From: Turicibacter bilis
GTDB taxonomy: Bacteria > Bacillota_I > Bacilli_A > MOL361 > Turicibacteraceae
Length of the DNA stretch: 64,000 nucleotides
Reading direction: 5' to 3'
Assembly (NCBI RefSeq): GCF_024499055.1
Contig: NZ_CP071249.1
Location: forward strand, 1,341,001-1,405,000
Part shown: in pieces, positions 1 to 64,000 of the stretch
How positions within the stretch are numbered: the first letter of the stretch is position 1
How the letters are laid out: every line of letters starts with the position of its first letter
Program-made: the position numbers and the translations under genes
Notes under the pieces: model-generated
Database searches by the model: none
Told to the model about the DNA's origin: nothing
The model's input: only the letters and a program-made list of their open reading frames with translations

Positions 1-1246
1 TTACATGCCCCAACAATCCGCGTCGCTTTAATGCATCTTTAATAGCCTTTTCTCCTGCATAATATGCATAATCTTTATGACTCATATTTTTTGCTGTTGA
101 TGTATCAAGTGTTCTCCAATGATAAAGAACTTTAGGAATATGATAAATATTATTTGTTTTTTCTGTTATTCGTAAAAATAAATCATAATCTTGAGCACCT
201 TCATATCCTAAATTAAATCCTCCCACTTCCTTCACTAAACTTCTACGAATTACTGTGAAGTGACAAATATAATTCATTGATAATAATGTTTCTGGTGACC
301 AGTCAGGCTTAAAATGTGGATCAAACCTTATTCCATTTTCATCAATTTTATCTTCATCTGTATAGATTAAATCTAGTGCTTGATTTTCATTTAATTTTTT
401 AATTACTTCTTCTAAGGCAGTTGGAGCTAATTCATCATCATGATCTAATAAAGCAATATAATCTCCAGTGGCCATCTGTAAGGCATCATTAGAAGCTGCT
501 GAAATATGACCATTTACTTCTCGAGTATAATACTTGATTCGACTATCCTCTTGAGAATATTCTTCCAATACCTTTATAATATTTTTATTCGGTGAGCAGT
601 CATCAACAATACATAATTCCCAATTATTATATGTCTGATTAATTACAGAGTCTAAACATACACGTAGCCATTTTTCAGGAACATTGTAAACTGGTACTAA
701 AATAGAAATTTTAGGTTGATAACTATATTTAACTTTTGTGTGGTGAATGTATTGCTCTTGTTTTAAAAACATCTGATATTGTGCATTCAAATCAATTTTT
801 GTCTCTGAATAGCTTTTTGGTCCATGTAAAAACAGTCCAACTGTATGCTTAATAGCCGCTAAAACTCCATACTGACTTGAATAGGTTTTAAAGTGATAAA
901 GACTTTTTGAGTTAAAAATTGCGAAACGATTAAAAAGTTTAATCTTAGTTGATTTTTTCTTCTCATCATCTAGGAACTCTAATGTAATATTTGATACACT
1001 TTTAGCGAAGTTAGCTTCTAAACTAAATCCAATATCGTTTCTCTCGATATTAAAATGGTGAGCTACATCTGCACGTTTTATTTTTTGAATTTTATATTCA
1101 GTACAATACTTATTACTCACTTTAATTTCAACATCTGAAGCAGAAAATGCCCATCCAGTGATAACTGCTCTTTTTTGTTCTCTAAAATACTCTACATTAT
1201 CAATATGAAATTGAATGGGATAATGCCCACTATTAACTTTAAACAT
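1..1246 (-). CDS. Family 2 glycosyltransferase (surface polysaccharide), partial
   Basis: Translating the minus strand from the ATG at 1246 gives at least 415 residues with no stop before the left window edge, so the C-terminus is missing. Residues ~1-140 form a beta-rich N-terminal region. A GT-A glycosyltransferase domain follows, starting at ISILVPVYN, with VDDCSPN, the DHDDE metal/nucleotide-sugar loop, YTDEDKID and GYEGAQDYDLFLR. These are typical of rhamnosyl or other GT2 enzymes that act on the cytoplasmic face to extend lipid-linked cell-wall polysaccharide. It is the last visible gene of the Wzm-Wzt-methyltransferase operon, 17 nt downstream of the methyltransferase, with RBS AGGGAG. 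Donor sugar and linkage cannot be told from sequence. Confidence 0.88.
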   Translation of the reverse strand, partial: MFKVNSGHYPIQFHIDNVEYFREQKRAVITGWAFSASDVEIKVSNKYCTEYKIQKIKRADVAHHFNIERNDIGFSLEANFAKSVSNITLEFLDDEKKKSTKIKLFNRFAIFNSKSLYHFKTYSSQYGVLAAIKHTVGLFLHGPKSYSETKIDLNAQYQMFLKQEQYIHHTKVKYSYQPKISILVPVYNVPEKWLRVCLDSVINQTYNNWELCIVDDCSPNKNIIKVLEEYSQEDSRIKYYTREVNGHISAASNDALQMATGDYIALLDHDDELAPTALEEVIKKLNENQALDLIYTDEDKIDENGIRFDPHFKPDWSPETLLSMNYICHFTVIRRSLVKEVGGFNLGYEGAQDYDLFLRITEKTNNIYHIPKVLYHWRTLDTSTAKNMSHKDYAYYAGEKAIKDALKRRGLLGHV

Positions 1247-1263
1247 ATTTGCAACTCCCTTTT

Positions 1264-2520
1264 TTAAAAACCTTCTTCCAAAATCTCAATTTGAAATAAT
1301 ATTTGTTTTATTCCCTTTAAATCCGTATTTTCTATAATTAAATAAGGGTCATCATCTAAAAATCCAAATAAATTATGATATATGAACTTTGCATTAGATT
1401 TACAATCATTTACTCTAACTACATGCTCTTTTTCCTCAAATATCAGTTTAATTTCATTTAATAAAAAAACAATTTTAGATTCTGCAAAATCCACTCGCAA
1501 TCTTTCTATATTTGGTGTTTTCGTCAAATCAATTAATACTTTTCCATTCTCGTCTAAGTCAAAAACTATTATTTCGTCTTCACTAAACCCTCTCCCAGAA
1601 TCTAAGTAAAGTTTTCTAATTTTTTTAGTAACTGCTATTTCCTTTTGAGATATTTGTTCTTGTTGAATTCTAATTTTTTCAACATCTTTCTTAAGTAATA
1701 AGTCATTAAATAGTGAAATTATTCTATCAACTTTTCTTAATGTCTCATCAAATTTATTTTTATCACAATTAAAACAAGCTGTCATATCTTTATTGACCGA
1801 TTGGCATAAGTCTTGATTCGAAGAAATAAAAATAAATTTTCTATAATTTTCACTTGAAATATCATTCATATATATTTCATTATTATAAAAAGTATTAATT
1901 AAGTTTTCACAATCAGTATCAATTCCCTCTACTTGCCATAGATAATAATTTATTGTTTCCCATATCTCAAGTGATCCTTGTTCAAAAACAAAATAATTCT
2001 GGTTCAAACTTTCAATAAACTTTAGAGTAGTGTCTAGATGTGGTAATCCATTCTCAATATGTTCTAGCAACCATCTATGATCAATCTTATGAATTGATTT
2101 ATAATAGAAATTACCTCTTTTTTCTAAATTAGATGTAGCAACTGTATAAAAAGGTGCCCCAATAAATACACCATACTTACTAACTCTTACTAATTCGGAT
2201 ATAAATGCCTCTCTCTTATCTCTCGGGATGTGTTCATAAACATCCAGAGCTATTACCAAATCATAAGAATCATCATTAACATTAACTAAGTTCGTTGCAT
2301 CTCCTAAAATATAGCGAGGATCACTTAGTAAATAATCTGGAACCTCTATATCTAAGAATCTAACTTCTTCAATAGGGCAAAATTTTTCTAAATTACGATG
2401 CTCATTTGCTCCAATCTCTAAGATTGAAATCTTTTCAGCATCAAGTTTCTTTTTCATATTTTTAACTAGTATTTGTGCAGTTTTATAACGTTGATATTGA
2501 TCAAAATGTACATTATGCAT
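1264..2520 (-). CDS. SAM-dependent methyltransferase with C-terminal coiled coil, polysaccharide cluster
   Basis: This is a class I methyltransferase. Near the N-terminus it has LEIGANEHRNLEKF (motif I), an acidic strand end (FLDIEV) and DLVIALDVYEHIP, the motif seen in methyltransferase types 11 and 23. Residues ~265-305 are charged and probably coiled coil; the C-terminal ~100 residues look like an appended beta domain. Wzm/Wzt systems often carry methyltransferases that cap the O-chain and so mark it for Wzt. That role is inferred from position directly after wzt. I chose the second in-frame ATG (2520), which has GGGAG eight bases upstream; an upstream ATG at 2535 would overlap wzt by 13 nt. 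Confidence 0.75.
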   Translation of the reverse strand: MHNVHFDQYQRYKTAQILVKNMKKKLDAEKISILEIGANEHRNLEKFCPIEEVRFLDIEVPDYLLSDPRYILGDATNLVNVNDDSYDLVIALDVYEHIPRDKREAFISELVRVSKYGVFIGAPFYTVATSNLEKRGNFYYKSIHKIDHRWLLEHIENGLPHLDTTLKFIESLNQNYFVFEQGSLEIWETINYYLWQVEGIDTDCENLINTFYNNEIYMNDISSENYRKFIFISSNQDLCQSVNKDMTACFNCDKNKFDETLRKVDRIISLFNDLLLKKDVEKIRIQQEQISQKEIAVTKKIRKLYLDSGRGFSEDEIIVFDLDENGKVLIDLTKTPNIERLRVDFAESKIVFLLNEIKLIFEEKEHVVRVNDCKSNAKFIYHNLFGFLDDDPYLIIENTDLKGIKQILFQIEILEEGF

Positions 2521-2522
2521 TA

Positions 2523-3701
2523 TTATATCTCCCATTCATGTTCTATATAAAACTTACCTTCAGAAATATAGTCATTTCCAACCATAAAGCTTTTTGATTC
2601 ACCCTTATAATCTATACAAACCAGTCCTTTTTGACTAAATATTCCAACATCTATTTGATAAATTCCATTTAATAAAGGTAATTTTTTTATAATATACTGA
2701 ACTTTATGAGTTCCTAATGTATTTGGAATTTCTACGCCATCTAAAAACGTATTAGGTCCAAAGATATATTCTCTATCTGGTGTATAAAAAGCAACACCAA
2801 TTAAAAAGTTGCTAATCTCATCAACATAAATATCATATTCTATTTCGACTCTTAACTCTTCAAATGATTTGATCTTCTCTTTATTTAAATTGATACTCTT
2901 TATTCTACCTAAAATATCTACTGGTTGATTTTGTGGCACTTGCTCTTCGATTTGCTCTTCGATTTGCTCTCCATATATTAAATAATTTTCATACAAATCA
3001 CAAATATCATTAACTGGACCAGCAGCTTTTAAGTTTCCTTTCTCAATCCACACTGCTCTATCACAGAATCGACGAATTTGTTCAATTCCATGCGATACAA
3101 ACAGTACAGTCGTTCCCTGAGATTTAATTTGTTCCATTTTTTCAATACATTTAATTTGAAATTTTGAATCTCCAACACTCAATGCCTCATCTACTATTAG
3201 AATCTCAGGTTCTACACTAATAGCAACTGAGAAAGCTAAACGTGCAAACATCCCACTTGAATAAGTTTTAACTGGTTGATGAATAAATTCACCAATATCA
3301 GCAAAGTCAATAATCCCATTAACTTTTTGATCAATTTCCTCTCGTGTATATCCCATCATAGAACCATTTAAGTAGATATTTTCTAATCCAGTATACTCTG
3401 GATTAAATCCTGCACCCAACTCTAATAGAGCTGATACTTTCCCATCTACAACTACTTTTCCATTAGATGGGGTTAAAACACCTGTTATAATTTTTAACAA
3501 GGTTGATTTCCCTGACCCATTTGTTCCTAATAATCCCACACTCTCCCCCTGCTTAATTTCTAAATTTATATCTTTAAGTGCATAATGAGCGTGTGAATAT
3601 TTCTTTTTAAACGGATGTAGTGCTTCCTTTAACCTATCTGTATTTGAAGCATACATTTTATAAACCTTATCCATATGTTCAATTTTAATTATACTATCCA
3701 T
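2523..3701 (-). CDS. wzt: Polysaccharide ABC exporter ATPase with C-terminal substrate-binding domain
   Basis: ATPase subunit of an ABC-2 type polysaccharide/teichoic-acid exporter (Wzt/TagH/RfbB family). Residues 1-235 form the nucleotide-binding domain, with Walker A GTNGSGKST, signature YSSGMFARL and Walker B EILIVDEAL. Residues ~255-392 match a Wzt C-terminal carbohydrate-binding domain, which in this family recognises modified chain ends. The linker contains a 12-bp tandem duplication (2940-2975) that gives EQIEEQIEEQ. It lies 15 nt downstream of the permease gene and is surely co-transcribed with it. The 392-residue length suits the long Wzt form rather than the short ATP-binding-only subunit. 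Confidence 0.9.
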   Translation of the reverse strand: MDSIIKIEHMDKVYKMYASNTDRLKEALHPFKKKYSHAHYALKDINLEIKQGESVGLLGTNGSGKSTLLKIITGVLTPSNGKVVVDGKVSALLELGAGFNPEYTGLENIYLNGSMMGYTREEIDQKVNGIIDFADIGEFIHQPVKTYSSGMFARLAFSVAISVEPEILIVDEALSVGDSKFQIKCIEKMEQIKSQGTTVLFVSHGIEQIRRFCDRAVWIEKGNLKAAGPVNDICDLYENYLIYGEQIEEQIEEQVPQNQPVDILGRIKSINLNKEKIKSFEELRVEIEYDIYVDEISNFLIGVAFYTPDREYIFGPNTFLDGVEIPNTLGTHKVQYIIKKLPLLNGIYQIDVGIFSQKGLVCIDYKGESKSFMVGNDYISEGKFYIEHEWEI

Positions 3702-3716
3702 AAATATTCACCTCTT

Positions 3717-4484
3717 TTATAAAACATCTGAAAAATGCGGTTTAAGTTTTGTGTATACTTTTTTACTAACTAACATAGAAACTAAACAAATTCCCCAAAA
3801 GTATAGCGTATTAACCGGGTGTTCAAAAAACCATACTTTATTAATAAAAGTATCTCTAAACCCTTCAACAATATAGTATAGAGGATTTAACTTTAATAAC
3901 CATCTGTATTGTTCGCTAACCATAGTATAATTCCACATGATTGGCGTTAACCAGTTTAATAACTGTAGAGAGATTATAACGATTTGACTTAAGTCTTTGA
4001 AAAAAACAACCACTGCACTTGTTAAATAAGAAATTGAAAGTACTACAGCAAAATTACACAGTATAAAATATGGGATTTGAAGATAATATATATCAGGTTT
4101 ATATCCATTCAATACGTATATTATAATCATCAATAATATAAAGAAAAAATGAACAAATGATGACGAAGTAATCTTCACAATCGGTAAAATATCAATATTG
4201 AAAACAACCTTCTTTACAAGAAAACTGTATTCTGCAAAACAATTTGTTACACTTGTTAATGCATCCGAATAAAAGAACCATGGTGTCATTCCGGCTATTA
4301 ACCACAAAACAAAAGGATATCCATTAACCGGTCCAGATTGAAAACCTACTTGAAATACAAACCAAAAAATTAATATTTGAACAATTGGATTAAAAAAAGC
4401 CCAAAATACGCCAAAGTACGATCCAGCATATTTTACTTTAAAGTCATTCTTTGACAAATTAACAACTAATCGCAAATCTTTCAT
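3717..4484 (-). CDS. wzm: Polysaccharide ABC exporter permease
   Basis: ABC-2 type membrane permease of 255 residues, the usual Wzm/TagG/RfbA length, with about six hydrophobic segments and the family motif VKYAGSYFGVFWAFFNPIVQ near the N-terminus. With the adjacent Wzt ATPase it would flip undecaprenyl-linked polysaccharide or teichoic acid across the membrane. It is the first gene of the operon; the promoter should lie in 4485-4600, where AT-rich sequence is present but no clear -35/-10 pair stands out. wzm versus tagG cannot be settled without the neighbouring biosynthetic genes outside the window. Confidence 0.9.
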   Translation of the reverse strand: MKDLRLVVNLSKNDFKVKYAGSYFGVFWAFFNPIVQILIFWFVFQVGFQSGPVNGYPFVLWLIAGMTPWFFYSDALTSVTNCFAEYSFLVKKVVFNIDILPIVKITSSSFVHFFFILLMIIIYVLNGYKPDIYYLQIPYFILCNFAVVLSISYLTSAVVVFFKDLSQIVIISLQLLNWLTPIMWNYTMVSEQYRWLLKLNPLYYIVEGFRDTFINKVWFFEHPVNTLYFWGICLVSMLVSKKVYTKLKPHFSDVL

Positions 4485-4764
4485 GTTTGTACCTACCTAT
4501 AACTTAAAATTATTGTATTAATATCTCATATTTTAACATTATACCATAAAGTTAACTCTTCGAGCTAGTCATAGTTGAATTTGTAGTTTAGACACAAGAG
4601 AAGCTTTAAAAGTCTCCTCTTCTTAATTACTTCATGTTACTATTCTTAGCTATTATATACACCTCATATACCTATAATCTACCTGAATTATCGACGATAG
4701 TTAAAAAAAGCTGTGGATAGTTCTAATTTGATGTGCACCCTAAAAGTTAAACTTTAATTATCTT
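4485..4764. other. Intergenic stretch upstream of wzm, no gene seen
   Basis: AT-rich DNA with stops in all frames. It should contain the promoter of the wzm operon on the minus strand. The right end is disrupted DNA leading into the ISL3 relic, where the 5' part of that old element has been lost. Confidence 0.5.
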
Positions 4765-5497
4765 CTGGAAAACCTTTGTTTTGATGAGTCCAAGTCTGTG
4801 AAATCAGCCGAAGGACACATATCCTTTATCTTTTGCGATGCTGATAAAAAACAAATTATCGATATCATTGAAAATCGCCGATTAAGTTCACTTCAAGTCT
4901 ATTTCAAACAATATACCAAAGAAGCATGTACTCGTATGAAACACATTGTCATTAATATGTACGCCCCTTATATAAGTTTGATTAAGGAGCTTTTTCCTAA
5001 TGCCAAAATCGTTCTTGATAACTTTCATCTCGTTCAACACATCTCACGTGCCCTAAATAAAACACAAATTTGTTTAATGAAGAAGTTCAAAAAACTCGGT
5101 CGTAAATTCAAACGCTATTGTCGCTTATTCTTAAAATCTCATACCTTACTTAACACGACAACTTATCGGTCAGTTTACTGTTTTAAACAACCGATTCGTG
5201 AAATTGATATTTTGAATTTTCTACTTGGTTATCTCCTGAATTAAGGGAAACTTACGATTTTTATCCAGGCTTACTTTTCGTTCTTAAAAACAAAAACTTA
5301 GAACGATTGAAACACTTACTTGAAACAGAACATCCTCTTATTTCTCCTGAGCTTCAAACAGCTTTTCAAACCTTTAAAACATATCACCCTTATATTACAA
5401 ATACACTCATAATTCCTTACACTAATGGTCCTATTAAAGGAATCAATAATAAAATCAAAGTTATTAAACGCATTGCCTTTGGATACCGTAGTTTCTA
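4765..5497 (+). pseudogene. Decayed ISL3-family transposase, split by a younger ISL3 element
   Basis: The translation matches the intact ISL3 transposase next door, from its catalytic-domain segment (DESKSVKSAEG against DEFKSVKSAEG) to its C-terminal GYRSF. The N-terminal zinc-ribbon and HTH half is missing. The reading frame breaks near 5244 and resumes at about 5270. The copy stops at 5497 because a second ISL3 element has inserted there; a few bases of the old copy continue at 6994. No function is expected. Confidence 0.88.
5490..5497 (+). repeat. Target-site duplication, left copy (AGTTTCTA)
   Basis: The 8 bp immediately left of the inner ISL3 element are repeated exactly at 6994-7001 on its right. 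ISL3-family elements typically generate 8-bp duplications, so this marks the insertion point. Confidence 0.9.
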
Positions 5498-6993
5498 GGT
5501 TCTATAATATTTGGTGTGGGTGATTCCCACACTTCTTTTATTTGGAATAAAAAATAAGTATAAAAAAAGAGACATCACGTCCCAAATTCTATACCATGTA
5601 ATTGACCAAAAAAAACACGAAAGGATTGGGTTTATGTCTCACAATAATTGTATCTTAACTTTACTCGATTTAAAAGATAAAAATATTACTTTTTCAGAAA
5701 ATTGGATGAAAGATGTTCAGATTAACGGGATCCGCTCTAAGGTGATTTCTGGTATCCTCTCTTTTCAACCGACCCATTGTTACAACTGTGGTCATCTCTT
5801 TGACTCACAAATCATTAAACACGGCTTCAAAACCTCTCGTATTAAGATGATGAAACTCTCTGGCTTTGATACCTATCTCGATTTAAAAAAGCAACGCTAT
5901 AAATGCCGTCATTGTGATCGTACCTTTACGCTTAAAACCTCTCTTGTGGAATCTAATTGTTACCTTTCTAATCCCCTTAAACAAGCTATTTTCCTAGAGG
6001 CTAGCCATAAAAAATCCGAGTCAGATATTGCCCGTGAACTCAACGTATCCCATTCAACGGTCAATCGGATCATTCATACATCGTACGAGGAACAACCCCT
6101 TCATTTTAACTCTCTTCCAAAGGTGCTTTGTTTTGATGAGTTTAAGTCGGTCAAATCAGCGGAAGGGGCTATGTCATTCATTTTTTGTGATGCTTCTAAT
6201 GGGAAGTTAATTGATATCGTTGAAGACCGTCGTCTAAGCACTTTAAAACCTTATTTCATGCGATTTTCTAAGGAGGCCCGTGAAGGTGTAACTCACGTTG
6301 TTATTGATATGTATGCTCCGTATATGACACTCATTAAAGAGGTGTTTCCCAACGCTAAAATTGTTTTAGATAAGTTCCACGTCGTTCAACTTTTATCTCG
6401 TGCCCTCAATAAAACTCGTATTCGTTTCATGAACCAAAACAAAGAATTCTACAATAAATTCAAACATTATTGGCGCCTTTTATTAAAAGCCCAAGAGGAT
6501 ATCCATTCTACCCACTACTTCTATTCTAACTGTTTCAAAAAGCAGATTTCTCAACAAGAAATCATCGACTTTTTACTCGCTTTAGATCCGGAATTAAAAG
6601 CCACTTATGACTTCTATCAAACCATCAAACAGGCCATCAAACTTCGCAACTTTGATGCTTTTCATCATGCCATTCAAAACCCCTCTGACTTACTTTCACC
6701 TGAAATGAAAACAGCTTTAAAAACATTAACTAACTACCAAGATTATATCAAAAATACGATTGAAACATCTTATACCAATGGAGTGCTTGAAGGGATTAAT
6801 AACAAGATTAAAGTGATTAAACGCATGGCCTTTGGATACCGTAGTTTCTATCATTTCAAAGCTAGAATTTTGATTATCCATAAGTACACCTTTGAACAAA
6901 AAAATAAAAGGAATCAAACTGCTCAATGAGCAGCTTAATCCCTCACGATTACAGGTATAAAATTTCTTCACCCACACCAGTTGACAAAGAACC
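5498..6993 (+). mobile_element. Complete ISL3-family insertion sequence (1496 bp)
   Basis: Bounded by imperfect ~26-bp inverted repeats, 5498-5523 and 6968-6993, both starting GGTTCT and both ending GGTGTGGGTGA when read inwards. It carries one transposase gene (5634-6929) and is flanked by the 8-bp duplication AGTTTCTA. It lies within the C-terminal codons of an older, related transposase copy, so the insertion is nested. All parts look intact and the element may be active. Confidence 0.92.
5634..6929 (+). CDS. ISL3-family transposase
   Basis: 431-residue DDE transposase that moves the surrounding element. The N-terminal zinc ribbon uses CYNCGH and CRHCDR. An HTH follows (SESDIARELNVSHSTVNRII), then the DDE catalytic core with CFDEFKSVKSAEG and VVIDMYAPY and a C-terminal VLEGINNKIKVIKRMAFGYRSF. 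I start at the ATG at 5634, which gives the usual family length of about 430. The reading frame stays open back to 5511, inside the left inverted repeat, but that extension has no RBS and resembles no transposase N-terminus. Confidence 0.93.
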   Translation: MSHNNCILTLLDLKDKNITFSENWMKDVQINGIRSKVISGILSFQPTHCYNCGHLFDSQIIKHGFKTSRIKMMKLSGFDTYLDLKKQRYKCRHCDRTFTLKTSLVESNCYLSNPLKQAIFLEASHKKSESDIARELNVSHSTVNRIIHTSYEEQPLHFNSLPKVLCFDEFKSVKSAEGAMSFIFCDASNGKLIDIVEDRRLSTLKPYFMRFSKEAREGVTHVVIDMYAPYMTLIKEVFPNAKIVLDKFHVVQLLSRALNKTRIRFMNQNKEFYNKFKHYWRLLLKAQEDIHSTHYFYSNCFKKQISQQEIIDFLLALDPELKATYDFYQTIKQAIKLRNFDAFHHAIQNPSDLLSPEMKTALKTLTNYQDYIKNTIETSYTNGVLEGINNKIKVIKRMAFGYRSFYHFKARILIIHKYTFEQKNKRNQTAQ

Positions 6994-7001
6994 AGTTTCT
7001 A
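6994..7001 (+). repeat. Target-site duplication, right copy (AGTTTCTA)
   Basis: Matches 5490-5497 exactly. The bases that follow continue the older ISL3 copy for only a few codons before joining a hairpin-repeat module. Confidence 0.9.
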
Positions 7002-7010
7002 TCACTTGAA

Positions 7011-7047
7011 TCACCTGCCATGCGCAGCATGTCTCCTCCACTGGTAG
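7011..7047 (+). repeat. Single hairpin-repeat module (relic)
   Basis: Carries the layout of the modules at 46.2, 48.4 and 52.4 kb: TCACCTGCCA, inner hairpin ATGC-GCA-GCAT, unpaired TCTCCTCC, closing TGGTAG. It is a lone module without the flanking fixed ends and is fused to the broken end of the ISL3 relic. Confidence 0.75.
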
Positions 7048-7085
7048 AAATGAAATCTCGTATTCACATGATTCAAAACCAAAAG

Positions 7086-7124
7086 TAAAAATCCTAGTAG
7101 CTATGCTACTAGGATTTTACTTCA
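7086..7124. terminator. Intrinsic terminator hairpin
   Basis: AAAATCCTAGTAG-CTATG-CTACTAGGATTTT is a near-perfect stem with A and T tracts on either side, so it could act in both directions. It would separate the IS region from the genes on its right. Confidence 0.75.
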
Positions 7125-7214
7125 ATTATTCATTGTAAACAGGTCACAATTTAATCAGTAACACTATTTTACAATAAATCGATCTCCTTGCTAAAAATTT
7201 GGTGTGATAACTTC

Positions 7215-7509
7215 ATTTTATAACAAAGATTCTATTTAGGGCTGCCAGTACATCAATTCTACAACGCATATCTGTACGGCCACAAACAATAAAATATTTC
7301 GAATATTTGGAAAATCAATGAGCATACTTAGACATCTCCGCTAAAATGACATACAAGCTATATTTATCAAAACCTTTATAAAAAGTAGCTTTCGCTCCAT
7401 TCATTTTGAAGTGCCACGAAGAAATAGAGGAATTCATTTCATGATGAGTGGCTTCAAATTGCATAGACTTCGACAGCTGAAGCGGAACAGCCATCAAATT
7501 TCCTTTCAT
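7215..7509 (-). pseudogene. IS66-type tnpA/tnpB remnant
   Basis: A 64-codon reading frame (7315-7509) resembles the C-terminal end of a Firmicute IS66 TnpA (hydrophobic FYKGFDKYSLYVILAEMSKY). In another frame immediately downstream (about 7215-7314) the minus strand reads VCGRTDMRCRIDVLAAL, which matches the start of IS66 TnpB (CGxTDLRxxIDGLAALV). Both pieces are truncated and out of frame, so this is decayed IS66 DNA and not a gene. The assignment rests on recognised motifs only. Confidence 0.55.
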
Positions 7510-7516
7510 AAAAAAT

Positions 7517-7565
7517 CGACCTCCTTAGTTTTGATAGCTACAGTATAGCTCAAAATTGGAGGTCG
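7517..7565. repeat. Long imperfect inverted repeat
   Basis: CGACCTCCTTAGTTTTGA...TAGCTA pairs with TATAGCTCAAAATTGGAGGTCG around a three-base centre, giving a roughly 22-bp imperfect palindrome. It lies just upstream of the IS66 tnpA remnant. It may be an element end or a structured leader; its origin is unclear. Confidence 0.6.
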
Positions 7566-7740
7566 AAATAGACATGTTTATAGTAGAAGTTTTATTTTTT
7601 AAATTGTCTTCCGTAAAGGGATCATATCACTTTAGATTACAGTATTTCTCTACAAGTTCTATAGTACTAAAAAACCAATAAAATTATCATAATCAGATTT
7701 TTAGCAATTAAACCCTTTTGATTTCTATAACTAATAAATA

Positions 7741-9656
7741 TCAATTATTAATTATAATAGTTTGTGCTAACTCATTCTTTGTTCCATTTGCTCCAATAGC
7801 TACAACTTTCAATTCATGATTTCCATTGGTAAACTTGGTTGTATCCAAAGTATATTGATAAGCAGCATCTGTAGCATTATATTTTGGATACGCATTTTGA
7901 ACATCTGATCGTGTATATCTGGTAGCATTTCCTTGCTTCATTCCATCAACATATACTTCAATTCGTTCAATCGCTCCTCCATATAAGTACCATCCATTCA
8001 CTGTTGTTGTTCCTCTTACAGTACCATTCACTACTGGATTATCAATCACTCCTAAATATGGCAAATTATCAACAACAATGTTACGTTTTAATTCATTTGT
8101 TGTTCCATTCGCTCCAACCGCTACGATTTTCAACTCATGGTTTCCATTTGTAAACTTTGATGTATCTAGCTCGTATTGGTATGCCGCTTGGTTGGCATTA
8201 TATTGTGGATATGCATTTTGAACATCTGGTCGTGTATATCTGGTAGCATTTCCTTGCTTCACTCCATCAACGTACACTTCAATTCGTTCAATCGCTCCTC
8301 CATATAAGTACCATCCATTCACTGTTGTTGTTCCTCTTACAGTACCATTCACTACTGGATTATCAATCACTCCTAAATATGGAAAATTATCAACAACAAT
8401 ATTACGTTTTAATTCATTTGTTGTTCCATTCGCTCCAACCGCTACGATTTTCAACTCATGGTTTCCATTTGTAAACTTTGATGTATCTAGCTCGTATTGG
8501 TATGCCGCTTGGTTGGCATTATATTGTGGATATGCATTTTGAACATCTGGTCGTGTATATCTGGTAGCATTTCCTTGCTTCACTCCATCAACGTACACTT
8601 CAATTCGTTCAATCGCTCCTCCATATAAGTACCATCCATTCACTGTTGTTGTTCCTCTTACAGTACCATTCACTACTGGATTATCAATCACTCCTAAATA
8701 TGGAAAATTATCAACAACAATATTACGTTTTAATTCATTTGTTGTTCCATTCGCTCCAACCGCTACGATTTTCAACTCATGGTTTCCATTTGTAAACTTT
8801 GATGTATCTAGCTCGTATTGGTATGCCGCTTGGTTGGCATTATATTGTGGATATGCATTTTGAACATCTGATCGTGTATATCTGGTAGCATTTCCTTGCT
8901 TCATTCCATCAACATATACTTCAATTCGTTCAATCGCTCCTCCATATAAGTACCATCCATTCACTGTTGTTGTTCCTCTTACAGTACCGTTCACTACTGG
9001 ATTATCAATCACTCCTAAATATGGCAAATTATCAACAACAATGTTACGTTTTAATTCATTTGTTGTTCCATCCGCTCCAACCGCTACGATTTTCAACTCA
9101 TGGTTTCCATTTGTAAACTTTGATGTATCTAGCTCGTATTGGTATGCCGCTTGGTTGGTATTATATTGTGGATATGCATTTTGAACATCTGGTCGTGTAT
9201 ATCTGGTAGCATTTCCTTGCTTCACTCCATCAACGTACACTTCAATTCGTTCAATCGCTCCTCCATATAAGTACCATCCATTCACTGTTGTTATTCCCCT
9301 TACGGTACAATCAACTCCTGGATTATCAATCACTCCGATATAATATAAATTCTTAATCGTAATCTGTTGTTTTATCTCATTTGTTGTTCCATCCATTCCC
9401 ACAGCTACAATTTTCAACTCATGTTTTCCATTTATAAATTTAGTTGTATCCATTGAATATTGATACGCTGCTTGATTGGCATTATATTGTGGATATGTAT
9501 TTTGAACATCTGATCGTGTATATCTGGTAGCATTTCCTTGCTTCACTCCATCAACGTATACTTCAATTCGTTCAATCGCTCCTCCATATAAATACCAACC
9601 ACTAATCATTATTGTCTCTTTCACATTCGAATCTTCAGTTGGAGTATCCAAGTGTC
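7741..9656 (-). repeat. Six tandem 321-bp coding repeats
   Basis: Unit boundaries fall at 9656, 9335, 9014, 8693, 8372 and 8051, exactly 321 bp apart; the last unit runs to the stop. The four inner units are nearly identical at DNA level, while the first and last units diverge, as expected for repeat expansion and homogenisation by recombination in the middle of an array. Confidence 0.95.
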
Positions 9657-11628
9657 CGATATACGATAGATTACTTATTTTCCCAGGATTATTAAATGAT
9701 TTTGATGAATCTCCAGTAAAAGCACTAATATTTGATTTAGAAATATATCCATTTGTAGAACTCCATGTATATTGCGAACTAAATGACGGCTTATTATTTA
9801 AAATTGGAGTATCTGTTTTTATTGCATAGAATCCATTACTCTCGCCAATAATTAATACTGGATAGTTTTTAATTTTATAGTTACTTTTTTTATTTTTGGT
9901 TTGATATAACGTTGATGATGATGTATTAGCAGATGATTTAATATCAACAATAATGTCTGATGTCTTAATACCTATCGTGTAGTAGTTGTAATCCTTTAAT
10001 CCGCTAGCACTGTCAAATCGATAATACCATCCTGCAATTTTTTCACCCCAGAATGGATCGGATGCATATTTAACATTCATCCCACTACCTTTATTCCCAA
10101 CATGAGAACCAAAGTAACGATAATCATCGATCGGATCCGTATAACCCCACGATAAATAGCGATCAGCGTGATAATTAATTCCTGCTTCAATACTTGGGAA
10201 ACTTGTTCCATTTCCATATGGGTTATTATCCGTGGCATTCATACCAAATAAATTATTTTTTTTGATACTTAGGCTACTTTTTCCCCATTCACTTTCGTGA
10301 ATTCCCATCGCATACTGTAAGGCACCATTAATTCCATACTTATCCTGAACCGCATAGAAATACTGACCAGTATTTACTAGCTTTCCAGCGGCACCGCCAT
10401 TTGCGTTAGTATACGTATCGAAAGTGTTAGAAATGTAATTTGATTTTGATCGGATTGGGAGATACTGATAGTAGTTATAAAACGGATTACTTTGGTTCAC
10501 AGCACCCGTTCCATCAACACGGATATTTTGCCAATTCGTATAAAAGTATACCCCATCGTAACTATAGTACTTCACACCTGAAGACATCCAGCTTGGTGCT
10601 TTTCCTACCGTCACTTTTGAGTAATTTCCTGCTACCTTAACATTACTTGTTAAATAATGAAATAAAGTACCATTTTCATTAGCATAATACGAAGGTGATT
10701 GAACAGTCGCAGTCGAATATAATTCAATACTTTTTGCATTTGAATCATTATATTTATCTAAGTACTGATCAGAATAATTTAATTCCGGTACATTTAAATT
10801 CGTCTGTGCTTCTTCTACTGAAGACTTAGCTGTTGAGCCGGCTGGCACATAGTATGCCACTGTCTCAATTTTGTAATCAACATACTTTCCATCACCATTT
10901 AAATCCAGACTAAACGTATGCGTCTGTGATTTTGGAACTTTTCCTTCATATCCAGAAAGATAAATATGATAATAATTCGTATCTTCTCCAAGATATAAAG
11001 CATCATCAACATAGCATGAATTCACATACGTCCCATGCTGCGTCGAACCATTTAAAGGATATAAATTATGATTTGGTCGGCATTGTAATGCCTTCATAAT
11101 TTCAGACGTAGTCTTTCCTTCTTGAGTTTGTCCCTCTGGAACGACTTGCCATAATTGAACAAGCCCTGTTCCTGTAGCACGCTCCTCAGCAAATAAACTG
11201 ATTTCTTCAATTGAGCCTTCAATAAGTTCAGTGCCCTCTACTGATACATCATTTGAATCCTCATCTGGTTGTACTACATTATCTTCCTCTAGTTGCTTAT
11301 CAACATTATTGTTGACTTCAATCGTACTCTCTTCTTGATCCTGTCCAGACGTCTCTTCCTCTACGTCTACTTCAGGGTCATTTTCTTCGAAATTCATCGT
11401 TTTGTCATTCGAATCAGACTCCTGACTTGGATCCAGCGTCGCCTGATTATTATCTAACGAATTTTCTTGGTCATCACGTTGAGCTTGTGATGACAAGTCT
11501 AGCTCTGCTGAACTATTATCAGGTAACATCGCACTTACAATCGTTGCATACCCACCCAAATGATTAAATAATAAACAGGCAGCTAAGATCCCCTTTAACA
11601 GAATCAACTTATTCTGCCTCTTACCCAT
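7741..11628 (-). CDS. Secreted cell-wall glucosaminidase with six 107-residue repeats
   Basis: 1295-residue exported autolysin-like protein. Residues 1-35 are a signal peptide (basic start, then LLKGILAACLLFNHLGG). Residues ~36-165 are an acidic, low-complexity linker rich in E, D, N and Q. Residues ~400-545 resemble the GH73/LytD endo-beta-N-acetylglucosaminidase fold, with GINGALQYAMGIHESEWGKS carrying the likely catalytic Glu, then NNLFGMNA and YLSWGY. An SH3-like segment follows (~545-645). Residues ~658-1295 are six 107-residue Ig-like repeats with the core GWYLYGGAIERIEVYVDG. It would cleave glycan chains of peptidoglycan at the cell surface, the repeats probably acting as a stalk or wall binder. 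There is no LPXTG signal. Confidence 0.85.
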   Translation of the reverse strand: MGKRQNKLILLKGILAACLLFNHLGGYATIVSAMLPDNSSAELDLSSQAQRDDQENSLDNNQATLDPSQESDSNDKTMNFEENDPEVDVEEETSGQDQEESTIEVNNNVDKQLEEDNVVQPDEDSNDVSVEGTELIEGSIEEISLFAEERATGTGLVQLWQVVPEGQTQEGKTTSEIMKALQCRPNHNLYPLNGSTQHGTYVNSCYVDDALYLGEDTNYYHIYLSGYEGKVPKSQTHTFSLDLNGDGKYVDYKIETVAYYVPAGSTAKSSVEEAQTNLNVPELNYSDQYLDKYNDSNAKSIELYSTATVQSPSYYANENGTLFHYLTSNVKVAGNYSKVTVGKAPSWMSSGVKYYSYDGVYFYTNWQNIRVDGTGAVNQSNPFYNYYQYLPIRSKSNYISNTFDTYTNANGGAAGKLVNTGQYFYAVQDKYGINGALQYAMGIHESEWGKSSLSIKKNNLFGMNATDNNPYGNGTSFPSIEAGINYHADRYLSWGYTDPIDDYRYFGSHVGNKGSGMNVKYASDPFWGEKIAGWYYRFDSASGLKDYNYYTIGIKTSDIIVDIKSSANTSSSTLYQTKNKKSNYKIKNYPVLIIGESNGFYAIKTDTPILNNKPSFSSQYTWSSTNGYISKSNISAFTGDSSKSFNNPGKISNLSYIGHLDTPTEDSNVKETIMISGWYLYGGAIERIEVYVDGVKQGNATRYTRSDVQNTYPQYNANQAAYQYSMDTTKFINGKHELKIVAVGMDGTTNEIKQQITIKNLYYIGVIDNPGVDCTVRGITTVNGWYLYGGAIERIEVYVDGVKQGNATRYTRPDVQNAYPQYNTNQAAYQYELDTSKFTNGNHELKIVAVGADGTTNELKRNIVVDNLPYLGVIDNPVVNGTVRGTTTVNGWYLYGGAIERIEVYVDGMKQGNATRYTRSDVQNAYPQYNANQAAYQYELDTSKFTNGNHELKIVAVGANGTTNELKRNIVVDNFPYLGVIDNPVVNGTVRGTTTVNGWYLYGGAIERIEVYVDGVKQGNATRYTRPDVQNAYPQYNANQAAYQYELDTSKFTNGNHELKIVAVGANGTTNELKRNIVVDNFPYLGVIDNPVVNGTVRGTTTVNGWYLYGGAIERIEVYVDGVKQGNATRYTRPDVQNAYPQYNANQAAYQYELDTSKFTNGNHELKIVAVGANGTTNELKRNIVVDNLPYLGVIDNPVVNGTVRGTTTVNGWYLYGGAIERIEVYVDGMKQGNATRYTRSDVQNAYPKYNATDAAYQYTLDTTKFTNGNHELKVVAIGANGTKNELAQTIIINN

Positions 11629-11994
11629 TCATCCAATCTCCTTTATCAAAATTGACATAGTCAATATAATTATAAAATATAACCTAAGATTTGTCATCAA
11701 AACTCTACATAATCTCTATTTTTCTATAACTTCATACATAAGAAATAGTATTTTTTGTCTATGCGTAAAAAATTGGACTGCTTCTATAGTCAATCTATGT
11801 TGTTAGTAGTTAATGATTTTAAGTTTCATACAATTAATATAGTTTTCCCTCTTTTTCTCTCTAGAAAAAAAGCAACACAGAGTTAACGACTATCTTAAAA
11901 CAAATACGCTATATCCTCTCATGATAAAGAGTGTCGTACTGTTTAAAATATGAGTCATTAATTAAAGTGTTGCTAGCATTTCTATTAAAAGAAA
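11629..11994. other. Intergenic stretch, no gene seen
   Basis: AT-rich with stops in all frames. It must hold the promoter of the glucosaminidase gene (minus strand), but no convincing promoter, riboswitch or terminator could be singled out. Confidence 0.4.
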
Positions 11995-12501
11995 TTATTC
12001 TCCACTCATCAATAGTTGGATGATCATTGCAATTAACAAAAGGCTTGTCGTACCAATTCCAGTGAGTGTATATTTTTGTTCAAGTGGTATGATACGTTTT
12101 GGCTTTTTAGGTTTTTTCTTTTTCCTTGGTTTAAGTTCAATCTCTAATTCTTCTGCATTTTCCTCTTCTTCTTGTTGATGCTTTTGCTCATAAAAATATA
12201 AAGCTAAGTCCATAGCTAAGTGGTATCTTTTACGTGAAAAATTCTTTTTTAAATCGTTTAATAAATTAGGATACATTCCTTCATCCCAGTGAGTCAATGT
12301 ATAATCTAACATTTCAGTATTATGCTTTTGAAAAACGAGTGAATCTCCTAATACAAGATGATAACAGTCGTTTAGAAAATCTTTATCATCTGCGTTTTCT
12401 TGCAAGTTATCAAGTAATAATTCACGAACCTTTAAAATATTTCGTTTCTTTAGACAGCTAACCATTTCTTCAAATCGAGCTTCTTTTTGTTCTGTCGTCA
12501 T
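11995..12501 (-). CDS. Hypothetical protein with C-terminal membrane anchor
   Basis: 168 residues, of no family I recognise. It has a charged helical N-terminal ~110 residues, then a run of acidic residues (EEEENAEELEIEL) followed by a Lys/Pro-rich stretch, and ends in one hydrophobic segment (LLLIAMIIQLLM) five residues from the C-terminus. That suggests a tail-anchored cytoplasmic protein. I start at the ATG at 12501, preceded by AAGGGGGAG, rather than the GTG six codons upstream, which lacks its own RBS. Confidence 0.65.
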   Translation of the reverse strand: MTTEQKEARFEEMVSCLKKRNILKVRELLLDNLQENADDKDFLNDCYHLVLGDSLVFQKHNTEMLDYTLTHWDEGMYPNLLNDLKKNFSRKRYHLAMDLALYFYEQKHQQEEEENAEELEIELKPRKKKKPKKPKRIIPLEQKYTLTGIGTTSLLLIAMIIQLLMSGE

Positions 12502-12671
12502 CCTTACTCCCCCTTCCACAAATAACTCCTTATCACATTATATTCATAGAAAGTTCGACAATATGACAAAAACAACTCCTCTGTTAGATATCATCTCTGA
12601 ACAGGACGAGAATCATCTCACCTTTGTCCATCATCAAGTAAAAATGATAGTCCTTATTAAGGATAACTAGA

Positions 12672-14036
12672 TACTATTAATGTGCAAAAATACTTCCAAT
12701 TAATTTCCAGTAAAAAAAGAAAAAACATTAACTCAATCCCGTGTATAATTTAGTCTCCTACAACAAATCAACAAGGGGGATTAAGTTAATGTTCATAGAA
12801 GGTATTTTATCAGATGACAATTCAATTTTCAAGTTTTTACGTGGATTAGACCTAGATCTATTTCTGTCAAAACCACAATTTAATCATTTAACAGCTTTTC
12901 TTAATCATATGACACGAGAATCTTATGATGGAAAAATTTCAAATGTAAAACATAGACATCGCACCTCTTTAGGTCGTTTTCTAAACAAAAGCCAATGGGA
13001 ATGTGATGCCATTTCTACACACCTTCAATCATACATAACCTCGTATATCTATAATCGTTCACAAAGCACTGGGCAACCCGTCTATGTGTCTATTGATGAT
13101 ATGACCTGCGTCAAGACTAAACCTTCGTCACAGGCCAGTCATCCAATTCAAGGATGCGGGTGGCACTTTTCGCACGTCGCTAAACGACAAGTCTACGGAC
13201 ACCAATTTGTAGCAGTTGTTCTTTCTTGTGATGGAATCACCCTCCCTTATCAACTGATTCCGTATGAAAAAGATAAAGCAAGTAAAATTGAATTAGTTCA
13301 ACAAATCCTAAAGACTTTGCCTACTCCACCTCTAAAAGGCTATTTTCTTGCCGATAGTTGGTATACCTGTACCTCATTATTAACACTGGCACATGATGAA
13401 GGGTTTGCCTATCTTGGAGCTGTTAAAACGAACCGTGTTATTTTCCCTAAAGGTCACCGTCCTAAAGGGATTCAACTTAAAGTATTCGCTCACCAACTGA
13501 ACTTAAAAGATTTAGACCTAGTGACCGTCGGATCGACTCAATATTATACCTACACCTATGAGGGGAGGATTAAGGGTGGTGAACTCGTTAAGATTATTTT
13601 AAGTTGGCCTAAAAAGACAGTTTTTAATGAGAAGACATTACGTTGTTTTATTAGTCAAGATAATCAATTATCCGCGAAACAGATTCTCAAACACTACACT
13701 AAGCGATGGCCAATCGAAACATTTTTCCGTGATACCAAACAAAGCTTTGGATTGGCGAACTATCAGATTCGCACCTTAAAAGGAATTAGACGTTTAATGT
13801 TACTCATCCAATTGGTCTATCTTTATATTCATCAAAAGAAAACAAATCATCAATCGTTTGGTGAAACATTACGTATGCATCAAATCGAATGTTATCGAGA
13901 TGTTATTAAATTCGTGCACGATCAAACACGTCATGGTATGAACCTGTCCTCAATTTTTGAGACGTTGAAAGTAGCTTAGGATAAGTGAAAATTCTTGTAT
14001 TGAAAAAATTTTCCTAAAAAATGTACATTAATAGTA
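12672..14036 (+). mobile_element. IS701/IS4-like insertion sequence (~1365 bp)
   Basis: Terminal inverted repeats share TACTATTAATGT, starting at 12672 on the left and ending at 14036 on the right, and enclose one transposase gene. No exact target duplication could be confirmed next to these ends, so the outer boundary may be off by a few bases. Confidence 0.75.
12789..13979 (+). CDS. IS701/IS4-superfamily transposase
   Basis: 396-residue DDE transposase. YVSIDDMTCVKTK carries the first Asp, YFLADSWYTC the second, and the C-terminal RWPIETFFRDTKQSFGLANYQIR is the Y-(2)-R-(3)-E-(6)-K type signature of the IS4/IS701 group. The ATG at 12789 follows AAGGGGGAT and gives the expected N-terminus (MFIEGILSDD); the frame is open further upstream to 12741 without an RBS. 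The frame is intact. Confidence 0.9.
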   Translation: MFIEGILSDDNSIFKFLRGLDLDLFLSKPQFNHLTAFLNHMTRESYDGKISNVKHRHRTSLGRFLNKSQWECDAISTHLQSYITSYIYNRSQSTGQPVYVSIDDMTCVKTKPSSQASHPIQGCGWHFSHVAKRQVYGHQFVAVVLSCDGITLPYQLIPYEKDKASKIELVQQILKTLPTPPLKGYFLADSWYTCTSLLTLAHDEGFAYLGAVKTNRVIFPKGHRPKGIQLKVFAHQLNLKDLDLVTVGSTQYYTYTYEGRIKGGELVKIILSWPKKTVFNEKTLRCFISQDNQLSAKQILKHYTKRWPIETFFRDTKQSFGLANYQIRTLKGIRRLMLLIQLVYLYIHQKKTNHQSFGETLRMHQIECYRDVIKFVHDQTRHGMNLSSIFETLKVA

Positions 14037-14049
14037 GATAAATAAATTC

Positions 14050-14084
14050 AAAAAGCAAGTTATCATTAGGACAACTTGCTTTTG
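14050..14084. terminator. Intrinsic terminator hairpin
   Basis: AAAAGCAAGTTAT...ACAACTTGCTTTT forms a strong stem. On the minus strand it is followed by T-rich DNA. It lies just past the end of the 14086-14508 gene and could also end transcription from the insertion sequence. Confidence 0.7.
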
Positions 14085-14085
14085 G

Positions 14086-14508
14086 TTATTTTAATAAAAA
14101 AATAGTCATTATGAAATCAACTGTACCAAAAAGAAAAAATAACATCGGAATAAAACATAAGGTCCTTAACTTTGACTTTAAAAGATTAGGTGTAATTGAA
14201 TATCTAATCATGTAAAGTAAAAACTCAATAGCAATTAAGGTTTGAAAAAATAAAAGAGATTGCTTTATTAGTACTGGACCGACTAAATGAAGAACAACCA
14301 TCTTAACAATTTGAATCGATACGACTGAAATAATGCCTAAAAAAATCTTCCCAACCTCGTACGTCCAATCCCGATCCCTTATCATTAAACGATAGAAAAA
14401 TGTACAAATATAAGATGCTGTTAACAGTACAGGCACATATAAAAACGTGTGATATCCTATTGCAATCATTTCTAACAATTCCATCATTACCTTTTCCCTT
14501 TCCATCAA
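14086..14508 (-). CDS. Small polytopic membrane protein, unknown function
   Basis: 140 residues with about four hydrophobic segments and almost no polar domain. The pattern is hydrophobic start (MIAIGYHTFLYVPVLLTASYICTFFY), a basic loop (RLMIRDRD), two further segments, another basic loop, and a last segment ending in FLLK. I recognise no family. It stands alone, between the insertion sequence and the terminator at 14568-14603. Confidence 0.65.
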   Translation of the reverse strand: MMEREKVMMELLEMIAIGYHTFLYVPVLLTASYICTFFYRLMIRDRDWTYEVGKIFLGIISVVSIQIVKMVVLHLVGPVLIKQSLLFFQTLIAIEFLLYMIRYSITPNLLKSKLRTLCFIPMLFFLFGTVDFIMTIFLLK

Positions 14509-14567
14509 GTAAACATATATTGAATCATTTATAAATATGCTCTAGAAACTCTTATATTCAAAACTTA

Positions 14568-14603
14568 AAAAGGAAGTAGTCTAGCTGATTACTTCCTTTT
14601 TTG
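14568..14603. terminator. Intrinsic terminator hairpin
   Basis: AAAAAGGAAGTA...TACTTCCTTTTTT, a good stem with flanking A and T tracts. It lies between the 14508 gene start and the end of the P-type ATPase gene, and probably serves the ATPase transcript (minus strand). Confidence 0.7.
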
Positions 14604-14694
14604 TTGATGAACGGTTTTGTCATACTTGCCTATCACGCTACTAATAGTATATGCGTGGCTGTCTTTTATCATTCATCTTTCACTTTGTAAATAA

Positions 14695-17295
14695 TCATTC
14701 TTTATTAGTTTTCATCCATCGATTCATTTGGATAATCAACGTTGGAATGAACCCTAAAAGATAAATGATTCCTAATTGATTCAGTGTAATGTCTGTCACC
14801 ATGAAGAGTGAGTTTAACTGTGGTAACAATAAAATTGAGTTTAATAAGATAAACCCAACAACAAAGGCTCCAATACTATACATATTTGAGAACAATCCAA
14901 TATTAAAGATAAATTCTTTACTACGACAATTGAACCCATGGAATAGGCGAGATAAACAAAGCGTCGCAAACGCTAAAGTCGCTGCTAATCCATGACTTTC
15001 TTCAAGTCCAATAAAGTATGCAATCATCGTCACAATTGCAATTAGTACCCCTTCTGTTGCAATTCTTTTCATTGTTATTGTATCTAAAATCGATTCACGA
15101 GCATCACGCGGTTTTTCCTGTAATAAGTTTCGTGTTGATTTTTCCATCCCGATTGCAATCGCTGGTAAACTATCGGTCACTAAATTGATGAATAGTAAGT
15201 GCACGGAATAAAACGGCACAGGTAACATAAAAATCGAAGCAAAGAGCACACATAAAATTCCTGAAAAATTTCCTGATAATAAATAGGTGATCGTATTTTT
15301 AATATTCGCATAGACATTACGTCCGGTCATGACGGCCTTCACAATTGTGGCGAAGTTATCATCCGTTAAAATCATCGAAGCTGCATCTTTTGAAACTTCC
15401 GTTCCCGTAATTCCCATCGCAATTCCGATATCCGCACTTTTTAATGCTGGCGCATCGTTTACGCCATCCCCTGTCATAGCAACGATATGTCCTAAGTCTT
15501 GCCATGCCTTAACGATACGAATTTTATGGGCTGGTGCGACACGCGCATAGACCGAAATATGAGGTAATTTTTGTTTTAACTGTTCATCTGATAATTGATC
15601 CAGTTCATTGCCATCTAAAACGAAATCGCCATCTTCATAAATCCCAATTTGCGCTGCGATACTTTTCGCTGTTACTTTATGATCTCCTGTAATCATGATC
15701 GGCTTGATTCCGGCCTGCTTACAATCTGCGACTGCCTCTGCGCTCTCAATTCGAGGTGGATCCATCAATGAGATGAGTCCTAATAATACTAAGTCATGCT
15801 CGTCGTTCATCTCCAACTCGTCTTTATCGACTTTCTTATAGGCGAATCCTAAGACGCGCAACCCTTGCTTTGCAAACTGTTGGTTGATTTCTTGATAGAC
15901 TTGTTGGTCAGTACTTGAAAGTGGACGAATGCCATCAACAGTAAAGACTTGATGACAACGCGCCAACAATTCATCAGGAGCCCCTTTGATGAGCATAGTA
16001 GATTGACCGTCAATCATTTGGAGCGTACTCATTAACTTGCGCTGTGAATCGAAAGGTAACTCACTTAAACGGTTATATTTGTTACGAAGATCCATCTCAT
16101 CTATTTGATATTTTTCTAATAAATCAACGAGTGCTAACTCGGTTGGATCTCCAATACGCTGCTGGGTGGTCGTCGTTGAATCATTACATAATCCACAAGC
16201 AAGCATCAATAATCGATCCGGATCTTGATTTGGATGAAGTTGATCCCAATTAATTAATTCATCACTAATATATAGTTGCTGGGCCACCATTTTGTTTTGT
16301 GTTAAGGTCCCCGTTTTATCACTGCAAACAACCGATACAGATCCTAAACTTTCGACACTATTTAAATTTTTAATAATAGCATTTTCTTTCGCCATCTTTT
16401 GTGTTCCGATCGCTAAGACGATGGTCACAATCGAAGCTAACGCTTCTGGAATCGCTGCAACTGCTAATGCGACTGCAAACATCATCGCATCAATCGTTGA
16501 TGCGCCTTGAATCATATTTAAAATAAAGACAATAATACAAACCCCAATAATCACAAATGATAAACGACGACTAAAGGCATCTAAATTTCGTTGCAGAGGT
16601 GTTTTACGGGCTTCTGTTTCATTCATTAACGTTGCAATTTTCCCAATCTCAGTTTCCATCCCAATATTGGTGACCACAGCGACTCCACGTCCATAAGTGA
16701 CTAATCCACTTGAGAAGACCATATTTGTTTGATCCCCAAGGGCACAATTCTCAGTTAAAATCGGCTCAATCCCTTTATCGACACTCACTGCTTCCCCGGT
16801 TAACGCACTTTCATTCACTTGTAAGCTATATGCTTCTAATAGTCGTGCATCCGCGCTCACAACATCTCCCGCTTCAAGTAAAACAATATCCCCAACGGTT
16901 AGCTCAGTTGATGGAATCTCTTGTTTCTCCCCCTGACGAATGACTTTCGCATGTGGGGTTGATAGTGCCTTTAAGCTTTGTAGTGATTTTTTTGCTTTAA
17001 CGGTTTGTACCGTCCCTAAAATCGCATTTAACGTAATCACCGCTAAAATAACGAGTGCACTTTCAACATTATCACTAAGCATAGAGATAATGGCCGCTGC
17101 AATTAAAATGAACACGAGTAGATCTTTAAACTGATCAATGAAAATTTGAAAGATGGTAGCCTCTTTTTCCTCAAGTAAGGCATTTAATCCATATTGTTCT
17201 TGACGCTTACTCACCTCTTCTGGTGTTAATCCTTGTTCTGAGGTTTTTAATTCTTTTAATACTTCATCACGAGACGATTGATAAAAATGAGCCAT
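14695..17295 (-). CDS. P-type cation-transporting ATPase (Ca2+/Mn2+ type)
   Basis: 866-residue P2A-type ATPase of the PMR1/YoaB/PacL group. It has an N-terminal cation ATPase domain, actuator TGEAVSVDK, the M4 motif AIPEALASIVT, the phosphorylation site CSDKTGTLTQNKM near residue 330, nucleotide-binding KGAPDELLARC, hinge TGDGVNDAPALK and a C-terminal six-helix domain. It would pump a divalent cation out of the cytoplasm. The start overlaps the DedA stop by one base (TAATG), so the two are translationally coupled. The upstream yybP-ykoY-like leader argues for Mn2+ as substrate, as for L. lactis yoaB; Ca2+ is the alternative. Confidence 0.92.
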   Translation of the reverse strand: MAHFYQSSRDEVLKELKTSEQGLTPEEVSKRQEQYGLNALLEEKEATIFQIFIDQFKDLLVFILIAAAIISMLSDNVESALVILAVITLNAILGTVQTVKAKKSLQSLKALSTPHAKVIRQGEKQEIPSTELTVGDIVLLEAGDVVSADARLLEAYSLQVNESALTGEAVSVDKGIEPILTENCALGDQTNMVFSSGLVTYGRGVAVVTNIGMETEIGKIATLMNETEARKTPLQRNLDAFSRRLSFVIIGVCIIVFILNMIQGASTIDAMMFAVALAVAAIPEALASIVTIVLAIGTQKMAKENAIIKNLNSVESLGSVSVVCSDKTGTLTQNKMVAQQLYISDELINWDQLHPNQDPDRLLMLACGLCNDSTTTTQQRIGDPTELALVDLLEKYQIDEMDLRNKYNRLSELPFDSQRKLMSTLQMIDGQSTMLIKGAPDELLARCHQVFTVDGIRPLSSTDQQVYQEINQQFAKQGLRVLGFAYKKVDKDELEMNDEHDLVLLGLISLMDPPRIESAEAVADCKQAGIKPIMITGDHKVTAKSIAAQIGIYEDGDFVLDGNELDQLSDEQLKQKLPHISVYARVAPAHKIRIVKAWQDLGHIVAMTGDGVNDAPALKSADIGIAMGITGTEVSKDAASMILTDDNFATIVKAVMTGRNVYANIKNTITYLLSGNFSGILCVLFASIFMLPVPFYSVHLLFINLVTDSLPAIAIGMEKSTRNLLQEKPRDARESILDTITMKRIATEGVLIAIVTMIAYFIGLEESHGLAATLAFATLCLSRLFHGFNCRSKEFIFNIGLFSNMYSIGAFVVGFILLNSILLLPQLNSLFMVTDITLNQLGIIYLLGFIPTLIIQMNRWMKTNKE

Positions 17296-17894
17296 TAAAG
17301 TTTCCCCACTTTCCTTTGACGTAATTTTTTAAGCACAACGAAAGCAATCACAACGACTGCTATTCCTAAAATAAACCACTTTCCTTGATCATAATACCCC
17401 ATCACATCAGTCCAACGCTCCGCTAACCAGTAACCAAGTGTAATTAAAAGACTATTCCATACTAAAATTCCAAGACTTGAAGCGAGTAAAAAGGTGCTCA
17501 AGTTTTGTTTCGTAATGCCTGCCATAAACGAAATATACGTGCGAAATAGCGGAATGACACGGCCAATTCCAACTGAAATCGTCGCATATTGTCGATAAAA
17601 GCGTCTAGTAGATTCAATCCCTTTTCTCGACTTAGGATAATAATCCATGATTTTATCGAGAACTGCATTTCCACCGCTATATCCGATACTGTAGCAAATC
17701 ATCGAACCTAAAAGTCCTGCAACCACACTAATAATGATCACAAGGACAAGGGGCCTTCCACTTGAAACGGCCATGGCACCTGAAAGTGGTAACACGACTT
17801 CGCTTGGTAGTGGCAAACAGGCATACTCAAGTGCAATAAACAAAAACATTGCAATCAGTCCATACTGAGTAATGAAATCAATTATCCATTCCAT
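17295..17894 (-). CDS. DedA family membrane protein
   Basis: 199 residues, the normal DedA length. Family features are an N-terminal amphipathic entry with PLPSEVVLPLSGAMA, the GYSGG segment, and RVIPLFRTYISFMAGITKQ near residue 125. Four to five membrane segments and a basic C-terminus (KKLRQRK) follow. DedA proteins include undecaprenyl-phosphate and phosphatidylethanolamine flippases and support membrane homeostasis; which lipid applies here cannot be read from sequence. First gene of a two-gene operon with the P-type ATPase, behind a cation-sensing type leader. Confidence 0.9.
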   Translation of the reverse strand: MEWIIDFITQYGLIAMFLFIALEYACLPLPSEVVLPLSGAMAVSSGRPLVLVIIISVVAGLLGSMICYSIGYSGGNAVLDKIMDYYPKSRKGIESTRRFYRQYATISVGIGRVIPLFRTYISFMAGITKQNLSTFLLASSLGILVWNSLLITLGYWLAERWTDVMGYYDQGKWFILGIAVVVIAFVVLKKLRQRKVGKL

Positions 17895-18021
17895 CGTTTC
17901 ACTCCTTTTGATTATGTTTGTTCAACCTCGTTACGATAACTTAATCTTTCGTCTCATCCGTCTAATGGCTCATATCCTTTTAATGATATGAAAAAAAGGA
18001 GCAGTCAAGCACACTAAGATA

Positions 18022-18052
18022 CAAAAAAAGATTTAAGTTATCCCAACTAAAG
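18022..18052 (-). terminator. Attenuator-type terminator in the dedA/ATPase leader
   Basis: On the minus strand TTTAGTT-GGGAT-AACTTAAA is followed by a T7 run (18023-18029). It lies between the aptamer-like leader and the DedA gene, as expected for transcriptional control. Confidence 0.6.
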
Positions 18053-18062
18053 GCGTTGTTAT

Positions 18063-18282
18063 AACATAAGTCTCGTCGAGAATCCTAAACTATCCTTCAC
18101 AAATAAAGTCGCTTACCTTTTAAGTGAAAAATTTAGATTCTTAGTGACACCAGAATGAGTCTCTATTATCCCCATCATTGAGGATAGCTGTCGGCAATAA
18201 GCTGCCATATAGCACAGAGAACTCCTCCGCGATTGTTGATGTTCACCACACTTGTATCAGTGTTGACTACTCCCTTATTGTT
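18063..18282 (-). promoter_or_regulatory. yybP-ykoY-like (Mn2+) riboswitch upstream of dedA/P-type ATPase
   Basis: The minus strand starts AACAATAAGGGAGTAG and ends CGACGAGACTTATGTT. The outer bases pair as P1 (ATAAG with CTTAT, AAC with GTT), and GGGAGTAG matches the conserved first-junction sequence of yybP-ykoY RNAs. A CATCAACAATCG segment sits where the conserved CAACAUAC loop is expected. The same 5' and 3' blocks recur in the TrkH leader at 50.4 kb. At ~220 nt it is long, because a large arm is inserted. A terminator follows at 18022-18052. Known family members respond to Mn2+ and control Mn2+ exporters, which suits the downstream ATPase. A covariance-model search would settle the class. 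Confidence 0.65.
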
Positions 18283-18509
18283 ACTAATAATATAGCAGCT
18301 AAAAGCCCAAATGTTAACCCACTAGATTGTAAAAATTTTGTGATAAAAAACATTGGATTCTTCTTATAAAAGATGAGTAAATCTCTTTTTAATCAATGAT
18401 AGATAATAATCTCGCTATTATTGGCAATTCGTGATTAGTGGGGCATACCTTGTGTACGAGAAGGCCAAGAACTCTATAGCTAAAGATTCAAACTTTTCTA
18501 TGTTTGTAC

Positions 18510-19016
18510 TTAGTTGTATCTTCTATCTATTTCTAATTTCAGCGATTGGTAAGGAAAACTTCTTGTACTACAACAAGGAATGCGGGCCGCCCAATTACTT
18601 AACTTAGGTAAATAGTACGTTTCTTCATTCATATAATCTTCAATCTCGTATGAGATAGAAATCCAAAAATCTTTAATTTGTCCTAAAATACTACGATTAT
18701 CCGTTTTTGTATAATGAATCATTTGGCAGTCCTTCAAATAGGCATCGATTTGTTCTGCATTAATACCTTCTAGAACAAAGGTTTCTCTAATTGCCTCTTG
18801 AAATAAGAGATCAAATGTTTTAAACTGTGCCATCTTTAATCCATAAAAAACAATTGGATAACGTGTCGCATTATTCATGAAAATGACAACTTTACGACGA
18901 TTAAACGTATATACATGACCATGCCATTCAAAAAATGGATCTCTATTTATTTCATCGATGGCTTCTAATGAAACTTTCATTGTGTCAGCTAATTGTTTTG
19001 TGAGCTGAATTTTCAA
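18510..19016 (-). CDS. DUF6933-like protein
   Basis: 168 residues. It opens IQLTKQLAD, then has FEWHGHVYTFNRRKVVIFMNNATRYPIVFYGLK, the layout of small DUF6933-type proteins (a Trp/His segment, then a strand with RRKxxIFMN). No catalytic motif or membrane segment is visible. A Cys-Cys pair lies near the C-terminus (RIPCCSTRSF). Monocistronic on context; function unknown. The family assignment is from memory of the motif and moderately sure. Confidence 0.65.
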   Translation of the reverse strand: MKIQLTKQLADTMKVSLEAIDEINRDPFFEWHGHVYTFNRRKVVIFMNNATRYPIVFYGLKMAQFKTFDLLFQEAIRETFVLEGINAEQIDAYLKDCQMIHYTKTDNRSILGQIKDFWISISYEIEDYMNEETYYLPKLSNWAARIPCCSTRSFPYQSLKLEIDRRYN

Positions 19017-19074
19017 TTTTACGCCCTCCTTCTTAAATTATTTATATCTTAACATATAACCTCTTCCTAATAAA

Positions 19075-19114
19075 AGAACTCTTCTGATTTCATTGAACCA
19101 GAAGAGTTTTTTAC
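19075..19114. terminator. Intrinsic terminator hairpin
   Basis: AACTCTTCTGATT...AACCAGAAGAGTTTTTT forms an 11-bp stem followed by T6 on the plus strand and by T-rich DNA on the minus strand. On the minus strand it would end the transcript of the 19169-19966 gene. Confidence 0.75.
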
Positions 19115-19168
19115 TTTATTTTTCAACATATCCGAATTTTGTATGATCTATGGCATTAATATTCAATA

Positions 19169-19966
19169 TTATTTTTTAAAGATTTTATTAAAAACACCTT
19201 GAATGTTTTCGATTCCCGACTGAATCGATGAGGTGATTTTATCTTTAAATTCCGTCCATTTATCTTCTTTTTGTCCTTCTGTCATCGCGACATTGACAGC
19301 TTCTTGTAAGTCAACAAAGGCCTCATGATTCGGTGATAGTTCTAATCCCTTTTCAATGGTTGTTAATGATTGTTCATAATCTCCTTCTTCATAATACGTT
19401 ACGGCCTCAACTAAAACGTCTTGTATCCACCAACGCTTAGCGGAATCGGCTAATTGTTGTGCTTTCTCATAGTTAGGATCCCATTCAATAACTTGTTGAT
19501 AATGGTAGTAGGCTTGCTCCCATTCCTTATTAATGGCAAAGGATTCAGCTTTCTCAAAGACTTTTCTTGATTGATTTAACTGTTCAATTTGTTCCTGGAA
19601 ACTTTGAATATTAGATGATTTATTCGCAAAGGATTCAATTCGTTTAGCGATTCCTATCGCCTCGTAATAACTCATATCCTCGGCTTTAAATTTTTCAAAT
19701 GTTTCTAATGCCTCCTGTGTTAAAAACGCATCAAATGCCTCTCCTTGTTTCGCATACAAGTCATAGCGAATCTCCTCAAAGCCAAATAAATCATTTTCTT
19801 GATAATAGGTAATAGCTTGATTAAATACTTTTTTTAATTGATAGTTAAAAGCAAACACCCCAATCATAAACATCACTATTAGTGCTAAGATACCTATCAG
19901 CAGCTGTTTTTTATATAGTTGAAACCATTGCTTCAACCATTCAACTCGTTCCTTCATTTTCATCAT
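19169..19966 (-). CDS. Membrane-anchored TPR protein
   Basis: 265 residues. One membrane segment near residues 25-43 (LLIGILALIVMFMIGVFAF) is followed by a helical extracytoplasmic domain with TPR-like repeats (EWEQAYYHYQQVIEWDPNYEKA and GDYEQSLTTIEKGLELSPNHEA). Such proteins scaffold other envelope proteins; no enzymatic motif is present. The ATG at 19966 follows GGGGGAGGGAG; the frame is open nine codons further but without an RBS. It is the neighbour of another TPR membrane protein at 20318, but terminators between them argue against one operon. Confidence 0.75.
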   Translation of the reverse strand: MMKMKERVEWLKQWFQLYKKQLLIGILALIVMFMIGVFAFNYQLKKVFNQAITYYQENDLFGFEEIRYDLYAKQGEAFDAFLTQEALETFEKFKAEDMSYYEAIGIAKRIESFANKSSNIQSFQEQIEQLNQSRKVFEKAESFAINKEWEQAYYHYQQVIEWDPNYEKAQQLADSAKRWWIQDVLVEAVTYYEEGDYEQSLTTIEKGLELSPNHEAFVDLQEAVNVAMTEGQKEDKWTEFKDKITSSIQSGIENIQGVFNKIFKK

Positions 19967-20221
19967 TAAAACTCCCTCCCCCTTTATCATCATCTCTTTT
20001 ACTCACTAAGAGTAAATTGAAATATGAGATGATTGCTCATTTTGTATCTAGATAAGTGGCGCTAATTTTTTCATTACTGAAAATTTTTAGCGCCACTATA
20101 GTTAGTCTTGGTATTAAAAAGGCCGATATCATCAGCCTGATTCTAAAAATGTCAATCATATTTCGCTATGTATCTAGTGTATCATAATCAGTCAACTTTT
20201 GTTGAATAAGATATTTCCAAT

Positions 20222-20260
20222 TCAAAAGTCATTAGCCTAAACTAATGACTTTTGTTTTAC
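20222..20260. terminator. Hairpin between TPR genes
   Basis: AAAAGTCATTAG-CCTAAA-CTAATGACTTTTG, a 12-bp stem with T-rich flank on the plus side. A second, shorter terminator at 20291-20318 (AAAGTCATATCA-GT-TGATATGACTTT) directly follows the stop of the 20318 gene on the minus strand. Confidence 0.65.
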
Positions 20261-20317
20261 ATACGACTTTCGTTTTCTATAGATAAATCTAAAAAAGTCA
20301 TATCAACTGATATGACT

Positions 20318-22270
20318 TTACATCGTACAACTTCCTACTCCACGTTGTTTAGAGATTTGTAATTTTTTAGTCGCTAATTTAATTTGTTCGTCAATATCTA
20401 ATGTATTAGCTAAATATCCTTTACTAACTCCGATACAGCATGTTATCTGTCTTTTTGCAGAAATTTTTTCATTATTGCTGATCTCATTAATCAAAGAGGT
20501 AATAAGCTTCAATAACTCTTCCTCATTAGATTTTTTTATCACAACAATGAAATGTTGGCCATAATGGCGTGAAATATAAGCATTTGGAAAATAGATTTTC
20601 AGCAAATTAGAAATTTCTATTAAGACTTTATCGCCTGCTAAATACCCAAATGATTCATTATAAGAACTTAAATCATTAACATCTATTAACAAGAAATAAT
20701 AAATTTCATTATGACCTAATTCTATTTCTAATTCTAATGTTTCATACAAGGCTTCTTTCGTTAATGTCTTTGTTAATGGATCGAATATAGTACTTTCTTT
20801 AGCTTTCTGTTTTAAGGATTTAAAGTAACTATTATATCTATATGCACCATAAGTTACACCCATCCCAGCTAGTGCGGTAAGGAGATAACCACCTAACTTC
20901 AGCACCATAGATGTTATATTATTCTTAGATAGATAATGGCTATTATCGCTATTTTGAATCATAGCCATGATAAAACTAATTGCTCTAACTTCTTGATTCA
21001 CCGGTTTTTGCAAATCCGTTGTGTATTGATAAACCGTCTCATAATCACCTAATTCTAATAAGTGGAGTAATACATTATCGATAATCAGTCTTTTCCGTTC
21101 AACCGAATCATTAGTCAGTTGTAAGTCAGATAATAATTGTCGATATTCCTTTACATAATCTATCTCTTGATTCCCTCTATCATACTCTAAGTCTAATTTC
21201 ATTTTATCTATCAATAAACTTGTTAAGTCTGATACAGTAGTTTGTGTTTTTAATTCCTGTAATTTTCTTATATACATCTCACATTCTTCATATCTCCCAT
21301 CTGAATGAAGAAAAAAGGCTTGATTAAAATCAATAAATATTAAATATTGAATCTTTTGTTCAATCGATAGATTAGAGGTTGCTTCTTCTAATGATTTCAA
21401 TTCCTCCTGTATAGACTCGTAACCATACAAATAATAATGATTGTGAAGCCATAGTGAAACATAAATTAAATCAGGATCATCTGGAGACAATTCAAAATAA
21501 CGATTGATTACCTCTATTGATTCTTGATAGCGCTGATTTGAATAGTATGACAAACTCAGCCGACCCAAAATTTCAATTTCCAAATCTTCATATCCCTCTT
21601 CAACACTCATATCTAGTGCCCTTATAAATTCATTTAAGGCCAAATCAAAAAAACCATTTAGTTCATAAACTGAGGCTAATTGTTTTCTTAATTGAATCTT
21701 CTTATAATAATCATTAGTTAATTCAACTGCCTCACCTAATAAATAAATTGGAAAGCTAGTATGATTTGTATAGTTTAGTAATGTTTCAGAAAAAAGCTGA
21801 TAAAAAGAAGCTGTTAGTTCAGCATCTCGTAATTGATAGGCCACATTATTTGCTTCATTAAAATAAAAATATCCTTTTTCAATATCCCCCATGGCTATAT
21901 AATTAACCGCTAATGTTTCATAAACCTTGAGGTCAATCATTTTATTGGTATGACTCCCAGGGCTAATGACATTTAATAAATAATTATTTGAATCCTCATA
22001 TGCTTCTTCTAACGAGGCAATTTTCCCAAGAGAAAGATAAATTTTTCCAAATGATTGGCGATGTTTCAGTTTGATTAACTCCTGATTAATATCATCTTTA
22101 TACTGCTTTAATTGTTCCTGTGTTAATTCCTGTACATCCCCATCGTACATTAACTGTATAAATTCATCACTTGCTAGCGGTTTCGAAACCACTTTTAACG
22201 TTAGTGTAAGTAAAATTCCAAATAAAAGGATAATACCTATTGCCCCAATCAATATGGCCTTCACCTTCAT
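20318..22270 (-). CDS. Membrane TPR protein with degenerate GGDEF domain
   Basis: 650 residues. An N-terminal membrane segment (residues ~5-28) is followed by roughly 400 residues of helical TPR-like repeats, a second membrane segment near residues 445-465 (LKLGGYLLTALAGMGVTYGAY), and a C-terminal GGDEF-fold domain (~485-645) with DPLTKTLTKEAL and DVNDLSSYNESFGYLAGDKVL. The signature GG[DE]EF is replaced by YGQHF, so diguanylate cyclase activity is doubtful; it may be a sensor or a c-di-GMP/GTP-binding relic. The topology puts the TPR sensor outside and the GGDEF fold in the cytoplasm. Start ATG at 22270 follows AGGGAGGAAAG-type sequence. Confidence 0.82.
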   Translation of the reverse strand: MKVKAILIGAIGIILLFGILLTLTLKVVSKPLASDEFIQLMYDGDVQELTQEQLKQYKDDINQELIKLKHRQSFGKIYLSLGKIASLEEAYEDSNNYLLNVISPGSHTNKMIDLKVYETLAVNYIAMGDIEKGYFYFNEANNVAYQLRDAELTASFYQLFSETLLNYTNHTSFPIYLLGEAVELTNDYYKKIQLRKQLASVYELNGFFDLALNEFIRALDMSVEEGYEDLEIEILGRLSLSYYSNQRYQESIEVINRYFELSPDDPDLIYVSLWLHNHYYLYGYESIQEELKSLEEATSNLSIEQKIQYLIFIDFNQAFFLHSDGRYEECEMYIRKLQELKTQTTVSDLTSLLIDKMKLDLEYDRGNQEIDYVKEYRQLLSDLQLTNDSVERKRLIIDNVLLHLLELGDYETVYQYTTDLQKPVNQEVRAISFIMAMIQNSDNSHYLSKNNITSMVLKLGGYLLTALAGMGVTYGAYRYNSYFKSLKQKAKESTIFDPLTKTLTKEALYETLELEIELGHNEIYYFLLIDVNDLSSYNESFGYLAGDKVLIEISNLLKIYFPNAYISRHYGQHFIVVIKKSNEEELLKLITSLINEISNNEKISAKRQITCCIGVSKGYLANTLDIDEQIKLATKKLQISKQRGVGSCTM

Positions 22271-22542
22271 CCTCTTTCCCTCCTATGGAAATATAAATAA
22301 ATCTATATGATATATATGAAAACTAAAGTCTTAAATAATTCTCAACATAAGCTATCAGTAGTAAAAGGTTTACAATCAAACAATACCCATTATATTTTTA
22401 CATAATATAACATTTTATTGCAACTTAACTATCATATCATGTCATTTCCTGAACATCAATCTCATCTAATTGAAATCTTTCATTTTTATCAAACTAAACG
22501 AATATATTTATATTATTCCAAGTCTTTTGAAGGTGGTGTTTT

Positions 22543-23451
22543 ATGTATCCAGTTTATAAATATATCGGAAAACGTGAAGAATGCGAAGAAGTCAATTTAA
22601 CCTTCCCTCCTCAACACCAAGATCAACAGCCAGGATTCGAATACTTAATGCAGCCACGCCCTATCTCAGAAAATCCATATGCAACATCAAGTCAGAAGTT
22701 AAAAGATAAGGTTGCGATTATTACGGGTGGTGATTCTGGAATTGGTCGCGCTGTTGCCTATCTTTTTGCTCGTGAAGGAGCAGATATTGTCATTGCCTAT
22801 CTTGATGAACATATTGATGCGAAAGAAACACAACAACATATATTAGAGCTCGGGCGAGATTGTATCCTTGTTCCAGGCGACTTAAGCAAAAAAGAAATGG
22901 CAAGTGAAGTCGTGCGTCGAGCACTTAATCGCTTTGGACAAATCGATATTCTTGTGAATAACCACGCCGTTCAATTCATAACAGATAGTATTTTAAATAT
23001 TAGCGAAGAACAACTGGATCGAACTTTTAAAACAAATATCTACTCTTTCTTTTATATGACACAAGCGGCACTTCCTTATTTAAAGCGGGGAAGCACTATC
23101 ATTAACACCACGTCAGTGACAGCTTACGAAGGAAATAAGCATTTAATTGATTATAGTGCAACAAAAGGCGCTATCCTTACTTTCACTCGTTCACTTTCCC
23201 AATCTCTAGTTGAGAAAGGCATTCGTGTTAACGGAGTTGCACCCGGCCCAATTTGGACACCCCTTCAACCAGCCTCATGGCCAGCAGAAGCACTCGAAAC
23301 ATTCGGAACAAAAACATCTAAAGTTCCGATGAACAGAGCCGGACAACCTTTTGAAGTGGCACCAGCCTTTCTCTTTTTAGCTAGTGATGATTCAAGTTAC
23401 ATGACCGGACAAATTCTTCATCCAAACGGCGGAACGATAACAAGTACTTAA
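22543..23451 (+). CDS. Short-chain dehydrogenase, general stress protein 39 (YhdF) type
   Basis: 302-residue SDR oxidoreductase. After a ~55-residue N-terminal extension typical of YhdF/GSP39 proteins (PPQHQDQQPG near the start) comes the Rossmann fold with GGDSGIGRA, then NNHAV, catalytic Ser in NTTSVTAYEG and YSATKGA (Tyr-x3-Lys), and the C-terminal SSYMTGQILHPNGG. NAD(P)-dependent; the substrate is unknown. RBS GAAGGTGG precedes the ATG. Single-gene unit ending at the bidirectional terminator at 23450. Confidence 0.9.
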   Translation: MYPVYKYIGKREECEEVNLTFPPQHQDQQPGFEYLMQPRPISENPYATSSQKLKDKVAIITGGDSGIGRAVAYLFAREGADIVIAYLDEHIDAKETQQHILELGRDCILVPGDLSKKEMASEVVRRALNRFGQIDILVNNHAVQFITDSILNISEEQLDRTFKTNIYSFFYMTQAALPYLKRGSTIINTTSVTAYEGNKHLIDYSATKGAILTFTRSLSQSLVEKGIRVNGVAPGPIWTPLQPASWPAEALETFGTKTSKVPMNRAGQPFEVAPAFLFLASDDSSYMTGQILHPNGGTITST

Positions 23452-23493
23452 AAAAAACGGTTAGTCATCATTTGTGATGGCTAACCGTTTTTT
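23450..23493. terminator. Bidirectional terminator
   Basis: AAAAAACGGTTAGTCATCA pairs with TGATGGCTAACCGTTTTTTC across a short loop; both strands end in T tracts. It separates the convergent SDR (plus) and lysozyme (minus) genes. Confidence 0.88.
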
Positions 23494-23576
23494 CAAATCC
23501 ACACTTTACTAAGAGGGGAGAGGAATCGTAATAATAAATTGAAATTGGAATGTATCTGAATCATATTCCCACATCG

Positions 23577-25343
23577 TCATTCCATCATAGAATCGGATAC
23601 CTCATCTAACAAACTCAAGCGCAAAACCTCTCCCGTATAAATCAGATTGGGATTATTAATTTCATTTAAGTTCACTAATTCATTCACTGTTGTTCCATAT
23701 CGAGCTGCAATTTCTGATAATGTATCTCCACTTTGTACCGTATAAGTTGCCACTGATGCACTACTTGATCCGCTCACATTCCCTCGAATTCTCAACACTT
23801 CTCCTGGATAAATCAGGTTCGGATTACTAATCTCATTTAAGTTCACTAATTCATTCACTGTTGTTCCATATCGAGCTGCAATTTCTGATAATGTATCTCC
23901 ACTTTGTACCTTATATATTGTTAGTGAAGAACTACTTGATCCAATCATTCTTCCTCGAATTCTCAACACTTCTCCTGGATAAATCAAATCCAGATTACTA
24001 ATTCCATTTAAGCTGACTAATCTATTCACTGTTGTTCCATATCGAGCTGCAATTTCTGATAATGTATCTCCACTTTGTACCGTATAAGTTGCCACTGATC
24101 CGCTTACATTCCCTCGAATTCTCAACACTTCTCCCGGATAAATTAAATTTGGATTACTAATTCCATTTAAGCTCATCAACTCATTTACCGTTGTTCCATA
24201 TCGAGCTGCAATTTCTGATAATGTATCTCCGCTCTGTACCTTATATATTGTTAATGAAGAACTACTTGATTCACTCACTCTTCCTGGGATTCTCAACACT
24301 TCTCCCGGATAAATTAAATTGGGATTACTAATTCCATTTAAGCTCATCAACTCATTTACCGTTGTTCCATATCGAGCCGCAATTTCTGATAATGTATCTC
24401 CACTCTGTACCTTATATATTGTTAGTGAAGAACTACTTGATTCACTCACTCTTCCTGGGATTCTCAACACTTCTCCCGGATAAATTAAATTTGGATTACT
24501 AATTCCATTTAAGCTTATCAACTCATTTACCGTTGTTCCATATCGAGCCGCAATTTCTGATAATGTATCTCCGCTCTGTACCGTATACGTTGTCACCAAA
24601 GTTGAAGATTCACTTGGATTAGATGGCTTTTGTTCTTCAGGTACACTTGAAACAGGTGTCGAAACATCAGATAAGAAAATTCCATCCGTAAAATAATCTA
24701 AATCAACTGAGCTTCCATCAATTCCAGAAATAATTCCGGTATCACTATACTGAAATCCAACCCAGTCTAACCATGTACCATTTGCTTGTGGACTCTCTAC
24801 TCCATATTCTGCCACCCAAAGTGGATATTGGGCAATTGTCTCATCCCAAATGTTTATCGCATTTGATGTATCACTATAAACGACGACTTCTTTTCCACTT
24901 AATGACTCTACGGTCTGTAAAAAAGCTAATCCTATCTCATTGATTTGATTTCGCGATAAATTACCAAAATACTCAAAATCCATGGCTAATCGACAATCAA
25001 TCGTTTTTCCTTCAAGATTCGATACAAAAAAGGCCGCCTCCGATTGTGCTTCCTCTACCGTTGTCGCTGTCACATAATGATAAACCCCAACCTTTAATCC
25101 AGCATCCGTCGCCTTCTTATAATTCGTCTCGAAATACGGATCTACAGAGTAACCTTCACTCGACTTAATATAAACAACCTCAATCCCAGACTGACTCACA
25201 GCTTCAAAATTAATATTGCCCTGCCACTGGCTCACATCAATTCCATCATATAACAACTCGCTACTTGGCCCAAAAGCTAAACCTGTCTTTCCAATAAAGA
25301 GACATGTGATGACCCCCCCCATCACAACAAAACCTTTCTTCAT
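23577..25343 (-). CDS. Secreted GH25 lysozyme with six LysM repeats
   Basis: 588-residue exported muramidase. It has a signal peptide at residues 1-25, then a GH25 domain (~30-225) with [11 protein letters not shown], the catalytic-site strand [18 protein letters not shown] and WVAEYG. Six LysM domains follow (core [18 protein letters not shown]), spaced by Ser-rich linkers, for peptidoglycan binding. It would cut the beta-1,4 bond between MurNAc and GlcNAc. I start at the ATG at 25343, preceded by AAGGAGGG, rather than the ATG eight codons upstream. The signal-peptide codons contain a run of eight G (25313-25320 on the plus strand as C8), a potential frameshift hot spot. Confidence 0.92.
23590..24600 (-). 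repeat. Six LysM-encoding tandem repeats
   Basis: Six near-identical LysM units of about 46-55 codons, several of them over 90 percent identical by eye at DNA level (for example the units ending near 24290 and 24470). Suited to copy-number change by recombination. Confidence 0.9.
25313..25320 (-). repeat. Homopolymer G8 in the lysozyme signal-peptide codons
   Basis: Eight consecutive C on the plus strand (G on the coding strand) in the 5' part of the GH25-LysM gene. A one-base slip would frameshift the gene after about ten codons. Confidence 0.95.
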
Positions 25344-25448
25344 AAATAGCCCTCCTTGTCCATTCATTCTCTATAGCCTATGAAGAAACATCAAAAAAAA
25401 TACCCTCTACCAATCAGTAGATGATCCTCTCTATTAAAACTTCACCAT

Positions 25449-25471
25449 AAAAAAACTACCCAAACGGGTAG
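25449..25471 (-). terminator. Intrinsic terminator after the GNAT gene
   Basis: Minus strand CTACCC-GTTT-GGGTAG followed by T7, one base after the GNAT stop codon. Confidence 0.85.
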
Positions 25472-25933
25472 CTAAATCGCACTTTTTAATGTTTGCTGAG
25501 TTACCAATAACTGTTCTTTTTCAAAAAACTTTAATCGTTCCTCATCATTAATTAACTCATTTAATTGAATATATGAAAGAAAATTCTTTTTACCATAACG
25601 ACGAATCTCCTTAAATAACTCATGACCATACTTCTGTAAGCAAAGTGATGAGTCAATCATAAAATCACAAAGATATAAGTATCGATACCGAACACTTCCA
25701 TTAACCGTATGACCTTCTTTCTTCTCTAGAAGGGCCATTCCTACAACTTCATCCTTAATCTCTAAAACCAAATAATCCTTGTCAACATTCAAAATATTCT
25801 CACAAATCCATTCCTCATCAACACTATGCCCCTGAAAATTTGTTGGCTGTAATGTATGACGATGACAATTTAATTCAAAATGAAGCTGATGTAAGGCCTG
25901 AACATCTTCTACTGTTGCGATGCGTACTTTCAT
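25472..25933 (-). CDS. GNAT family N-acetyltransferase
   Basis: 153 residues with a GNAT-like fold. The N-terminal VRIATVEDVQALHQLHFELN is a typical first strand-helix, the central YLVLEIKDEVVGMALL is strands 3-4, and YRYLYLCDFMIDSSLCLQKYGHELFKEIRRYGKK is strand 4 plus the acetyl-CoA-binding helix, although the Q/RxxGxG/A loop is degenerate (LQKYGH). Substrate unknown. The frame and start are clear, with GGGGGAGG upstream. Confidence 0.75.
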   Translation of the reverse strand: MKVRIATVEDVQALHQLHFELNCHRHTLQPTNFQGHSVDEEWICENILNVDKDYLVLEIKDEVVGMALLEKKEGHTVNGSVRYRYLYLCDFMIDSSLCLQKYGHELFKEIRRYGKKNFLSYIQLNELINDEERLKFFEKEQLLVTQQTLKSAI

Positions 25934-26465
25934 TGAAATTCCTCCCCCTATATTTAAAAAGGCATTAACACCTTATGAGAAAAAAATCTATGAAAGAACT
26001 TATTTGACAAAGAAAGTTAAAATTGGATAACTATGGATGAGAGAGATGTTTTCGTTGAGAATATCATTTCTCATAGTCTAAAAACGTTAGTTTATCAAAA
26101 CTTTAAGTTCTTACTACAAAATCTCTATTACAATTACGCAATATTTCATTGCTCTGATAAAAATAGACACCAATCTATAGATATTTTCCTAGGAAATTTT
26201 TTGATAGAATTTGTTTGTAAAGGTATGTCTTAAATTGGATAAAAATAAAATTGTTGTCACAACTAGTTGAGCCCATAGTATTGTTAAACTTTTATTAATC
26301 AAATCCTCTAACCTCAACACCTATATTTAGGAAGTTGACTGCTTAGAAATTATCCAAATATCAAATCTCATCAAATAAACCTTTGTGATATCAATACAAT
26401 CAACAAATAGCTATAGAGATCACAAAGGTTAAATAAAAAAATCGGTGCCTAAAGCAAGCCGATTT
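25934..26465. other. Intergenic stretch with a hairpin, no gene seen
   Basis: AT-rich. A 66-codon plus-strand frame at 26033-26233 lacks an RBS and a convincing composition. GATTTTT-type complementary blocks near 26443-26468 (AAATCGG...CCGATTT) form a terminator-like hairpin right after the small membrane peptide gene on the minus strand. Confidence 0.45.
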
Positions 26466-26468
26466 TCA
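26443..26468 (-). terminator. Terminator of the small membrane peptide gene
   Basis: Minus strand AAAATCGGC...GCACCGATTTTTTT gives a stem with a T tract. It overlaps the stop codon of the 31-residue peptide. Confidence 0.65.
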
Positions 26469-26561
26469 ACATAAAACTGATCCTAATATTAACATTAAGC
26501 ATAATAAAATATACGCGACTACTAATCCTTGAAATATTCGTTTAATCAACCCATCACTCAT
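26466..26561 (-). CDS. 31-residue hydrophobic peptide
   Basis: Minus-strand ATG at 26561 with a very strong RBS (AAGGAGGG, eight bases upstream) reads MSDGLIKRIFQGLVVAYILL... and ends VLC, stop at 26466. It has one basic patch, then a single membrane helix of ~20 residues, and its own terminator. Size and topology are those of small membrane peptides, including type I toxin peptides, but no antitoxin RNA can be demonstrated here. Too short for normal gene finders; I think it is real because RBS, spacing and terminator all agree. Confidence 0.65.
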   Translation of the reverse strand: MSDGLIKRIFQGLVVAYILLCLMLILGSVLC

Positions 26562-26629
26562 CAAATCGCCCTCCTTCTCTAATTATAAGAGAAAGAGGAA
26601 ATACTCATTCGATTTCCGACAAAAAATAT

Positions 26630-27658
26630 CTATTTTTGTACATGATATTGCTTCGGAACCGAGAACATTCGACAAGAAACGTTTTTCAAGAAAAATGCAC
26701 CAACAAATGCAAGAATCAAGAATAATACTAAGAAACCACCACTTCGTGTCTCTGAATAACCTAAAACTAAAATTAATAATACCTCATGAACTAAATATAA
26801 CTCTGTAGCTGCATATCCAATCATAGCAAATACTCGTGATCGACACTGCAACTTCATCAATATACATAAAACTAATATTAAAAACACATAAGGTACCAGC
26901 GGAGAAATGAACGTAAATCCTTTCAGGTATAGTAAATAGATCCCACTAAACGAGACCAATGAACCTATAAAAAGGCCCAGTAAAGATTCACGTATCAAAC
27001 GGAATAAATATTTTTTATATTTAGCAACAAATACACCGACTAAGAAGCAAAACGCAATACTAAAATTCCATCTTGCGGCGAAACTAATCCCAATATAAAT
27101 TACACTGAACCATAATAATAAATTCATTTTAAACTTTGTTCGATAACTTAGATAAAATGCGATATAAAAATAAAGAAGTGTACCGATTAACCAGGCACTT
27201 GTTCTGTCTGAAAAATGAAAAGTCACTGTCTGATATAACATGTCCTTCAAACTATCATGACCACCCATTGAAATATTCACAAGTGCACCTAGGAAATTAC
27301 AAACTAAAAACACACAGACCATTCGAATCACTTGATGAAAAATAAAACCTCTTAAATAACGTCGGTTATTCATATATTGAGTCATTGCCTCATACCCACA
27401 AATAAATAAAAACAGTGTCACTCCTAGTATCCCGCTTCTTGAAATACTAATGGTGAAAAGATTTTGATTCACTAATCGATCACATAAACTTTGAAAAATA
27501 ATTAATAACATGGAGAATCCTTTGACTACTTCGATATTCGTACGATTTAAAAAAGCATATCCCTCACGTCCCCAAACATATGAACGCACCGATAAAAGTA
27601 GCGGGACTATGCCAAAAATTAATAAATAAAGCACCCAACTCTGTGATAATCGAATCAT
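26630..27658 (-). CDS. Membrane acyltransferase-3-like protein
   Basis: 342 residues with about ten hydrophobic segments. The start pattern TNIEVVKGFSMLLIIFQSLCDR resembles the entry helix of acyltransferase family 3 (normally with an RGI/H pair), and SGILGVTLFLFICGYEAMTQYM resembles the FFVLSGYL segment. The catalytic His is not obvious, so activity and substrate (O-acetylation of surface glycan is usual) are uncertain. RBS AGGGAGAG. It stands next to dut, but the dut terminator separates them. Confidence 0.7.
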   Translation of the reverse strand: MIRLSQSWVLYLLIFGIVPLLLSVRSYVWGREGYAFLNRTNIEVVKGFSMLLIIFQSLCDRLVNQNLFTISISRSGILGVTLFLFICGYEAMTQYMNNRRYLRGFIFHQVIRMVCVFLVCNFLGALVNISMGGHDSLKDMLYQTVTFHFSDRTSAWLIGTLLYFYIAFYLSYRTKFKMNLLLWFSVIYIGISFAARWNFSIAFCFLVGVFVAKYKKYLFRLIRESLLGLFIGSLVSFSGIYLLYLKGFTFISPLVPYVFLILVLCILMKLQCRSRVFAMIGYAATELYLVHEVLLILVLGYSETRSGGFLVLFLILAFVGAFFLKNVSCRMFSVPKQYHVQK

Positions 27659-27713
27659 ACTCTCTCTCCCTTCTTACAAAATTATATATTATTCAGTAAA
27701 AAGTGTAAAAATA

Positions 27714-27737
27714 AAAAAGACAGCTTTCGCTGTCTTC
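27714..27737 (-). terminator. Terminator after dut
   Basis: Minus strand AAGACAGC-GAAA-GCTGTCTTTTTT immediately after the dUTPase stop codon. Confidence 0.88.
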
Positions 27738-27989
27738 TTACTTACCTGATGAACCAAGCGCACCTGTTCCACGCTCAGATTCAATCTTTAATAAGTCTTC
27801 ATAACTCATTTCTTCAATCTGAAGTTTAGGAACTTCTACCATCATACACTGGCAAATTCCTTTTTCATAAGGATAAACAATACATCCTTCAAACTGATCT
27901 TTAACAGACTCCTTTGCAATCACTAAAGACTTTGTATTATGGTTCGTTAAAGCAATAAACCACTCACCACGATATCCCGAATCGATGAC
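27738..27989 (-). CDS. dut: dUTP diphosphatase, exon 2
   Basis: Second exon of a trimeric dUTPase. It starts at VIDSGYRGEW (motif 3, with the base- and sugar-contacting Tyr), passes through ALTNHNTK and QCMMVEVP (motif 4 region) and ends ERGTGALGSSGK (motif 5, the P-loop-like C-terminal arm). Joined to exon 1 (29534-29770) it makes 162 residues, the normal size, and hydrolyses dUTP to dUMP. The first 60 or so codons can be misread as a separate gene from the ATG at 27923; the exon in fact extends upstream to the intron boundary at 27990. Confidence 0.88.
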   Translation of the reverse strand, partial: VIDSGYRGEWFIALTNHNTKSLVIAKESVKDQFEGCIVYPYEKGICQCMMVEVPKLQIEEMSYEDLLKIESERGTGALGSSGK

Positions 27990-29533
27990 CGAATTGTTAC
28001 CCTAACAACTTTTTATTTGTTAGTTCTTACACTTTTCCATCGTGTAAGTCCAGCATACATTTTCACCCTCGACTTTACGTTAGGGTGGTGGAGGCTCTTG
28101 GGTAGATTATTGCAATCCCTAACTTACGCTCACTACCTATGCGTTACAGACTATATTAGGTATTATAGCCCTCGGTATTATCCAATAAATTGGTGGACTT
28201 CACCGATACACCCCACTTTATTACCTAACTATTTCTAATTAGGATGGCGTTCATTATATAGCTTTAAAAATTCAACACATTTAAGATATTTCCTATTTAA
28301 CCTTAAATTTTCTGAATCATGATATAGCATTTGTATAAATTTAATCTTCTCACTATTTTTACGAATAATCAAATTATAAAAATCATATTTATACTTTTCT
28401 TTTCTATTATCTAACCTTACATAACTTTCAATCCCATGAGTTCTAAGAAAGTTTTGAAAAGCATGCATTGTACATTCATTCCCACAGATAGATATTATCC
28501 AATTACTTGGATTCACTTTTCCACAAAGATAAATTGAACCATCTCCATCAAAATAACCACGTAAATAATGCCACATGAGTTGATTATCTATTAAATAAGG
28601 TACATATATCCATGTTTTTCGCTGAACTATATTATATTTCTCTAGATCATTTACAATTTTATCACTATTAATCTGTAAAGATATATATTTATTCTTAATA
28701 ATAGGTTTATACTCTGCTTCTGTATAGTAAAGAAAAGAGTCAATTATTTCCCTATCTTTTATATTAAATTGAAAGGATAACATCTTTAACTTATTTGGAT
28801 TTTGTTGATAATAGACACATCCATCTGAAGCAATTATCCCTAGAAAATATGCTTTATCTTTTGTGTCTATATTGAAAAAATAATCCTCATTTATATAGTA
28901 TCTCCTACACGTCTTTCCACTTAAATTATTGATTCTCCATGTTTTAGTAATAAGTGATTTAGAAACTCCTAACTCTTTACTTATAGTATTTGCCTTTTTT
29001 AAATGATAACTTTCTAAAACATAGTTTACTTCTTCTTTCGTTAAAGAGTTTCTATATTCATTCCTAAACCCAATAGATTTAGCATATTTGAGAATCGTTT
29101 TCTTACTAACTCTATAATGCTCTGCCATCAATGTTGATGATTTTAACTGATTATACAATTTAATAAATTCCTCTTTATCTTGTGGTTTCCATGAAATATC
29201 TTTCTTTAAAGTATTTCTATAATTTATCTTTTGAGCATAAGAATATATTTTTCGAACACTAACCCCATAATATTCTGACATATTTTTACCAGATTTTAAT
29301 TTTTGGTAATTAGCAATAAATTCATTCTTATCTGGATTAAATTCATAGTTCTGCATGTATAATCTCCTATCAATCTATATAATAATTGATAAATAAAATC
29401 AATTACATTAAGCAAGTCTAAGTTAAAAACTTAAAACACGCTAACATAATCTGACCATATAAGTCAAAATTTTTTCTACTTCATTATATGGTTATAATGA
29501 GATTATACTGTGTTAGTTATATAAATTTTATTC
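27990..29533 (-). ncRNA. Group I-type intron in dut (1544 nt)
   Basis: Removing this segment restores one dUTPase frame: GQRCG joined to VIDSGYRGE. The 5' exon ends in T (GGT) and the intron ends in G (TTCG), both group I rules. Near its 3' end the minus strand has AATATAGTCTG (28146-28156), matching the conserved P7 3' strand (S element). Upstream, TTAGACTTGC near 29420 could be its partner, with the endonuclease gene lying in the loop between. I could not convincingly assign the internal guide. Inteins are excluded because stops occur in frame. Splice sites are inferred, not proven. Confidence 0.78.
28235..29356 (-). CDS. LAGLIDADG homing endonuclease in the dut intron
   Basis: 373 residues. 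Residues 1-~145 carry three related HTH-like units (EFIANYQKLKSGKNMSEYYG, EFIKLYNQLKSSTLMAEHYR, and VNYVLESYHLKKANTISKEL). They are followed by the endonuclease domain with two LAGLIDADG motifs: YFLGIIASDGCV (~residue 182) and YLRGYFDGDGSI (~residue 268). Each motif has its catalytic acidic residue (SDG, GDG). It would cut an intronless dut allele to start homing. RBS AGGAG lies seven bases upstream. Freestanding in its own frame, not fused to exon 1. The frame is intact, so the intron may be mobile. Confidence 0.9.
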   Translation of the reverse strand: MQNYEFNPDKNEFIANYQKLKSGKNMSEYYGVSVRKIYSYAQKINYRNTLKKDISWKPQDKEEFIKLYNQLKSSTLMAEHYRVSKKTILKYAKSIGFRNEYRNSLTKEEVNYVLESYHLKKANTISKELGVSKSLITKTWRINNLSGKTCRRYYINEDYFFNIDTKDKAYFLGIIASDGCVYYQQNPNKLKMLSFQFNIKDREIIDSFLYYTEAEYKPIIKNKYISLQINSDKIVNDLEKYNIVQRKTWIYVPYLIDNQLMWHYLRGYFDGDGSIYLCGKVNPSNWIISICGNECTMHAFQNFLRTHGIESYVRLDNRKEKYKYDFYNLIIRKNSEKIKFIQMLYHDSENLRLNRKYLKCVEFLKLYNERHPN

Positions 29534-29770
29534 ACCACATCTTTGGCCGATTCCTTTTGATCCTGTTGAGCCACGCTCTTTAATAATTGCGACATAGTCA
29601 CTTGAAAATGCTGATGCAATTCCTGTCGGAACTAACACCGTCTCATGAGGTTCAACTTTCATGTAATCCTCTTTAAAACAAGCATAAATATCAAATGCTC
29701 CATCTTCAACACGTTTTGATGGAATAATTGCTTCCGGTTTTACCTTCGCAAAATAAATCAACTGATTCAT
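29534..29770 (-). CDS. dut: dUTP diphosphatase, exon 1
   Basis: First exon of dut: starts MNQLIYFAKVKPEA with AAGGAG upstream. It contains motif 1 (RVEDGAFDIYA, with the catalytic-site Asp) and motif 2 (KERGSTGSKGIGQRCG). The exon ends at GGT, one codon before motif 3. Without splicing the message would stop two codons into the intron and lack the catalytic motif 3 and the C-terminal arm. It is the third gene of the nrdD-nrdG-dut cluster; spacing to nrdG is about 95 nt. Confidence 0.88.
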
Positions 29771-29864
29771 CTATAAACTCCTTCCCCTACCTTGTTTTAT
29801 ATGAATAAGAATCACTAAACTCTCACTCTTGAATTGAGCTACTTCTCATATAAATCTGCTTCTA

Positions 29865-30368
29865 TTAATAATTTTCCAATACACATACTTGTCCTTCTTG
29901 TAACGACTTTTGGATATCAATAATTCGCTGATTACTGCTTCCTCTAAATCGTAGTTTTAAATTTTTTAAATTTTCAACAAATGGACCATCCACTAATACA
30001 TCACAATGCATTAAAATAGCACGCGTCTTTGGATGTGCCATAATCTCTTCAAACGTATATCCTGAATAAATCCAAATATTTTGCTTCGTCTCTTCCTTAA
30101 TTCGCTGCACTAAATTAAGTAAATCATTATCTCGAACTTGATCCATGGGTTCGCCACCAAGGATCGTTACGCCATGTACATTAGGATTCGTCAGGTGGTT
30201 TATAAATTGATCCTCTACATCTTTAGTCCACGGATGACCATATCTGAAATGTTTATAATCTTGATTAAAACAACCTTCACAACAATGCGTACATCCAGAT
30301 ACAAATAAACTTGAACGAATACCAGTTCCATTAGCAGTATCAAATTTTCGAATTTGTGCATAATACAT
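29865..30368 (-). CDS. nrdG: Anaerobic ribonucleotide reductase activating protein
   Basis: 167-residue radical SAM activase that installs the glycyl radical on NrdD. It has SGCTHCCEGCFN (CxxxCxxC cluster motif), VTILGGEPMDQ (SAM-binding GGE) and WIYSGYTFEE, all canonical. It starts YYAQIRKFD from the ATG at 30368; the frame is open four codons further to a GTG at 30380. A terminator-like hairpin between nrdD and nrdG (30446-30474) suggests partial attenuation or a separate promoter for nrdG. Confidence 0.92.
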   Translation of the reverse strand: MYYAQIRKFDTANGTGIRSSLFVSGCTHCCEGCFNQDYKHFRYGHPWTKDVEDQFINHLTNPNVHGVTILGGEPMDQVRDNDLLNLVQRIKEETKQNIWIYSGYTFEEIMAHPKTRAILMHCDVLVDGPFVENLKNLKLRFRGSSNQRIIDIQKSLQEGQVCVLENY

Positions 30369-30445
30369 CAAAATCACCACATTTCCTATTCTTAACTACT
30401 ATAAGTTTATCATATCTGTTCCCTACATACCTAATGATAAGCTAA

Positions 30446-30474
30446 GGAAAACAGAGCCAAATTGGCTCTGTTTT
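30446..30474 (-). terminator. Hairpin terminator between nrdD and nrdG
   Basis: AACAGAGCCAAATTGGCTCTGTTTTC, a near-perfect palindrome with a short T run on the minus strand. It may reduce nrdG transcription relative to nrdD. Confidence 0.75.
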
Positions 30475-30592
30475 CTTATCTGTATCACAAATAGAAGCCA
30501 TCATTACAGTAGAAATGAAACTCCTACTCATAATATACTCATTTTCATCAGCTATATACAAATAGATATCTAATTTATACTAGCCTTTTAGC

Positions 30593-31549
30593 TTATAAAT
30601 GAAGTACACGACTCTTAATTTCCGCTGTTTTCCCTTTATTCCAGAAATTGTCTCCTAAATACCCGCACGTGCGGCGAATAACATTCATCTTCGCCTGATC
30701 TTTATTATGACAATTTGGACATTCCCATGTTAAGTCATCATTGATAATAATTTCACCCTCAAAGTGACAAACATGACAACAATCTGACTTCGTATTAAAC
30801 TCAGCATATTGAATATTATGATAAATATAATTCACTAACTGCTTTAATGCTTCTAAGTTATGCGACATATTTGGGATTTCAATATATGAAATACATCCTC
30901 CTGTTGAAATTGGCTGGAACTGAGATTCAAACTGTAATTTCGAGAATGCATCAATCTCCTCACGCACATCGACGTGATAAGAATTCGTATAATATCCTTT
31001 ATCCGTCACGTCCTTAATTTCACCGAATTTCTGTAAATCAATCTTCGCAAAACGATAACATAAAGATTCAGCTGGACTTCCATATAAACCAAATCCAATT
31101 CCCGTTTGTTGTTTCCACAATTTTGTCGCTTCCTCTAGACGTTTCATCACTTTTAGAGCGAATGCTTCTCCATCAGGATGCACGTGTGACACTCCTGTCA
31201 TCAGTTTTGTTACTTCGTATAATCCAATATATCCTAATGAAATGGTTGAATATCCATCCATAAGCAATGGATCAATTACCGCTCCTTGTGGTAAACGGGC
31301 AATGGCACCGTACTGCCAATGAATTGGAGACTCATCTGATAACGTTCCTTTTAACGCATTGTGACGGCACATTAACGCCTCATAACATAAATCTAAACGG
31401 TTATCAAGCAAGTTCCAGAACTTGTCCTCATCCCCAGCTGCAACAATTCCAATCTGAGGTAAATTTAAGCTCACAACCCCTTGATTAAAGCGTCCTTCAA
31501 ACTTATACTCTCCATTCTCATCTTTCCATGGAGATAAGAAACTACGACA
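30593..31549 (-). CDS. nrdD: Anaerobic ribonucleoside-triphosphate reductase, exon 2
   Basis: C-terminal 318 residues of class III NrdD. It opens at Cys of CRSFLSPWKDENG, then FNQGVVSLNLPQI, a zinc ribbon (CCHVCHFEGE...CPNCHNKD) and the glycyl-radical loop RRTCGYLGDNFWNKGK near the C-terminus. That first Cys lies in the conserved MGCRSFL segment, which I take to hold the thiyl-radical cysteine (inference from the family). Spliced to exon 1 (31886-33085) the protein is about 718 residues. A TTG at 31550-31552 is not a start; its last G is the terminal base of the intron. Confidence 0.92.
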   Translation of the reverse strand, partial: CRSFLSPWKDENGEYKFEGRFNQGVVSLNLPQIGIVAAGDEDKFWNLLDNRLDLCYEALMCRHNALKGTLSDESPIHWQYGAIARLPQGAVIDPLLMDGYSTISLGYIGLYEVTKLMTGVSHVHPDGEAFALKVMKRLEEATKLWKQQTGIGFGLYGSPAESLCYRFAKIDLQKFGEIKDVTDKGYYTNSYHVDVREEIDAFSKLQFESQFQPISTGGCISYIEIPNMSHNLEALKQLVNYIYHNIQYAEFNTKSDCCHVCHFEGEIIINDDLTWECPNCHNKDQAKMNVIRRTCGYLGDNFWNKGKTAEIKSRVLHL

Positions 31550-31885
31550 CAAGTGAGGTGTACATTTCTATACTGGTTACCCACTCTGACTATATCTTCG
31601 CTCAGGACTCCCACATCCATCATCGCGCCTTGCACTTCCAATGGGTGCATCTCCCACTGTACTCTACTCACTTACTCACCCTCAAAGAGAGCTACGCTTT
31701 CGATAGTCGATTGACTTTCCATTCAAAAATGAATGGCTTAGCACTGGATTACCATATGTAAAAACACTTAGGCTTCCCAGTTAGCACATCCTTAAACAGT
31801 CATTTCCTACTGTTCCACTCTCGTGTAGAATGCACACCCGTTATGCACATAACAGTTCACAAGGTTTTACATGGGCCGTTCCTTG
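31550..31885 (-). ncRNA. Group I intron in nrdD (336 nt, no ORF)
   Basis: The intron core is readable. The 5' exon ends ATGGGT and pairs with GCCCAT in the intron, 8 nt downstream of the junction, giving P1 with the required U-G pair at the splice site. P7 is GACTAT (31703-31708) with ATAGTC (31588-31593), the latter inside AAGATATAGTC, the textbook S element. The intron ends in G at 31550. Precise removal joins VFSPMG to CRSFLSPW in frame. It encodes no endonuclease; short reading frames inside it are chance. Known group I introns occupy nrdD in phage T4 (sunY), so the host gene is a known target type. Confidence 0.93.
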
Positions 31886-33085
31886 ACCCATTGGGCTAAA
31901 CACATTTCCTTCGTAAATTTTTCTCATCTCTTTAGCAGAAATATAATCTGGATATAAACGTTTCGAACTACACTCAACTGCTAATTCCGTAATGTAATCA
32001 TACTTTCCACCTTCTAAGCAGTTATGTTCATGAAGGACATAAACTAACTTAGGGAATGTTGGTGTTGTATAAATTCCTTTTTCATTCTTAATCCCTTGAA
32101 TACGCTGCTTCAAGATTTCCTCAATAATTAAAGCAACCTCCTGGGCATATTCATCAGTTTCATCTAAATTTAAAAATAGGGTCACGAAAGGACTTTGACC
32201 ATTTGTTGTCATTAATGTATTAATTTGATATTGAATTGTTTGAACACCTGATGCTAATTCTTTAGCCATTAATGCTTCGACTGTTTGTGAAAGTTCAGCT
32301 TTTGAAGAAATAACACCTTCTAACATCGCGACATACTTATCACGGCTTCGTCTTAAATATTTTCCAAGATGTCGGATATCGATTGACTGTCCTCCGTACT
32401 GACTACTAGCTACTTGCGCGATAATTTGCGTCATAACCGTACAAGCGACTTGAAAACTTTTTGGACTTTCGATCATTCGCTTATTAATAACCGTTCCGTT
32501 ATCTAGCATATCTTTAATGTCAATCAAGCAGCAGTTGAAGATCGATTGCATGAAATAATCCATATCATGAAAGTGTAAGACTCCCTCATCATGAGCCTGC
32601 ACGATACGTGCCGGCAACTTCTTACGTCGCGTAATATCCTTTGACACTTCTCCCGCGATTAAATCACGCTGAGTAGAAGCCATCATTGGGTTCTTATTCG
32701 AGTTCTCATTCATGACCTCTTCATTACTTAAATCAATCAAACTTAAAATACTATCATCTGTTGTATTCGTTTCACGCTTAAACTGTTGAATCGCACGATA
32801 CCCTTCATAAGCTTTCGCTGTCAACTCATGACCATTCTCAATTAACTTTAAATACACATACGTTTCAATTTGAAAAATGGTTGGCGTTGTTTGTAAATGT
32901 TCAAATGTTAAATTGATCTCATGGGCAATCTTCTTTGCGATTTCCTTATCAATTACTCCACTTCCATATTTCATTGCTTTCAATATGGCCTGATAAATCT
33001 TAGACTCATCAAAGGCTACATGAGTTCCATCACGTTTAATCACTTCTCGCACAGTAAACACCCCTTTACACATAAAAATCTCCAT
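31886..33085 (-). CDS. nrdD: Anaerobic ribonucleoside-triphosphate reductase, exon 1
   Basis: N-terminal ~400 residues of class III NrdD. It begins with an ATP-cone (REVIKRDGTHVAFDESKI), then the 10-stranded barrel start with LPARIVQAHDEGVLHFHDMDYF and QSIFNCCLIDI, and ends VFSPMG at the intron. Makes dNTPs from NTPs with formate under anaerobiosis. The frame opens at the ATG at 33085. The ATG at 33073 (GGAG upstream) and the GTG at 33052 (AAAGGGG upstream) are also good starts; the GTG gives the most usual family N-terminus. Reading through the intron adds about 15 residues and then stops, giving a truncated product. Confidence 0.9.
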
Positions 33086-33317
33086 CTTTTGAACGTCTCA
33101 TTTTAGCGAAAAAGGACAAAAGATGAAGATTTAATATAACCATCTTACTAAAAAAAAACGTAAGATTCAAGCAAAGTATTCATGTAAATTTTGAGCATTA
33201 TTTTCATTATTTTTGAAAACATTTACCACTTTACTTTTTTGGTTTTTATGTTATTTAAAGCATTTAAGACAAAGAAAAACAATATTATTTTATGTTTATC
33301 TTTTAATGTTTATTCAA

Positions 33318-33878
33318 TTATTTTTTTAATCCCTTGATCGGTAAAATAATTGCAACTGTAATGAAAATTACGCCAACAATAGCTAGTCCTCCATATCCCA
33401 TTTTAAACACTGATGGATATTTGTCTGACACATGAAATAGTGTTAATTTACCTAAATTAAGCACATCAAAAAATCCTTTATCAGCTAACCATCCATAGCT
33501 CATTGAAAATAAAAAGGCACCAACTAATCCACCTAAAACCGCACTAATAGCTTTTTTAAATCCGCCTGTCATCGCACCAGCAACACATGTTCCAGGACAA
33601 GTACCAACCCCTCCAAATCCTAAACCAAAAATTAATCCACCGATAACAACACCTAAGTGTGTTGCTTTTACACTTAAATGCGCGGGATCAAACCATCCAA
33701 TCGCATAAAATAACGCAACTAAGACACTCGCTAATCCAATCGCAAATAAAATAATTTTCATTAACGTTAAATTACGTAAACTTAACATCGATAATAAATT
33801 ATCCATATTAGCAGCTCCTACTTTATAAAGGGCAAATCCAAAAAATCCACCTAATAAAATAGCTAATACAATCATCAT
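33318..33878 (-). CDS. YeeE/YedE-type membrane protein, C-terminal half (DUF6691-like)
   Basis: 186-residue membrane protein with alternating Gly-rich helices and the hallmark GGVGTCPGTCVAGAMTGG. The Cys residues in this loop carry sulfur-compound transfer in YeeE/YedE (thiosulfate) transporters. It starts one base after the stop of the partner gene at 33879, so the two are co-translated and together equal one full-length YeeE/YedE. Substrate (thiosulfate or a related sulfur or selenium compound) is inferred. Confidence 0.85.
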   Translation of the reverse strand: MMIVLAILLGGFFGFALYKVGAANMDNLLSMLSLRNLTLMKIILFAIGLASVLVALFYAIGWFDPAHLSVKATHLGVVIGGLIFGLGFGGVGTCPGTCVAGAMTGGFKKAISAVLGGLVGAFLFSMSYGWLADKGFFDVLNLGKLTLFHVSDKYPSVFKMGYGGLAIVGVIFITVAIILPIKGLKK

Positions 33879-34415
33879 TTACATTCCCACCTTTCTTGAA
33901 CGAATCTTAGTTATAATTAAAGCGGTTGGAATCGCAACTATGAAAACCGACGCCGCAAACACATAGCCGCTCACACTACTTTGCATCATTCCACTCATCA
34001 TATGACCACTTGTACATCCACCTGCCATACGTGCTCCAAATAACAATAGAATTCCTCCAATAAACGGTAACACATACGTACGCCATACTGATGATTTAAT
34101 AGAACAAGTTGTATTCTCACGACGTGATTCACGGCGCTTAGAATCTAAAGCATAGCCAATCATCCCACCAACCGGAATCGCTAATACGAATACAAAATTG
34201 TAATTCCATGGATGTTCAATTTCTTCAGCAATCTTCCCATCATCTTTTTGATAATATGCATTCTCTTCTAAAGCATCTTTATCAATTGCGGTATGAATAA
34301 TCCCACTTAATACACTAAATTGCGTTGAAACGCCAACTGGCTTTACTAACCAAACTGCTATAAAAAATGATAACGATAAAAGAATTGCACTCTTCATCCA
34401 ATTTGGTAACTTCAT
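33879..34415 (-). CDS. YeeE/YedE-type membrane protein, N-terminal half
   Basis: 178 residues. N-terminal membrane helix, a soluble loop (~40-65), then helices with GGCTSGHMMSGMMQSSVSGY, the Cys-containing signature of the family. Partner of the downstream gene. Encoded just downstream of a Crp/Fnr regulator; the pair YeeE/YedE plus Crp-like regulator recurs in sulfide/persulfide-related loci of other bacteria (established association, applied here by inference). Confidence 0.85.
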   Translation of the reverse strand: MKLPNWMKSAILLSLSFFIAVWLVKPVGVSTQFSVLSGIIHTAIDKDALEENAYYQKDDGKIAEEIEHPWNYNFVFVLAIPVGGMIGYALDSKRRESRRENTTCSIKSSVWRTYVLPFIGGILLLFGARMAGGCTSGHMMSGMMQSSVSGYVFAASVFIVAIPTALIITKIRSRKVGM

Positions 34416-34460
34416 GATTCATTCACTCCTTTTTTTGTAACTTATAGTACTAGTATATAT

Positions 34461-34501
34461 AAAATAAAAAAACCATTCCGTGACAAAGTCACACAATGGT
34501 T
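34461..34501 (-). terminator. Terminator with embedded GTGAC-GTCAC palindrome
   Basis: Minus strand AACCATT...GTGACTTTGTCAC...AATGGTT followed by T7. It lies after the regulator gene and 46 nt before the sulfur-transporter pair. GTGAC-TTT-GTCAC resembles a Crp/Fnr half-site pair, so it could double as an operator; the stem plus T run makes a terminator the safer call. Confidence 0.8.
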
Positions 34502-34509
34502 AATGCAAT

Positions 34510-35136
34510 CTATTTTTTGATTAAAATTTTTCCACGCTCTAACTTAACCTTTCCTTTTCGCTCAAGCGATTTAAGTGTACGACTAACAACTTCACGGGTT
34601 GAACCAATATCAAAGGCAATTTGTTCATGGGTGCGATATAACAATCCACCACGACTATGCTCTTTTAAATAATCAATCACACGCTGCTCAATACTATTAA
34701 ACGTCACATTTTCAACCACTTGTATCACACTTAAAAACTTCTCATATAAATTCTTGAAGACAAACTGTAAATACACTGGATGATTAATTAAATACTTTTC
34801 AAATAACAAAATTGGCAAAATAACAAGCTCACTATCTTCTTCTACACGGACATAAGCGTGTGTCTTACTTTGTGCTAATGCACAAATCACGGTCATAAAA
34901 CAACTATCACCTTTTCTTAAACGATATAATGTTACTTCACGTCCTTCATCATTTAAGCGATACACACGTAATACGCCACTTTTAATAAATGAAAATCCCC
35001 AGCATGCTTCCTCACCATTAATTAATAATTCCCCTGCTTGAACCTTTTTTTGTACTAAATTCCGTTCAATAATTGCTAATGCCTCTTCATCTAACATCTT
35101 TAAAAATGGATAATCACTCATTAATCCGTCTAACAT
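34510..35136 (-). CDS. Crp/Fnr family transcriptional regulator
   Basis: 208 residues. N-terminal cyclic-nucleotide-binding fold (~20-140; GELLINGEEACWGFSFIKSGVLRVYRL) and C-terminal winged helix with recognition helix DIGSTREVVSRTLKSLERKGK. The Arg/Ser signature for cAMP is absent and no FNR-type Cys cluster is seen; two Cys (45 and 86) could sense sulfur or redox species. It probably controls the sulfur transporter pair just downstream. Confidence 0.88.
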   Translation of the reverse strand: MLDGLMSDYPFLKMLDEEALAIIERNLVQKKVQAGELLINGEEACWGFSFIKSGVLRVYRLNDEGREVTLYRLRKGDSCFMTVICALAQSKTHAYVRVEEDSELVILPILLFEKYLINHPVYLQFVFKNLYEKFLSVIQVVENVTFNSIEQRVIDYLKEHSRGGLLYRTHEQIAFDIGSTREVVSRTLKSLERKGKVKLERGKILIKK

Positions 35137-35153
35137 GCATCCTCCTCCTTATA

Positions 35154-35181
35154 AAAAAGGGAGTTTCAAATGAAACACCCC
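35154..35181 (-). terminator. Terminator after znuB
   Basis: Minus strand GGGGTGTTTCATTTGAAACTCCC followed by T6. Ends the znuACB transcript; the Crp/Fnr gene starts 18 nt beyond it. Confidence 0.85.
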
Positions 35182-35186
35182 ATTAA

Positions 35187-36008
35187 TTATATGCGCTTTG
35201 TTACCATACCAATCACACTAAAAATAAGAAAAGCAACTGCATTCACTAATACGACACTAGCCCCAGCAGGCGTTGAATATAAGAAGGAAACGGTCATTCC
35301 TATAAAGAAACAAGCGACCGAAATAATTCCTGATGAAATAATGACACTCTTAAAACTATTAAACACTCGCATAGAGGTTAAGGCTGGGAAAATAATTAAG
35401 CTTGAAATTAACATCGTTCCCATAATACGCATCCCAAGAACAATCGTAATTGCAGTTAAGAATGCGATTAACATATTATACAGTTCAACTTTTACACCTG
35501 TGGCCTTTGCAAAATTCTCATCAAATGTGGTCGCAAAAATACGATCATAAAAAATAACGAACAAAATAAATACAAGAACTGATAACACAATACTAATTTT
35601 CACATCACTTTGTGTCATTGCTAAAACACTACCAAACATGTAGCTATTAATATCTGCATTTAATCCACTCGTTAGTGACGTCACCGTTACCCCAATCGCA
35701 ATCGAAGTACTTGAAATTAATCCAATCGCAGCATCACCTTTAATCTTACTATTTTGTGAAATTCGCAATAAGAAAAATGCTGCAATGACAACAACTGGTA
35801 CTGCAATTTTTAACGGTGCTAAGTTCATGGCCATTGCAATTGATAGTGCCCCGAATCCGACGTGAGATAATCCATCTCCAATCATCGAATAACGCTTCAA
35901 TACTAAGCTTACGCCCAGTAAAGCTGCACATAGTGATACCGCACTTCCAACCACAATCGCACGCACCATAAAACTATACGAAAACATCTCTTGCCAAATA
36001 CTAAACAT
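35187..36008 (-). CDS. znuB: Zinc/manganese ABC transporter permease
   Basis: 273-residue ABC-3 family permease with eight or so hydrophobic helices; RYSMIGDGLSHVGFGALSIA is the typical early motif and MRIMGTMLISSLIIFPALTSMRV the conserved EAA-like region. It forms the membrane channel with ZnuC. It overlaps znuC by eight bases. Zn2+ is favoured over Mn2+ because of the His-rich ZnuA. Confidence 0.9.
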   Translation of the reverse strand: MFSIWQEMFSYSFMVRAIVVGSAVSLCAALLGVSLVLKRYSMIGDGLSHVGFGALSIAMAMNLAPLKIAVPVVVIAAFFLLRISQNSKIKGDAAIGLISSTSIAIGVTVTSLTSGLNADINSYMFGSVLAMTQSDVKISIVLSVLVFILFVIFYDRIFATTFDENFAKATGVKVELYNMLIAFLTAITIVLGMRIMGTMLISSLIIFPALTSMRVFNSFKSVIISSGIISVACFFIGMTVSFLYSTPAGASVVLVNAVAFLIFSVIGMVTKRI

Positions 36009-36711
36009 GCTTTACCTCTCCCATATGATGGCACGAATTCGTAAAGCATAAATACTCCTCTGGCGTTCCATAAAATACAACTTCTTTATTCAATCTCAAG
36101 ATCTTCGTTGCATGTTCTAAACCACTATTCATATCATGCGTTACCATAATAATACTCATACCATATTCTTTATTTAACTCTTCAATGATTTGATAAAGGT
36201 TAGCAGTCGTCACTGGATCTAAACCTGTGACCGGTTCATCTAACAATAAAATTTTCTCTGACGCACATAGTGCGCGTGCAATTAAAACACGTTGCTGCTG
36301 TCCACCCGATAAATCACGATAACATTTCTTTTTCAAATGTTCAATTTTCAATTTTTTAAGATTTTCAAGGGCACGTTTTTTTTCTTCGGCAGAATAAAAC
36401 GGGCGCCACCCTCGTTTATTTAAGCATCCTGATAATACCACTTCATACACAGAAGCTGGGAAATCTCGCTGAACCACTGTTTGTTGTGGCAGATAACCAA
36501 TATCATGACTTTTTAAGTGAGATCCGTATTGAATATTACCTGACTTTGGCGTTACTAATCCAAGAATTGACTTCATTAATGTACTTTTCCCAGAACCATT
36601 ATCCCCAATGATACATAAATAATCGCCATCTTCTAATTCAAAATTAACATCTTTTAACGCTACTTGATTATCGTATTGAACATTTAAATCTTTACAAGAT
36701 AAAATCGCCAT
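36001..36711 (-). CDS. znuC: Zinc ABC transporter ATPase
   Basis: 236 residues. Walker A IGDNGSGKSTLM, Q-loop LPQQ, signature LSGGQQQRVLIARAL, Walker B ILLLDEPVTGLD, switch His in MVTHDM. Drives zinc import with ZnuB and ZnuA. A His pair at the C-terminus (CHHMGEVKHV) may be a metal contact. It starts one base after the znuA stop. Confidence 0.92.
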   Translation of the reverse strand: MAILSCKDLNVQYDNQVALKDVNFELEDGDYLCIIGDNGSGKSTLMKSILGLVTPKSGNIQYGSHLKSHDIGYLPQQTVVQRDFPASVYEVVLSGCLNKRGWRPFYSAEEKKRALENLKKLKIEHLKKKCYRDLSGGQQQRVLIARALCASEKILLLDEPVTGLDPVTTANLYQIIEELNKEYGMSIIMVTHDMNSGLEHATKILRLNKEVVFYGTPEEYLCFTNSCHHMGEVKHV

Positions 36712-36712
36712 A

Positions 36713-37792
36713 TTAATCCAATCCTACTTTTAAATTTTCCACATTCTGTTTCATTAATGATAAATAAGTGACACCATTATTAAAATCTTCTTTAGAAACA
36801 TTGTGGCATGAATGTAATAATAACATTTTTGCTCCCGTTTCGTCACTAATCATTTGCGAAATTTTTGGGTCTACTAATTCTTCATAATAAATAACGGGAA
36901 TATTTTGTTCTTTAATCTCTTTAATCATTTGTGCAACTAAAGCAGCACTCGGTTCAGCTTCAAATGGCGCCGATACATAATGAATTCCATATTGATTCGT
37001 TAAATACTGCATCGCAAAGCGTCCACCATGATAAATCGTATCACGCTTCGCATTCGCCACCACATCTTTAAGTTCGTGATCTAACTCTTCTAATTCAGCT
37101 AAATAAGCATTAGCATTGTCTTTATAGTAGTCTGCATTCTCTGGATCAACTTCACATAAGGCCTCCAAAATATTATTCACCATAATCATCGCGTTTTTTG
37201 GACTTGTCCAAATGTGTGGATCATAAGTATGATTATGCCCATCCCCTTCAGAATGATCATGTCCCGCTTCTACTTCTGCATCATGGTTATGATTTTCATC
37301 TTCATGGTCGTGATCAGTATCTGCATCATGGTCATGATTTTCATCTTCATGATTGTGATCAGTATCTGCATCATGGTCATGATTTTCATCTTCATGGTCG
37401 TGATTATCTTCAACTGTACTATTTGGAGCTAATAATGGAACATTTTTTGAAACATCTAAAACATAAACTTCGTTACTATCAACACTCTCAATAATACTAT
37501 GAGCCCATTGCTCCATTGATTCTCCCGTATAAATAAATAAATCTGCTTTATTAATCTTAATAATATCAGCTGGTGTCGGCTCATATGAGTGTGATTCCAT
37601 TCCAGCTGGTAATAATAATGTGACATCTACCTTATCGCCACCGATTACACGTGCAAAATCATATTGTGGAAATAATGTTGTAACAATTTGTAATTTATCT
37701 GATACTGAACCCATTTTTGAATCAGTATCACATCCAACTAATAGGACAACAAAACTCATTAAAGTAAAGACTAATCCTTTAAACTTTTTCAT
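36713..37792 (-). CDS. znuA: Zinc-binding lipoprotein of ABC transporter, His-rich
   Basis: 359 residues, cluster A-I solute-binding protein. Lipobox LLVGC at residues 17-21, metal ligands in AGMESHSYEPTPADI (His near 83), HTYDPHIWTSPKNA and IYHGGRFAMQY, plus the C-terminal region. Between them lies an acidic, His-rich loop of about 80 residues, built of DNA repeats (37262-37412) that encode NHDHDADTDH-type units, typical of zinc rather than manganese binders. RBS AGGAGG. It heads the operon znuA-znuC-znuB behind a palindromic operator. Confidence 0.93.
   Translation of the reverse strand: MKKFKGLVFTLMSFVVLLVGCDTDSKMGSVSDKLQIVTTLFPQYDFARVIGGDKVDVTLLLPAGMESHSYEPTPADIIKINKADLFIYTGESMEQWAHSIIESVDSNEVYVLDVSKNVPLLAPNSTVEDNHDHEDENHDHDADTDHNHEDENHDHDADTDHDHEDENHNHDAEVEAGHDHSEGDGHNHTYDPHIWTSPKNAMIMVNNILEALCEVDPENADYYKDNANAYLAELEELDHELKDVVANAKRDTIYHGGRFAMQYLTNQYGIHYVSAPFEAEPSAALVAQMIKEIKEQNIPVIYYEELVDPKISQMISDETGAKMLLLHSCHNVSKEDFNNGVTYLSLMKQNVENLKVGLD
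37262..37412 (-). repeat. Tandem repeats encoding the ZnuA His/Asp loop
   Basis: Roughly 54-bp units with the block CATGATTTTCATCTTCATGG repeated three times. This simple repeat gives long false reading frames on the plus strand (37198-37494). Confidence 0.9.
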
Positions 37793-37858
37793 AAAAAGCT
37801 CCTCCTAAAAAAGTACTCTTACTTATGTTATGTCTATTGTAGCACAGTTTCATACAAA

Positions 37859-37873
37859 TGATAATAGTTATCA
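37859..37873. promoter_or_regulatory. Zur/Fur-type operator upstream of znuA
   Basis: TGATAATAGTTATCA, arms TGATAA and TTATCA around three bases, 67 bp upstream of the znuA start. Size and composition are those of Fur-family boxes; Zur is the expected repressor for this operon. Confidence 0.65.
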
Positions 37874-37884
37874 GTTGAGTTGAA

Positions 37885-38283
37885 TATATGTGCAAGTACT
37901 CATATAAGACGGTTCTAATGTAGGTGATTGCCTCATTAGTTGAAGAGAGCTTCACTTGTTCGTGAAGGACGAGAACTCCCCCTGCCAGCTGAGGATGGCT
38001 AAGACTCAATCCTAAAGGATTTTCATACTTAGCGCAGGGAACCCTTTCCCTATCAGTGGAGGATAGCTAAGACTCAAATCTAATGGATTTTCGTACTTAG
38101 CGTAGGGGTCCCCTCATTAGTTGAAGATCTACCTCACTAATTGTGGATTTAAAGTCTCCGACTTTAGTGAGGGCTCCCCTTCACTTATTGGTGAAGGATG
38201 AGGACTCCCTCTGCCATCTGAGGATGGCTAAGACTCAAATCTAATGAATTTCGTACTTAGCGTAGGAGTCCCCCTCCTATCTG
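37885..38283 (-). repeat. Array of hairpin-repeat modules (reverse orientation)
   Basis: About 400 bp made of six or so consecutive modules. The clearest read, on the minus strand, CCCTGCGCTAAG...inner hairpin (AATCC-TTTA-GGATT)...CTTAGCCATCCTCAG-CTGGCAGGG, repeated with different inner arms at about 37978-38040, 38045-38105 and 38210-38272. Smaller hairpins (CCTTCAC/GTGAAGG, CCTCACTAA/TTAGTGAGG) lie between. Same family as the modules at 46-52 kb but with a longer inner arm. No coding capacity. Confidence 0.85.
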
Positions 38284-38313
38284 ATACTTAGTATTTGAAA
38301 AGAAAAAGAAAGA

Positions 38314-38349
38314 TATAAAAAAAGTACTTGTAAAAACAAGTACTTTAAG
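38314..38349 (-). terminator. Terminator after the zinc-ribbon gene
   Basis: AAAGTACTTG-TAAAAA-CAAGTACTTT followed by T-rich DNA on the minus strand; overlaps the stop codon region of the 38345-38746 gene. Confidence 0.8.
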
Positions 38350-38746
38350 TTTTCTTAATAAACGTATGACGGCATTTTGGACATGTAATTTCAATTTTTC
38401 CTTTTTTACGAGGAACGCGTAATTGTTGTCCACATTCTTTACATTTGAAATATTTATATTGGCGCTTTGCTTTGAATGCACGATATTGGTTGATCCATTT
38501 AGATTGAATAGGATACCAGTATTTTAAGAATAAAATATTTTCTTGATGACGCTTTAGTTTATTTTTAGATAGTGCTCGATAGTAACAAAGAACAAGTGGA
38601 ACTAAAGCGAGCCAAGCAAAGAATTCCCATCCAAATAACTTTCCAACCAAAAAGAGAAGAATTGAAACGATTAGTAAAGCCAATGATAAATGATCAACAC
38701 CTGTTCGATCTTCCATAAATTTTTTAAACCATTCCAATACGAACAC
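38345..38746 (-). CDS. Membrane protein with C-terminal zinc ribbon, unknown function
   Basis: 133 residues. Two hydrophobic helices (~20-58), a basic linker rich in K and R (~65-100), then a zinc ribbon KCKECGQQLRVPRKKGKIEITCPKCRH (CxxC-x(15)-CxxC). The ribbon faces the cytoplasm if the positive-inside rule holds. Proteins of this layout are common in Firmicutes but uncharacterised. RBS AAAGAGG. Confidence 0.72.
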   Translation of the reverse strand: MFVLEWFKKFMEDRTGVDHLSLALLIVSILLFLVGKLFGWEFFAWLALVPLVLCYYRALSKNKLKRHQENILFLKYWYPIQSKWINQYRAFKAKRQYKYFKCKECGQQLRVPRKKGKIEITCPKCRHTFIKKT

Positions 38747-38798
38747 CTCTTTTCTTTACTATTATTATACACTAATTACTCATGAGATAGAATGAAAA

Positions 38799-38827
38799 AT
38801 TCCCTCTATATCCTAGAGGGAATTCAA
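38799..38827. terminator. Short terminator hairpin
   Basis: AATTCCCTCTA...TAGAGGGAATT, an 11-bp stem just left of the IS66 element. Before the IS insertion it would have lain directly downstream of the beta-glucosidase gene, whose terminator it probably was (minus strand). Confidence 0.7.
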
Positions 38828-38835
38828 CTTTATTT
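38828..38835 (-). repeat. IS66 target-site duplication, left copy (CTTTATTT)
   Basis: Exact match to 40463-40470 on the other side of the element; 8 bp is the IS66-family size. Confidence 0.92.
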
Positions 38836-40462
38836 GTAACTATTCAGCCTAGTAGAAAAGAGTATCACAAAAAGGAGTGCTCATTTAGTGAAGTACTCCT
38901 TGTGAATGTTATGAAAATTGAATCGTATTTCCCATTAAAATGGTTTCAATACTTTCGATAATATTTAATCCTTGCTTTTGACAAGTAGAGATGAAACCTC
39001 TGATTCGGGTGAAACAATGAGCACCTTTTTCTGTTCGGAAACATCCGGATATTTTTTGTTTAGTTTTAGTCATTCGGACATCACGCTCAGCTAAATTATT
39101 ATCAAACGGAACTTCAACTTGATACAGAAATTCTAATACTTCTTCTTGTCGTTTCGATAAACGATTGAGTAATCGAACGAAATCCGTATTCTTTTCATGC
39201 AGTTTTAAAGGATTCTCACGGTAACCCTCTTCGATGATTTGTTGGTATCGTTTCTCAAACTCCTGTATTTTAGATAAGGGTAAAGGATATTCCGTCTCTT
39301 CTGAATAAGTTTTAGCTTCAAGTAATAATTTCGTCATGTTTTTTGCCCACTGTTGGTTCTCAAAATCGATGATTCCTTTAAACTCTCTTAAATGATGAAC
39401 GTTACATAAAGCATGCGTACAATCATCATATTTAAAATACGGGGTCCAATGGTCATGGATGACGGTTCCTTTGAAAGAGGGAAGAATGCCATTGGCTTCA
39501 ATTGCTTGAGAGCCACGCTTTTCATGAACAAAGTAATGCGTGAATTTTTGATTTGAAGTCACGTGAAGCCAGTGTCTCTTTCCATTGACATAACAGCCTG
39601 TTTCATCTAAATGAAGATGATTTGATGCCAAAAGATTTTCTTTGATTGAAGCTTCAGTCGTTTCTAATAACTCATCACATCGTTTCGTCATATTCACCAG
39701 TGTTCCTTGGCTGATGGTCGCTTTGAAAATATCTTGAGTCAATTGTTTCAGACGGTTGAAAGGAATCAATTGATAGTGACTGAAATAAGTTAATACACTT
39801 GTTAAATGTGGCCCATATTGTGTCGGTTGTGTGACATGTTTCGGAAATAGTCCTTCATTTTTAAAGTGACAGTTAGGACAGACTTTAATTTGGGATTGAT
39901 GCTCAGTCACTTGAAGCCTTAAGCTCGGTAAATCAAAAACTTGACGTCGAATCGTTTTTTGAGGTTCAACGTTTTCTAAACAACACCCACACCCTTGGCA
40001 AGTTTTCGGATGATGTGTGACGACAAGATCCGGATCTTTTACCATTTTTAAGGTTGAACCTTGATGCCCGACTTGACCACCCGTTTTTTTATTTGAAGGT
40101 TGACGCAAACTTTTTGTCTTTTTAAAACCATCGGTTGACGGAGGTAAGCTACTATTTTGACTGGTTTGATTTGATTGTTTTTCAAGTTTCTTAAGGCGAG
40201 CATCTAAATCTGAAACAGTCTGAGATAACTCAGAGATTTGAGTGGAAAGTCCTTGAACTAAACTAATAACGGATTGAATCCCCTCCTGATAAACTTTGAT
40301 GATTTCAGATTCTGACATGAGATGACACCTTCTTCTAAAGTTGGAATAGTAAGGATATTATAACGTAAATCTTACAAATAGGTAAGTTATTCACGAGAGC
40401 TACATATCATTAACAAAAACACCAAGAAACGGAATTCGTTTACTTGGTGGCTGAATAGTTAC
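38836..40462 (-). mobile_element. Complete IS66-family element (1627 bp)
   Basis: Ends are perfect 14-bp inverted repeats GTAACTATTCAGCC (38836-38849 and 40449-40462), starting with the GTAA typical of IS66. It is flanked by the 8-bp duplication CTTTATTT. It carries only the large transposase (tnpC type), without tnpA or tnpB, as in the single-ORF IS66 subgroup (ISBst12-like). Confidence 0.95.
38909..40318 (-). CDS. IS66-family transposase (TnpC)
   Basis: 469 residues. N-terminal coiled coil (~15-55, leucine-zipper-like), a linker with NSSLPPSTDGFKKTK, a zinc-finger region (CQGCGCCLEN...CPNCHF), the catalytic DDE core (LHLDETGCYVNGKRHWLHV; VIHDHWTPYFKY) and the C-terminal PFDNNLAERDVRMTKTKQKISGCFR containing the Glu. 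Full length and intact. Confidence 0.95.
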   Translation of the reverse strand: MSESEIIKVYQEGIQSVISLVQGLSTQISELSQTVSDLDARLKKLEKQSNQTSQNSSLPPSTDGFKKTKSLRQPSNKKTGGQVGHQGSTLKMVKDPDLVVTHHPKTCQGCGCCLENVEPQKTIRRQVFDLPSLRLQVTEHQSQIKVCPNCHFKNEGLFPKHVTQPTQYGPHLTSVLTYFSHYQLIPFNRLKQLTQDIFKATISQGTLVNMTKRCDELLETTEASIKENLLASNHLHLDETGCYVNGKRHWLHVTSNQKFTHYFVHEKRGSQAIEANGILPSFKGTVIHDHWTPYFKYDDCTHALCNVHHLREFKGIIDFENQQWAKNMTKLLLEAKTYSEETEYPLPLSKIQEFEKRYQQIIEEGYRENPLKLHEKNTDFVRLLNRLSKRQEEVLEFLYQVEVPFDNNLAERDVRMTKTKQKISGCFRTEKGAHCFTRIRGFISTCQKQGLNIIESIETILMGNTIQFS

Positions 40463-41910
<1,448 letters not shown>

Positions 41911-42007
41911 TTATATCATACCAAAAATAGCAACTCAATCCTTGAGATGATTTCCGGTTGAATGTCACAGAAAATATTAAAAAATCGTTGCTTTTCTTGA
42001 AACAGTG

Positions 42008-42886
42008 TTACAGTTTTTGAGGCTCTTTATAAAACTGATGATATTCATTAATTTCCTCATACATTTCATTTTGCTTCACACTATTTTCAAAGTTGCGTGA
42101 AAATAAAATAGCAAATAATAAATCAAATAAATATTGAACCGATGTTTGAAAGAGGATTGTTCCCATATCAGTAAAACGATGAACATTATAGAGGTATAAA
42201 TGTTCCGTACTGATTTTGGCTAATGAAGAATGACGAGATTCTGTTAAGACAAGTAAGGGAATCTTTCGCTCACGCAATACGTTTGCAATTCGATATAACA
42301 TCGGATTTTCTCCTGTACGAGAAATAATAATCGCAACATGTCCTTCTACTGAAGCAAAAGCTTGCATAAACTGTGCATTAGAACTATCATGAATAACTGC
42401 CTGTTTTCCTGCATATAAAAAATGAGAGCAAGCATTTTTAGCTAAATGCAAATTATTATCGAACGCATAAAAATCAATACACGTTGCTTGATTTAAAAGC
42501 TCTGACACACGATTTAATTGATCTAAATCAATTCCCTTTTTGGTCTGTTCAATCGCTGTGATTTCTAAGGCTGCCACTTTATTAACAATACGATGAAGTG
42601 AATCTTCACTTGTAATAGGATTCGTTCGATTAATTTGATCCATCCTCGGTGTTTGATACACCTCTTGTAAATACTTAATTTTAAATTCAGAATATCCACT
42701 AAACCCAAGTTTTTGGCAAATACGCACGACGGTTGCGGGAGAGGTATAGGTTAATTCTGCTAGTTGCCGAGATGAGATTTTTTCGAGTTCTTCTGGGTAC
42801 GTTAAGATGTAATTAACAATGCCTTGCTCCGTTGAGGTTAATTTATTCATCCGTTTTAATTCGTTTAATTCATTAATGATTTTCAT
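42008..42886 (-). CDS. RpiR/MurR family transcriptional regulator
   Basis: 292 residues. N-terminal RpiR HTH (LTSTEQGIVNYILTYPEELEKISSRQLAELTYTSPATVVRICQKLGF...) and a C-terminal SIS sugar-phosphate-binding domain (VAIIISRTGENPMLYRIANVLRERKIPLLVLTE). Likely senses a phospho-sugar and controls bglA directly downstream. The ATG at 42886 follows GGGTGA; the frame opens four codons upstream at a GTG. Confidence 0.9.
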   Translation of the reverse strand: MKIINELNELKRMNKLTSTEQGIVNYILTYPEELEKISSRQLAELTYTSPATVVRICQKLGFSGYSEFKIKYLQEVYQTPRMDQINRTNPITSEDSLHRIVNKVAALEITAIEQTKKGIDLDQLNRVSELLNQATCIDFYAFDNNLHLAKNACSHFLYAGKQAVIHDSSNAQFMQAFASVEGHVAIIISRTGENPMLYRIANVLRERKIPLLVLTESRHSSLAKISTEHLYLYNVHRFTDMGTILFQTSVQYLFDLLFAILFSRNFENSVKQNEMYEEINEYHQFYKEPQKL

Positions 42887-43039
42887 GATTTCACCCACTT
42901 TTCTTATGTCTTATTTTATCGTAAGAAAGTTCGTTCTGACAACGCTATCGGAGCGATATCTGTTTACGGGTTATGGGGATTTTGCTATAATATGTTTCAT
43001 TATCTGGTATATTTTTTATTAAAAAGGAGAGAAATACGA

Positions 43040-44575
43040 GTGAAGAAGACACTAAGGATTCTTTTAGGACGTATTGGTTTCTGTGGACTTTTAATCGCGC
43101 TTCAAGCCATTATTTTAATTGTGGTGATTTTAAGATTCCAACAATACTTTGTTTATTTTTATGCTTTATGTATTTTATTGAGTGTGCTTGTTGTCATGGT
43201 GATTGTGAATAGTCGATTGAATCCAGCGTATAAAATTGCTTGGATTGTTCCGATTCTGTTATTTCCGATCTTTGGTGGTTTATTTTATCTTTTATTCGGA
43301 AGCGATCAAACGAAGAAAAAGTTCTTAAATGAGATGCAACCGATTAATGAGAAACTAAAACAAAATTTAAATCAATCACCTAAAATTATAGAGGAAATAG
43401 AAGCCCTCGATAAACGAGCTGCTAATCAATCAAGCTATATTACCAATTATGCGTTATGTCCAATTTATCAAAACACGAGTAGCGAATATTTAAATTTAGG
43501 GGAGCGTAAGTTTGAACGCTTAATTGAAGAGTTAAAAAACGCTAAGCATTATATTTTCTTAGAGTATTTTATTATTGAAGAAGGACAAATGTGGAATACC
43601 ATTTTAGACATTCTTAAAGAAAAAGCTGCTGAAGGTGTTGATGTTCGAGTCATTTATGATGACTTCGGTTGTTTATTTTTACTTCCACAGGATTATTCAA
43701 AGCAATTAGAAGCGATGGGAATTAAATGTTGTGTGTTTAATCCTTTCGTTCCTCTGTTAACGATTCGAATGAATAATCGCGATCATCGTAAAATTTGTAT
43801 CATCGATGGTCATACGGCTTTTACAGGTGGCATTAATTTAGCAGATGAATACATTAATGCGATTGATAAACATGGCCATTGGAAAGATACGGCATTAATG
43901 ATTAAAGGGGATGCAGTTTGGAGCTTTACAATGATGTTTTTAACGATGTGGGATTACTTACGTCATACGAATGAAGATTATGAGCTATATCGTCCACACA
44001 TCTATCAAACAGAATCCGTTCAAAGTGATGGATTTGTTCAACCATTTACCGATAGTCCACTTGATAATGAATCCGTCGGTGAAACAGTTTATATGAACTT
44101 AATTAATAATTCGATGGATTATGTCTATATCACGACTCCGTATTTAATTTTAGATAACGAAATGATTACGGCCCTTTCTAATGCTGCCAAGCGTGGGGTT
44201 GATGTTAAAATATTAACCCCTTATCAGGAAGATAAGTGGTATGTTCATGCTGTCACACGTGCCAATTATCGAGCATTAATTGATAGTGGCGTTCAAATTT
44301 ATGAATACACCCCTGGATTTGTTCATGCGAAGACGTTTGTCGTAGATGATGAATATGCTGTCGTTGGAACGATTAACTTAGACTATCGTAGTTTATATTT
44401 ACATTATGAATGTGGCGCTTGGTTATATAAAACAAAAAGTGTGCTAGATGTTCGAGATGACTATATTGAAACGTTAAAGGTTTCACAACGAATTACAGAT
44501 GAAGACTTAAATGCAATCCCTTGGTATAATAAAATTTTATATGCCTTCTTACGAGTTTTCGCCCCATTAATGTAA
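43040..44575 (+). CDS. cls: Cardiolipin synthase
   Basis: 511-residue phospholipase-D superfamily enzyme. Two N-terminal membrane helices, then two HKD motifs: DHRKICIIDGHTAFTGG (first) and VHAKTFVVDDEYAVVGTINLD (second). Condenses two phosphatidylglycerols to cardiolipin at the membrane. I start at the GTG at 43040, with AAGGAGAG ten bases upstream; the frame is open to 42992 without an RBS. Monocistronic, ended by the hairpin at 44580. Confidence 0.94.
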   Translation: MKKTLRILLGRIGFCGLLIALQAIILIVVILRFQQYFVYFYALCILLSVLVVMVIVNSRLNPAYKIAWIVPILLFPIFGGLFYLLFGSDQTKKKFLNEMQPINEKLKQNLNQSPKIIEEIEALDKRAANQSSYITNYALCPIYQNTSSEYLNLGERKFERLIEELKNAKHYIFLEYFIIEEGQMWNTILDILKEKAAEGVDVRVIYDDFGCLFLLPQDYSKQLEAMGIKCCVFNPFVPLLTIRMNNRDHRKICIIDGHTAFTGGINLADEYINAIDKHGHWKDTALMIKGDAVWSFTMMFLTMWDYLRHTNEDYELYRPHIYQTESVQSDGFVQPFTDSPLDNESVGETVYMNLINNSMDYVYITTPYLILDNEMITALSNAAKRGVDVKILTPYQEDKWYVHAVTRANYRALIDSGVQIYEYTPGFVHAKTFVVDDEYAVVGTINLDYRSLYLHYECGAWLYKTKSVLDVRDDYIETLKVSQRITDEDLNAIPWYNKILYAFLRVFAPLM

Positions 44576-44580
44576 TCATA

Positions 44581-44612
44581 AATTAAAAAAGGAGCTAATA
44601 TGCTCCTTTTTC
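44581..44612 (+). terminator. Terminator after cls
   Basis: AAAAAAGGAGC-TAATAT-GCTCCTTTTTCTTTT directly after the stop codon. Confidence 0.85.
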
Positions 44613-44693
44613 TTTTATCTAACTAATCGAATCTGTTCATATCCGCTTATCTTAACAGTCTCAATCATTTTATGACATCTTACCTTTTCTCCT

Positions 44694-45188
44694 CTAGTGA
44701 GGTAAATAATTCAAAATCTTAGCGTATTCCTCTCTTAGTTGTTCATAACTGATGCGACGGTTCGCTGGGCTAGTAGAAGGTAAACCGATTGCCGGAATGT
44801 TGGTGTTTGGATAGATATACTTCATATAAAAATCCGTCGCTTTTTTACCTGTTGTAAAAATAGCTTGAATGTTCGCTTCTTTTAAAATAGTTGTCAGGTC
44901 ATTAGGAATTGGGTTTTTAATACTCGCATCTTCTGCTCCTTGAATATCACAGCTTTTTAAAACATCCCAAAGTGCTAAATGATGACGATGTAAAAAATCA
45001 ATTTTCTCTTCAATCGTCAGTAATGGTTTTTCATGAAAGATATCCGCTAATACTTTCCAAAATCGATTTTGTGGATGCCCATAATAAAACCCGACCTCCC
45101 TTGATTTTGGAGATGGCATCGTTCCTAAAATTAAAACGTTAGCATTTTGATCATAAATCGGCTGAAGTGTATGTTCTACGACTGCCAT
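44694..45188 (-). CDS. DNA-deoxyinosine/uracil glycosylase-like (MUG superfamily)
   Basis: 164 residues. LILGTMPSPKSREVGFYYGHPQNRFWKVLADIF is the signature of the hypoxanthine-DNA glycosylase group in the uracil-DNA glycosylase superfamily. ALWDVLKSCDIQGAEDASIKNPIPNDL and IFTTGKKA follow, ending with LPSTSPANR. It would remove deaminated purines (hypoxanthine) or uracil from DNA. It is co-directional with 45199, ten bases apart, so the two are probably co-transcribed. Confidence 0.87.
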   Translation of the reverse strand: MAVVEHTLQPIYDQNANVLILGTMPSPKSREVGFYYGHPQNRFWKVLADIFHEKPLLTIEEKIDFLHRHHLALWDVLKSCDIQGAEDASIKNPIPNDLTTILKEANIQAIFTTGKKATDFYMKYIYPNTNIPAIGLPSTSPANRRISYEQLREEYAKILNYLPH

Positions 45189-45198
45189 ATATTATCCC

Positions 45199-45741
45199 TC
45201 ATTTCTTTGACTCAGACATTATTGTTTGATTCATTATAACATGTTTTCTAATAGTCAATCCTTCATCTACTAAAAAGGCGATGATTAAAAAGGGGATTAA
45301 GACAAACCAAGTTGAAAAGAAGGGTTTATACATATATGCTTGAATAAACGGTTGTACCCATCGAATTCCGATATAAGTCAGGGCTGTCCAATAAAGAGAA
45401 AATTGAAGACATATTAAACCATGGACATTCCATTTTAAGTTATGATAATCCCAATAATCGACGTGAAACACATGTCTTGTTAATAAACCTGACAAATATT
45501 CTACTGTAGTTGGAATAATAGCACATGGAATCAGTAGAAGCACTGTTGATAAGTTTAGTGTATCTTGAATTAAAATTAACAGTGACATAGCAATAGCATA
45601 CATTGGCTTAAAGGGACCGTATAAAAAGCCATCTTCTTGAAAATGTCCAGTCATAACTAAACAATAAACTTCTTCGATAATCCAGCCAATAACTCCATAT
45701 AAAAAGAAATTAAACAAAAAATATAAAAGATATGAAAACAT
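45199..45741 (-). CDS. CmpB-like 'putative ABC transporter permease' membrane protein
   Basis: 180 residues, family of PF06541 (ABC_trans_CmpB). FNFFLYGVIGWIIEEVYCLVMTGHFQEDGFLYGPFKPMYAI carries the family pattern (GxxxExxY...GFLYGPFxPxYG). About five to six membrane helices. Despite the family name no ATPase partner is present and the function is unknown. A second member begins at 63788. Confidence 0.85.
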   Translation of the reverse strand: MFSYLLYFLFNFFLYGVIGWIIEEVYCLVMTGHFQEDGFLYGPFKPMYAIAMSLLILIQDTLNLSTVLLLIPCAIIPTTVEYLSGLLTRHVFHVDYWDYHNLKWNVHGLICLQFSLYWTALTYIGIRWVQPFIQAYMYKPFFSTWFVLIPFLIIAFLVDEGLTIRKHVIMNQTIMSESKK

Positions 45742-45885
45742 CGAGCCACACTCCTTTTTAGTAGTTTGACTCGATCACGTGAAGTTATACTACTATGATT
45801 TGTTATTCCAGTTAAGAACATTCATAAATAGATTAGTTTAGGATAGACTATGAAGAGTTTAAATTAACATAAGGAGGATCGTTCC

Positions 45886-46158
45886 ATGACAGAAAAGTAT
45901 GATTACATGTTTAAATGGATAAAACAAGCAACGAAGCCAGAACGTCATATTGATGAAGTAGAGGAGTTTGCGAAAAAACACCCTGTCTTATTTATGAAAT
46001 ATCATAATTTATTTAAACCAATTGTTAGTCTTGATGAAACAGATGAAAAGTATATAGAAGCAAAAGAAAAATTAATTAAATTATTCTCTGAAAACGAAGA
46101 TAAATTTAGACCTGTCTTAGGGGCAGTTAAAGAAAAGTTTGCTGGTAAATATTTTTAA
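45886..46158 (+). CDS. Small charged protein, unknown function
   Basis: 90 residues, rich in K, E and F, helical, no membrane segment and no recognised domain (KHPVLFMKYHNLFKPIVSLDE is the most conserved-looking part). Strong RBS AAGGAGGA. Monocistronic, with no terminator before the repeat element at 46184. Confidence 0.7.
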   Translation: MTEKYDYMFKWIKQATKPERHIDEVEEFAKKHPVLFMKYHNLFKPIVSLDETDEKYIEAKEKLIKLFSENEDKFRPVLGAVKEKFAGKYF

Positions 46159-46183
46159 TTAGCATAAAAAGCTTCTCATTCAT

Positions 46184-46508
46184 ATTCTATATATAAACAG
46201 AAATAAAATCTACATTTATCACGACACACTAAATGTTTGATCGTTGTGCCGTGGGTCACCTGGCGATTATCAAAGATAATCTAATCCTCCGCTGCTAGGG
46301 AATGGGTCACCTACCATTTTCGAAGAAAATGTATCTACCACTAGTAGGGAATGGGGCCCACAGCAGTGAGCATGGCGAACAATCCTCCTTTGCTGGGGTA
46401 GGGTCACCTACCATGCGAAGCATGTATCCTCCACTGGTAGGGAGTTCAAGGCAGACTATAGTCCAGCTAAAAGTTTTTTACGATGTAAAACACTTATCTG
46501 GACTTACC
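46184..46508 (+). repeat. Modular hairpin repeat element with four modules
   Basis: Left end TCTATATATAAACAGAAATA, right end ACTTATCTGGACTTA. A GCC...GGC hairpin (GTGCCGTG to CAAGGCAG) is filled with four modules: about 46255-46303, 46304-46351, 46352-46399 and 46400-46443. Each has GGTCACC/GGCCCAC at the left, an inner hairpin with different sequence but kept pairing (GATTATC-AAA-GATAATC; CATTTTC-GAA-GAAAATG; ATGC-GAA-GCAT), an ATCCTCC-type spacer, and TAGGG at the right. AGTCCAG (~46463) pairs with CTGGACT (~46498) to close the right half. Not coding. Confidence 0.88.
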
Positions 46509-46563
46509 ATCCGATTCAGATATGGGAGTGTTTTTCTGAAATTACACACAAATTTACTATGAA

Positions 46564-46596
46564 AATTGCGACTGCTTTTGCAGTTGCTTTTTTTTA
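46564..46596 (+). terminator. Terminator hairpin
   Basis: GCGACTGC-TTTT-GCAGTTGCTTTTTTTT, on the plus strand, after the repeat element. Confidence 0.8.
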
Positions 46597-46935
46597 TTGT
46601 CGTATCAATAGTTATAAGTATTTTTAAAGATAAGCAACATTAAAAAATGTTACTATTTTTACATATTAAATTTAGTCGGTCATAAAATGATGACCACTCT
46701 ATTTTGTCTAACAAAAAGTCTTGTAAAAATATAAACAAAATAAGAAAAAGTAGGCTTAACCTATTGGTTTTACCTACTTTAAGGGAGTTGCAAAAACTTA
46801 TGTAATTTTTAATGTAAAACTTCATGTAAAAAGACTAAAACTCTCCCTAAACTGAAACCGATGTGGACTTACATAGGAGCTTTTTTTTTATGTCTTCTGA
46901 TTATCTTTAAATCAAAATCGTCTCTATTATTTGAA

Positions 46936-48231
46936 TTAACCAATCGTGACCTGTTCTTCAGGATAATTAAATCGTGGAGCCATTTTTTGATAAGACCATA
47001 TACAAGCAATACTAAGTGGTCCTACTCGTCCAATAAACATAGTAATCCCTAAAATTAATTTACTGAAATCACCTAGTTCAGAAGTAATTCCTAATGATAA
47101 TCCAATAGTAGCTGTCGCTGAAACAACCTCAAATAAAACTTCGGTAAAAGTAAAATCAGACTCTAAAAATAGAATAACTAAAGTACTAACAATATTAATA
47201 CTGATAGCCAAACAAAAAATACTAAATGCCTTAATGATACTATCCGTTGGAATTCGCCGCTTAAAGGCTGTTACCGGGGTATTAGTAGCAATCCCTTTAA
47301 TACTTTGAATTATCGTAAAAAAGGTTGTTGTTTTTATTCCACCTCCCGTTGACCCGGGTGAAGTTCCTATAAACATTAAGATCATTAGAATTAATAAGCT
47401 AGCAGATGAAAAATTACTAATAGGTAGCATTGTAATTCCTGCTGTACAAGCTGAAATACTGTAAAACAATGCATCTGATAAACTAAAATGTTCTGTTACC
47501 ATTAAAAGAAGAGTTCCAATTCCAATTAATAAACTAGTCATTATCATAATAACTTTTGTATCTAAACTAAATTTTCTAAATTGACGTTTGGAATAAATCT
47601 CAATCATTGGAACAAAACCAAATCCACCTATTAAACTCAGTCCAATAGTTGTCACATATAGTAATACATTCTCGCGATAAACTAATAAACTATGTGATCC
47701 ATCTAAAATATCTAGACCTGAATTATTAAAAGTAGCAACTGAATGAAACGCACTAATCCCTAATGCTGACCAAAAAGGATAATCTTTAGAAAACACAATA
47801 AAACTTAAAACCATTCCAATTAATTCGACGATTAAGGTAAATTTCAAAACATATTTAATTAACCTAACACTCCCACTTAGTGAATTCAAATTTAGCCCTT
47901 CCATCAATAATAACCGCTGATATAAACCAAATTTCCGCTGAGCAATCAAGATAAAAATTGCTCCTATCGAAGTTACACCTAATCCACCAATTTGAATTAA
48001 AACAGCAATAATAATACGTCCAAATAAATTAAAGTATTCAGAGATATCTACTGCGACTAACCCAGTGACACAGACGGCACTAATAGATGTAAATAAGGCA
48101 TCAATATAAGTAACCTCTTTTCCATCCATATGGGTAATCGGCAAAGATAAGATAAGTGCTCCTATCAAAATAACTGATAGAAAGAGAATTACTACATACT
48201 GTACCGGCCTTAATTTATTTAGATAAAACAT
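46936..48231 (-). CDS. ktrB: TrkH/KtrB-type cation transporter, divergent copy
   Basis: 431-residue membrane subunit of a Trk/Ktr K+ (or Na+) uptake system, four MPM repeats. Pore-loop Gly residues are kept in VCVTGL, FNNSGLDI, CTAGITML and ATIGLSLG, but the loops differ from the canonical copy at 48929 (NAGFDI, RTAGFSTV). PGSTGGGIKTTTF is identical in both. The two are clearly paralogues by tandem duplication. No KtrA/TrkA gene is in the window; it must pair with one elsewhere. RBS AGGGAG. Confidence 0.88.
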   Translation of the reverse strand: MFYLNKLRPVQYVVILFLSVILIGALILSLPITHMDGKEVTYIDALFTSISAVCVTGLVAVDISEYFNLFGRIIIAVLIQIGGLGVTSIGAIFILIAQRKFGLYQRLLLMEGLNLNSLSGSVRLIKYVLKFTLIVELIGMVLSFIVFSKDYPFWSALGISAFHSVATFNNSGLDILDGSHSLLVYRENVLLYVTTIGLSLIGGFGFVPMIEIYSKRQFRKFSLDTKVIMIMTSLLIGIGTLLLMVTEHFSLSDALFYSISACTAGITMLPISNFSSASLLILMILMFIGTSPGSTGGGIKTTTFFTIIQSIKGIATNTPVTAFKRRIPTDSIIKAFSIFCLAISINIVSTLVILFLESDFTFTEVLFEVVSATATIGLSLGITSELGDFSKLILGITMFIGRVGPLSIACIWSYQKMAPRFNYPEEQVTIG

Positions 48232-48279
48232 ACTTTTTCTCCCTATTAAACCTTTTTACTTTAAATTTTTAAGCTGATT

Positions 48280-48507
48280 CTATATATAAACAGATAAGTA
48301 TTCTACATCTAAGGTGGCAAACAAAAATACTGATATCCTTTAATTTATAAAGACACCCTATAGTCCAGGGGTCACCTGGCGATTATCAAAGATAATCTAA
48401 TCCTCCACTGCTAGGGAATGGGTCACCTACCATGCGAAGCATGTTTCCTCCATTAGTAGGGCTTAAAAGTTTTCCGATATGAAAAACTTATCTGGACTTA
48501 TATATAT
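48280..48507 (+). repeat. Modular hairpin repeat element with two modules
   Basis: Left end TATATATAAACAGATAAGT and right end ACTTATCTGGACTTATATATA are imperfect inverted repeats (about 19 bp). AGTCCAG at 48363 pairs with CTGGACT near 48492. Two modules lie between (inner arms GATTATC-AAA-GATAATC and ATGC-GAA-GCAT), then a TTAAAAGTTTT...GAAAAACTT hairpin. Confidence 0.88.
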
Positions 48508-48850
48508 AAACAGATAAGCATTCTACATCTAAAGTAGCAAATAAAAAATACTGATCTCTTTTACCTATCAAAACAGCCTATAGTCCGGGGGTTCCCTAGG
48601 CTAAGTGGCACAACCGAAAGGTTGTGATCCTAGCTATCCTCAATTGCTAGGGTATGGGTCCCCTGCCTTGCGAAGCAAGTATCTTCCACTGGTAGGGTAT
48701 GGATCCCCTGCCTTGCGAAGCAAGTATCTTCCACTGGTAGGGTATGGTCCCCTAGGCTAAGTGGCACACTCGAAGAGTGTGATCTTAGCTGTCTACCGTT
48801 GCTAGGGTTATAAAAAAATTCTTTGAAGAAAATTTATCTGGACTTATATA
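48497..48850 (+). repeat. Modular hairpin repeat element with four modules
   Basis: It abuts and shares the TATATATA end of the previous element. Four modules: arms CACAACC-GAAA-GGTTGTG within GGCTAAG...CTTAGC-type stems, two TTGC-GAA-GCAA modules that are near-identical 51-bp direct repeats (48652-48702 and 48703-48747), and CACACTC-GAA-GAGTGTG. The right end is TTTATCTGGACTTATATA. Lies in the gap between the two TrkH genes. Confidence 0.88.
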
Positions 48851-48928
48851 TTCATAAACTTCCTCCCAATTATTTTATAAAAAACAACCTATTGAACTAA
48901 AAGCTTCATAAGATGTTTTGTTTTTTAT

Positions 48929-50224
48929 CTAACCAATCGTAATCTGTTCTTCTGGATAATTAAATTTTGGAGCTGCTTTTTGATAAGCCCAAACGCATGC
49001 AATACTTAGAGGTCCAAGTCGACCAATAAACATTGTCACACATAAAATTAATTTACTAATGACACTTAAATCTGGGGTAATCCCAGTTGAAAGACCAACT
49101 GTTCCCGCTGCTGAAACAACCTCAACAAACACCTCAATAAAAGTTAAGTTAGGTTCGACAATAAGAATTAAAAGCGTACTTGTTGTAATGACCATAATCG
49201 CTAAAGTAAAAATACTAAAAGCTTTAATAATACTATCTGCGGGAATACGACGTTTGAAAGCTGTCACTGGTGTATTCGTTGCAATCCCTTTAATACTTTG
49301 AATAATAGTAAAAAACGTTGTCGTTTTAATCCCTCCACCGGTTGATCCTGGCGATGCCCCAATAAACATTAAAACAGATAAAACGAGTAATCCAGCATGT
49401 GTAAAGCTACCAATTGGAACGGTAGAAAAACCTGCAGTACGAGCTGAAACACTGTGGAAGAAGGCGTCCATCCAACTAAATCCTTCCGTCATTTTCAATA
49501 AAAGTGTTCCAACAATTAATAATGTCACAGTCATGATTACAACAATCTTTGTATTCATACTTAGCTTTTTAAAGTTTCGTTTTGTATAAATCTCTATTGT
49601 TGTGACAAATCCAAATCCGGCAATAATAATTAACCCCGCCGTTGTTAGATTTAGTAATACACTTTCGCGATAAGGAATTAAGTTTTGTAATCCACCTAAA
49701 ATATCAAATCCCGCATTATTAAAGGCAGCAACTGAATGGAATGCACTAATTCCTAAAGCTGACCAAAATGGATAATCTTGAGAAAAAACGATAAAGCTTA
49801 AAATCATCCCAATCAATTCAACGATTAACGTGAATTTTAAAACATATTTAACTAATCGAACAACCCCACTTAATGAGCTGAAATTCATCCCTTCCATTAA
49901 AAGAAGACGATGATGTAATCCAAATTTTTTCTGCATCATTAAAATAAAAGCTGCGCCAACAGAGGTGACTCCCAATCCACCAATCTGAATTAATAAAGCA
50001 ATAATCGTTCTCCCTAAAACATTAAAATGTTCTGCTGTATCAATGGCAATTAATCCGGTTACACTAACGGCACTAGTCGCTGTAAATAAGGCATCAATAT
50101 AACTGACTTCTGCCCCCTCCATATGCGTGAAAGGTAAAAATAACAGAAATGAACCTATTAGAATCACTAAGAAAAATCCCAAAACAACATATTGTGTTGG
50201 TTGTAACTTATTAAATCGAAGCAC
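48929..50224 (-). CDS. ktrB: TrkH/KtrB-type cation transporter, canonical copy
   Basis: 431 residues, same family and length as the 46936 gene. Pore loops VSVTGL, FNNAGFDI, ARTAGFSTV and AGTVGLSTG are canonical for KtrB/TrkH. GTG start at 50224 after TTAGGGAGGG. The upstream leader has a terminator (50324-50358) and a yybP-ykoY-like aptamer, suggesting cation-dependent attenuation. The downstream paralogue is separated by two repeat elements. Confidence 0.9.
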   Translation of the reverse strand: MLRFNKLQPTQYVVLGFFLVILIGSFLLFLPFTHMEGAEVSYIDALFTATSAVSVTGLIAIDTAEHFNVLGRTIIALLIQIGGLGVTSVGAAFILMMQKKFGLHHRLLLMEGMNFSSLSGVVRLVKYVLKFTLIVELIGMILSFIVFSQDYPFWSALGISAFHSVAAFNNAGFDILGGLQNLIPYRESVLLNLTTAGLIIIAGFGFVTTIEIYTKRNFKKLSMNTKIVVIMTVTLLIVGTLLLKMTEGFSWMDAFFHSVSARTAGFSTVPIGSFTHAGLLVLSVLMFIGASPGSTGGGIKTTTFFTIIQSIKGIATNTPVTAFKRRIPADSIIKAFSIFTLAIMVITTSTLLILIVEPNLTFIEVFVEVVSAAGTVGLSTGITPDLSVISKLILCVTMFIGRLGPLSIACVWAYQKAAPKFNYPEEQITIG

Positions 50225-50316
50225 ACTTAACCCTCCCTAATAATTTACTTATGATTATCTTTTGATAAATTGCTAATAGCTCTATGCTGAAAAAGATAAC
50301 TCCTCCTTTCTGATAA

Positions 50317-50358
50317 TAAAAAAGACTTATTAAAAGACTAACTGCCTTTTAATAAGTC
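50317..50358 (-). terminator. Attenuator terminator in trkH/ktrB leader
   Basis: Minus strand GACTTATTAAAAG / CTTTTAATAAGTC, a perfect 13-bp stem, then T6. Its 5' arm begins inside the 3' strand of the aptamer P1 helix (GACTTATT), so the two structures are mutually exclusive. Confidence 0.85.
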
Positions 50359-50440
50359 TCGTCGCTATGATTTGACCAGAATCAAAATGATTCGAGTATG
50401 TTGATCAAATCCCACCTATCGTGTTAACTACTCCCTTATT
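50351..50440 (-). promoter_or_regulatory. yybP-ykoY-like riboswitch upstream of trkH/ktrB
   Basis: Minus strand AATAAGGGAGTAGTTAACACG opens the element and GCGACGAGACTTATT closes it; AATAAG/CTTATT is P1. A long arm (GATTTGA...TCAAATC, then GAATC/GATTC) holds the internal loop TCAACATACTC, matching the family's conserved CAACAUAC. The 5' and 3' blocks are shared with the leader at 18063-18282. Binding of ligand would stabilise P1 and prevent the overlapping terminator, as in Mn2+-activated family members. Association with a Trk gene would be unusual. Confidence 0.62.
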
Positions 50441-50507
50441 TATAGAATAACATAACATGAATTAGGTCATTTGTTAAGCTTATTTATCTATTTATATACA
50501 TTATTTT

Positions 50508-50807
50508 CTATAATCCCATTAAAGTTTTTGCCTGTTGTAAAACTTTTGCTCCATCCATCATCCCATAAGCACGCATATCAATCGAATCAACAGGGCATTT
50601 CGCTAAACTTTTAACACGTGATAATTCAAATCGTACTTGTGGGCCTAATAAAATAACATCAGCTTCAGATCCATGTTTTTGAGCTTCTGAAACAGAGTAA
50701 GCATTAATATCGCATTCAAACCCTTCTTTTGTTGCAACTTCACGCATTTTATTAACTAATAAACTAGTAGACATTCCAGCGGCACATAATAAAACGATTT
50801 TTTTCAT
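50508..50807 (-). CDS. PTS cellobiose/lactose-type IIB component
   Basis: 99 residues. KIVLLCAAGMSTSLLVNKM carries the phosphocysteine, followed by ADVILLGPQVRFELSRVK. Transfers phosphate from IIA to a beta-glucoside during uptake. It stands alone; IIA and IIC are not nearby, and the 6-phospho-beta-glucosidase is 9 kb away. Start ATG at 50807 after GGGGG; the frame is open 18 codons further without support. Confidence 0.9.
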   Translation of the reverse strand: MKKIVLLCAAGMSTSLLVNKMREVATKEGFECDINAYSVSEAQKHGSEADVILLGPQVRFELSRVKSLAKCPVDSIDMRAYGMMDGAKVLQQAKTLMGL

Positions 50808-50942
50808 CTTTAAAACCCCCTTTCTCCAAAATAAACAACGGTTACATTTATATTCTAACACACTTCAATGAAAGCGAAACACTTTTAATCTAACTCTTAA
50901 AAGGAGTTCGAAATTTAAAAAGGTAAGGGACCGTGTAGTGAA

Positions 50943-51249
50943 ATGAAAGGATTGTTTGTAATACTTGGAATTGGGGCTTTACTTTTTTATATTACCGTAT
51001 TTACTTTAATGTTGATTCGAATCGATACCTTATGTTTGATAATCATTGCTTTATTAGTTATTTACGCATATCTATAGCTTAGTTGTAGGCTTCTTAGCTT
51101 CTAAATGGAACTGGGGTCTACCACTGTTCATTGAATTATTATTTATCCTTAGCATCTTTTTTCTATATAACGAAACAGCTTGTGGATACTCTTATAAATA
51201 TACGATCATTCCATATGTTGGAGTTATCTTAGCCTATATCAAAAAATAG
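50943..51249 (+). pseudogene. Frameshifted paralogue of the small membrane protein at 54666
   Basis: The first 44 codons read MKGLFVILGIGALLFYI..., like MKKLLVLLGIGILLFYI of the 105-residue gene at 54666. At about 51060-51080 one extra base shifts the frame: TACGCATATCTATAGCTTAG aligns with TATCCACTTTATAGCTTAG. The rest continues in another frame (VVGFLASKWNWGLPL..., ending AYIKK) with clear similarity to the intact copy. A dead duplicate of the third gene of the sigma/anti-sigma operon. Confidence 0.85.
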
Positions 51250-51323
51250 TGGAAATTATTTCATAACACTTTCCCTTTTTAATTAAGAAATAGTACTCGA
51301 TTCGATTCCTAGTCAAAGTAAAA

Positions 51324-51360
51324 AACAAAAAAAGCGTTGAATGACTCAACGCTTTTTTGG
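51324..51360. terminator. Terminator hairpin
   Basis: AAAAAGCGTTGA-ATGAC-TCAACGCTTTTTT, strong stem with A and T tracts on both sides; serves the minus-strand surface-protein remnant and/or the plus strand. Confidence 0.85.
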
Positions 51361-51368
51361 TATTCTTT

Positions 51369-51440
51369 ATTTCTTTTTACGTAAAAGTGTTCCTAACATT
51401 AACGAAAGGCTACCTAAACCTAACTATGCAGTTGCAATTT
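51369..51440 (-). pseudogene. Decayed cell-wall sorting signal
   Basis: The minus strand reads IATA-stop-LGLGSLSLMLGTLLRKKK-stop: a hydrophobic helix with basic tail, as at the C-terminus of LPXTG-anchored proteins, with an in-frame stop where a sense codon would be expected. No LPXTG is left. Probably the former 3' end of the surface-protein gene whose Ig-like fragment lies at 51489. Confidence 0.6.
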
Positions 51441-51488
51441 AAATACTTGTCGGTGATTATTTGATTGATTTGGTTTTATTTATAGTAT

Positions 51489-51899
51489 CTAATTAACAAC
51501 AACATAACATGCAACAGTCTTCTCACCGACTGTCACTAAAACAACAGCTACTCCCTGATTAACTGCTGTGACTATTCCGTTTTTATCCACTTCAAGAATG
51601 TCTTCACTAGTAGACATGAAAAGTACTTGGTCATATGCCACATTGTCTGAATCGATTGTTACTTCTAATTTACATATCTCTCCAGAATTTAACTCTAGTT
51701 CTTCATAATTCAATGTTAGCATTTCAATATTGACTGATTTTACTGAAACTTGATCATTGACCTTCCTATCCTTTGTTATAGTTGTAGGATTCATTTGGAT
51801 AAAGTTATTCTTACTCTCATTTAGGTTGTTTAGTTCAGTTTTAGTTTCTAACTTTGTTGTTCCCCCGACTATATTACTTGTAACTGAATTGTGTCTCAA
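51489..51899 (-). CDS. Bacterial Ig-like (Big_2) domain protein, probably a gene fragment
   Basis: 136 residues. The C-terminal half (~60-136) is a Big_2-like fold: LNYEELELNSGEICKLEVTI...STSEDILEVDKNGIVTAVNQGVAVVLVTVG. The N-terminal half is Asn/Thr-rich linker. It has no signal peptide and stops at the end of the domain. The decayed sorting signal follows 50-120 nt downstream. Most likely the remaining middle part of a larger wall-anchored protein. Confidence 0.6.
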   Translation of the reverse strand: MRHNSVTSNIVGGTTKLETKTELNNLNESKNNFIQMNPTTITKDRKVNDQVSVKSVNIEMLTLNYEELELNSGEICKLEVTIDSDNVAYDQVLFMSTSEDILEVDKNGIVTAVNQGVAVVLVTVGEKTVACYVVVN

Positions 51900-52030
51900 T
51901 TTGCTCTCTCCCTATCATTAGCCTTATTCTTAATCATTTTTATGTCTAAATTATAATCAAACAAATCTCTATCATCATAAAATTCTAATCTGATTAATTT
52001 CCTAATCTTGAACATGAGTCAGACAATAGA

Positions 52031-52130
52031 AAAAACTCTTATCACTAACGCTCAAAAGTAATTAGCATAAGAGTCGGTTGTGCTACTAACTCCATATATT
52101 CAAAGGACCTACATACAGAAATACTTCTTC
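52031..52130 (-). promoter_or_regulatory. Terminator-coupled leader element, copy 1
   Basis: Minus strand 52130 to 52071: GAAGTATTTCTGTATGTAGG...GAATATATGGAGTTAGTAG...CAACCGACTC, then a terminator (CTCTTATGCTAA...GATAAGAG, T6; 52031-52075). It matches copy 2 at 52161-52257 over about 60 nt, including the hairpin GAGTT/GACTC with a loop starting AGTAG. No known riboswitch class could be assigned. Confidence 0.6.
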
Positions 52131-52160
52131 GTTTCTAAATTTTTTTCTTAAGTAAGAAAA

Positions 52161-52257
52161 AAACTCTAAAAAAGATTATCTACCATAATCTTTTTTAGAG
52201 CCGGTTGCACTACTAACTCCGTATATTCCAAAGTGCCCACATACAGAATATACTTCC
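52161..52257 (-). promoter_or_regulatory. Terminator-coupled leader element, copy 2
   Basis: Minus strand GAAGTATATTCTGTATGTGGGC...GAATATACGGAGTTAGTAGTG...CAACCGGCTC, then a terminator (CTCTAAAAAAGATTAT...ATAATCTTTTTTAGAG, T7). GTATATTC/GAATATAC is an 8-bp helix; GAGTT pairs with GGCTC here and with GACTC in copy 1, a compensatory-type change. Terminator sequences of the two copies are unrelated while the leader part is conserved. Confidence 0.6.
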
Positions 52258-52337
52258 TCATTTCTCATCTTTCATCAAAATTTTATCATAAAGTAATTAA
52301 AAATACAATTATTTCCACAAATTGTTTATAAAAAAAT

Positions 52338-52663
52338 CGATATGGAAACAGAAATGTATTTCATCATTCTATAGTAGGCTTAGTTGGCAATTCTTTTTAA
52401 TACTAAGACAAACTATCGTCCAGGGGTCACCTACCATGCGAAGCATATTTCCTCAATTAGTAGGGAATGGGTCACCTAGCAGTTTTACTTGTAAAACAAT
52501 CGACCATTGGTAAGGAATGGGGCCCACAGCAGTGAGCATAGCGAACAATCCTCCTTTGCTGGGGTATGGTCTCCTAGCGATTATCAAAGATAATCTAATC
52601 CTCCATTAGTAGGGCTTTAAAAGTTTTTACGATATGAAAAACTTATCTGGACTTATATACTTC
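52338..52663 (+). repeat. Modular hairpin repeat element with four modules
   Basis: Left end GATATGGAAACAGAAATG, right end ACTTATCTGGACTTATATA. CGTCCAG (~52411) pairs with CTGGACT. Four modules lie between; the inner arms ATGC-GAA-GCAT, GTTTTAC-TTGT-AAAAC and GATTATC-AAA-GATAATC keep pairing. The third module (AATGGGGCCCACAGCAGTGAGC...) is almost identical to one in the 46.2-kb element. Confidence 0.87.
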
Positions 52664-52677
52664 ATGTCTTATAAACT

Positions 52678-52781
52678 GATTTTTTTCACGTTCAAGCATC
52701 GTTGCTTTTAATGAGCGAATTCGAATTCGAGCGGCTCCTAAGTTACTTCCTTCAGCGATTTTTAATGGCGTATAGATTTTT
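52678..52781 (-). pseudogene. Remnant of a 2-hydroxyacyl-CoA dehydratase activator-type gene
   Basis: About 100 bp closely similar to 58251-58355 inside the large gene at 56927-61219 (shared blocks ATCGTTGCTTTTAATGAGCG and CTCCTAA-TTACTTCCTTCA). It corresponds to a stretch near codon 960-990 of that gene. Isolated, not in an open frame of useful length. Confidence 0.8.
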
Positions 52782-52931
52782 GATTGATTCGATTAGTGAA
52801 AGTTATTCCTCGATTTACAATAAGATATCCTTAACGATAAAATAATAGATAAGAAAATTATGGATACAGTGTAACGATTTACTGATTTTTTTCCACTTAT
52901 TATTAGGTTCATGAAGGAGGAGGTGGATCTT

Positions 52932-53450
52932 ATGCCATTTTCAAAACGAATATTTCCTTCGCAAGTAAGGAGTGATGTGTATGAAATTGAACGGCTCTAT
53001 CAAACGTATTCTGATGATTTATATCGGTATGTTTTTTCATTAACATTGAATCATTATCAGACAGAGGATATCGTTTCACAAACTTTTTTAGTTGCTATTC
53101 GAGCGATTGAAAAATTTCGCGGAGATTCCAGCATCAAGTCTTGGCTGATTGGAATTGCTCGACATGAATACTTTGCTTATATTAAAAAGAATCCAAGCAT
53201 ATATTCACTCGATCATGTGCCAGAAATGGCGACAATCTCTCAAGTGGATAATACAACTGAGGAGGTCTTAAAGTTCATACAGACCTTTGAAACCCCAGCT
53301 AAAGAAATTTTGATTTTACGGCTTATTAATCAATTGTCCTTTGTTGAAATTGGTAGTATTCTAAAGCGAAGTGAAAATTATTGTCGGGTTAACTTTTTTA
53401 GAAATCGACAAAAATTAGCTCATTTATTAAAAGATGACAGTATCAATTAG
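52932..53450 (+). CDS. ECF RNA polymerase sigma factor
   Basis: 172 residues. Region 2 IERLYQTYSDDLYRYVFSLTLNHYQTEDIVSQTFLVAIRAI and FRGDSSIKSWLIGIARHEYF, region 4 PAKEILILRLINQLSFVEIGSILKRSENYCRVNFFRNRQKL. Directs transcription of a stress or envelope regulon when released by its anti-sigma. I prefer the ATG at 52932 because AAGGAGGAGG lies just before it, within the codons following the ATG at 52911. First gene of a three-gene operon. Confidence 0.92.
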   Translation: MPFSKRIFPSQVRSDVYEIERLYQTYSDDLYRYVFSLTLNHYQTEDIVSQTFLVAIRAIEKFRGDSSIKSWLIGIARHEYFAYIKKNPSIYSLDHVPEMATISQVDNTTEEVLKFIQTFETPAKEILILRLINQLSFVEIGSILKRSENYCRVNFFRNRQKLAHLLKDDSIN

Positions 53451-53461
53451 GGAGGGATAGC

Positions 53462-54649
53462 ATGTGTAAATGCGAAATGATTAAAGATTTGTTACCTCTT
53501 TATGAGGAGGACTTAGTAAGTGAACAGACAAAAAAAGAAATTGAAGAACATTTAAAAAGTTGCGCTAATTGCTCGTCACTATATCGAGCCCCGCTTCCAA
53601 AGATTGAGGTTCCAATCAATGAACAAGAGAAAAAAGGACTCAAGCAACTAAAAAGAATGCTAACTCGTCAACAATATTTTGCGGTCTTTATTAGTTTAAT
53701 TCTTGCCGTTTATTTATTTTTACAGCCTCTTGCTGGAATTGATACGATTCCTTGGATTGTTCTTATTCCATTTTGTTTAACCCTACTTTATCAACAGCCA
53801 AAAAAGATTTTTTACATGCTACTCGTCATGATGCTTTGTTTAATGATTACAACTAAACAAGTCGCTTATTGTATCGTTATGTTTTTACAAATCTTTATTT
53901 TTAGCACCTGTGGCGTCGCACTTGCAAGTTGGATTTTACGTAAACATAAGTCAACAACAATGCAGATTCTATCTCTCATCATTTGTGGCGGACTATTTGG
54001 CTATGCATTAATGGCTTACTCTTCAACGAAGGGGACTTTGCTTACTTATTGGCAGGCTAAAACAGCAATACAAGCTTATATTGATGACGTTTACGATCAG
54101 CAGCTCATATTAACTAATGTTAGATACAACCCAAAAGAAGCGAGTTATTTAGGTGACGTTGTCGATCAAGAAGATTCTCGAAATAGCGGAACGATTTATT
54201 GCTATATTAAAGGTAATGAAATATATGATGATTATCACTTTAGAACTCAACTAAAAATGGAGGACGAAGTTCAACAAGTCTTAGAATTATTCATCGCTGT
54301 GCATTCAGATATTAATGCCTGGCAGTTATCACTTTATCCACAAATCGATGTTCCAATAAATACGTACAAATCAACCGACTCATATGATCCTACTTTACCT
54401 GTTAGTTTAAATATTTTAGACGATATAACTTATGATTCAAAAGAGGCGTTTGCCAAACAATGCTACGAACTATTACAAGTGTTACAATTCAGTGGATTAC
54501 GTTTTGAAACTATTTCTATTTATTCGTTTTTAGAAGATGGTAATCGTACCTATACGTTAAAAACATCTAATTTATCATTAAGTTTAGAAGAGATTATCCA
54601 TCAACTAACGATTGAAGATTCCTTAAAAGGAAAAGAATTCGGTATATAA
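53462..54649 (+). CDS. Membrane anti-sigma factor with zf-HC2 domain
   Basis: 395 residues. N-terminal zinc anti-sigma motif CKCEMIKDLLPLYEEDLVSEQTKKEIEEHLKSCANC (HxxxCxxC type), then about four to five membrane helices (~75-190), then an extracytoplasmic domain of ~200 residues. Holds the ECF sigma factor just upstream inactive until a signal arrives. Starts 11 nt after the sigma stop, RBS AGGGAGG. Confidence 0.88.
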   Translation: MCKCEMIKDLLPLYEEDLVSEQTKKEIEEHLKSCANCSSLYRAPLPKIEVPINEQEKKGLKQLKRMLTRQQYFAVFISLILAVYLFLQPLAGIDTIPWIVLIPFCLTLLYQQPKKIFYMLLVMMLCLMITTKQVAYCIVMFLQIFIFSTCGVALASWILRKHKSTTMQILSLIICGGLFGYALMAYSSTKGTLLTYWQAKTAIQAYIDDVYDQQLILTNVRYNPKEASYLGDVVDQEDSRNSGTIYCYIKGNEIYDDYHFRTQLKMEDEVQQVLELFIAVHSDINAWQLSLYPQIDVPINTYKSTDSYDPTLPVSLNILDDITYDSKEAFAKQCYELLQVLQFSGLRFETISIYSFLEDGNRTYTLKTSNLSLSLEEIIHQLTIEDSLKGKEFGI

Positions 54650-54665
54650 AAAAGGAGAAGATGAA

Positions 54666-54983
54666 ATGAAAAAGCTATTAGTTTTACTTGGAATTGGAAT
54701 TTTATTATTTTACATTAGTCCTGTTTTTTTCAAAATGATTGGAATAGAGACGTTAGGATTAATGGTGATTGCCTTATTAGTTCTTTATCCACTTTATAGC
54801 TTAGTTGCCGGATTTATAGTACCTAAATGGAGATTAGTTTTTCCCTTATGTATTGGGCTATTATTTATTCCTGCCATCTATCTTTTCTATAATGAATCTG
54901 CATGGGTATATCCTATTCGATATACAATGATTGCCTATCTTGGAGCAGGCCTTTCATATATCAATCGAGTAGGAGATAATTAA
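54666..54983 (+). CDS. Small membrane protein, third gene of the sigma operon
   Basis: 105 residues, three to four hydrophobic helices, MKKLLVLLGIGILLFYISPVF at the start. RBS AAGGAG. 16 nt after the anti-sigma gene, so co-transcribed; possibly part of the signalling complex or a regulated product. A frameshifted paralogue lies at 50943. The stop codon abuts the 3' end of the group II intron on the other strand. Confidence 0.75.
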   Translation: MKKLLVLLGIGILLFYISPVFFKMIGIETLGLMVIALLVLYPLYSLVAGFIVPKWRLVFPLCIGLLFIPAIYLFYNESAWVYPIRYTMIAYLGAGLSYINRVGDN

Positions 54984-55003
54984 TTAATTTAATCATCGTC
55001 CTC

Positions 55004-55042
55004 TCACACCACCGTACGTACGGTTCCGTATACGGCGGTTCT
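55004..55042 (-). ncRNA. Group II intron domain V region
   Basis: Stem-loop GAACCGCCGTATACGG...CCGTACGTACGGTGGT, the catalytic-domain hairpin of bacterial group II introns, close to the intron 3' end as required. Confidence 0.8.
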
Positions 55043-55051
55043 ATTTTATCT

Positions 55052-56329
55052 CTAAATATGAACAGTTTGATAGTGGTCTAGTAGTGATACTAGACCTCTT
55101 CTTTTTAGTCTTTCATTCGTGATGGTTCGACATAAAATAAATGAGCGAGCGACTCTCGCATATCCTTTTCGGGTATTTGCCCATTCCCACGCCTTATCCT
55201 TATCGATTCCCAACCTCATTAAACTTCTATATTTGGTTTGAACCTTCTTCCATTGTTTCCATATACACATTCTTAATCGGAATCGAATATTTTTATCTAG
55301 ATTTCCACATACCGTCCTCATCTTAGCGATTTTAAAATAATTCACCCATCCGATGATTAACTGCTTTAGTTTCTTCAGTCGATAGTCAAAACTCACACTC
55401 CAACTTCGTCGGGTGAGTCTTTTTAATTTCTCTTTCACTCTCATGATCGATATCTGGTGAGGTTTAGCTTTGAACTGATAGGCATTTTTATCCCAAAAGA
55501 AACCGAATCCTAGAAATTTAATTCCACTTGGTCGCTCAACCTTACTTTTTGTCACATTGACTTTAAGACCTAGCGTTTCTTCAAGGTATTTCGTCATGCT
55601 TTTCATCACTCGCTTCGCTGCCTTCTCACTTTTCACTAGAATTAAACAATCATCTGCGTATCGGACAAAATTTAACCCTCTTGCTTCTAGCTCTTGGTCA
55701 AGTTCATTTAACATGATATTGCTCAGTAATGGGGATAGATTGCCTCCTTGTGGGGTTCCAATCACCGATTCTTTATATTCATCATCCATCATGACTCCAC
55801 TGACTAAGAATTTTCGGATGAGTGAAATGACATCTCCGTCCTTAATCGTATTTGATATCAACCTCATTAACTTATCATGGTTGACTTTATCAAAGAACTT
55901 TTCTAAATCGATATCAACAATCCATGTATACCCATCATTCATGAATTCTAGACTTTTAATAATCGCCATTTCTGCACATCGTCCCGGTCTAAATCCATAG
56001 CTGTTTTCATGAAACTTTTCTTCATAGATAGGGGTGAGAACTTGAGCCATCGCTTGTTGAATGAATCGGTCAACCACGGTTGGGACACCTAAATTTCGCA
56101 CACCCCCATCTGCCTTGGGAATCTCGATTCGTTTCACCGGTTTAGGTTGATACGAACGCGTACGAATTTGGTCCTTTATCTCTTCACCATTTTCTTTTAA
56201 ATAGTGTCCCAATTCATTAATCGTCATCCCATCCACTCCTGCCGCACCTTTATTACGCTTAACTTGTAAATAAGCTTGGTTTAGATTATTTGGGTGTAGG
56301 ATTTGTTTTAATAAATTCTCTGTGTTCAT
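55052..56329 (-). CDS. ltrA: Group II intron reverse transcriptase/maturase
   Basis: 425 residues. RT domain with GVDGMTINEL, RIEIPKADGGVRNLGVPTVVDR, YGFRPGR, catalytic NFVRYADDCLIL and KFLGFGF; then the maturase (X) domain (~300-425). No HNH endonuclease domain, as in IIC-type and other En-minus proteins that depend on structured or replicating DNA targets. Splices its own intron and reverse-transcribes it at new sites. Start ATG at 56329 after GGAGGT. Intact. Confidence 0.92.
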   Translation of the reverse strand: MNTENLLKQILHPNNLNQAYLQVKRNKGAAGVDGMTINELGHYLKENGEEIKDQIRTRSYQPKPVKRIEIPKADGGVRNLGVPTVVDRFIQQAMAQVLTPIYEEKFHENSYGFRPGRCAEMAIIKSLEFMNDGYTWIVDIDLEKFFDKVNHDKLMRLISNTIKDGDVISLIRKFLVSGVMMDDEYKESVIGTPQGGNLSPLLSNIMLNELDQELEARGLNFVRYADDCLILVKSEKAAKRVMKSMTKYLEETLGLKVNVTKSKVERPSGIKFLGFGFFWDKNAYQFKAKPHQISIMRVKEKLKRLTRRSWSVSFDYRLKKLKQLIIGWVNYFKIAKMRTVCGNLDKNIRFRLRMCIWKQWKKVQTKYRSLMRLGIDKDKAWEWANTRKGYARVARSFILCRTITNERLKRRGLVSLLDHYQTVHI

Positions 56330-56845
56330 ATTTGTTACCTCCATGAGTTTCGTAACCTTCCATCCATCGTATCTATTTTTTTTTTAGATATGTGTCTTAT
56401 CACCTAATGGTTAATTAGGAAGGTGCAAGTATCATTTCTTTAACGGATAAAATAGTTCGGTCCTTCGCTCCTTTTAGTTTTCACTAACTCTCTTCACTAC
56501 TACGACCTCGGCTGACTTCTTATATTCCATGTTTACCTCACGGTCAACCTTTGGGATAGAATATAAGACCTCCCCGGGTAAGGTGTATTATCTTCCCTTC
56601 CATCTATCTGCCACATTTACAACATACATTTTTTTTCTGTGTAGCTATTGGACTTTAACTTGTTATGCAGTCTTATCCTTGTATCCTGCCTGATGTGATT
56701 CCTGTTCGTCAGACCAGAAGTTTGCCCACGGACTTCCTTCAGATTCCTCCTCGCAGAGGACACCCTTGTCTTAGGCTATGTACTTTCCGCTACTTGGTCG
56801 TACTCGGGACTTTAACCCGTTAGATAATACCCATGCCGGGCGCAC

Positions 56846-56890
56846 AAAAAAAAAGAGGAAGCGTTCAGTCATAACGCTTCCTCTTTTTCG
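56846..56890 (-). terminator. Terminator used as group II intron insertion site
   Basis: Minus strand AAAGAGGAAGCGTT-ATGACTG-AACGCTTCCTC, then T9, then the intron's GTGCG. It terminates the 56927-61219 gene. Confidence 0.92.
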
Positions 56891-56926
56891 TTATCATTTA
56901 TGTCATTCCGTATTGAGGCTAGCCTT

Positions 56927-59900
56927 CTAGGTTGTGACTAACCCTTTTATTTCATTGGGTTCTTGTTTAGATTTAGCTTTAACCTTGATTTCTGTTTCAA
57001 CAGGCATGTTTTCAAAGGCCGTTGAAATCATCAGCTTAATTCGATTGAGTTGGTTGACTTCACTAGCTCCTGGATCGTAATCAACGGCAACGATATTAGT
57101 GCCTGGATAAGCTCTCTTAAGCTCTTTAATGATTCCTTTTCCAGTGACGTGATTTGGTAAACAAGCAAAGGGTTGCATGCAAATAATATTTTTAACATTC
57201 ATTTCGATGAGTTCAACCATTTCCCCGGTTAATAACCAACCTTCCCCTGTCCGATGTCCTAATGAGACAAATTGCTCAGCTCCTTTAGCTACATGATGAA
57301 TCGTTTTAGGTGCTGTGAAGCGGGAGCTTTTTTCTAATGCCTCTTTCATTGGTTTACGATACCACTCAATCACTTGGATTAATGATTCTCCAATAATTTT
57401 TGACACTTTACTACCAAGCAGCAATTGCTGATCACTATGATAAGCACAGTATAATAAGAAATCAACCAGTCCTGGTACAACAGCTTCCGCCCCTTCAGAT
57501 TCAACAACACTCACTACATTATTATTCGCTGTTGGATGGAATTTAACAAGAATTTCACCAACCAGTCCAACCCGTGGTTTTCTCGTATTAAAAATCGGTA
57601 AGTCTTCAAAATCTTTCACAATTTTTTTCACATTGCTTCTAAATGTTCGATGACTTGCCTTTTTAAGAGCATGTTTACACGTTTGCTCCCATTTCTCATA
57701 AAGAGCATTGGCTGAGCCTTCCTCTACTTCATAAGGTCGTGTTCGATAGAGGACGGTCATCAATAAATCGCCATACATGAGAGCTTGCATCGCACGATTT
57801 AAAAGAGAATATGAAATCGTAAATCCTTCATTTTTTTCAAAGCCTTGCGCACTTAATGAGATGACAGGAACTTGTTCTAAACCTGAATCTTGTAAGGCTT
57901 TTCTTAAAAAACCGATGTAATTTGTAGCACGACACCCTCCACCTGTCTGGGTAATGAGAAGTGCTGTTTTATTCACATCATAATGCCCTGATTTTAAGGC
58001 ACTCATCATTTGTCCTACCACTAAAATGGCTGGATAGCACGCATCGTTATTTACATACTTCAACCCTTCATCAACAGCCCCATGATCGAGTGAAGGTAGC
58101 ACCTCAATCTGATATCCCGAATAGCGGAACGCTTCTTGTAACATTCCAAAATGAATGGGTGACATCTGAGGGGCTAAAATCGTATAGGACTGTTTCATTT
58201 CTTTGGTGAATTCAACTGGACGATAAATATTATCAACAAGATGACGTTCAAAATGATTTTTCTCACGTTCTAACATCGTTGCTTTTAATGAGCGTAATCG
58301 AATACGAGCCGCTCCTAAATTACTTCCTTCATCAATCTTTAACGTCGTATAAATTTTGGAATGACGTGCTAAAATATCGTGAACTTGATCAGTGGTCACT
58401 GCATCAAGTCCACAACCAAATGAATTGAGTTGAACAAGTTCTAAGTCGTCTTGAAAAGCAACAAAGCTTGCTGCTTGATATAACCTTGTATGGTAGACCC
58501 ATTGGTCAACGACACGAAGTGGTCGTTCGACCTCTCCTAAATGAGCAATCGAATCTTCAGTAAATACCACCATCCCTAAGGAGTTAATCATTTCAGGAAT
58601 CCCGTGATTAATATGAGGGTCGATATGATAAGGGCGTCCTGCTAAAACAATTCCTTTTAAGTGATGCTCACGCATATATAAAAGTGTCTGTTCGCCATTT
58701 TGACGAATATCTTCTTTAAACCGCTCTAATTCTTTCCAAGCTTGATCGACACTATCATAAAGTTCCGTCCATGAAATATCTAAGTCTTCAAAAATCTCAT
58801 AAAGACGTTTTGCTAATTTATCTTTTTGATCAAATGGTAAGAATGGATGATAATAAGGAATCTCTTTTTCTCTCAACTCATCAACATTATTTTTAATAAC
58901 TTCTGGGTAAGAAATAACAATCGGACAGTTATAATGATTATTTGCCTTTGAATCTTCTTTTTTCGAATAAGTCAATGAGGGATAAAAAATAAAATCGACG
59001 TTCTTTTCAATAAGATTCATGATATGACCATGAACAAGTTTTCCAGGATAACACACTGATTCTGATGGAATGGTTTCAATTCCTTTTTCGTAAATTGCCT
59101 TGGATGATGAATCTGAAAGAACAACACTAAAACCCAGACGGGTAAAGAACGTTGCCCAAAATGGATAGTTTTCATACATATTTAACACACGTGGAATGCC
59201 GACCGTTCCGCGTGGGGCTTCTTCTAATTCTTTTGTTTTATAGTTAAATAATCGGTTATATTTATAACGAACTAAGTTAGGTAAGGCATTGTCATCATTT
59301 GATTTTCCCGCTCCACGTTCACAACGATTTCCTGAAATAAATCGTTCCCCACTTGAAAATTTATTAATGGTCAACAAGCAATGATTACTACAAAGCCCAC
59401 AGCGAGTACTTCGCGTCTTAATGTCAAAGCTTTCTAGTGCTTTTTCATCCAGAAGGGTTGAAGCCTCTCCTGCTACATACCGTTCTTTCGCAATTAAAGC
59501 CGCTCCAAAAGCCCCCATAATTCCTGAAATATCGGGACGGATGGCTTCGCGTCCTGATAATAATTCAAATGCTCGTAAAACCGCATCGTTATAAAAGGTT
59601 CCCCCTTGAACGACAATTTTATCGCCTAACTCCTCCGGATTACGAAGTTTAATCACTTTAAATAAAGCATTTTTAATGACTGAATAGGAAAGCCCTGCCG
59701 AGATATCTCCCACTTCAGCTCCTTCTTTTTGTGCTTGTTTCACACGAGAATTCATAAAGACGGTACAACGAGATCCTAAATCGACCGGACGTTTTGATTT
59801 AATGGCTGTCTTAGCAAATTCGGAAATGTTAAGGTTCATCGACGTCGCAAATGTATCTAGAAACGATCCACATCCAGAAGAGCAAGCTTCGTTTAAAAGA

Positions 59901-61219
59901 ATACTTTCAATATTCCCCTCTTTAATTTTAAGACATTTCATGTCTTGTCCACCAATATCTAAAATCGTATCCACACCTGGACAGAAATAATCAGCTGCTT
60001 TATAGTGAGCGACCGTTTCAATTTCACCAATATCGACTTTTAAAGCTGCCTTAAGTAGGGCTTCTCCATAACCTGTCACACTTGAATTTACAATTTTAGC
60101 ACCTTTAGGAAGTCGTTGATAAAGTTCTTTTAAAACAGCAATGCTAGATTGAAGTGGACTTCCTTGATTACTTCCATAATGAGTAAACAATAACTCTCCC
60201 GCTTCATTAATTAGCGCTACTTTCGTAGTGGTTGATCCTGCATCGATTCCTAAAAAACAGTTTCCCTCATATGTATCTAACTCACAACGCCCAACCCGCG
60301 AATCTTGATGACGACTCTTAAAAGACTCGTACGCTTCTTCTGTTTCAAATAAAGGTTGCAAACGAGCAGACTCTTCTGTTTCAGCTGATTTAACATGTTT
60401 CAAACGATGAATTAACTCGGAAAAAGTGATTGATTGTTCATCTATACTTGATAGTGCGGCTCCTAATGCCACATAAAGCTGTGAATTTTTTGGAAAGATC
60501 ACTTGAGATTCATCTAATTCAAGCGTCTCAATAAATCGCTGTCGTAATTCTGATAAGAAATATAACGGTCCTCCTAAAAAGGCAACATTTCCTTTGATTG
60601 GACGTCCACAAGCTAAGCCACTAATCGTTTGAATGACTACCGCTTGTAGCACCGAAACTGCAATATCCTCCTTAGCCACCCCTTCATTTAAAAGAGGTTG
60701 CACGTCCGTTTTTGCAAAGACACCACATCGTGCTGCAATCGGATAGATCACTTGATAATGTTTAGCTAATTCATTCAATCCAAGTGCATCCACTTGTAAT
60801 AAAGATGCCATTTGATCAATAAAAGCACCTGTTCCTCCCGCACAGGTTCCATTCATTCGTTGCTCAATTCCATCTTTAAAATAGGTGATTTTTGCATCTT
60901 CTCCCCCAAGTTCAATCGCGACATCAACTTCTGGATAATAAAGCTTTGTTACTTTCGTTGCAGCTACCACTTCTTGAATAAAAGAAACATCGATATATTT
61001 AGCTAATGCCATCCCACCTGAACCTGTGATCATCACTGTTATGTCATGGGATTTCATGACTTTTTCCGCCTGTTCTAATATTTGTGTGAGTGTTTTTAAG
61101 ATATCTGCAAAATGCCGTTGATAATCACTAAATAATACCTTTTGGTTTGTATCTAAAACAATCACCTTAACTGTTGTTGAGCCAATATCAATTCCAACAT
61201 GAAGTAGAGTTTTACTCAT
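56927..61219 (-). CDS. 2-hydroxyacyl-CoA dehydratase activase-related protein (fused ASKHA-DUF2229-HgdD type)
   Basis: 1430 residues. Two BcrAD/BadFG-type ASKHA ATPase domains: residues 1-265 ([30 protein letters not shown]) and ~320-590 ([26 protein letters not shown]). The bridging Cys in GTCAGG/CSSGCGS suggest an inter-subunit [4Fe-4S] cluster. A Cys-rich segment (CGLCSNHC) near 605, a DUF2229 region (~650-1000) and an HgdB/D-like C-terminal region (~1000-1400) follow. Activators inject a high-potential electron into dehydratases, but for this fused type the substrate is unknown. Alone in its transcript; the leader holds a modular repeat (61256-61390). Confidence 0.9.
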
Positions 61220-61255
61220 CCTGTTCGCAGTCTGTCTGCTTCTCCCCCTTCTTTA

Positions 61256-61390
61256 TATATAAGTCCAGATAAGTTTTTTACATCGTAAAAACTTTTAGCT
61301 GGACTATAGTCTGCCTTGCACGGCATAACCATCTCATATTTCGGTTGCTGTATTAAATGTAGAAAACATTTCTGTTTGTATATAGAAACT
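61256..61390 (-). repeat. Modular hairpin repeat element, empty (no modules)
   Basis: On the minus strand: left end TTTCTATATACAAACAGAAATG, then GCCGTGCAAGGCAGACTATAGTCCAG, a hairpin CTAAAAGTTTTTACGATG/AAAAAACTTAT, and right end CTGGACTTATATA. The GCC-GTGCAA-GGC hairpin corresponds exactly to the place filled by four modules in the 46.2-kb copy. It ends 37 bp upstream of the activase gene start, so it is probably in its 5' untranslated region. Confidence 0.85.
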
Positions 61391-61646
61391 AAACTGCATT
61401 TTATCATTTCCCATCGATCTTAATTTTTCTTCCTACCCTTCAGTATATTTCTGACGATTCCCATTATAGAAGTATTATATGAGAGACCCTTAGTATAATA
61501 AGACTTGGCTTTCATTTTTTCTTCAAAATTTCATGATTTAATCAATATGAAGAGTTAACTAAAATTATCTTCCAAAATAAAATTACCTTTTGACTCTATA
61601 TAAAAACTTATGGATGAGGAGATCTCAAAATCATTAAAAAACAAAA

Positions 61647-61687
61647 AGCATGATTGTGACATAATGTACAATCATGCTTTTTCATTT
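61647..61687 (-). terminator. Terminator after tpx
   Basis: AAAAAGCATGATTGT...ACAATCATGCTTTTT, a long stem with T tracts, just after the tpx stop. Confidence 0.85.
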
Positions 61688-62173
61688 TTATTTTAGAGCA
61701 TTTAAAACAGCTTCGTAATCTGGTTCTTGTGAAACTTCTTTACAATATTCCACATATGTTACTGTATTATGTTCATCAACAACAAACACAGCACGTGCTA
61801 ATAAACCTAACTCTTTAATATACGTTCCGAATTTCGCTCCAAAATCATGATCTTTATAGTCCGATAAGGTTTGAACATTTTCTATCCCTGCTGCTCCACA
61901 CCAACGTGCCTGAGCAAATGGTAAGTCCATTGAAATGGTATAAACCTTTACCCCTTCTAAATTTGCTGCTTCTTGATTAAAACGACGAACTTCTGTATCA
62001 CAAACATCTGTATCAATGGAAGGAACACTAACATAAACTTTTTTCCCTGTGAATAAATCCGATGAAATAGGTTTTAAATGATTATCGATAGCCGTGAAAG
62101 TTGGGGCTGGATTTCCAGCTTTAATCACAGTTCCTTCTAATGTCACAGGATTGCCTTTAAAAGTTACTTGCAT
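61688..62173 (-). CDS. tpx: Thiol peroxidase
   Basis: 161 residues, atypical 2-Cys peroxiredoxin of the Tpx type. FKGNPVTLEG at the start, peroxidatic Cys in VPSIDTDVCDTEVRRFN (Cys ~58), resolving Cys in ARWCGAAG (Cys ~92), and GLLARAVFVVDEHN. Reduces H2O2 and organic peroxides with thioredoxin in the cytoplasm. 12 nt downstream of gapN, so in one operon. Confidence 0.95.
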   Translation of the reverse strand: MQVTFKGNPVTLEGTVIKAGNPAPTFTAIDNHLKPISSDLFTGKKVYVSVPSIDTDVCDTEVRRFNQEAANLEGVKVYTISMDLPFAQARWCGAAGIENVQTLSDYKDHDFGAKFGTYIKELGLLARAVFVVDEHNTVTYVEYCKEVSQEPDYEAVLNALK

Positions 62174-62185
62174 AATAAATCTCCT

Positions 62186-63637
62186 TTATTTTTCATTAAT
62201 ATTTAAAATAATGACCTTTTCTCGTGTCATGGATTCAATACTGCGGCGAACCCCTTGAATTCCAAGCCCTGATTTTTTAATCCCGATGAATGGTAAATGA
62301 TCAGGCCCACGCTCCGTACGACCATTAATTTGAATTGAACCCGTCTCAAGTTTTCGTGCAATCGTTAAAGCTTTATCAAGATTTTGTGTAAATACACTAG
62401 CTTGTAATCCATATTCAGAGGCATTCGCAATTTCAATCGCTTCTTCTTGAGAGTCCACTCGAATAATTGGTAAGACTGGACCGAAAGGTTCTTCCCATGC
62501 AATGCGCATCTCTTTCGTCACATGATCGAGTAATGTTGGATAGATTAAATTTTCTTCTCGTTTATTTCCTAGTACTAAGGTTGCTCCTTTTTCTAGTGCA
62601 TCATCAATGAGCCCTTGTACAAAGTCGGCAGATTGTTCATCAATTAATGGCACAATCGTGGCGTTATCTTCAGGTGAGCCAACGGATAACTTTTCGACTT
62701 CTGATTGAATAAGCGATACTAATTCATCTGCTACCGAACGGTGAACTAACACACGTTTAATCGCTGTACAGCGCTGACCTGAATACGAGTAGGCTCCTGA
62801 AACAATTTGTTTGGCAGCAAGTTCTAAATTAGCATCTTCACAAATGATGGCCGGATCTTTTCCACCGAGCTCCATGACAAGCGGAATCATCTTCGCTTTT
62901 TGTGCGATACGTTCTCCTGTACTCGTTCCTCCTGTAAAGGTTACTAAAGCAATATCATCATGTTCAATGAGATAATCTCCAATCACAGAGCCTTTTCCTG
63001 TTACTAAATTTAAAACACCCGCAGGAAGATTTGTTTTCGCTAAAGCCTCAATCATTTTTGTTCCACTAATAGAACCTTGTGTTGCCGGTTTAAAAATGAC
63101 TGTATTCCCTGTAATAAGCGCCGGTGCTAATTTGGCGGCAGCAAGATTCACAGGATAGTTAAAAGGCGAAATCGCAAGAACAACTCCGAGTGGAACACGC
63201 TCAATGACAGCAAGTTTGGAACGACTGCCACCAGGGAAATGTTCACCATTTAAACTTTCTCCACTTAAGTGAATCGCCTCTTCCACTGTATAATGAATTA
63301 AATCGGCTGTTCTTTCTACCTCTTTAATCGCATCTTGATAAGCTTTCCCAACTTCTTTCATCATGATGGTTGCCAATTCTTCTTTCATTTTCAATAACTC
63401 ATCTGCCCACGCATGTAAATAATGAGCTCGATCATAAATACTCATTAAGCTCCAATCAGGTTGAGCTGCTTTAGCACTCTGAATACATTGATTTACTTCA
63501 TCCTGCGTTAAAGCTTGTACTGAACCAATGGATGTTTTTAAGTAAGGGGATACAATAGCAATGGTTTCACCGGACTCACTGCTTTTCCACTGACCTTGAC
63601 TGTAATATTGATAAACTGTCTGCACCGTTTTACTCAC
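62186..63637 (-). CDS. gapN: NADP-dependent glyceraldehyde-3-phosphate dehydrogenase (non-phosphorylating)
   Basis: 483-residue aldehyde dehydrogenase superfamily enzyme. NYPVNLAAAKLAPALITGNTV, FTGGTSTGERIAQ, general base in MELGGKDPAII, catalytic Cys in YSGQRCTAIKRVL, and the GapN-typical C-terminal INGRTERGPDHLPFIGIKKSGLG. Oxidises GAP directly to 3-phosphoglycerate with NADP+, supplying NADPH; coupling with tpx suggests peroxide-stress reducing power. First gene of a two-gene operon. Confidence 0.93.
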   Translation of the reverse strand: MSKTVQTVYQYYSQGQWKSSESGETIAIVSPYLKTSIGSVQALTQDEVNQCIQSAKAAQPDWSLMSIYDRAHYLHAWADELLKMKEELATIMMKEVGKAYQDAIKEVERTADLIHYTVEEAIHLSGESLNGEHFPGGSRSKLAVIERVPLGVVLAISPFNYPVNLAAAKLAPALITGNTVIFKPATQGSISGTKMIEALAKTNLPAGVLNLVTGKGSVIGDYLIEHDDIALVTFTGGTSTGERIAQKAKMIPLVMELGGKDPAIICEDANLELAAKQIVSGAYSYSGQRCTAIKRVLVHRSVADELVSLIQSEVEKLSVGSPEDNATIVPLIDEQSADFVQGLIDDALEKGATLVLGNKREENLIYPTLLDHVTKEMRIAWEEPFGPVLPIIRVDSQEEAIEIANASEYGLQASVFTQNLDKALTIARKLETGSIQINGRTERGPDHLPFIGIKKSGLGIQGVRRSIESMTREKVIILNINEK

Positions 63638-63787
63638 CTTCCTTATCTTTAGTAGATATCGACCGATATCTCTTCTTTAGTGTTTCTAAATTATCTATTA
63701 TTATTTCCCTTCTTAATAGGTACTGTTTCCCAGCTTTTGTATAGATTAATAAGAGATAGACTATTATGAGTTTGGAGGAGGAGCAAC

Positions 63788-64000
63788 ATGATGAGTAAAA
63801 AACATCTCGGCCAGTTATTTTATGAGCTTTTTTGGATTTTTTTCATCGGATGTTTTTTAGGTGTTGTAATCGAAAGTATATGGTGTGTCTTAACTCGTGG
63901 TTATTATGAAAGTCGTAGCGGACTCATTTATGGACCCTTTAATCTCATCTATGGGTTTGGGGCTTTACTTATGACGATTGGCTTAAATCCTTTACAGCAT
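63788..64000 (+). CDS. CmpB-like membrane protein, partial (second copy)
   Basis: 71 residues to the right window edge. LFWIFFIGCFLGVVIESIWCVLTRGYYESRSGLIYGPFNLIYGFGALLM matches the family motif of the 45199 protein (ExxxC...R/GxxYGPFxxxYG). Two ATGs stand side by side (63788 and 63791) after GGAGGAGG. Divergent from gapN. Confidence 0.85.
   Translation, partial: MMSKKHLGQLFYELFWIFFIGCFLGVVIESIWCVLTRGYYESRSGLIYGPFNLIYGFGALLMTIGLNPLQH

Follow-up and report, generated by a model that had tools for sequence, protein, structure and literature searches.

Chromosomal dut of Turicibacter bilis is very probably interrupted by an IA-like group I intron of phage type that encodes a LAGLIDADG homing endonuclease

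In the window analyzed here, a stretch of 64,000 nucleotides from Turicibacter bilis, the dUTPase gene dut is split directly in front of the codons for catalytic motif 3. The questions raised by this locus are what kind of element has been inserted and whether its exact removal yields a complete dUTPase. Without splicing, the reading frame meets a stop two codons past the junction (GGT GAA TAA). Joining 29534 to 27989, by contrast, creates a protein of 162 amino acids that matches the Pfam dUTPase family with 48.2 bits (E 1.2e-12), while the two halves alone score 20.3 and 16.3 bits, both under the family cut-off. The split is thus located where the initial annotation had placed it. In all probability, as set out below, the chromosomal dut gene was entered by an IA-like group I intron of phage type that carries the gene for a LAGLIDADG homing endonuclease.

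The interrupted dut gene and its uninterrupted relatives

Seven further genomes from the family, four of them congeneric, each contain a single, uninterrupted dut gene (identity 71-91%), for which a search in sister strains had been suggested. In six of these seven the intact junction GQR(C/A)GV(I/V)DSGYRG was read directly, and the matches in sister genomes start exactly at 27989 in two cases (G001 and G005) and within a few bases in the others. The junction is therefore shown, computationally, by comparison. It is ambiguous by a single base; since the U.G rule for group I introns demands an exon ending in U and an intron ending in G, the position given in the initial annotation, which had also pointed out the terminal T of the 5' exon and the terminal G of the intron, was chosen. 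The gene nrdG adjoins dut in four congeners and nrdD resides about 2-8 kb from it in four congeners, so dut is regarded as a chromosomal core gene. A second intact dut, which would mark the copy studied here as dead according to the initial annotation, was searched for in the whole genome and none was found. Among the genomes compared, the insert is specific to the source lineage. A literature search of incomplete coverage did not retrieve any published case of an intron in dut.

Core structure and covariation

Relatives were collected by BLAST with the 3' 261 nt of the intron, which led to homologous DNA in phages of Alicyclobacillus, Bacillus and Clostridioides, in crAss-like phages and in others; these sequences were aligned to define the core (Table 1). 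Scanning viral contigs with two patterns yielded at least 120 stretches with one and 74 with the other, and 70 distinct cores among the matches listed were aligned by MAFFT without fitting to a structure. P7 is paired in 100% of the 70 cores, as GCATA/TATGC, GCGTA/TACGC or GAGTA/TACTC. Across the bulged base, its outer pair is formed by A-U, G-C or C-G in 70/70 cores, whereas the neighboring column, serving as a control without bulge, pairs in 0%. The pair G28142-C28053 beside the bulged base is invariant, as is expected for the guanosine-binding site. In P3, 95% of the cells are paired and two-sided changes occur in six of six pairs. P3 and P7 are interleaved and cannot nest, and the presence of two-sided changes in both of them identifies the structure as that of a group I intron. 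P6 aligns poorly across subclasses (52% paired) and has support only within the window's own subclass.

Table 1. Features of the interrupted dut locus (positions in the window)
Feature	Position	Strand	Remarks
dut exon 1	29534..29770	-	79 codons; ends ...GQRCG
P1 5' strand GUGGU	29534..29538	-	end of exon 1; U29534.G28248 pair
Group I intron, 1544 nt	27990..29533	-	omega-G at 27990
Masking arm GTATAATCTC	29499..29508	-	perfect 10-bp complement of 29366-29357 (Shine-Dalgarno end and spacer)
Shine-Dalgarno AGGAG of endonuclease gene	29364..29368	-	
LAGLIDADG homing endonuclease gene	28235..29356	-	373 aa and stop; in P1 loop; end overlaps guide and P2
Internal guide sequence GCCAU (P1 3' strand)	28244..28248	-	directly 5' of P2
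P2 hairpin CCTAATTAGAAATAGTTAGG	28224..28243	-	contains endonuclease stop codon
P3 5' strand GUGGGG	28211..28216	-	alignment of 70 cores
P4 enclosing P5	28171..28207	-	P4 28207-28202 with 28176-28171; P5 28198-28180
P6 hairpin	28149..28170	-	GGCTATA-ATACCTAA-TATAGTC; 3' strand = AATATAGTC
R-equivalent AACGCATA	28138..28145	-	P7 5' strand GCATA 28142-28138; bulged C28143; outer pair A28144-U28052
P7.1, extra IA-type helix between P7 and P3	28101..28137	-	28137-28133 with 28105-28101
P3 3' strand CUCCAC	28088..28093	-	alignment of 70 cores
P8 hairpin	28064..28087	-	93.3% paired
S-equivalent AAAATGTATGCT	28052..28063	-	P7 3' strand TATGC 28057-28053
P9 hairpin	28026..28048	-	94.5% paired
P9.1 hairpin	28002..28023	-	conserved AUAAAAAG loop, then conserved UAACA; 99.3% paired
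dut exon 2	27738..27989	-	starts VIDSGYRGE (catalytic motif 3)

The named structure, comprising P7, P7.1, P8, P9 and P9.1, was tested on 25 diverse sequences. Here, 97.3% of the cells are paired, versus 68.5% (sd 1.2) in shuffles and 29-48% in slid controls, two-sided changes affect 24 of 30 pairs and the covariation score amounts to 0.746, versus 0.194 (sd 0.017) in shuffles and at most 0.166 in slid controls. P7.1, the extra helix of IA introns, is paired in 100% of the cells with two-sided changes in four of its five pairs. In the alignment of L013, L015 and L016, a P7.2 was seen by eye. The match of the window to the core model shows that all core helices are intact and that every consensus pair has been kept.

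Covariation across the relatives, together with the intronless sister genes, hence supports a group I intron with its own endonuclease in dut. The initial annotation had reached the same conclusion, albeit partly for a wrong reason: the element AATATAGTC (28157-28149), put forward there as S-like, is the 3' strand of P6 and changes jointly with its 5' strand (GGCTATA/TATAGTC in the window, AGCAGTA/TACTGTT in L012, TGCTATA/TATAGTA in L186). The S-equivalent is found in AAAATGTATGCT.

A group II intron does occur elsewhere in the window, and one may ask whether the dut insert is likewise of this type, an IStron or a plain mobile element that does not splice. The covariation of P3 and P7, which demonstrates a group I core, already refutes this. 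Moreover, the group II models that match at 54964-56760 have no match at the dut insert, a transposase is lacking, the LAGLIDADG gene is the only long open reading frame on the sense strand, and exact removal of the insert restores dut. We consider such another kind of insertion to have virtually no probability.

The U.G pair at the 5' splice site (U29534.G28248) and the omega-G at 27990 recur in the relatives with readable frames (L013, L014, L016 and L186), all of which have T as the last exon base and G as the last intron base. These introns reside in a tape-measure-like gene (L013 and L016), in the Walker A region of a helicase (L014) and in that of an FtsK-like protein (L186; GETGSG/KSRLLL). 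As in the window, the guide is situated directly 5' of P2 in L009, L013, L014, L016 and L186. Exon end and guide show a compensatory change in P1, GGU/GCC in the window, L014 and L186 versus GCU/GGC in L009, L013 and L016. P1 comprises only 5-6 bp in the window, however, and in some relatives it is shorter, with just three pairs. A potential extension of P1, 29524-29515 with 28263-28254 (9/10 pairs), was discarded, because it is equaled by 37% of shuffles and is no better than chance.

The core model, termed R1, matches the window with 127.3 bits, the window itself being one of the 25 seed sequences, and this is the sole match in the genome. A scan of 392 genomes of the phylum with R1, the strict filters of which can lose weak matches, resulted in matches only in the source genome and in G058, where the copy (L009) seems to lie within a phage tail gene as judged by eye. 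It is thus likely that the dut intron derives from a phage, and it probably arrived in the chromosomal gene only recently. An exact core pattern has no match in the genome contigs; a short pattern match in G006 (L221) is not accompanied by a match of R1 in that genome.

The endonuclease and the control of its translation

The open reading frame 29356-28235 is uninterrupted, in agreement with the initial annotation. The encoded protein belongs to LAGLIDADG_3 (PF14528, 4.8e-9) and to the phage family phrog_4645 and contains two LAGLIDADG motifs, LGIIASDG and LRGYFDGDG. Residues D178, D270 and D272 are invariant in 22 proteins, that is the protein from the window and 21 relatives taken from loci with the same intron core. 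Three helix-turn-helix repeats were recognized by eye in the N-terminal part (about residues 10-142). The predicted structure has a mean pLDDT of 87.8, and residues 162-373 match the folds of PI-PfuI (Z 20.8; 1dq3, 189 residues, rmsd 2.6), I-DmoI (Z 16.4) and I-AniI (Z 15.1). With its conserved catalytic residues and predicted fold, the endonuclease looks intact. It was not found in four other genomes of the genus. Peptide-pattern searches of the genome contigs and the viral contigs did not detect relatives, which were reached via the RNA core instead, and a sequence search of the PDB gave a chance match only. An internal promoter for the endonuclease gene was not found on the sense strand.

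It could be argued that the group I intron has decayed or is defective in splicing and that dut is dead or poorly expressed. The early stop in the unspliced RNA and the lack of an Rfam match would fit this reading. It is nevertheless very unlikely, as every core helix and all consensus pairs of the family are preserved, the endonuclease retains an uninterrupted frame and its catalytic residues, exon 2 has kept 85% DNA identity to sister dut, and there is no second dut that could cover the loss.

Another proposal, to which we assign a small probability, albeit a somewhat greater one, is that the endonuclease doubles as a maturase required for splicing, similar to I-AniI or the bI3 maturase. The predicted fold indeed matches both proteins (1p8k, Z 15.1, and 2ab5, Z 14.1, respectively), but pure endonucleases match at least equally well, and the catalytic aspartate is conserved. 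Furthermore, the same core is kept in L013 and L016, which lack an endonuclease gene altogether, and in L012 and L018, where P5 houses an unrelated one. Ribozyme and endonuclease are therefore best viewed as partly independent partners. Some relatives carry the endonuclease in the loop of P5 rather than that of P1, for example L012 (HNH-like), L018 (GIY-YIG-like) and L011 (LAGLIDADG), all types having been assigned by eye. Comparison of these loci suggests that one ribozyme clade has captured endonucleases repeatedly and independently.

The favored reading, a mobile group I intron, implies the following course of events. The core (P3-P9) of the transcribed intron would fold, and exogenous guanosine bound in P7 would attack after U29534, which is kept in place on GCCAU by P1. 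The exon end thus released would then attack after the omega-G at 27990, giving rise to a continuous dut mRNA (GQRCG/VIDSGYRGE). Unspliced RNA would serve as the template for the endonuclease, which would cut intronless dut close to the junction; repair of the break would then insert a copy of the intron (homing). Keeping ribosomes off the core should matter, since the endonuclease gene extends across the guide into P2: the guide falls within the last codons (...ERHPN*) and the stop codon within P2, just as in L186. Both the stop immediately downstream of the 5' splice site and masking of the Shine-Dalgarno sequence may serve this end.

The masking arm is predicted to pair with a probability of 0.96-1.0, a 10-bp complement is attained by only 0.04% of Markov resamples, and the 5' portion of the intron is predicted to fold more stably than shuffled versions (z -3.63). 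In the predicted folds of relatives the Shine-Dalgarno sequence is largely paired in L014 and unpaired in L186, so the mask is not clearly conserved as a family-wide feature. For T4 td/I-TevI, a stop near the 5' splice site, an open reading frame overlapping the core and a masked ribosome-binding site have been described, and masking protects splicing (PMC3014915, PMC3073962). By analogy, an I-TevI-like translational control may operate in the dut intron.

Relation to known introns and significance

The dut intron resembles IA-type phage introns with endonuclease genes (T4 td/I-TevI; Bastillevirinae, PMC11878797; Jug phages, PMC12363816) in its group I core with the extra P7.1 and in its insertion at a conserved codon of a gene for nucleotide metabolism. 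The open reading frame overlapping the core, the stop just past the 5' splice site and the masked ribosome-binding site are likewise shared (PMC3014915, PMC3073962). It differs from them by a P7 of the RGCAUA/UAUGCY consensus type, the lack of an RF00028 match, a reading frame in the P1 instead of the P6 loop, a LAGLIDADG instead of a GIY-YIG endonuclease and chromosomal dut as host gene. The intron in L186 (IMG/VR 3300002498_000005, FtsK-like gene) has the same core class, the same place for the endonuclease, a stop inside P2 and a phrog_4645 protein; however, it is inserted at a Walker A codon, its endonuclease is 28% identical and its Shine-Dalgarno sequence is unpaired in the predicted fold. 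The endonuclease shares the common fold (residues 162-373) and the two motifs with the catalytic aspartates with PI-PfuI, I-DmoI and I-AniI, but carries N-terminal helix-turn-helix repeats and is less than 20% identical.

A second group I intron is present in nrdD, a neighboring gene of nucleotide metabolism (window 31840-31553, minus strand), about 2 kb from the dut intron. In contrast to the latter, it has a canonical S (GAAGATATAGTC) and a weak match to RF00028 (22.6 bits), contains no open reading frame and is not matched by R1. An intron at this site is also present in G001, with 88% identity, and in G004; nrdD of G002 and G003 appears to lack it. The copy in G004 (L228 390-1058, minus strand) contains a 222-aa open reading frame that is GIY-YIG-endonuclease-like by eye; on this comparison, the endonuclease appears to have been gained or lost within one genus. 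Group II intron pieces (RF02001, RF01998 and RF00029; minus strand) at 54964-56760 place group I and group II introns within 30 kb. A cyclic di-GMP-II riboswitch aptamer (69.2 bits) is located at 52190-52274 (minus strand), and the R1 match beside it is at chance level only. In C. difficile, an aptamer of this kind controls a group I intron. Finally, the region 23577-25367 (minus strand) encodes a lysozyme-like protein and, after it, six LysM repeats that by eye are near-identical and form a tandem array at the DNA level.

The Rfam group I intron model (RF00028) does not match the dut insert even at E<=5, and a scan of nine relatives (among L009-L017 and L186) yielded no match at E<=0.1. The lack of a match is a point against the assignment, but RF00028 has been described as incomplete, with phage IA diversity extending beyond the current subgroups (PMC11878797), so that the miss is a test of the library and not of a defining ribozyme feature. 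As none of the nine relatives is matched, Rfam-based annotation misses the clade. Introns of this general kind are abundant in phages: 2,513 group I introns have been predicted in Jug phages, 37 of 76 in three genomes having splicing read support (PMC12363816), and crAss-like phages are intron-dense (PMC7886860). The kind of element is thus already known; the dut intron adds a member to it, situated in an unusual host gene and belonging to a clade that is otherwise met mainly in phages and is missed by Rfam.

More speculatively, and with less than even confidence, we suggest a large group I clade outside RF00028, perhaps even outside the accepted IA subgroups, that is characterized by a P7 of the GCAUA/UAUGC type and a conserved AUAAAAAG...UAACA 3' end and is common in phages of many hosts. 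The same tentative proposal holds that in dut, translation of the endonuclease across guide and P2 works against splicing but is restrained by the masked ribosome-binding site, such that dut expression would depend on the balance of the two.

Genes split by this Rfam-invisible clade, in phages as well as in their hosts, are probably misread as truncated. The present alignment and covariance model would detect such introns. For the organism studied here, production of dUTPase would hinge on splicing, and a core gene of the chromosome seems to have received a phage-type intron recently.

Follow-up and report, generated by a model that had tools for sequence, protein, structure and literature searches.

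Hairpin repeats with fixed ends recur along a 64,000-nucleotide stretch of the Turicibacter bilis chromosome (the window), and their arms remain paired while the letters change. The locus raises the question of whether this pairing reflects a function of the RNA for the host or the spread of the repeats themselves. A sequence-only reading of the window had described the repeats as BOX-like composites and had taken the pairing as a sign of selection on RNA or cruciform structure. The explanation that we favor, with a probability of roughly 0.7, is that two non-autonomous mobile elements are nested here: a MITE with IS630-type ends and an independently mobile hairpin module.

The outer element and its relation to IS630

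Five elements in the window have a common 5' end, CTATATANAAACAGA, and a common 3' end, CTTATCTGGACTTATATA, with mismatches allowed. Copy 1 (46187-46509, plus strand) contains four modules, scored where possible with a covariance model of the module, R1: one with GATTATC-AAA-GATAATC arms (46253-46303, plus; 59.1 bits), one with ATTTTC-GAA-GAAAAT arms (46304-46352, plus; 64.2 bits), a variant beginning GGGGCCCACAGC that was found by scanning and falls below the R1 threshold (46353-46400, plus), and one with ATGC-GAA-GCAT arms (46401-46445, plus; 60.8 bits). Its 3' end is decayed, with TTACCA replacing TTATATA. Copy 2 (48280-48505, plus) has two modules (48369-48419 and 48420-48464) and is fused head to tail via a common TATATA to copy 3 (48500-48851, plus), which has two long and two short modules (48589-48655, 48656-48700, 48701-48745 and 48746-48810). 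Copy 4 (52338-52660, plus) has four (52424-52468, 52469-52518, 52519-52566 and 52567-52617), the third being the same variant as in copy 1. Copy 5 (61255-61386, minus strand) has no modules and represents the bare core of about 132 nt, the right end of which is the hairpin CTATAGTCCAG-CTAAAAGTTTTTACGATGTAAAAAACTTAT-CTGGACTTATATA. A transposase gene was sought inside the window MITEs and none was found; the core is short.

The ends described by the sequence-only reading were thus found on these five elements but not on the two other loci to which it had assigned them, an array at 37885-38283 that runs on the minus strand and is built of long modules, two of them at 37980-38111, and a lone module at 7008-7051 (plus; R1 36.3 bits) in what remains of the 3' part of an ISL3-family transposon. 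Likewise, its range of zero to four modules per element describes the window, where the number is 0, 2 or 4, but not other parts of the genomes, where arrays reach at least eight modules.

Several other features of the window were noted. Two paralogous Trk/Ktr-type potassium transporters of 431 aa each, named from their translations, are encoded side by side at 46936-50224; one MITE lies downstream of one gene and two MITEs lie between the genes, and the same gene pair is present without MITEs in the sister species G004. A c-di-GMP-II riboswitch (52190-52274, minus) adjoins copy 4, and an apparent degenerate second copy lies just downstream on the minus strand (about 52060-52125), before a gene for a small protein (51489-51899, minus). 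A group II intron occupies 54964-56853, and three more near-identical 1.9-kb copies of it exist in the genome.

The ends identify the outer element as an IS630-related MITE, as each of them matches an end of an IS630-family transposon resident in the genome. Two full transposons of this family were reached in the window's genome (G000, 2.79 Mb) through a search for left ends without right ends, and their transposases were identified by matches to DDE_3 and NF033545. Over 28 positions, 47 distinct bare cores agree with the IS630 ends at 23.5 positions on the 5' side and 22.0 on the 3' side, compared with 10.9 for shuffles, and the core/IS630 alignments inspected pair left end with left and right with right. 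The 3' end occurs in 67 copies in G000 with no more than three mismatches, while a reversed-pattern control gave zero. Given the agreement between MITE and transposon ends, the roughly 132-nt MITE is most likely moved by the transposase of the resident IS630-family element. Besides the two copies of the transposon in G000 there are several in G004; a search for the IS630 transposase in G001-G003 gave no match, although MITEs are present there.

The hairpin at the MITE 3' end covaries, with the foot variants GTCCAG/CTGGAC, GTCCCG/CGGGAC, GTAGCG/CGCTAC and GTGGCG/CGCCAC. The folding energy of the bare core (61255-61386) has a z score of -3.07, and that of its 3' hairpin -4.28. At three orthologous places in G004, the elements at 46187, 48280/48500 and 61255 are missing while their flanks are conserved, and the array at 37885-38283 is missing at the orthologous places in both G004 and G002. 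A search for clean MITE empty sites that might reveal a TA duplication returned only tandem-copy artefacts; the MITE ends are AT-rich. In G000, only 20 of 56 MITEs are co-oriented with the leading strand (p 0.04). Two IS110-family transposase genes in G004 (L292 at 1811611, the other at 2188898) are each separated from a MITE by about 260 bp and have the same orientation relative to it, as though the MITE were a target or a passenger of IS110.

Pairing and distribution of the inner module

The module is 44-67 nt long and consists of an outer stem (CCTAxC/GxTAGG), a variable inner hairpin and a 3' bulge with TCCTCC. The earlier observation that the inner arms vary while their pairing is kept was borne out and persists when 107 distinct modules are aligned. 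Standard pairs fill 93.9% of 1026 cells, compared with 74% in shuffles, and 191 cells are changed on both sides, compared with 59±6 in shuffles and 3-34 in slid controls; the alignment was fitted to the R1 model, which favors pairing somewhat, and the margin is large. The TCCTCC-like bulge and the GGTCACC/TAGGG ends are conserved, also as previously noted. The case for structure comes from the covariation rather than from folding energy, since individual modules are little more stable than shuffled sequences (z +1.0 to -2.0). A C(GNA)G cap, which is very stable in DNA, closes 47 of 93 loops. A count of strand asymmetry gave 60 G-T and 41 A-C cells, with a single pair making up most of each class, and the pairs contradict one another.

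Two outcomes that would have refuted the sequence-only reading, a lack of further copies in the genome and a loss of covariation among many aligned copies, did not occur: the search with R1 found many others, in this genome and in relatives. There are 138 modules in G000 (E≤0.01); four congeneric genomes contain 27, 14, 12 and 45, and G005, from a second genus of the family, contains 16, while two more members of the family have none. Among 288 genomes of the same class but of other families, no module reached E≤1e-5. Modules are present in 6 of the 8 genomes in the order and in none of the 288 others. The repeat had been called unfamiliar, and an Rfam search with the elements gave no family match even at E≤1. 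Our literature search for this repeat, including Turicibacter repeats, found no description. Phage and plasmid records contained no match to the whole element pair and a scan of viral contigs for the module pattern found none, so a phage or plasmid origin was dropped.

Modules and MITE ends are decoupled in number, with 27 modules and 4 MITE ends in G001, 14 and 36 in G002, and 16 and 1 in G005. Away from MITE ends lie 46 of 76 module clusters (60%). The sequence-only reading had missed the IS630-type ends of the MITE as well as the independent mobility of the modules, most of which lie outside MITEs.

Module insertions and competing explanations

Module mobility can be read from copies of the same gene with and without an insert. 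One transposon in G001 is present in six intact and six module-interrupted copies. L159 and L164 (G001) are 99.3-99.7% identical to L242-L263 around the site and have 44 nt inserted. In G004, L235 and L269 are 97% identical, and exactly 45 nt are inserted between CCATT and TTAAATC. At module insertions with near-identical empty sites, a target-site duplication was sought and none was found; at several insertions, one base is changed or lost at the 3' junction. The interrupted genes encode transposases of IS3, ISL3, IS66 and IS30, a radC-like and a Fic-like protein and, in another genus, an Rpn-like nuclease, where the family names come from reading translations rather than from profile searches. 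The site of the lone window module at 7008-7051 is identically occupied in aligned copies from three species (L178, L215 and L235).

The sites have preferred neighbors. In the flanks of 72 non-MITE clusters, T precedes the insert in 55, A is at position -2 in 40 and G follows in 43, a preference that is overstated to some extent, since an undetected module precedes some of the clusters. These letters, AAT before and G after, are the same as those at the junction of tandem modules. Inside MITEs, modules point in the MITE direction 30:1 and occupy two positions, as would be expected from a few insertions that were then copied with the MITE.

The following series of events would account for these observations. 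The module would insert as one unit, without target-site duplication and often after AAT and before G. The GGGAAT at the module end and the GGG of the next module would recreate the insertion context, and tandem arrays could thus grow by insertion or slippage. A module landing within a MITE would be carried along by it. A putative enzyme would move the module, and the frequent C(GNA)G caps suggest that it may act on single-stranded DNA. When a gene family recurring beside large module arrays was sought as the mover, only ordinary neighbors were found. The IS110 family was rejected for this role: it occurs in all five genomes of the genus, with only a sub-threshold match in module-bearing G005, and there is no mechanistic link.

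A more specific version of this enzyme is possible, if rather doubtful: a resident HUH (Y1) transposase could move the modules in trans as REP-like single-stranded DNA elements. The missing target-site duplication, the hairpin form, the preferred flanking letters and the C(GNA)G caps would fit, as would the distribution of Y1 transposases, which five of the six genomes with modules have and the two genomes without modules lack. REP/BIME repeats mobilized by TnpA_REP (RAYT) are likewise short palindromic hairpins of high copy number that form arrays without target-site duplication. However, G002 has 14 modules and no Y1 match, and the Y1 genes found are ordinary IS200-type copies with ends unlike modules, only one of which (L192) has modules nearby. 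REP/BIME hairpins also have an invariant GTAG (or CGTC) tag at the foot, whereas in the 107 distinct modules the pair within the would-be GTAG varies, with 54 C-G and 44 G-C. Modules keep one orientation per array, unlike BIMEs, and no RAYT gene is flanked by them. Because the tag and a flanking RAYT gene are missing, the modules are not REP. A leading or lagging bias is also absent among the free modules (22 of 46).

It appears unlikely that the hairpins are transcribed and benefit the host as RNA, whether as regulators, as sites of processing or as arrays that bind proteins. The strong covariation and the conserved unpaired TCCTCC segment are what such a role would leave, and the agreement of module and MITE orientation in 30 of 31 cases also speaks for it. 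Yet the modules are confined to one family, the window elements are missing at the same loci of a sister species, and the modules interrupt transposase, radC-like and Fic-like genes; the lack of replication-strand bias and of any Rfam match counts against it as well. A host RNA role for the modules is not supported. The earlier reading was right that the pairing is conserved, but selection on host RNA need not follow from it: a hairpin required for mobility, or arm repair templated by the hairpin, gives the same pattern. Under the nested-element explanation, the pairing would be kept for mobility.

It is similarly improbable that the modules do not move themselves and have spread by slippage, recombination and gene conversion, with arms kept paired by hairpin-templated repair. 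Tandem identical modules at L022, L203 and L209 and the occurrence of the same variants in different elements, for instance at 46353 and 52519, are readily explained in this way. In contrast, the clean insertions into unrelated genes, with no homology seen around the site, need a transposition-like step.

The least probable alternative is that genic modules are bypassed in the RNA or during translation, as in mitochondrial byp, and are in effect harmless introns: exact removal of the module restores the reading frame in most cases and genic insertions are mostly sense (about 15 events to 4, counted manually), but antisense insertions exist, the open reading frame runs straight through several modules (for example in frames of 443-451 aa in G004), and the intact copies of the same IS in G001 mean that helpers in trans suffice and skipping need not be assumed. 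Translational bypass was dropped once these intact copies were found.

The ISL3 transposase genes L234, L235 and L183 (G004) each contain, close to the C-terminal end, a 45-nt module that keeps the frame and has no stop codon; the insert adds 15 residues in multi-copy elements and recalls the Rickettsia palindromic elements. A single IS3 copy (L163, G000 2347785-2348784) has been entered by modules at four separate sites, and the reading frame stays open through two of the four.

Known systems and significance

Rickettsia palindromic elements and mitochondrial byp elements are small hairpin repeats in protein genes, sometimes in frame. The genic modules resemble them in this respect, some being in frame, and differ in that most of them interrupt transposase genes that also exist as intact copies, and in showing no sign of skipping. 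Correia elements of Neisseria are MITEs. Like the RUP of pneumococcus, which is tied to IS630-Spn1 (PMC3049150, where Rickettsia palindromic elements are also mentioned), the outer element here is a short, gene-free MITE whose ends match an IS630-family transposon; unlike RUP, a simple repeat, it carries expandable hairpin modules of independent origin.

The closest architecture is that of BOX in Streptococcus pneumoniae and S. suis, a composite A-(B)n-C with IS-like terminal inverted repeats and variable tandem inner modules (PMC3049150). BOX has lone modules and a parasitic distribution, its ends resemble ISSpn2, and S. suis has two kinds of ends that enclose the same inner modules (PMC3049150). 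The A-(B)n-C layout with expandable modules between fixed ends, which the sequence-only reading had recognized correctly, is found here together with IS-like ends, lone modules and size variation. By these shared properties, the Turicibacter repeats are a new case working like BOX, the likeness being one of architecture. They differ from BOX in taxon, in having IS630-type rather than ISSpn2-like ends, and in that most module clusters are free, with empty sites in transposase genes.

To our knowledge, BOX-like composites have been known for decades without the origin of their inner modules and the cause of the change in module number being settled. The module described here also occurs apart from the composite, and near-identical gene copies in one genome provide its empty sites, which makes its mobility directly testable. 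The findings also caution that members of a repeat family can show strong base-pair covariation without serving the host as RNA. Tentatively, the modules may form a class of their own among minimal mobile DNAs: hairpins of 45 nt that a putative enzyme would move at a short AAT/G-like core, and that build arrays by targeting their own ends and colonize MITEs and transposase genes. If this is true, the inner boxB of BOX may share that kind of origin.
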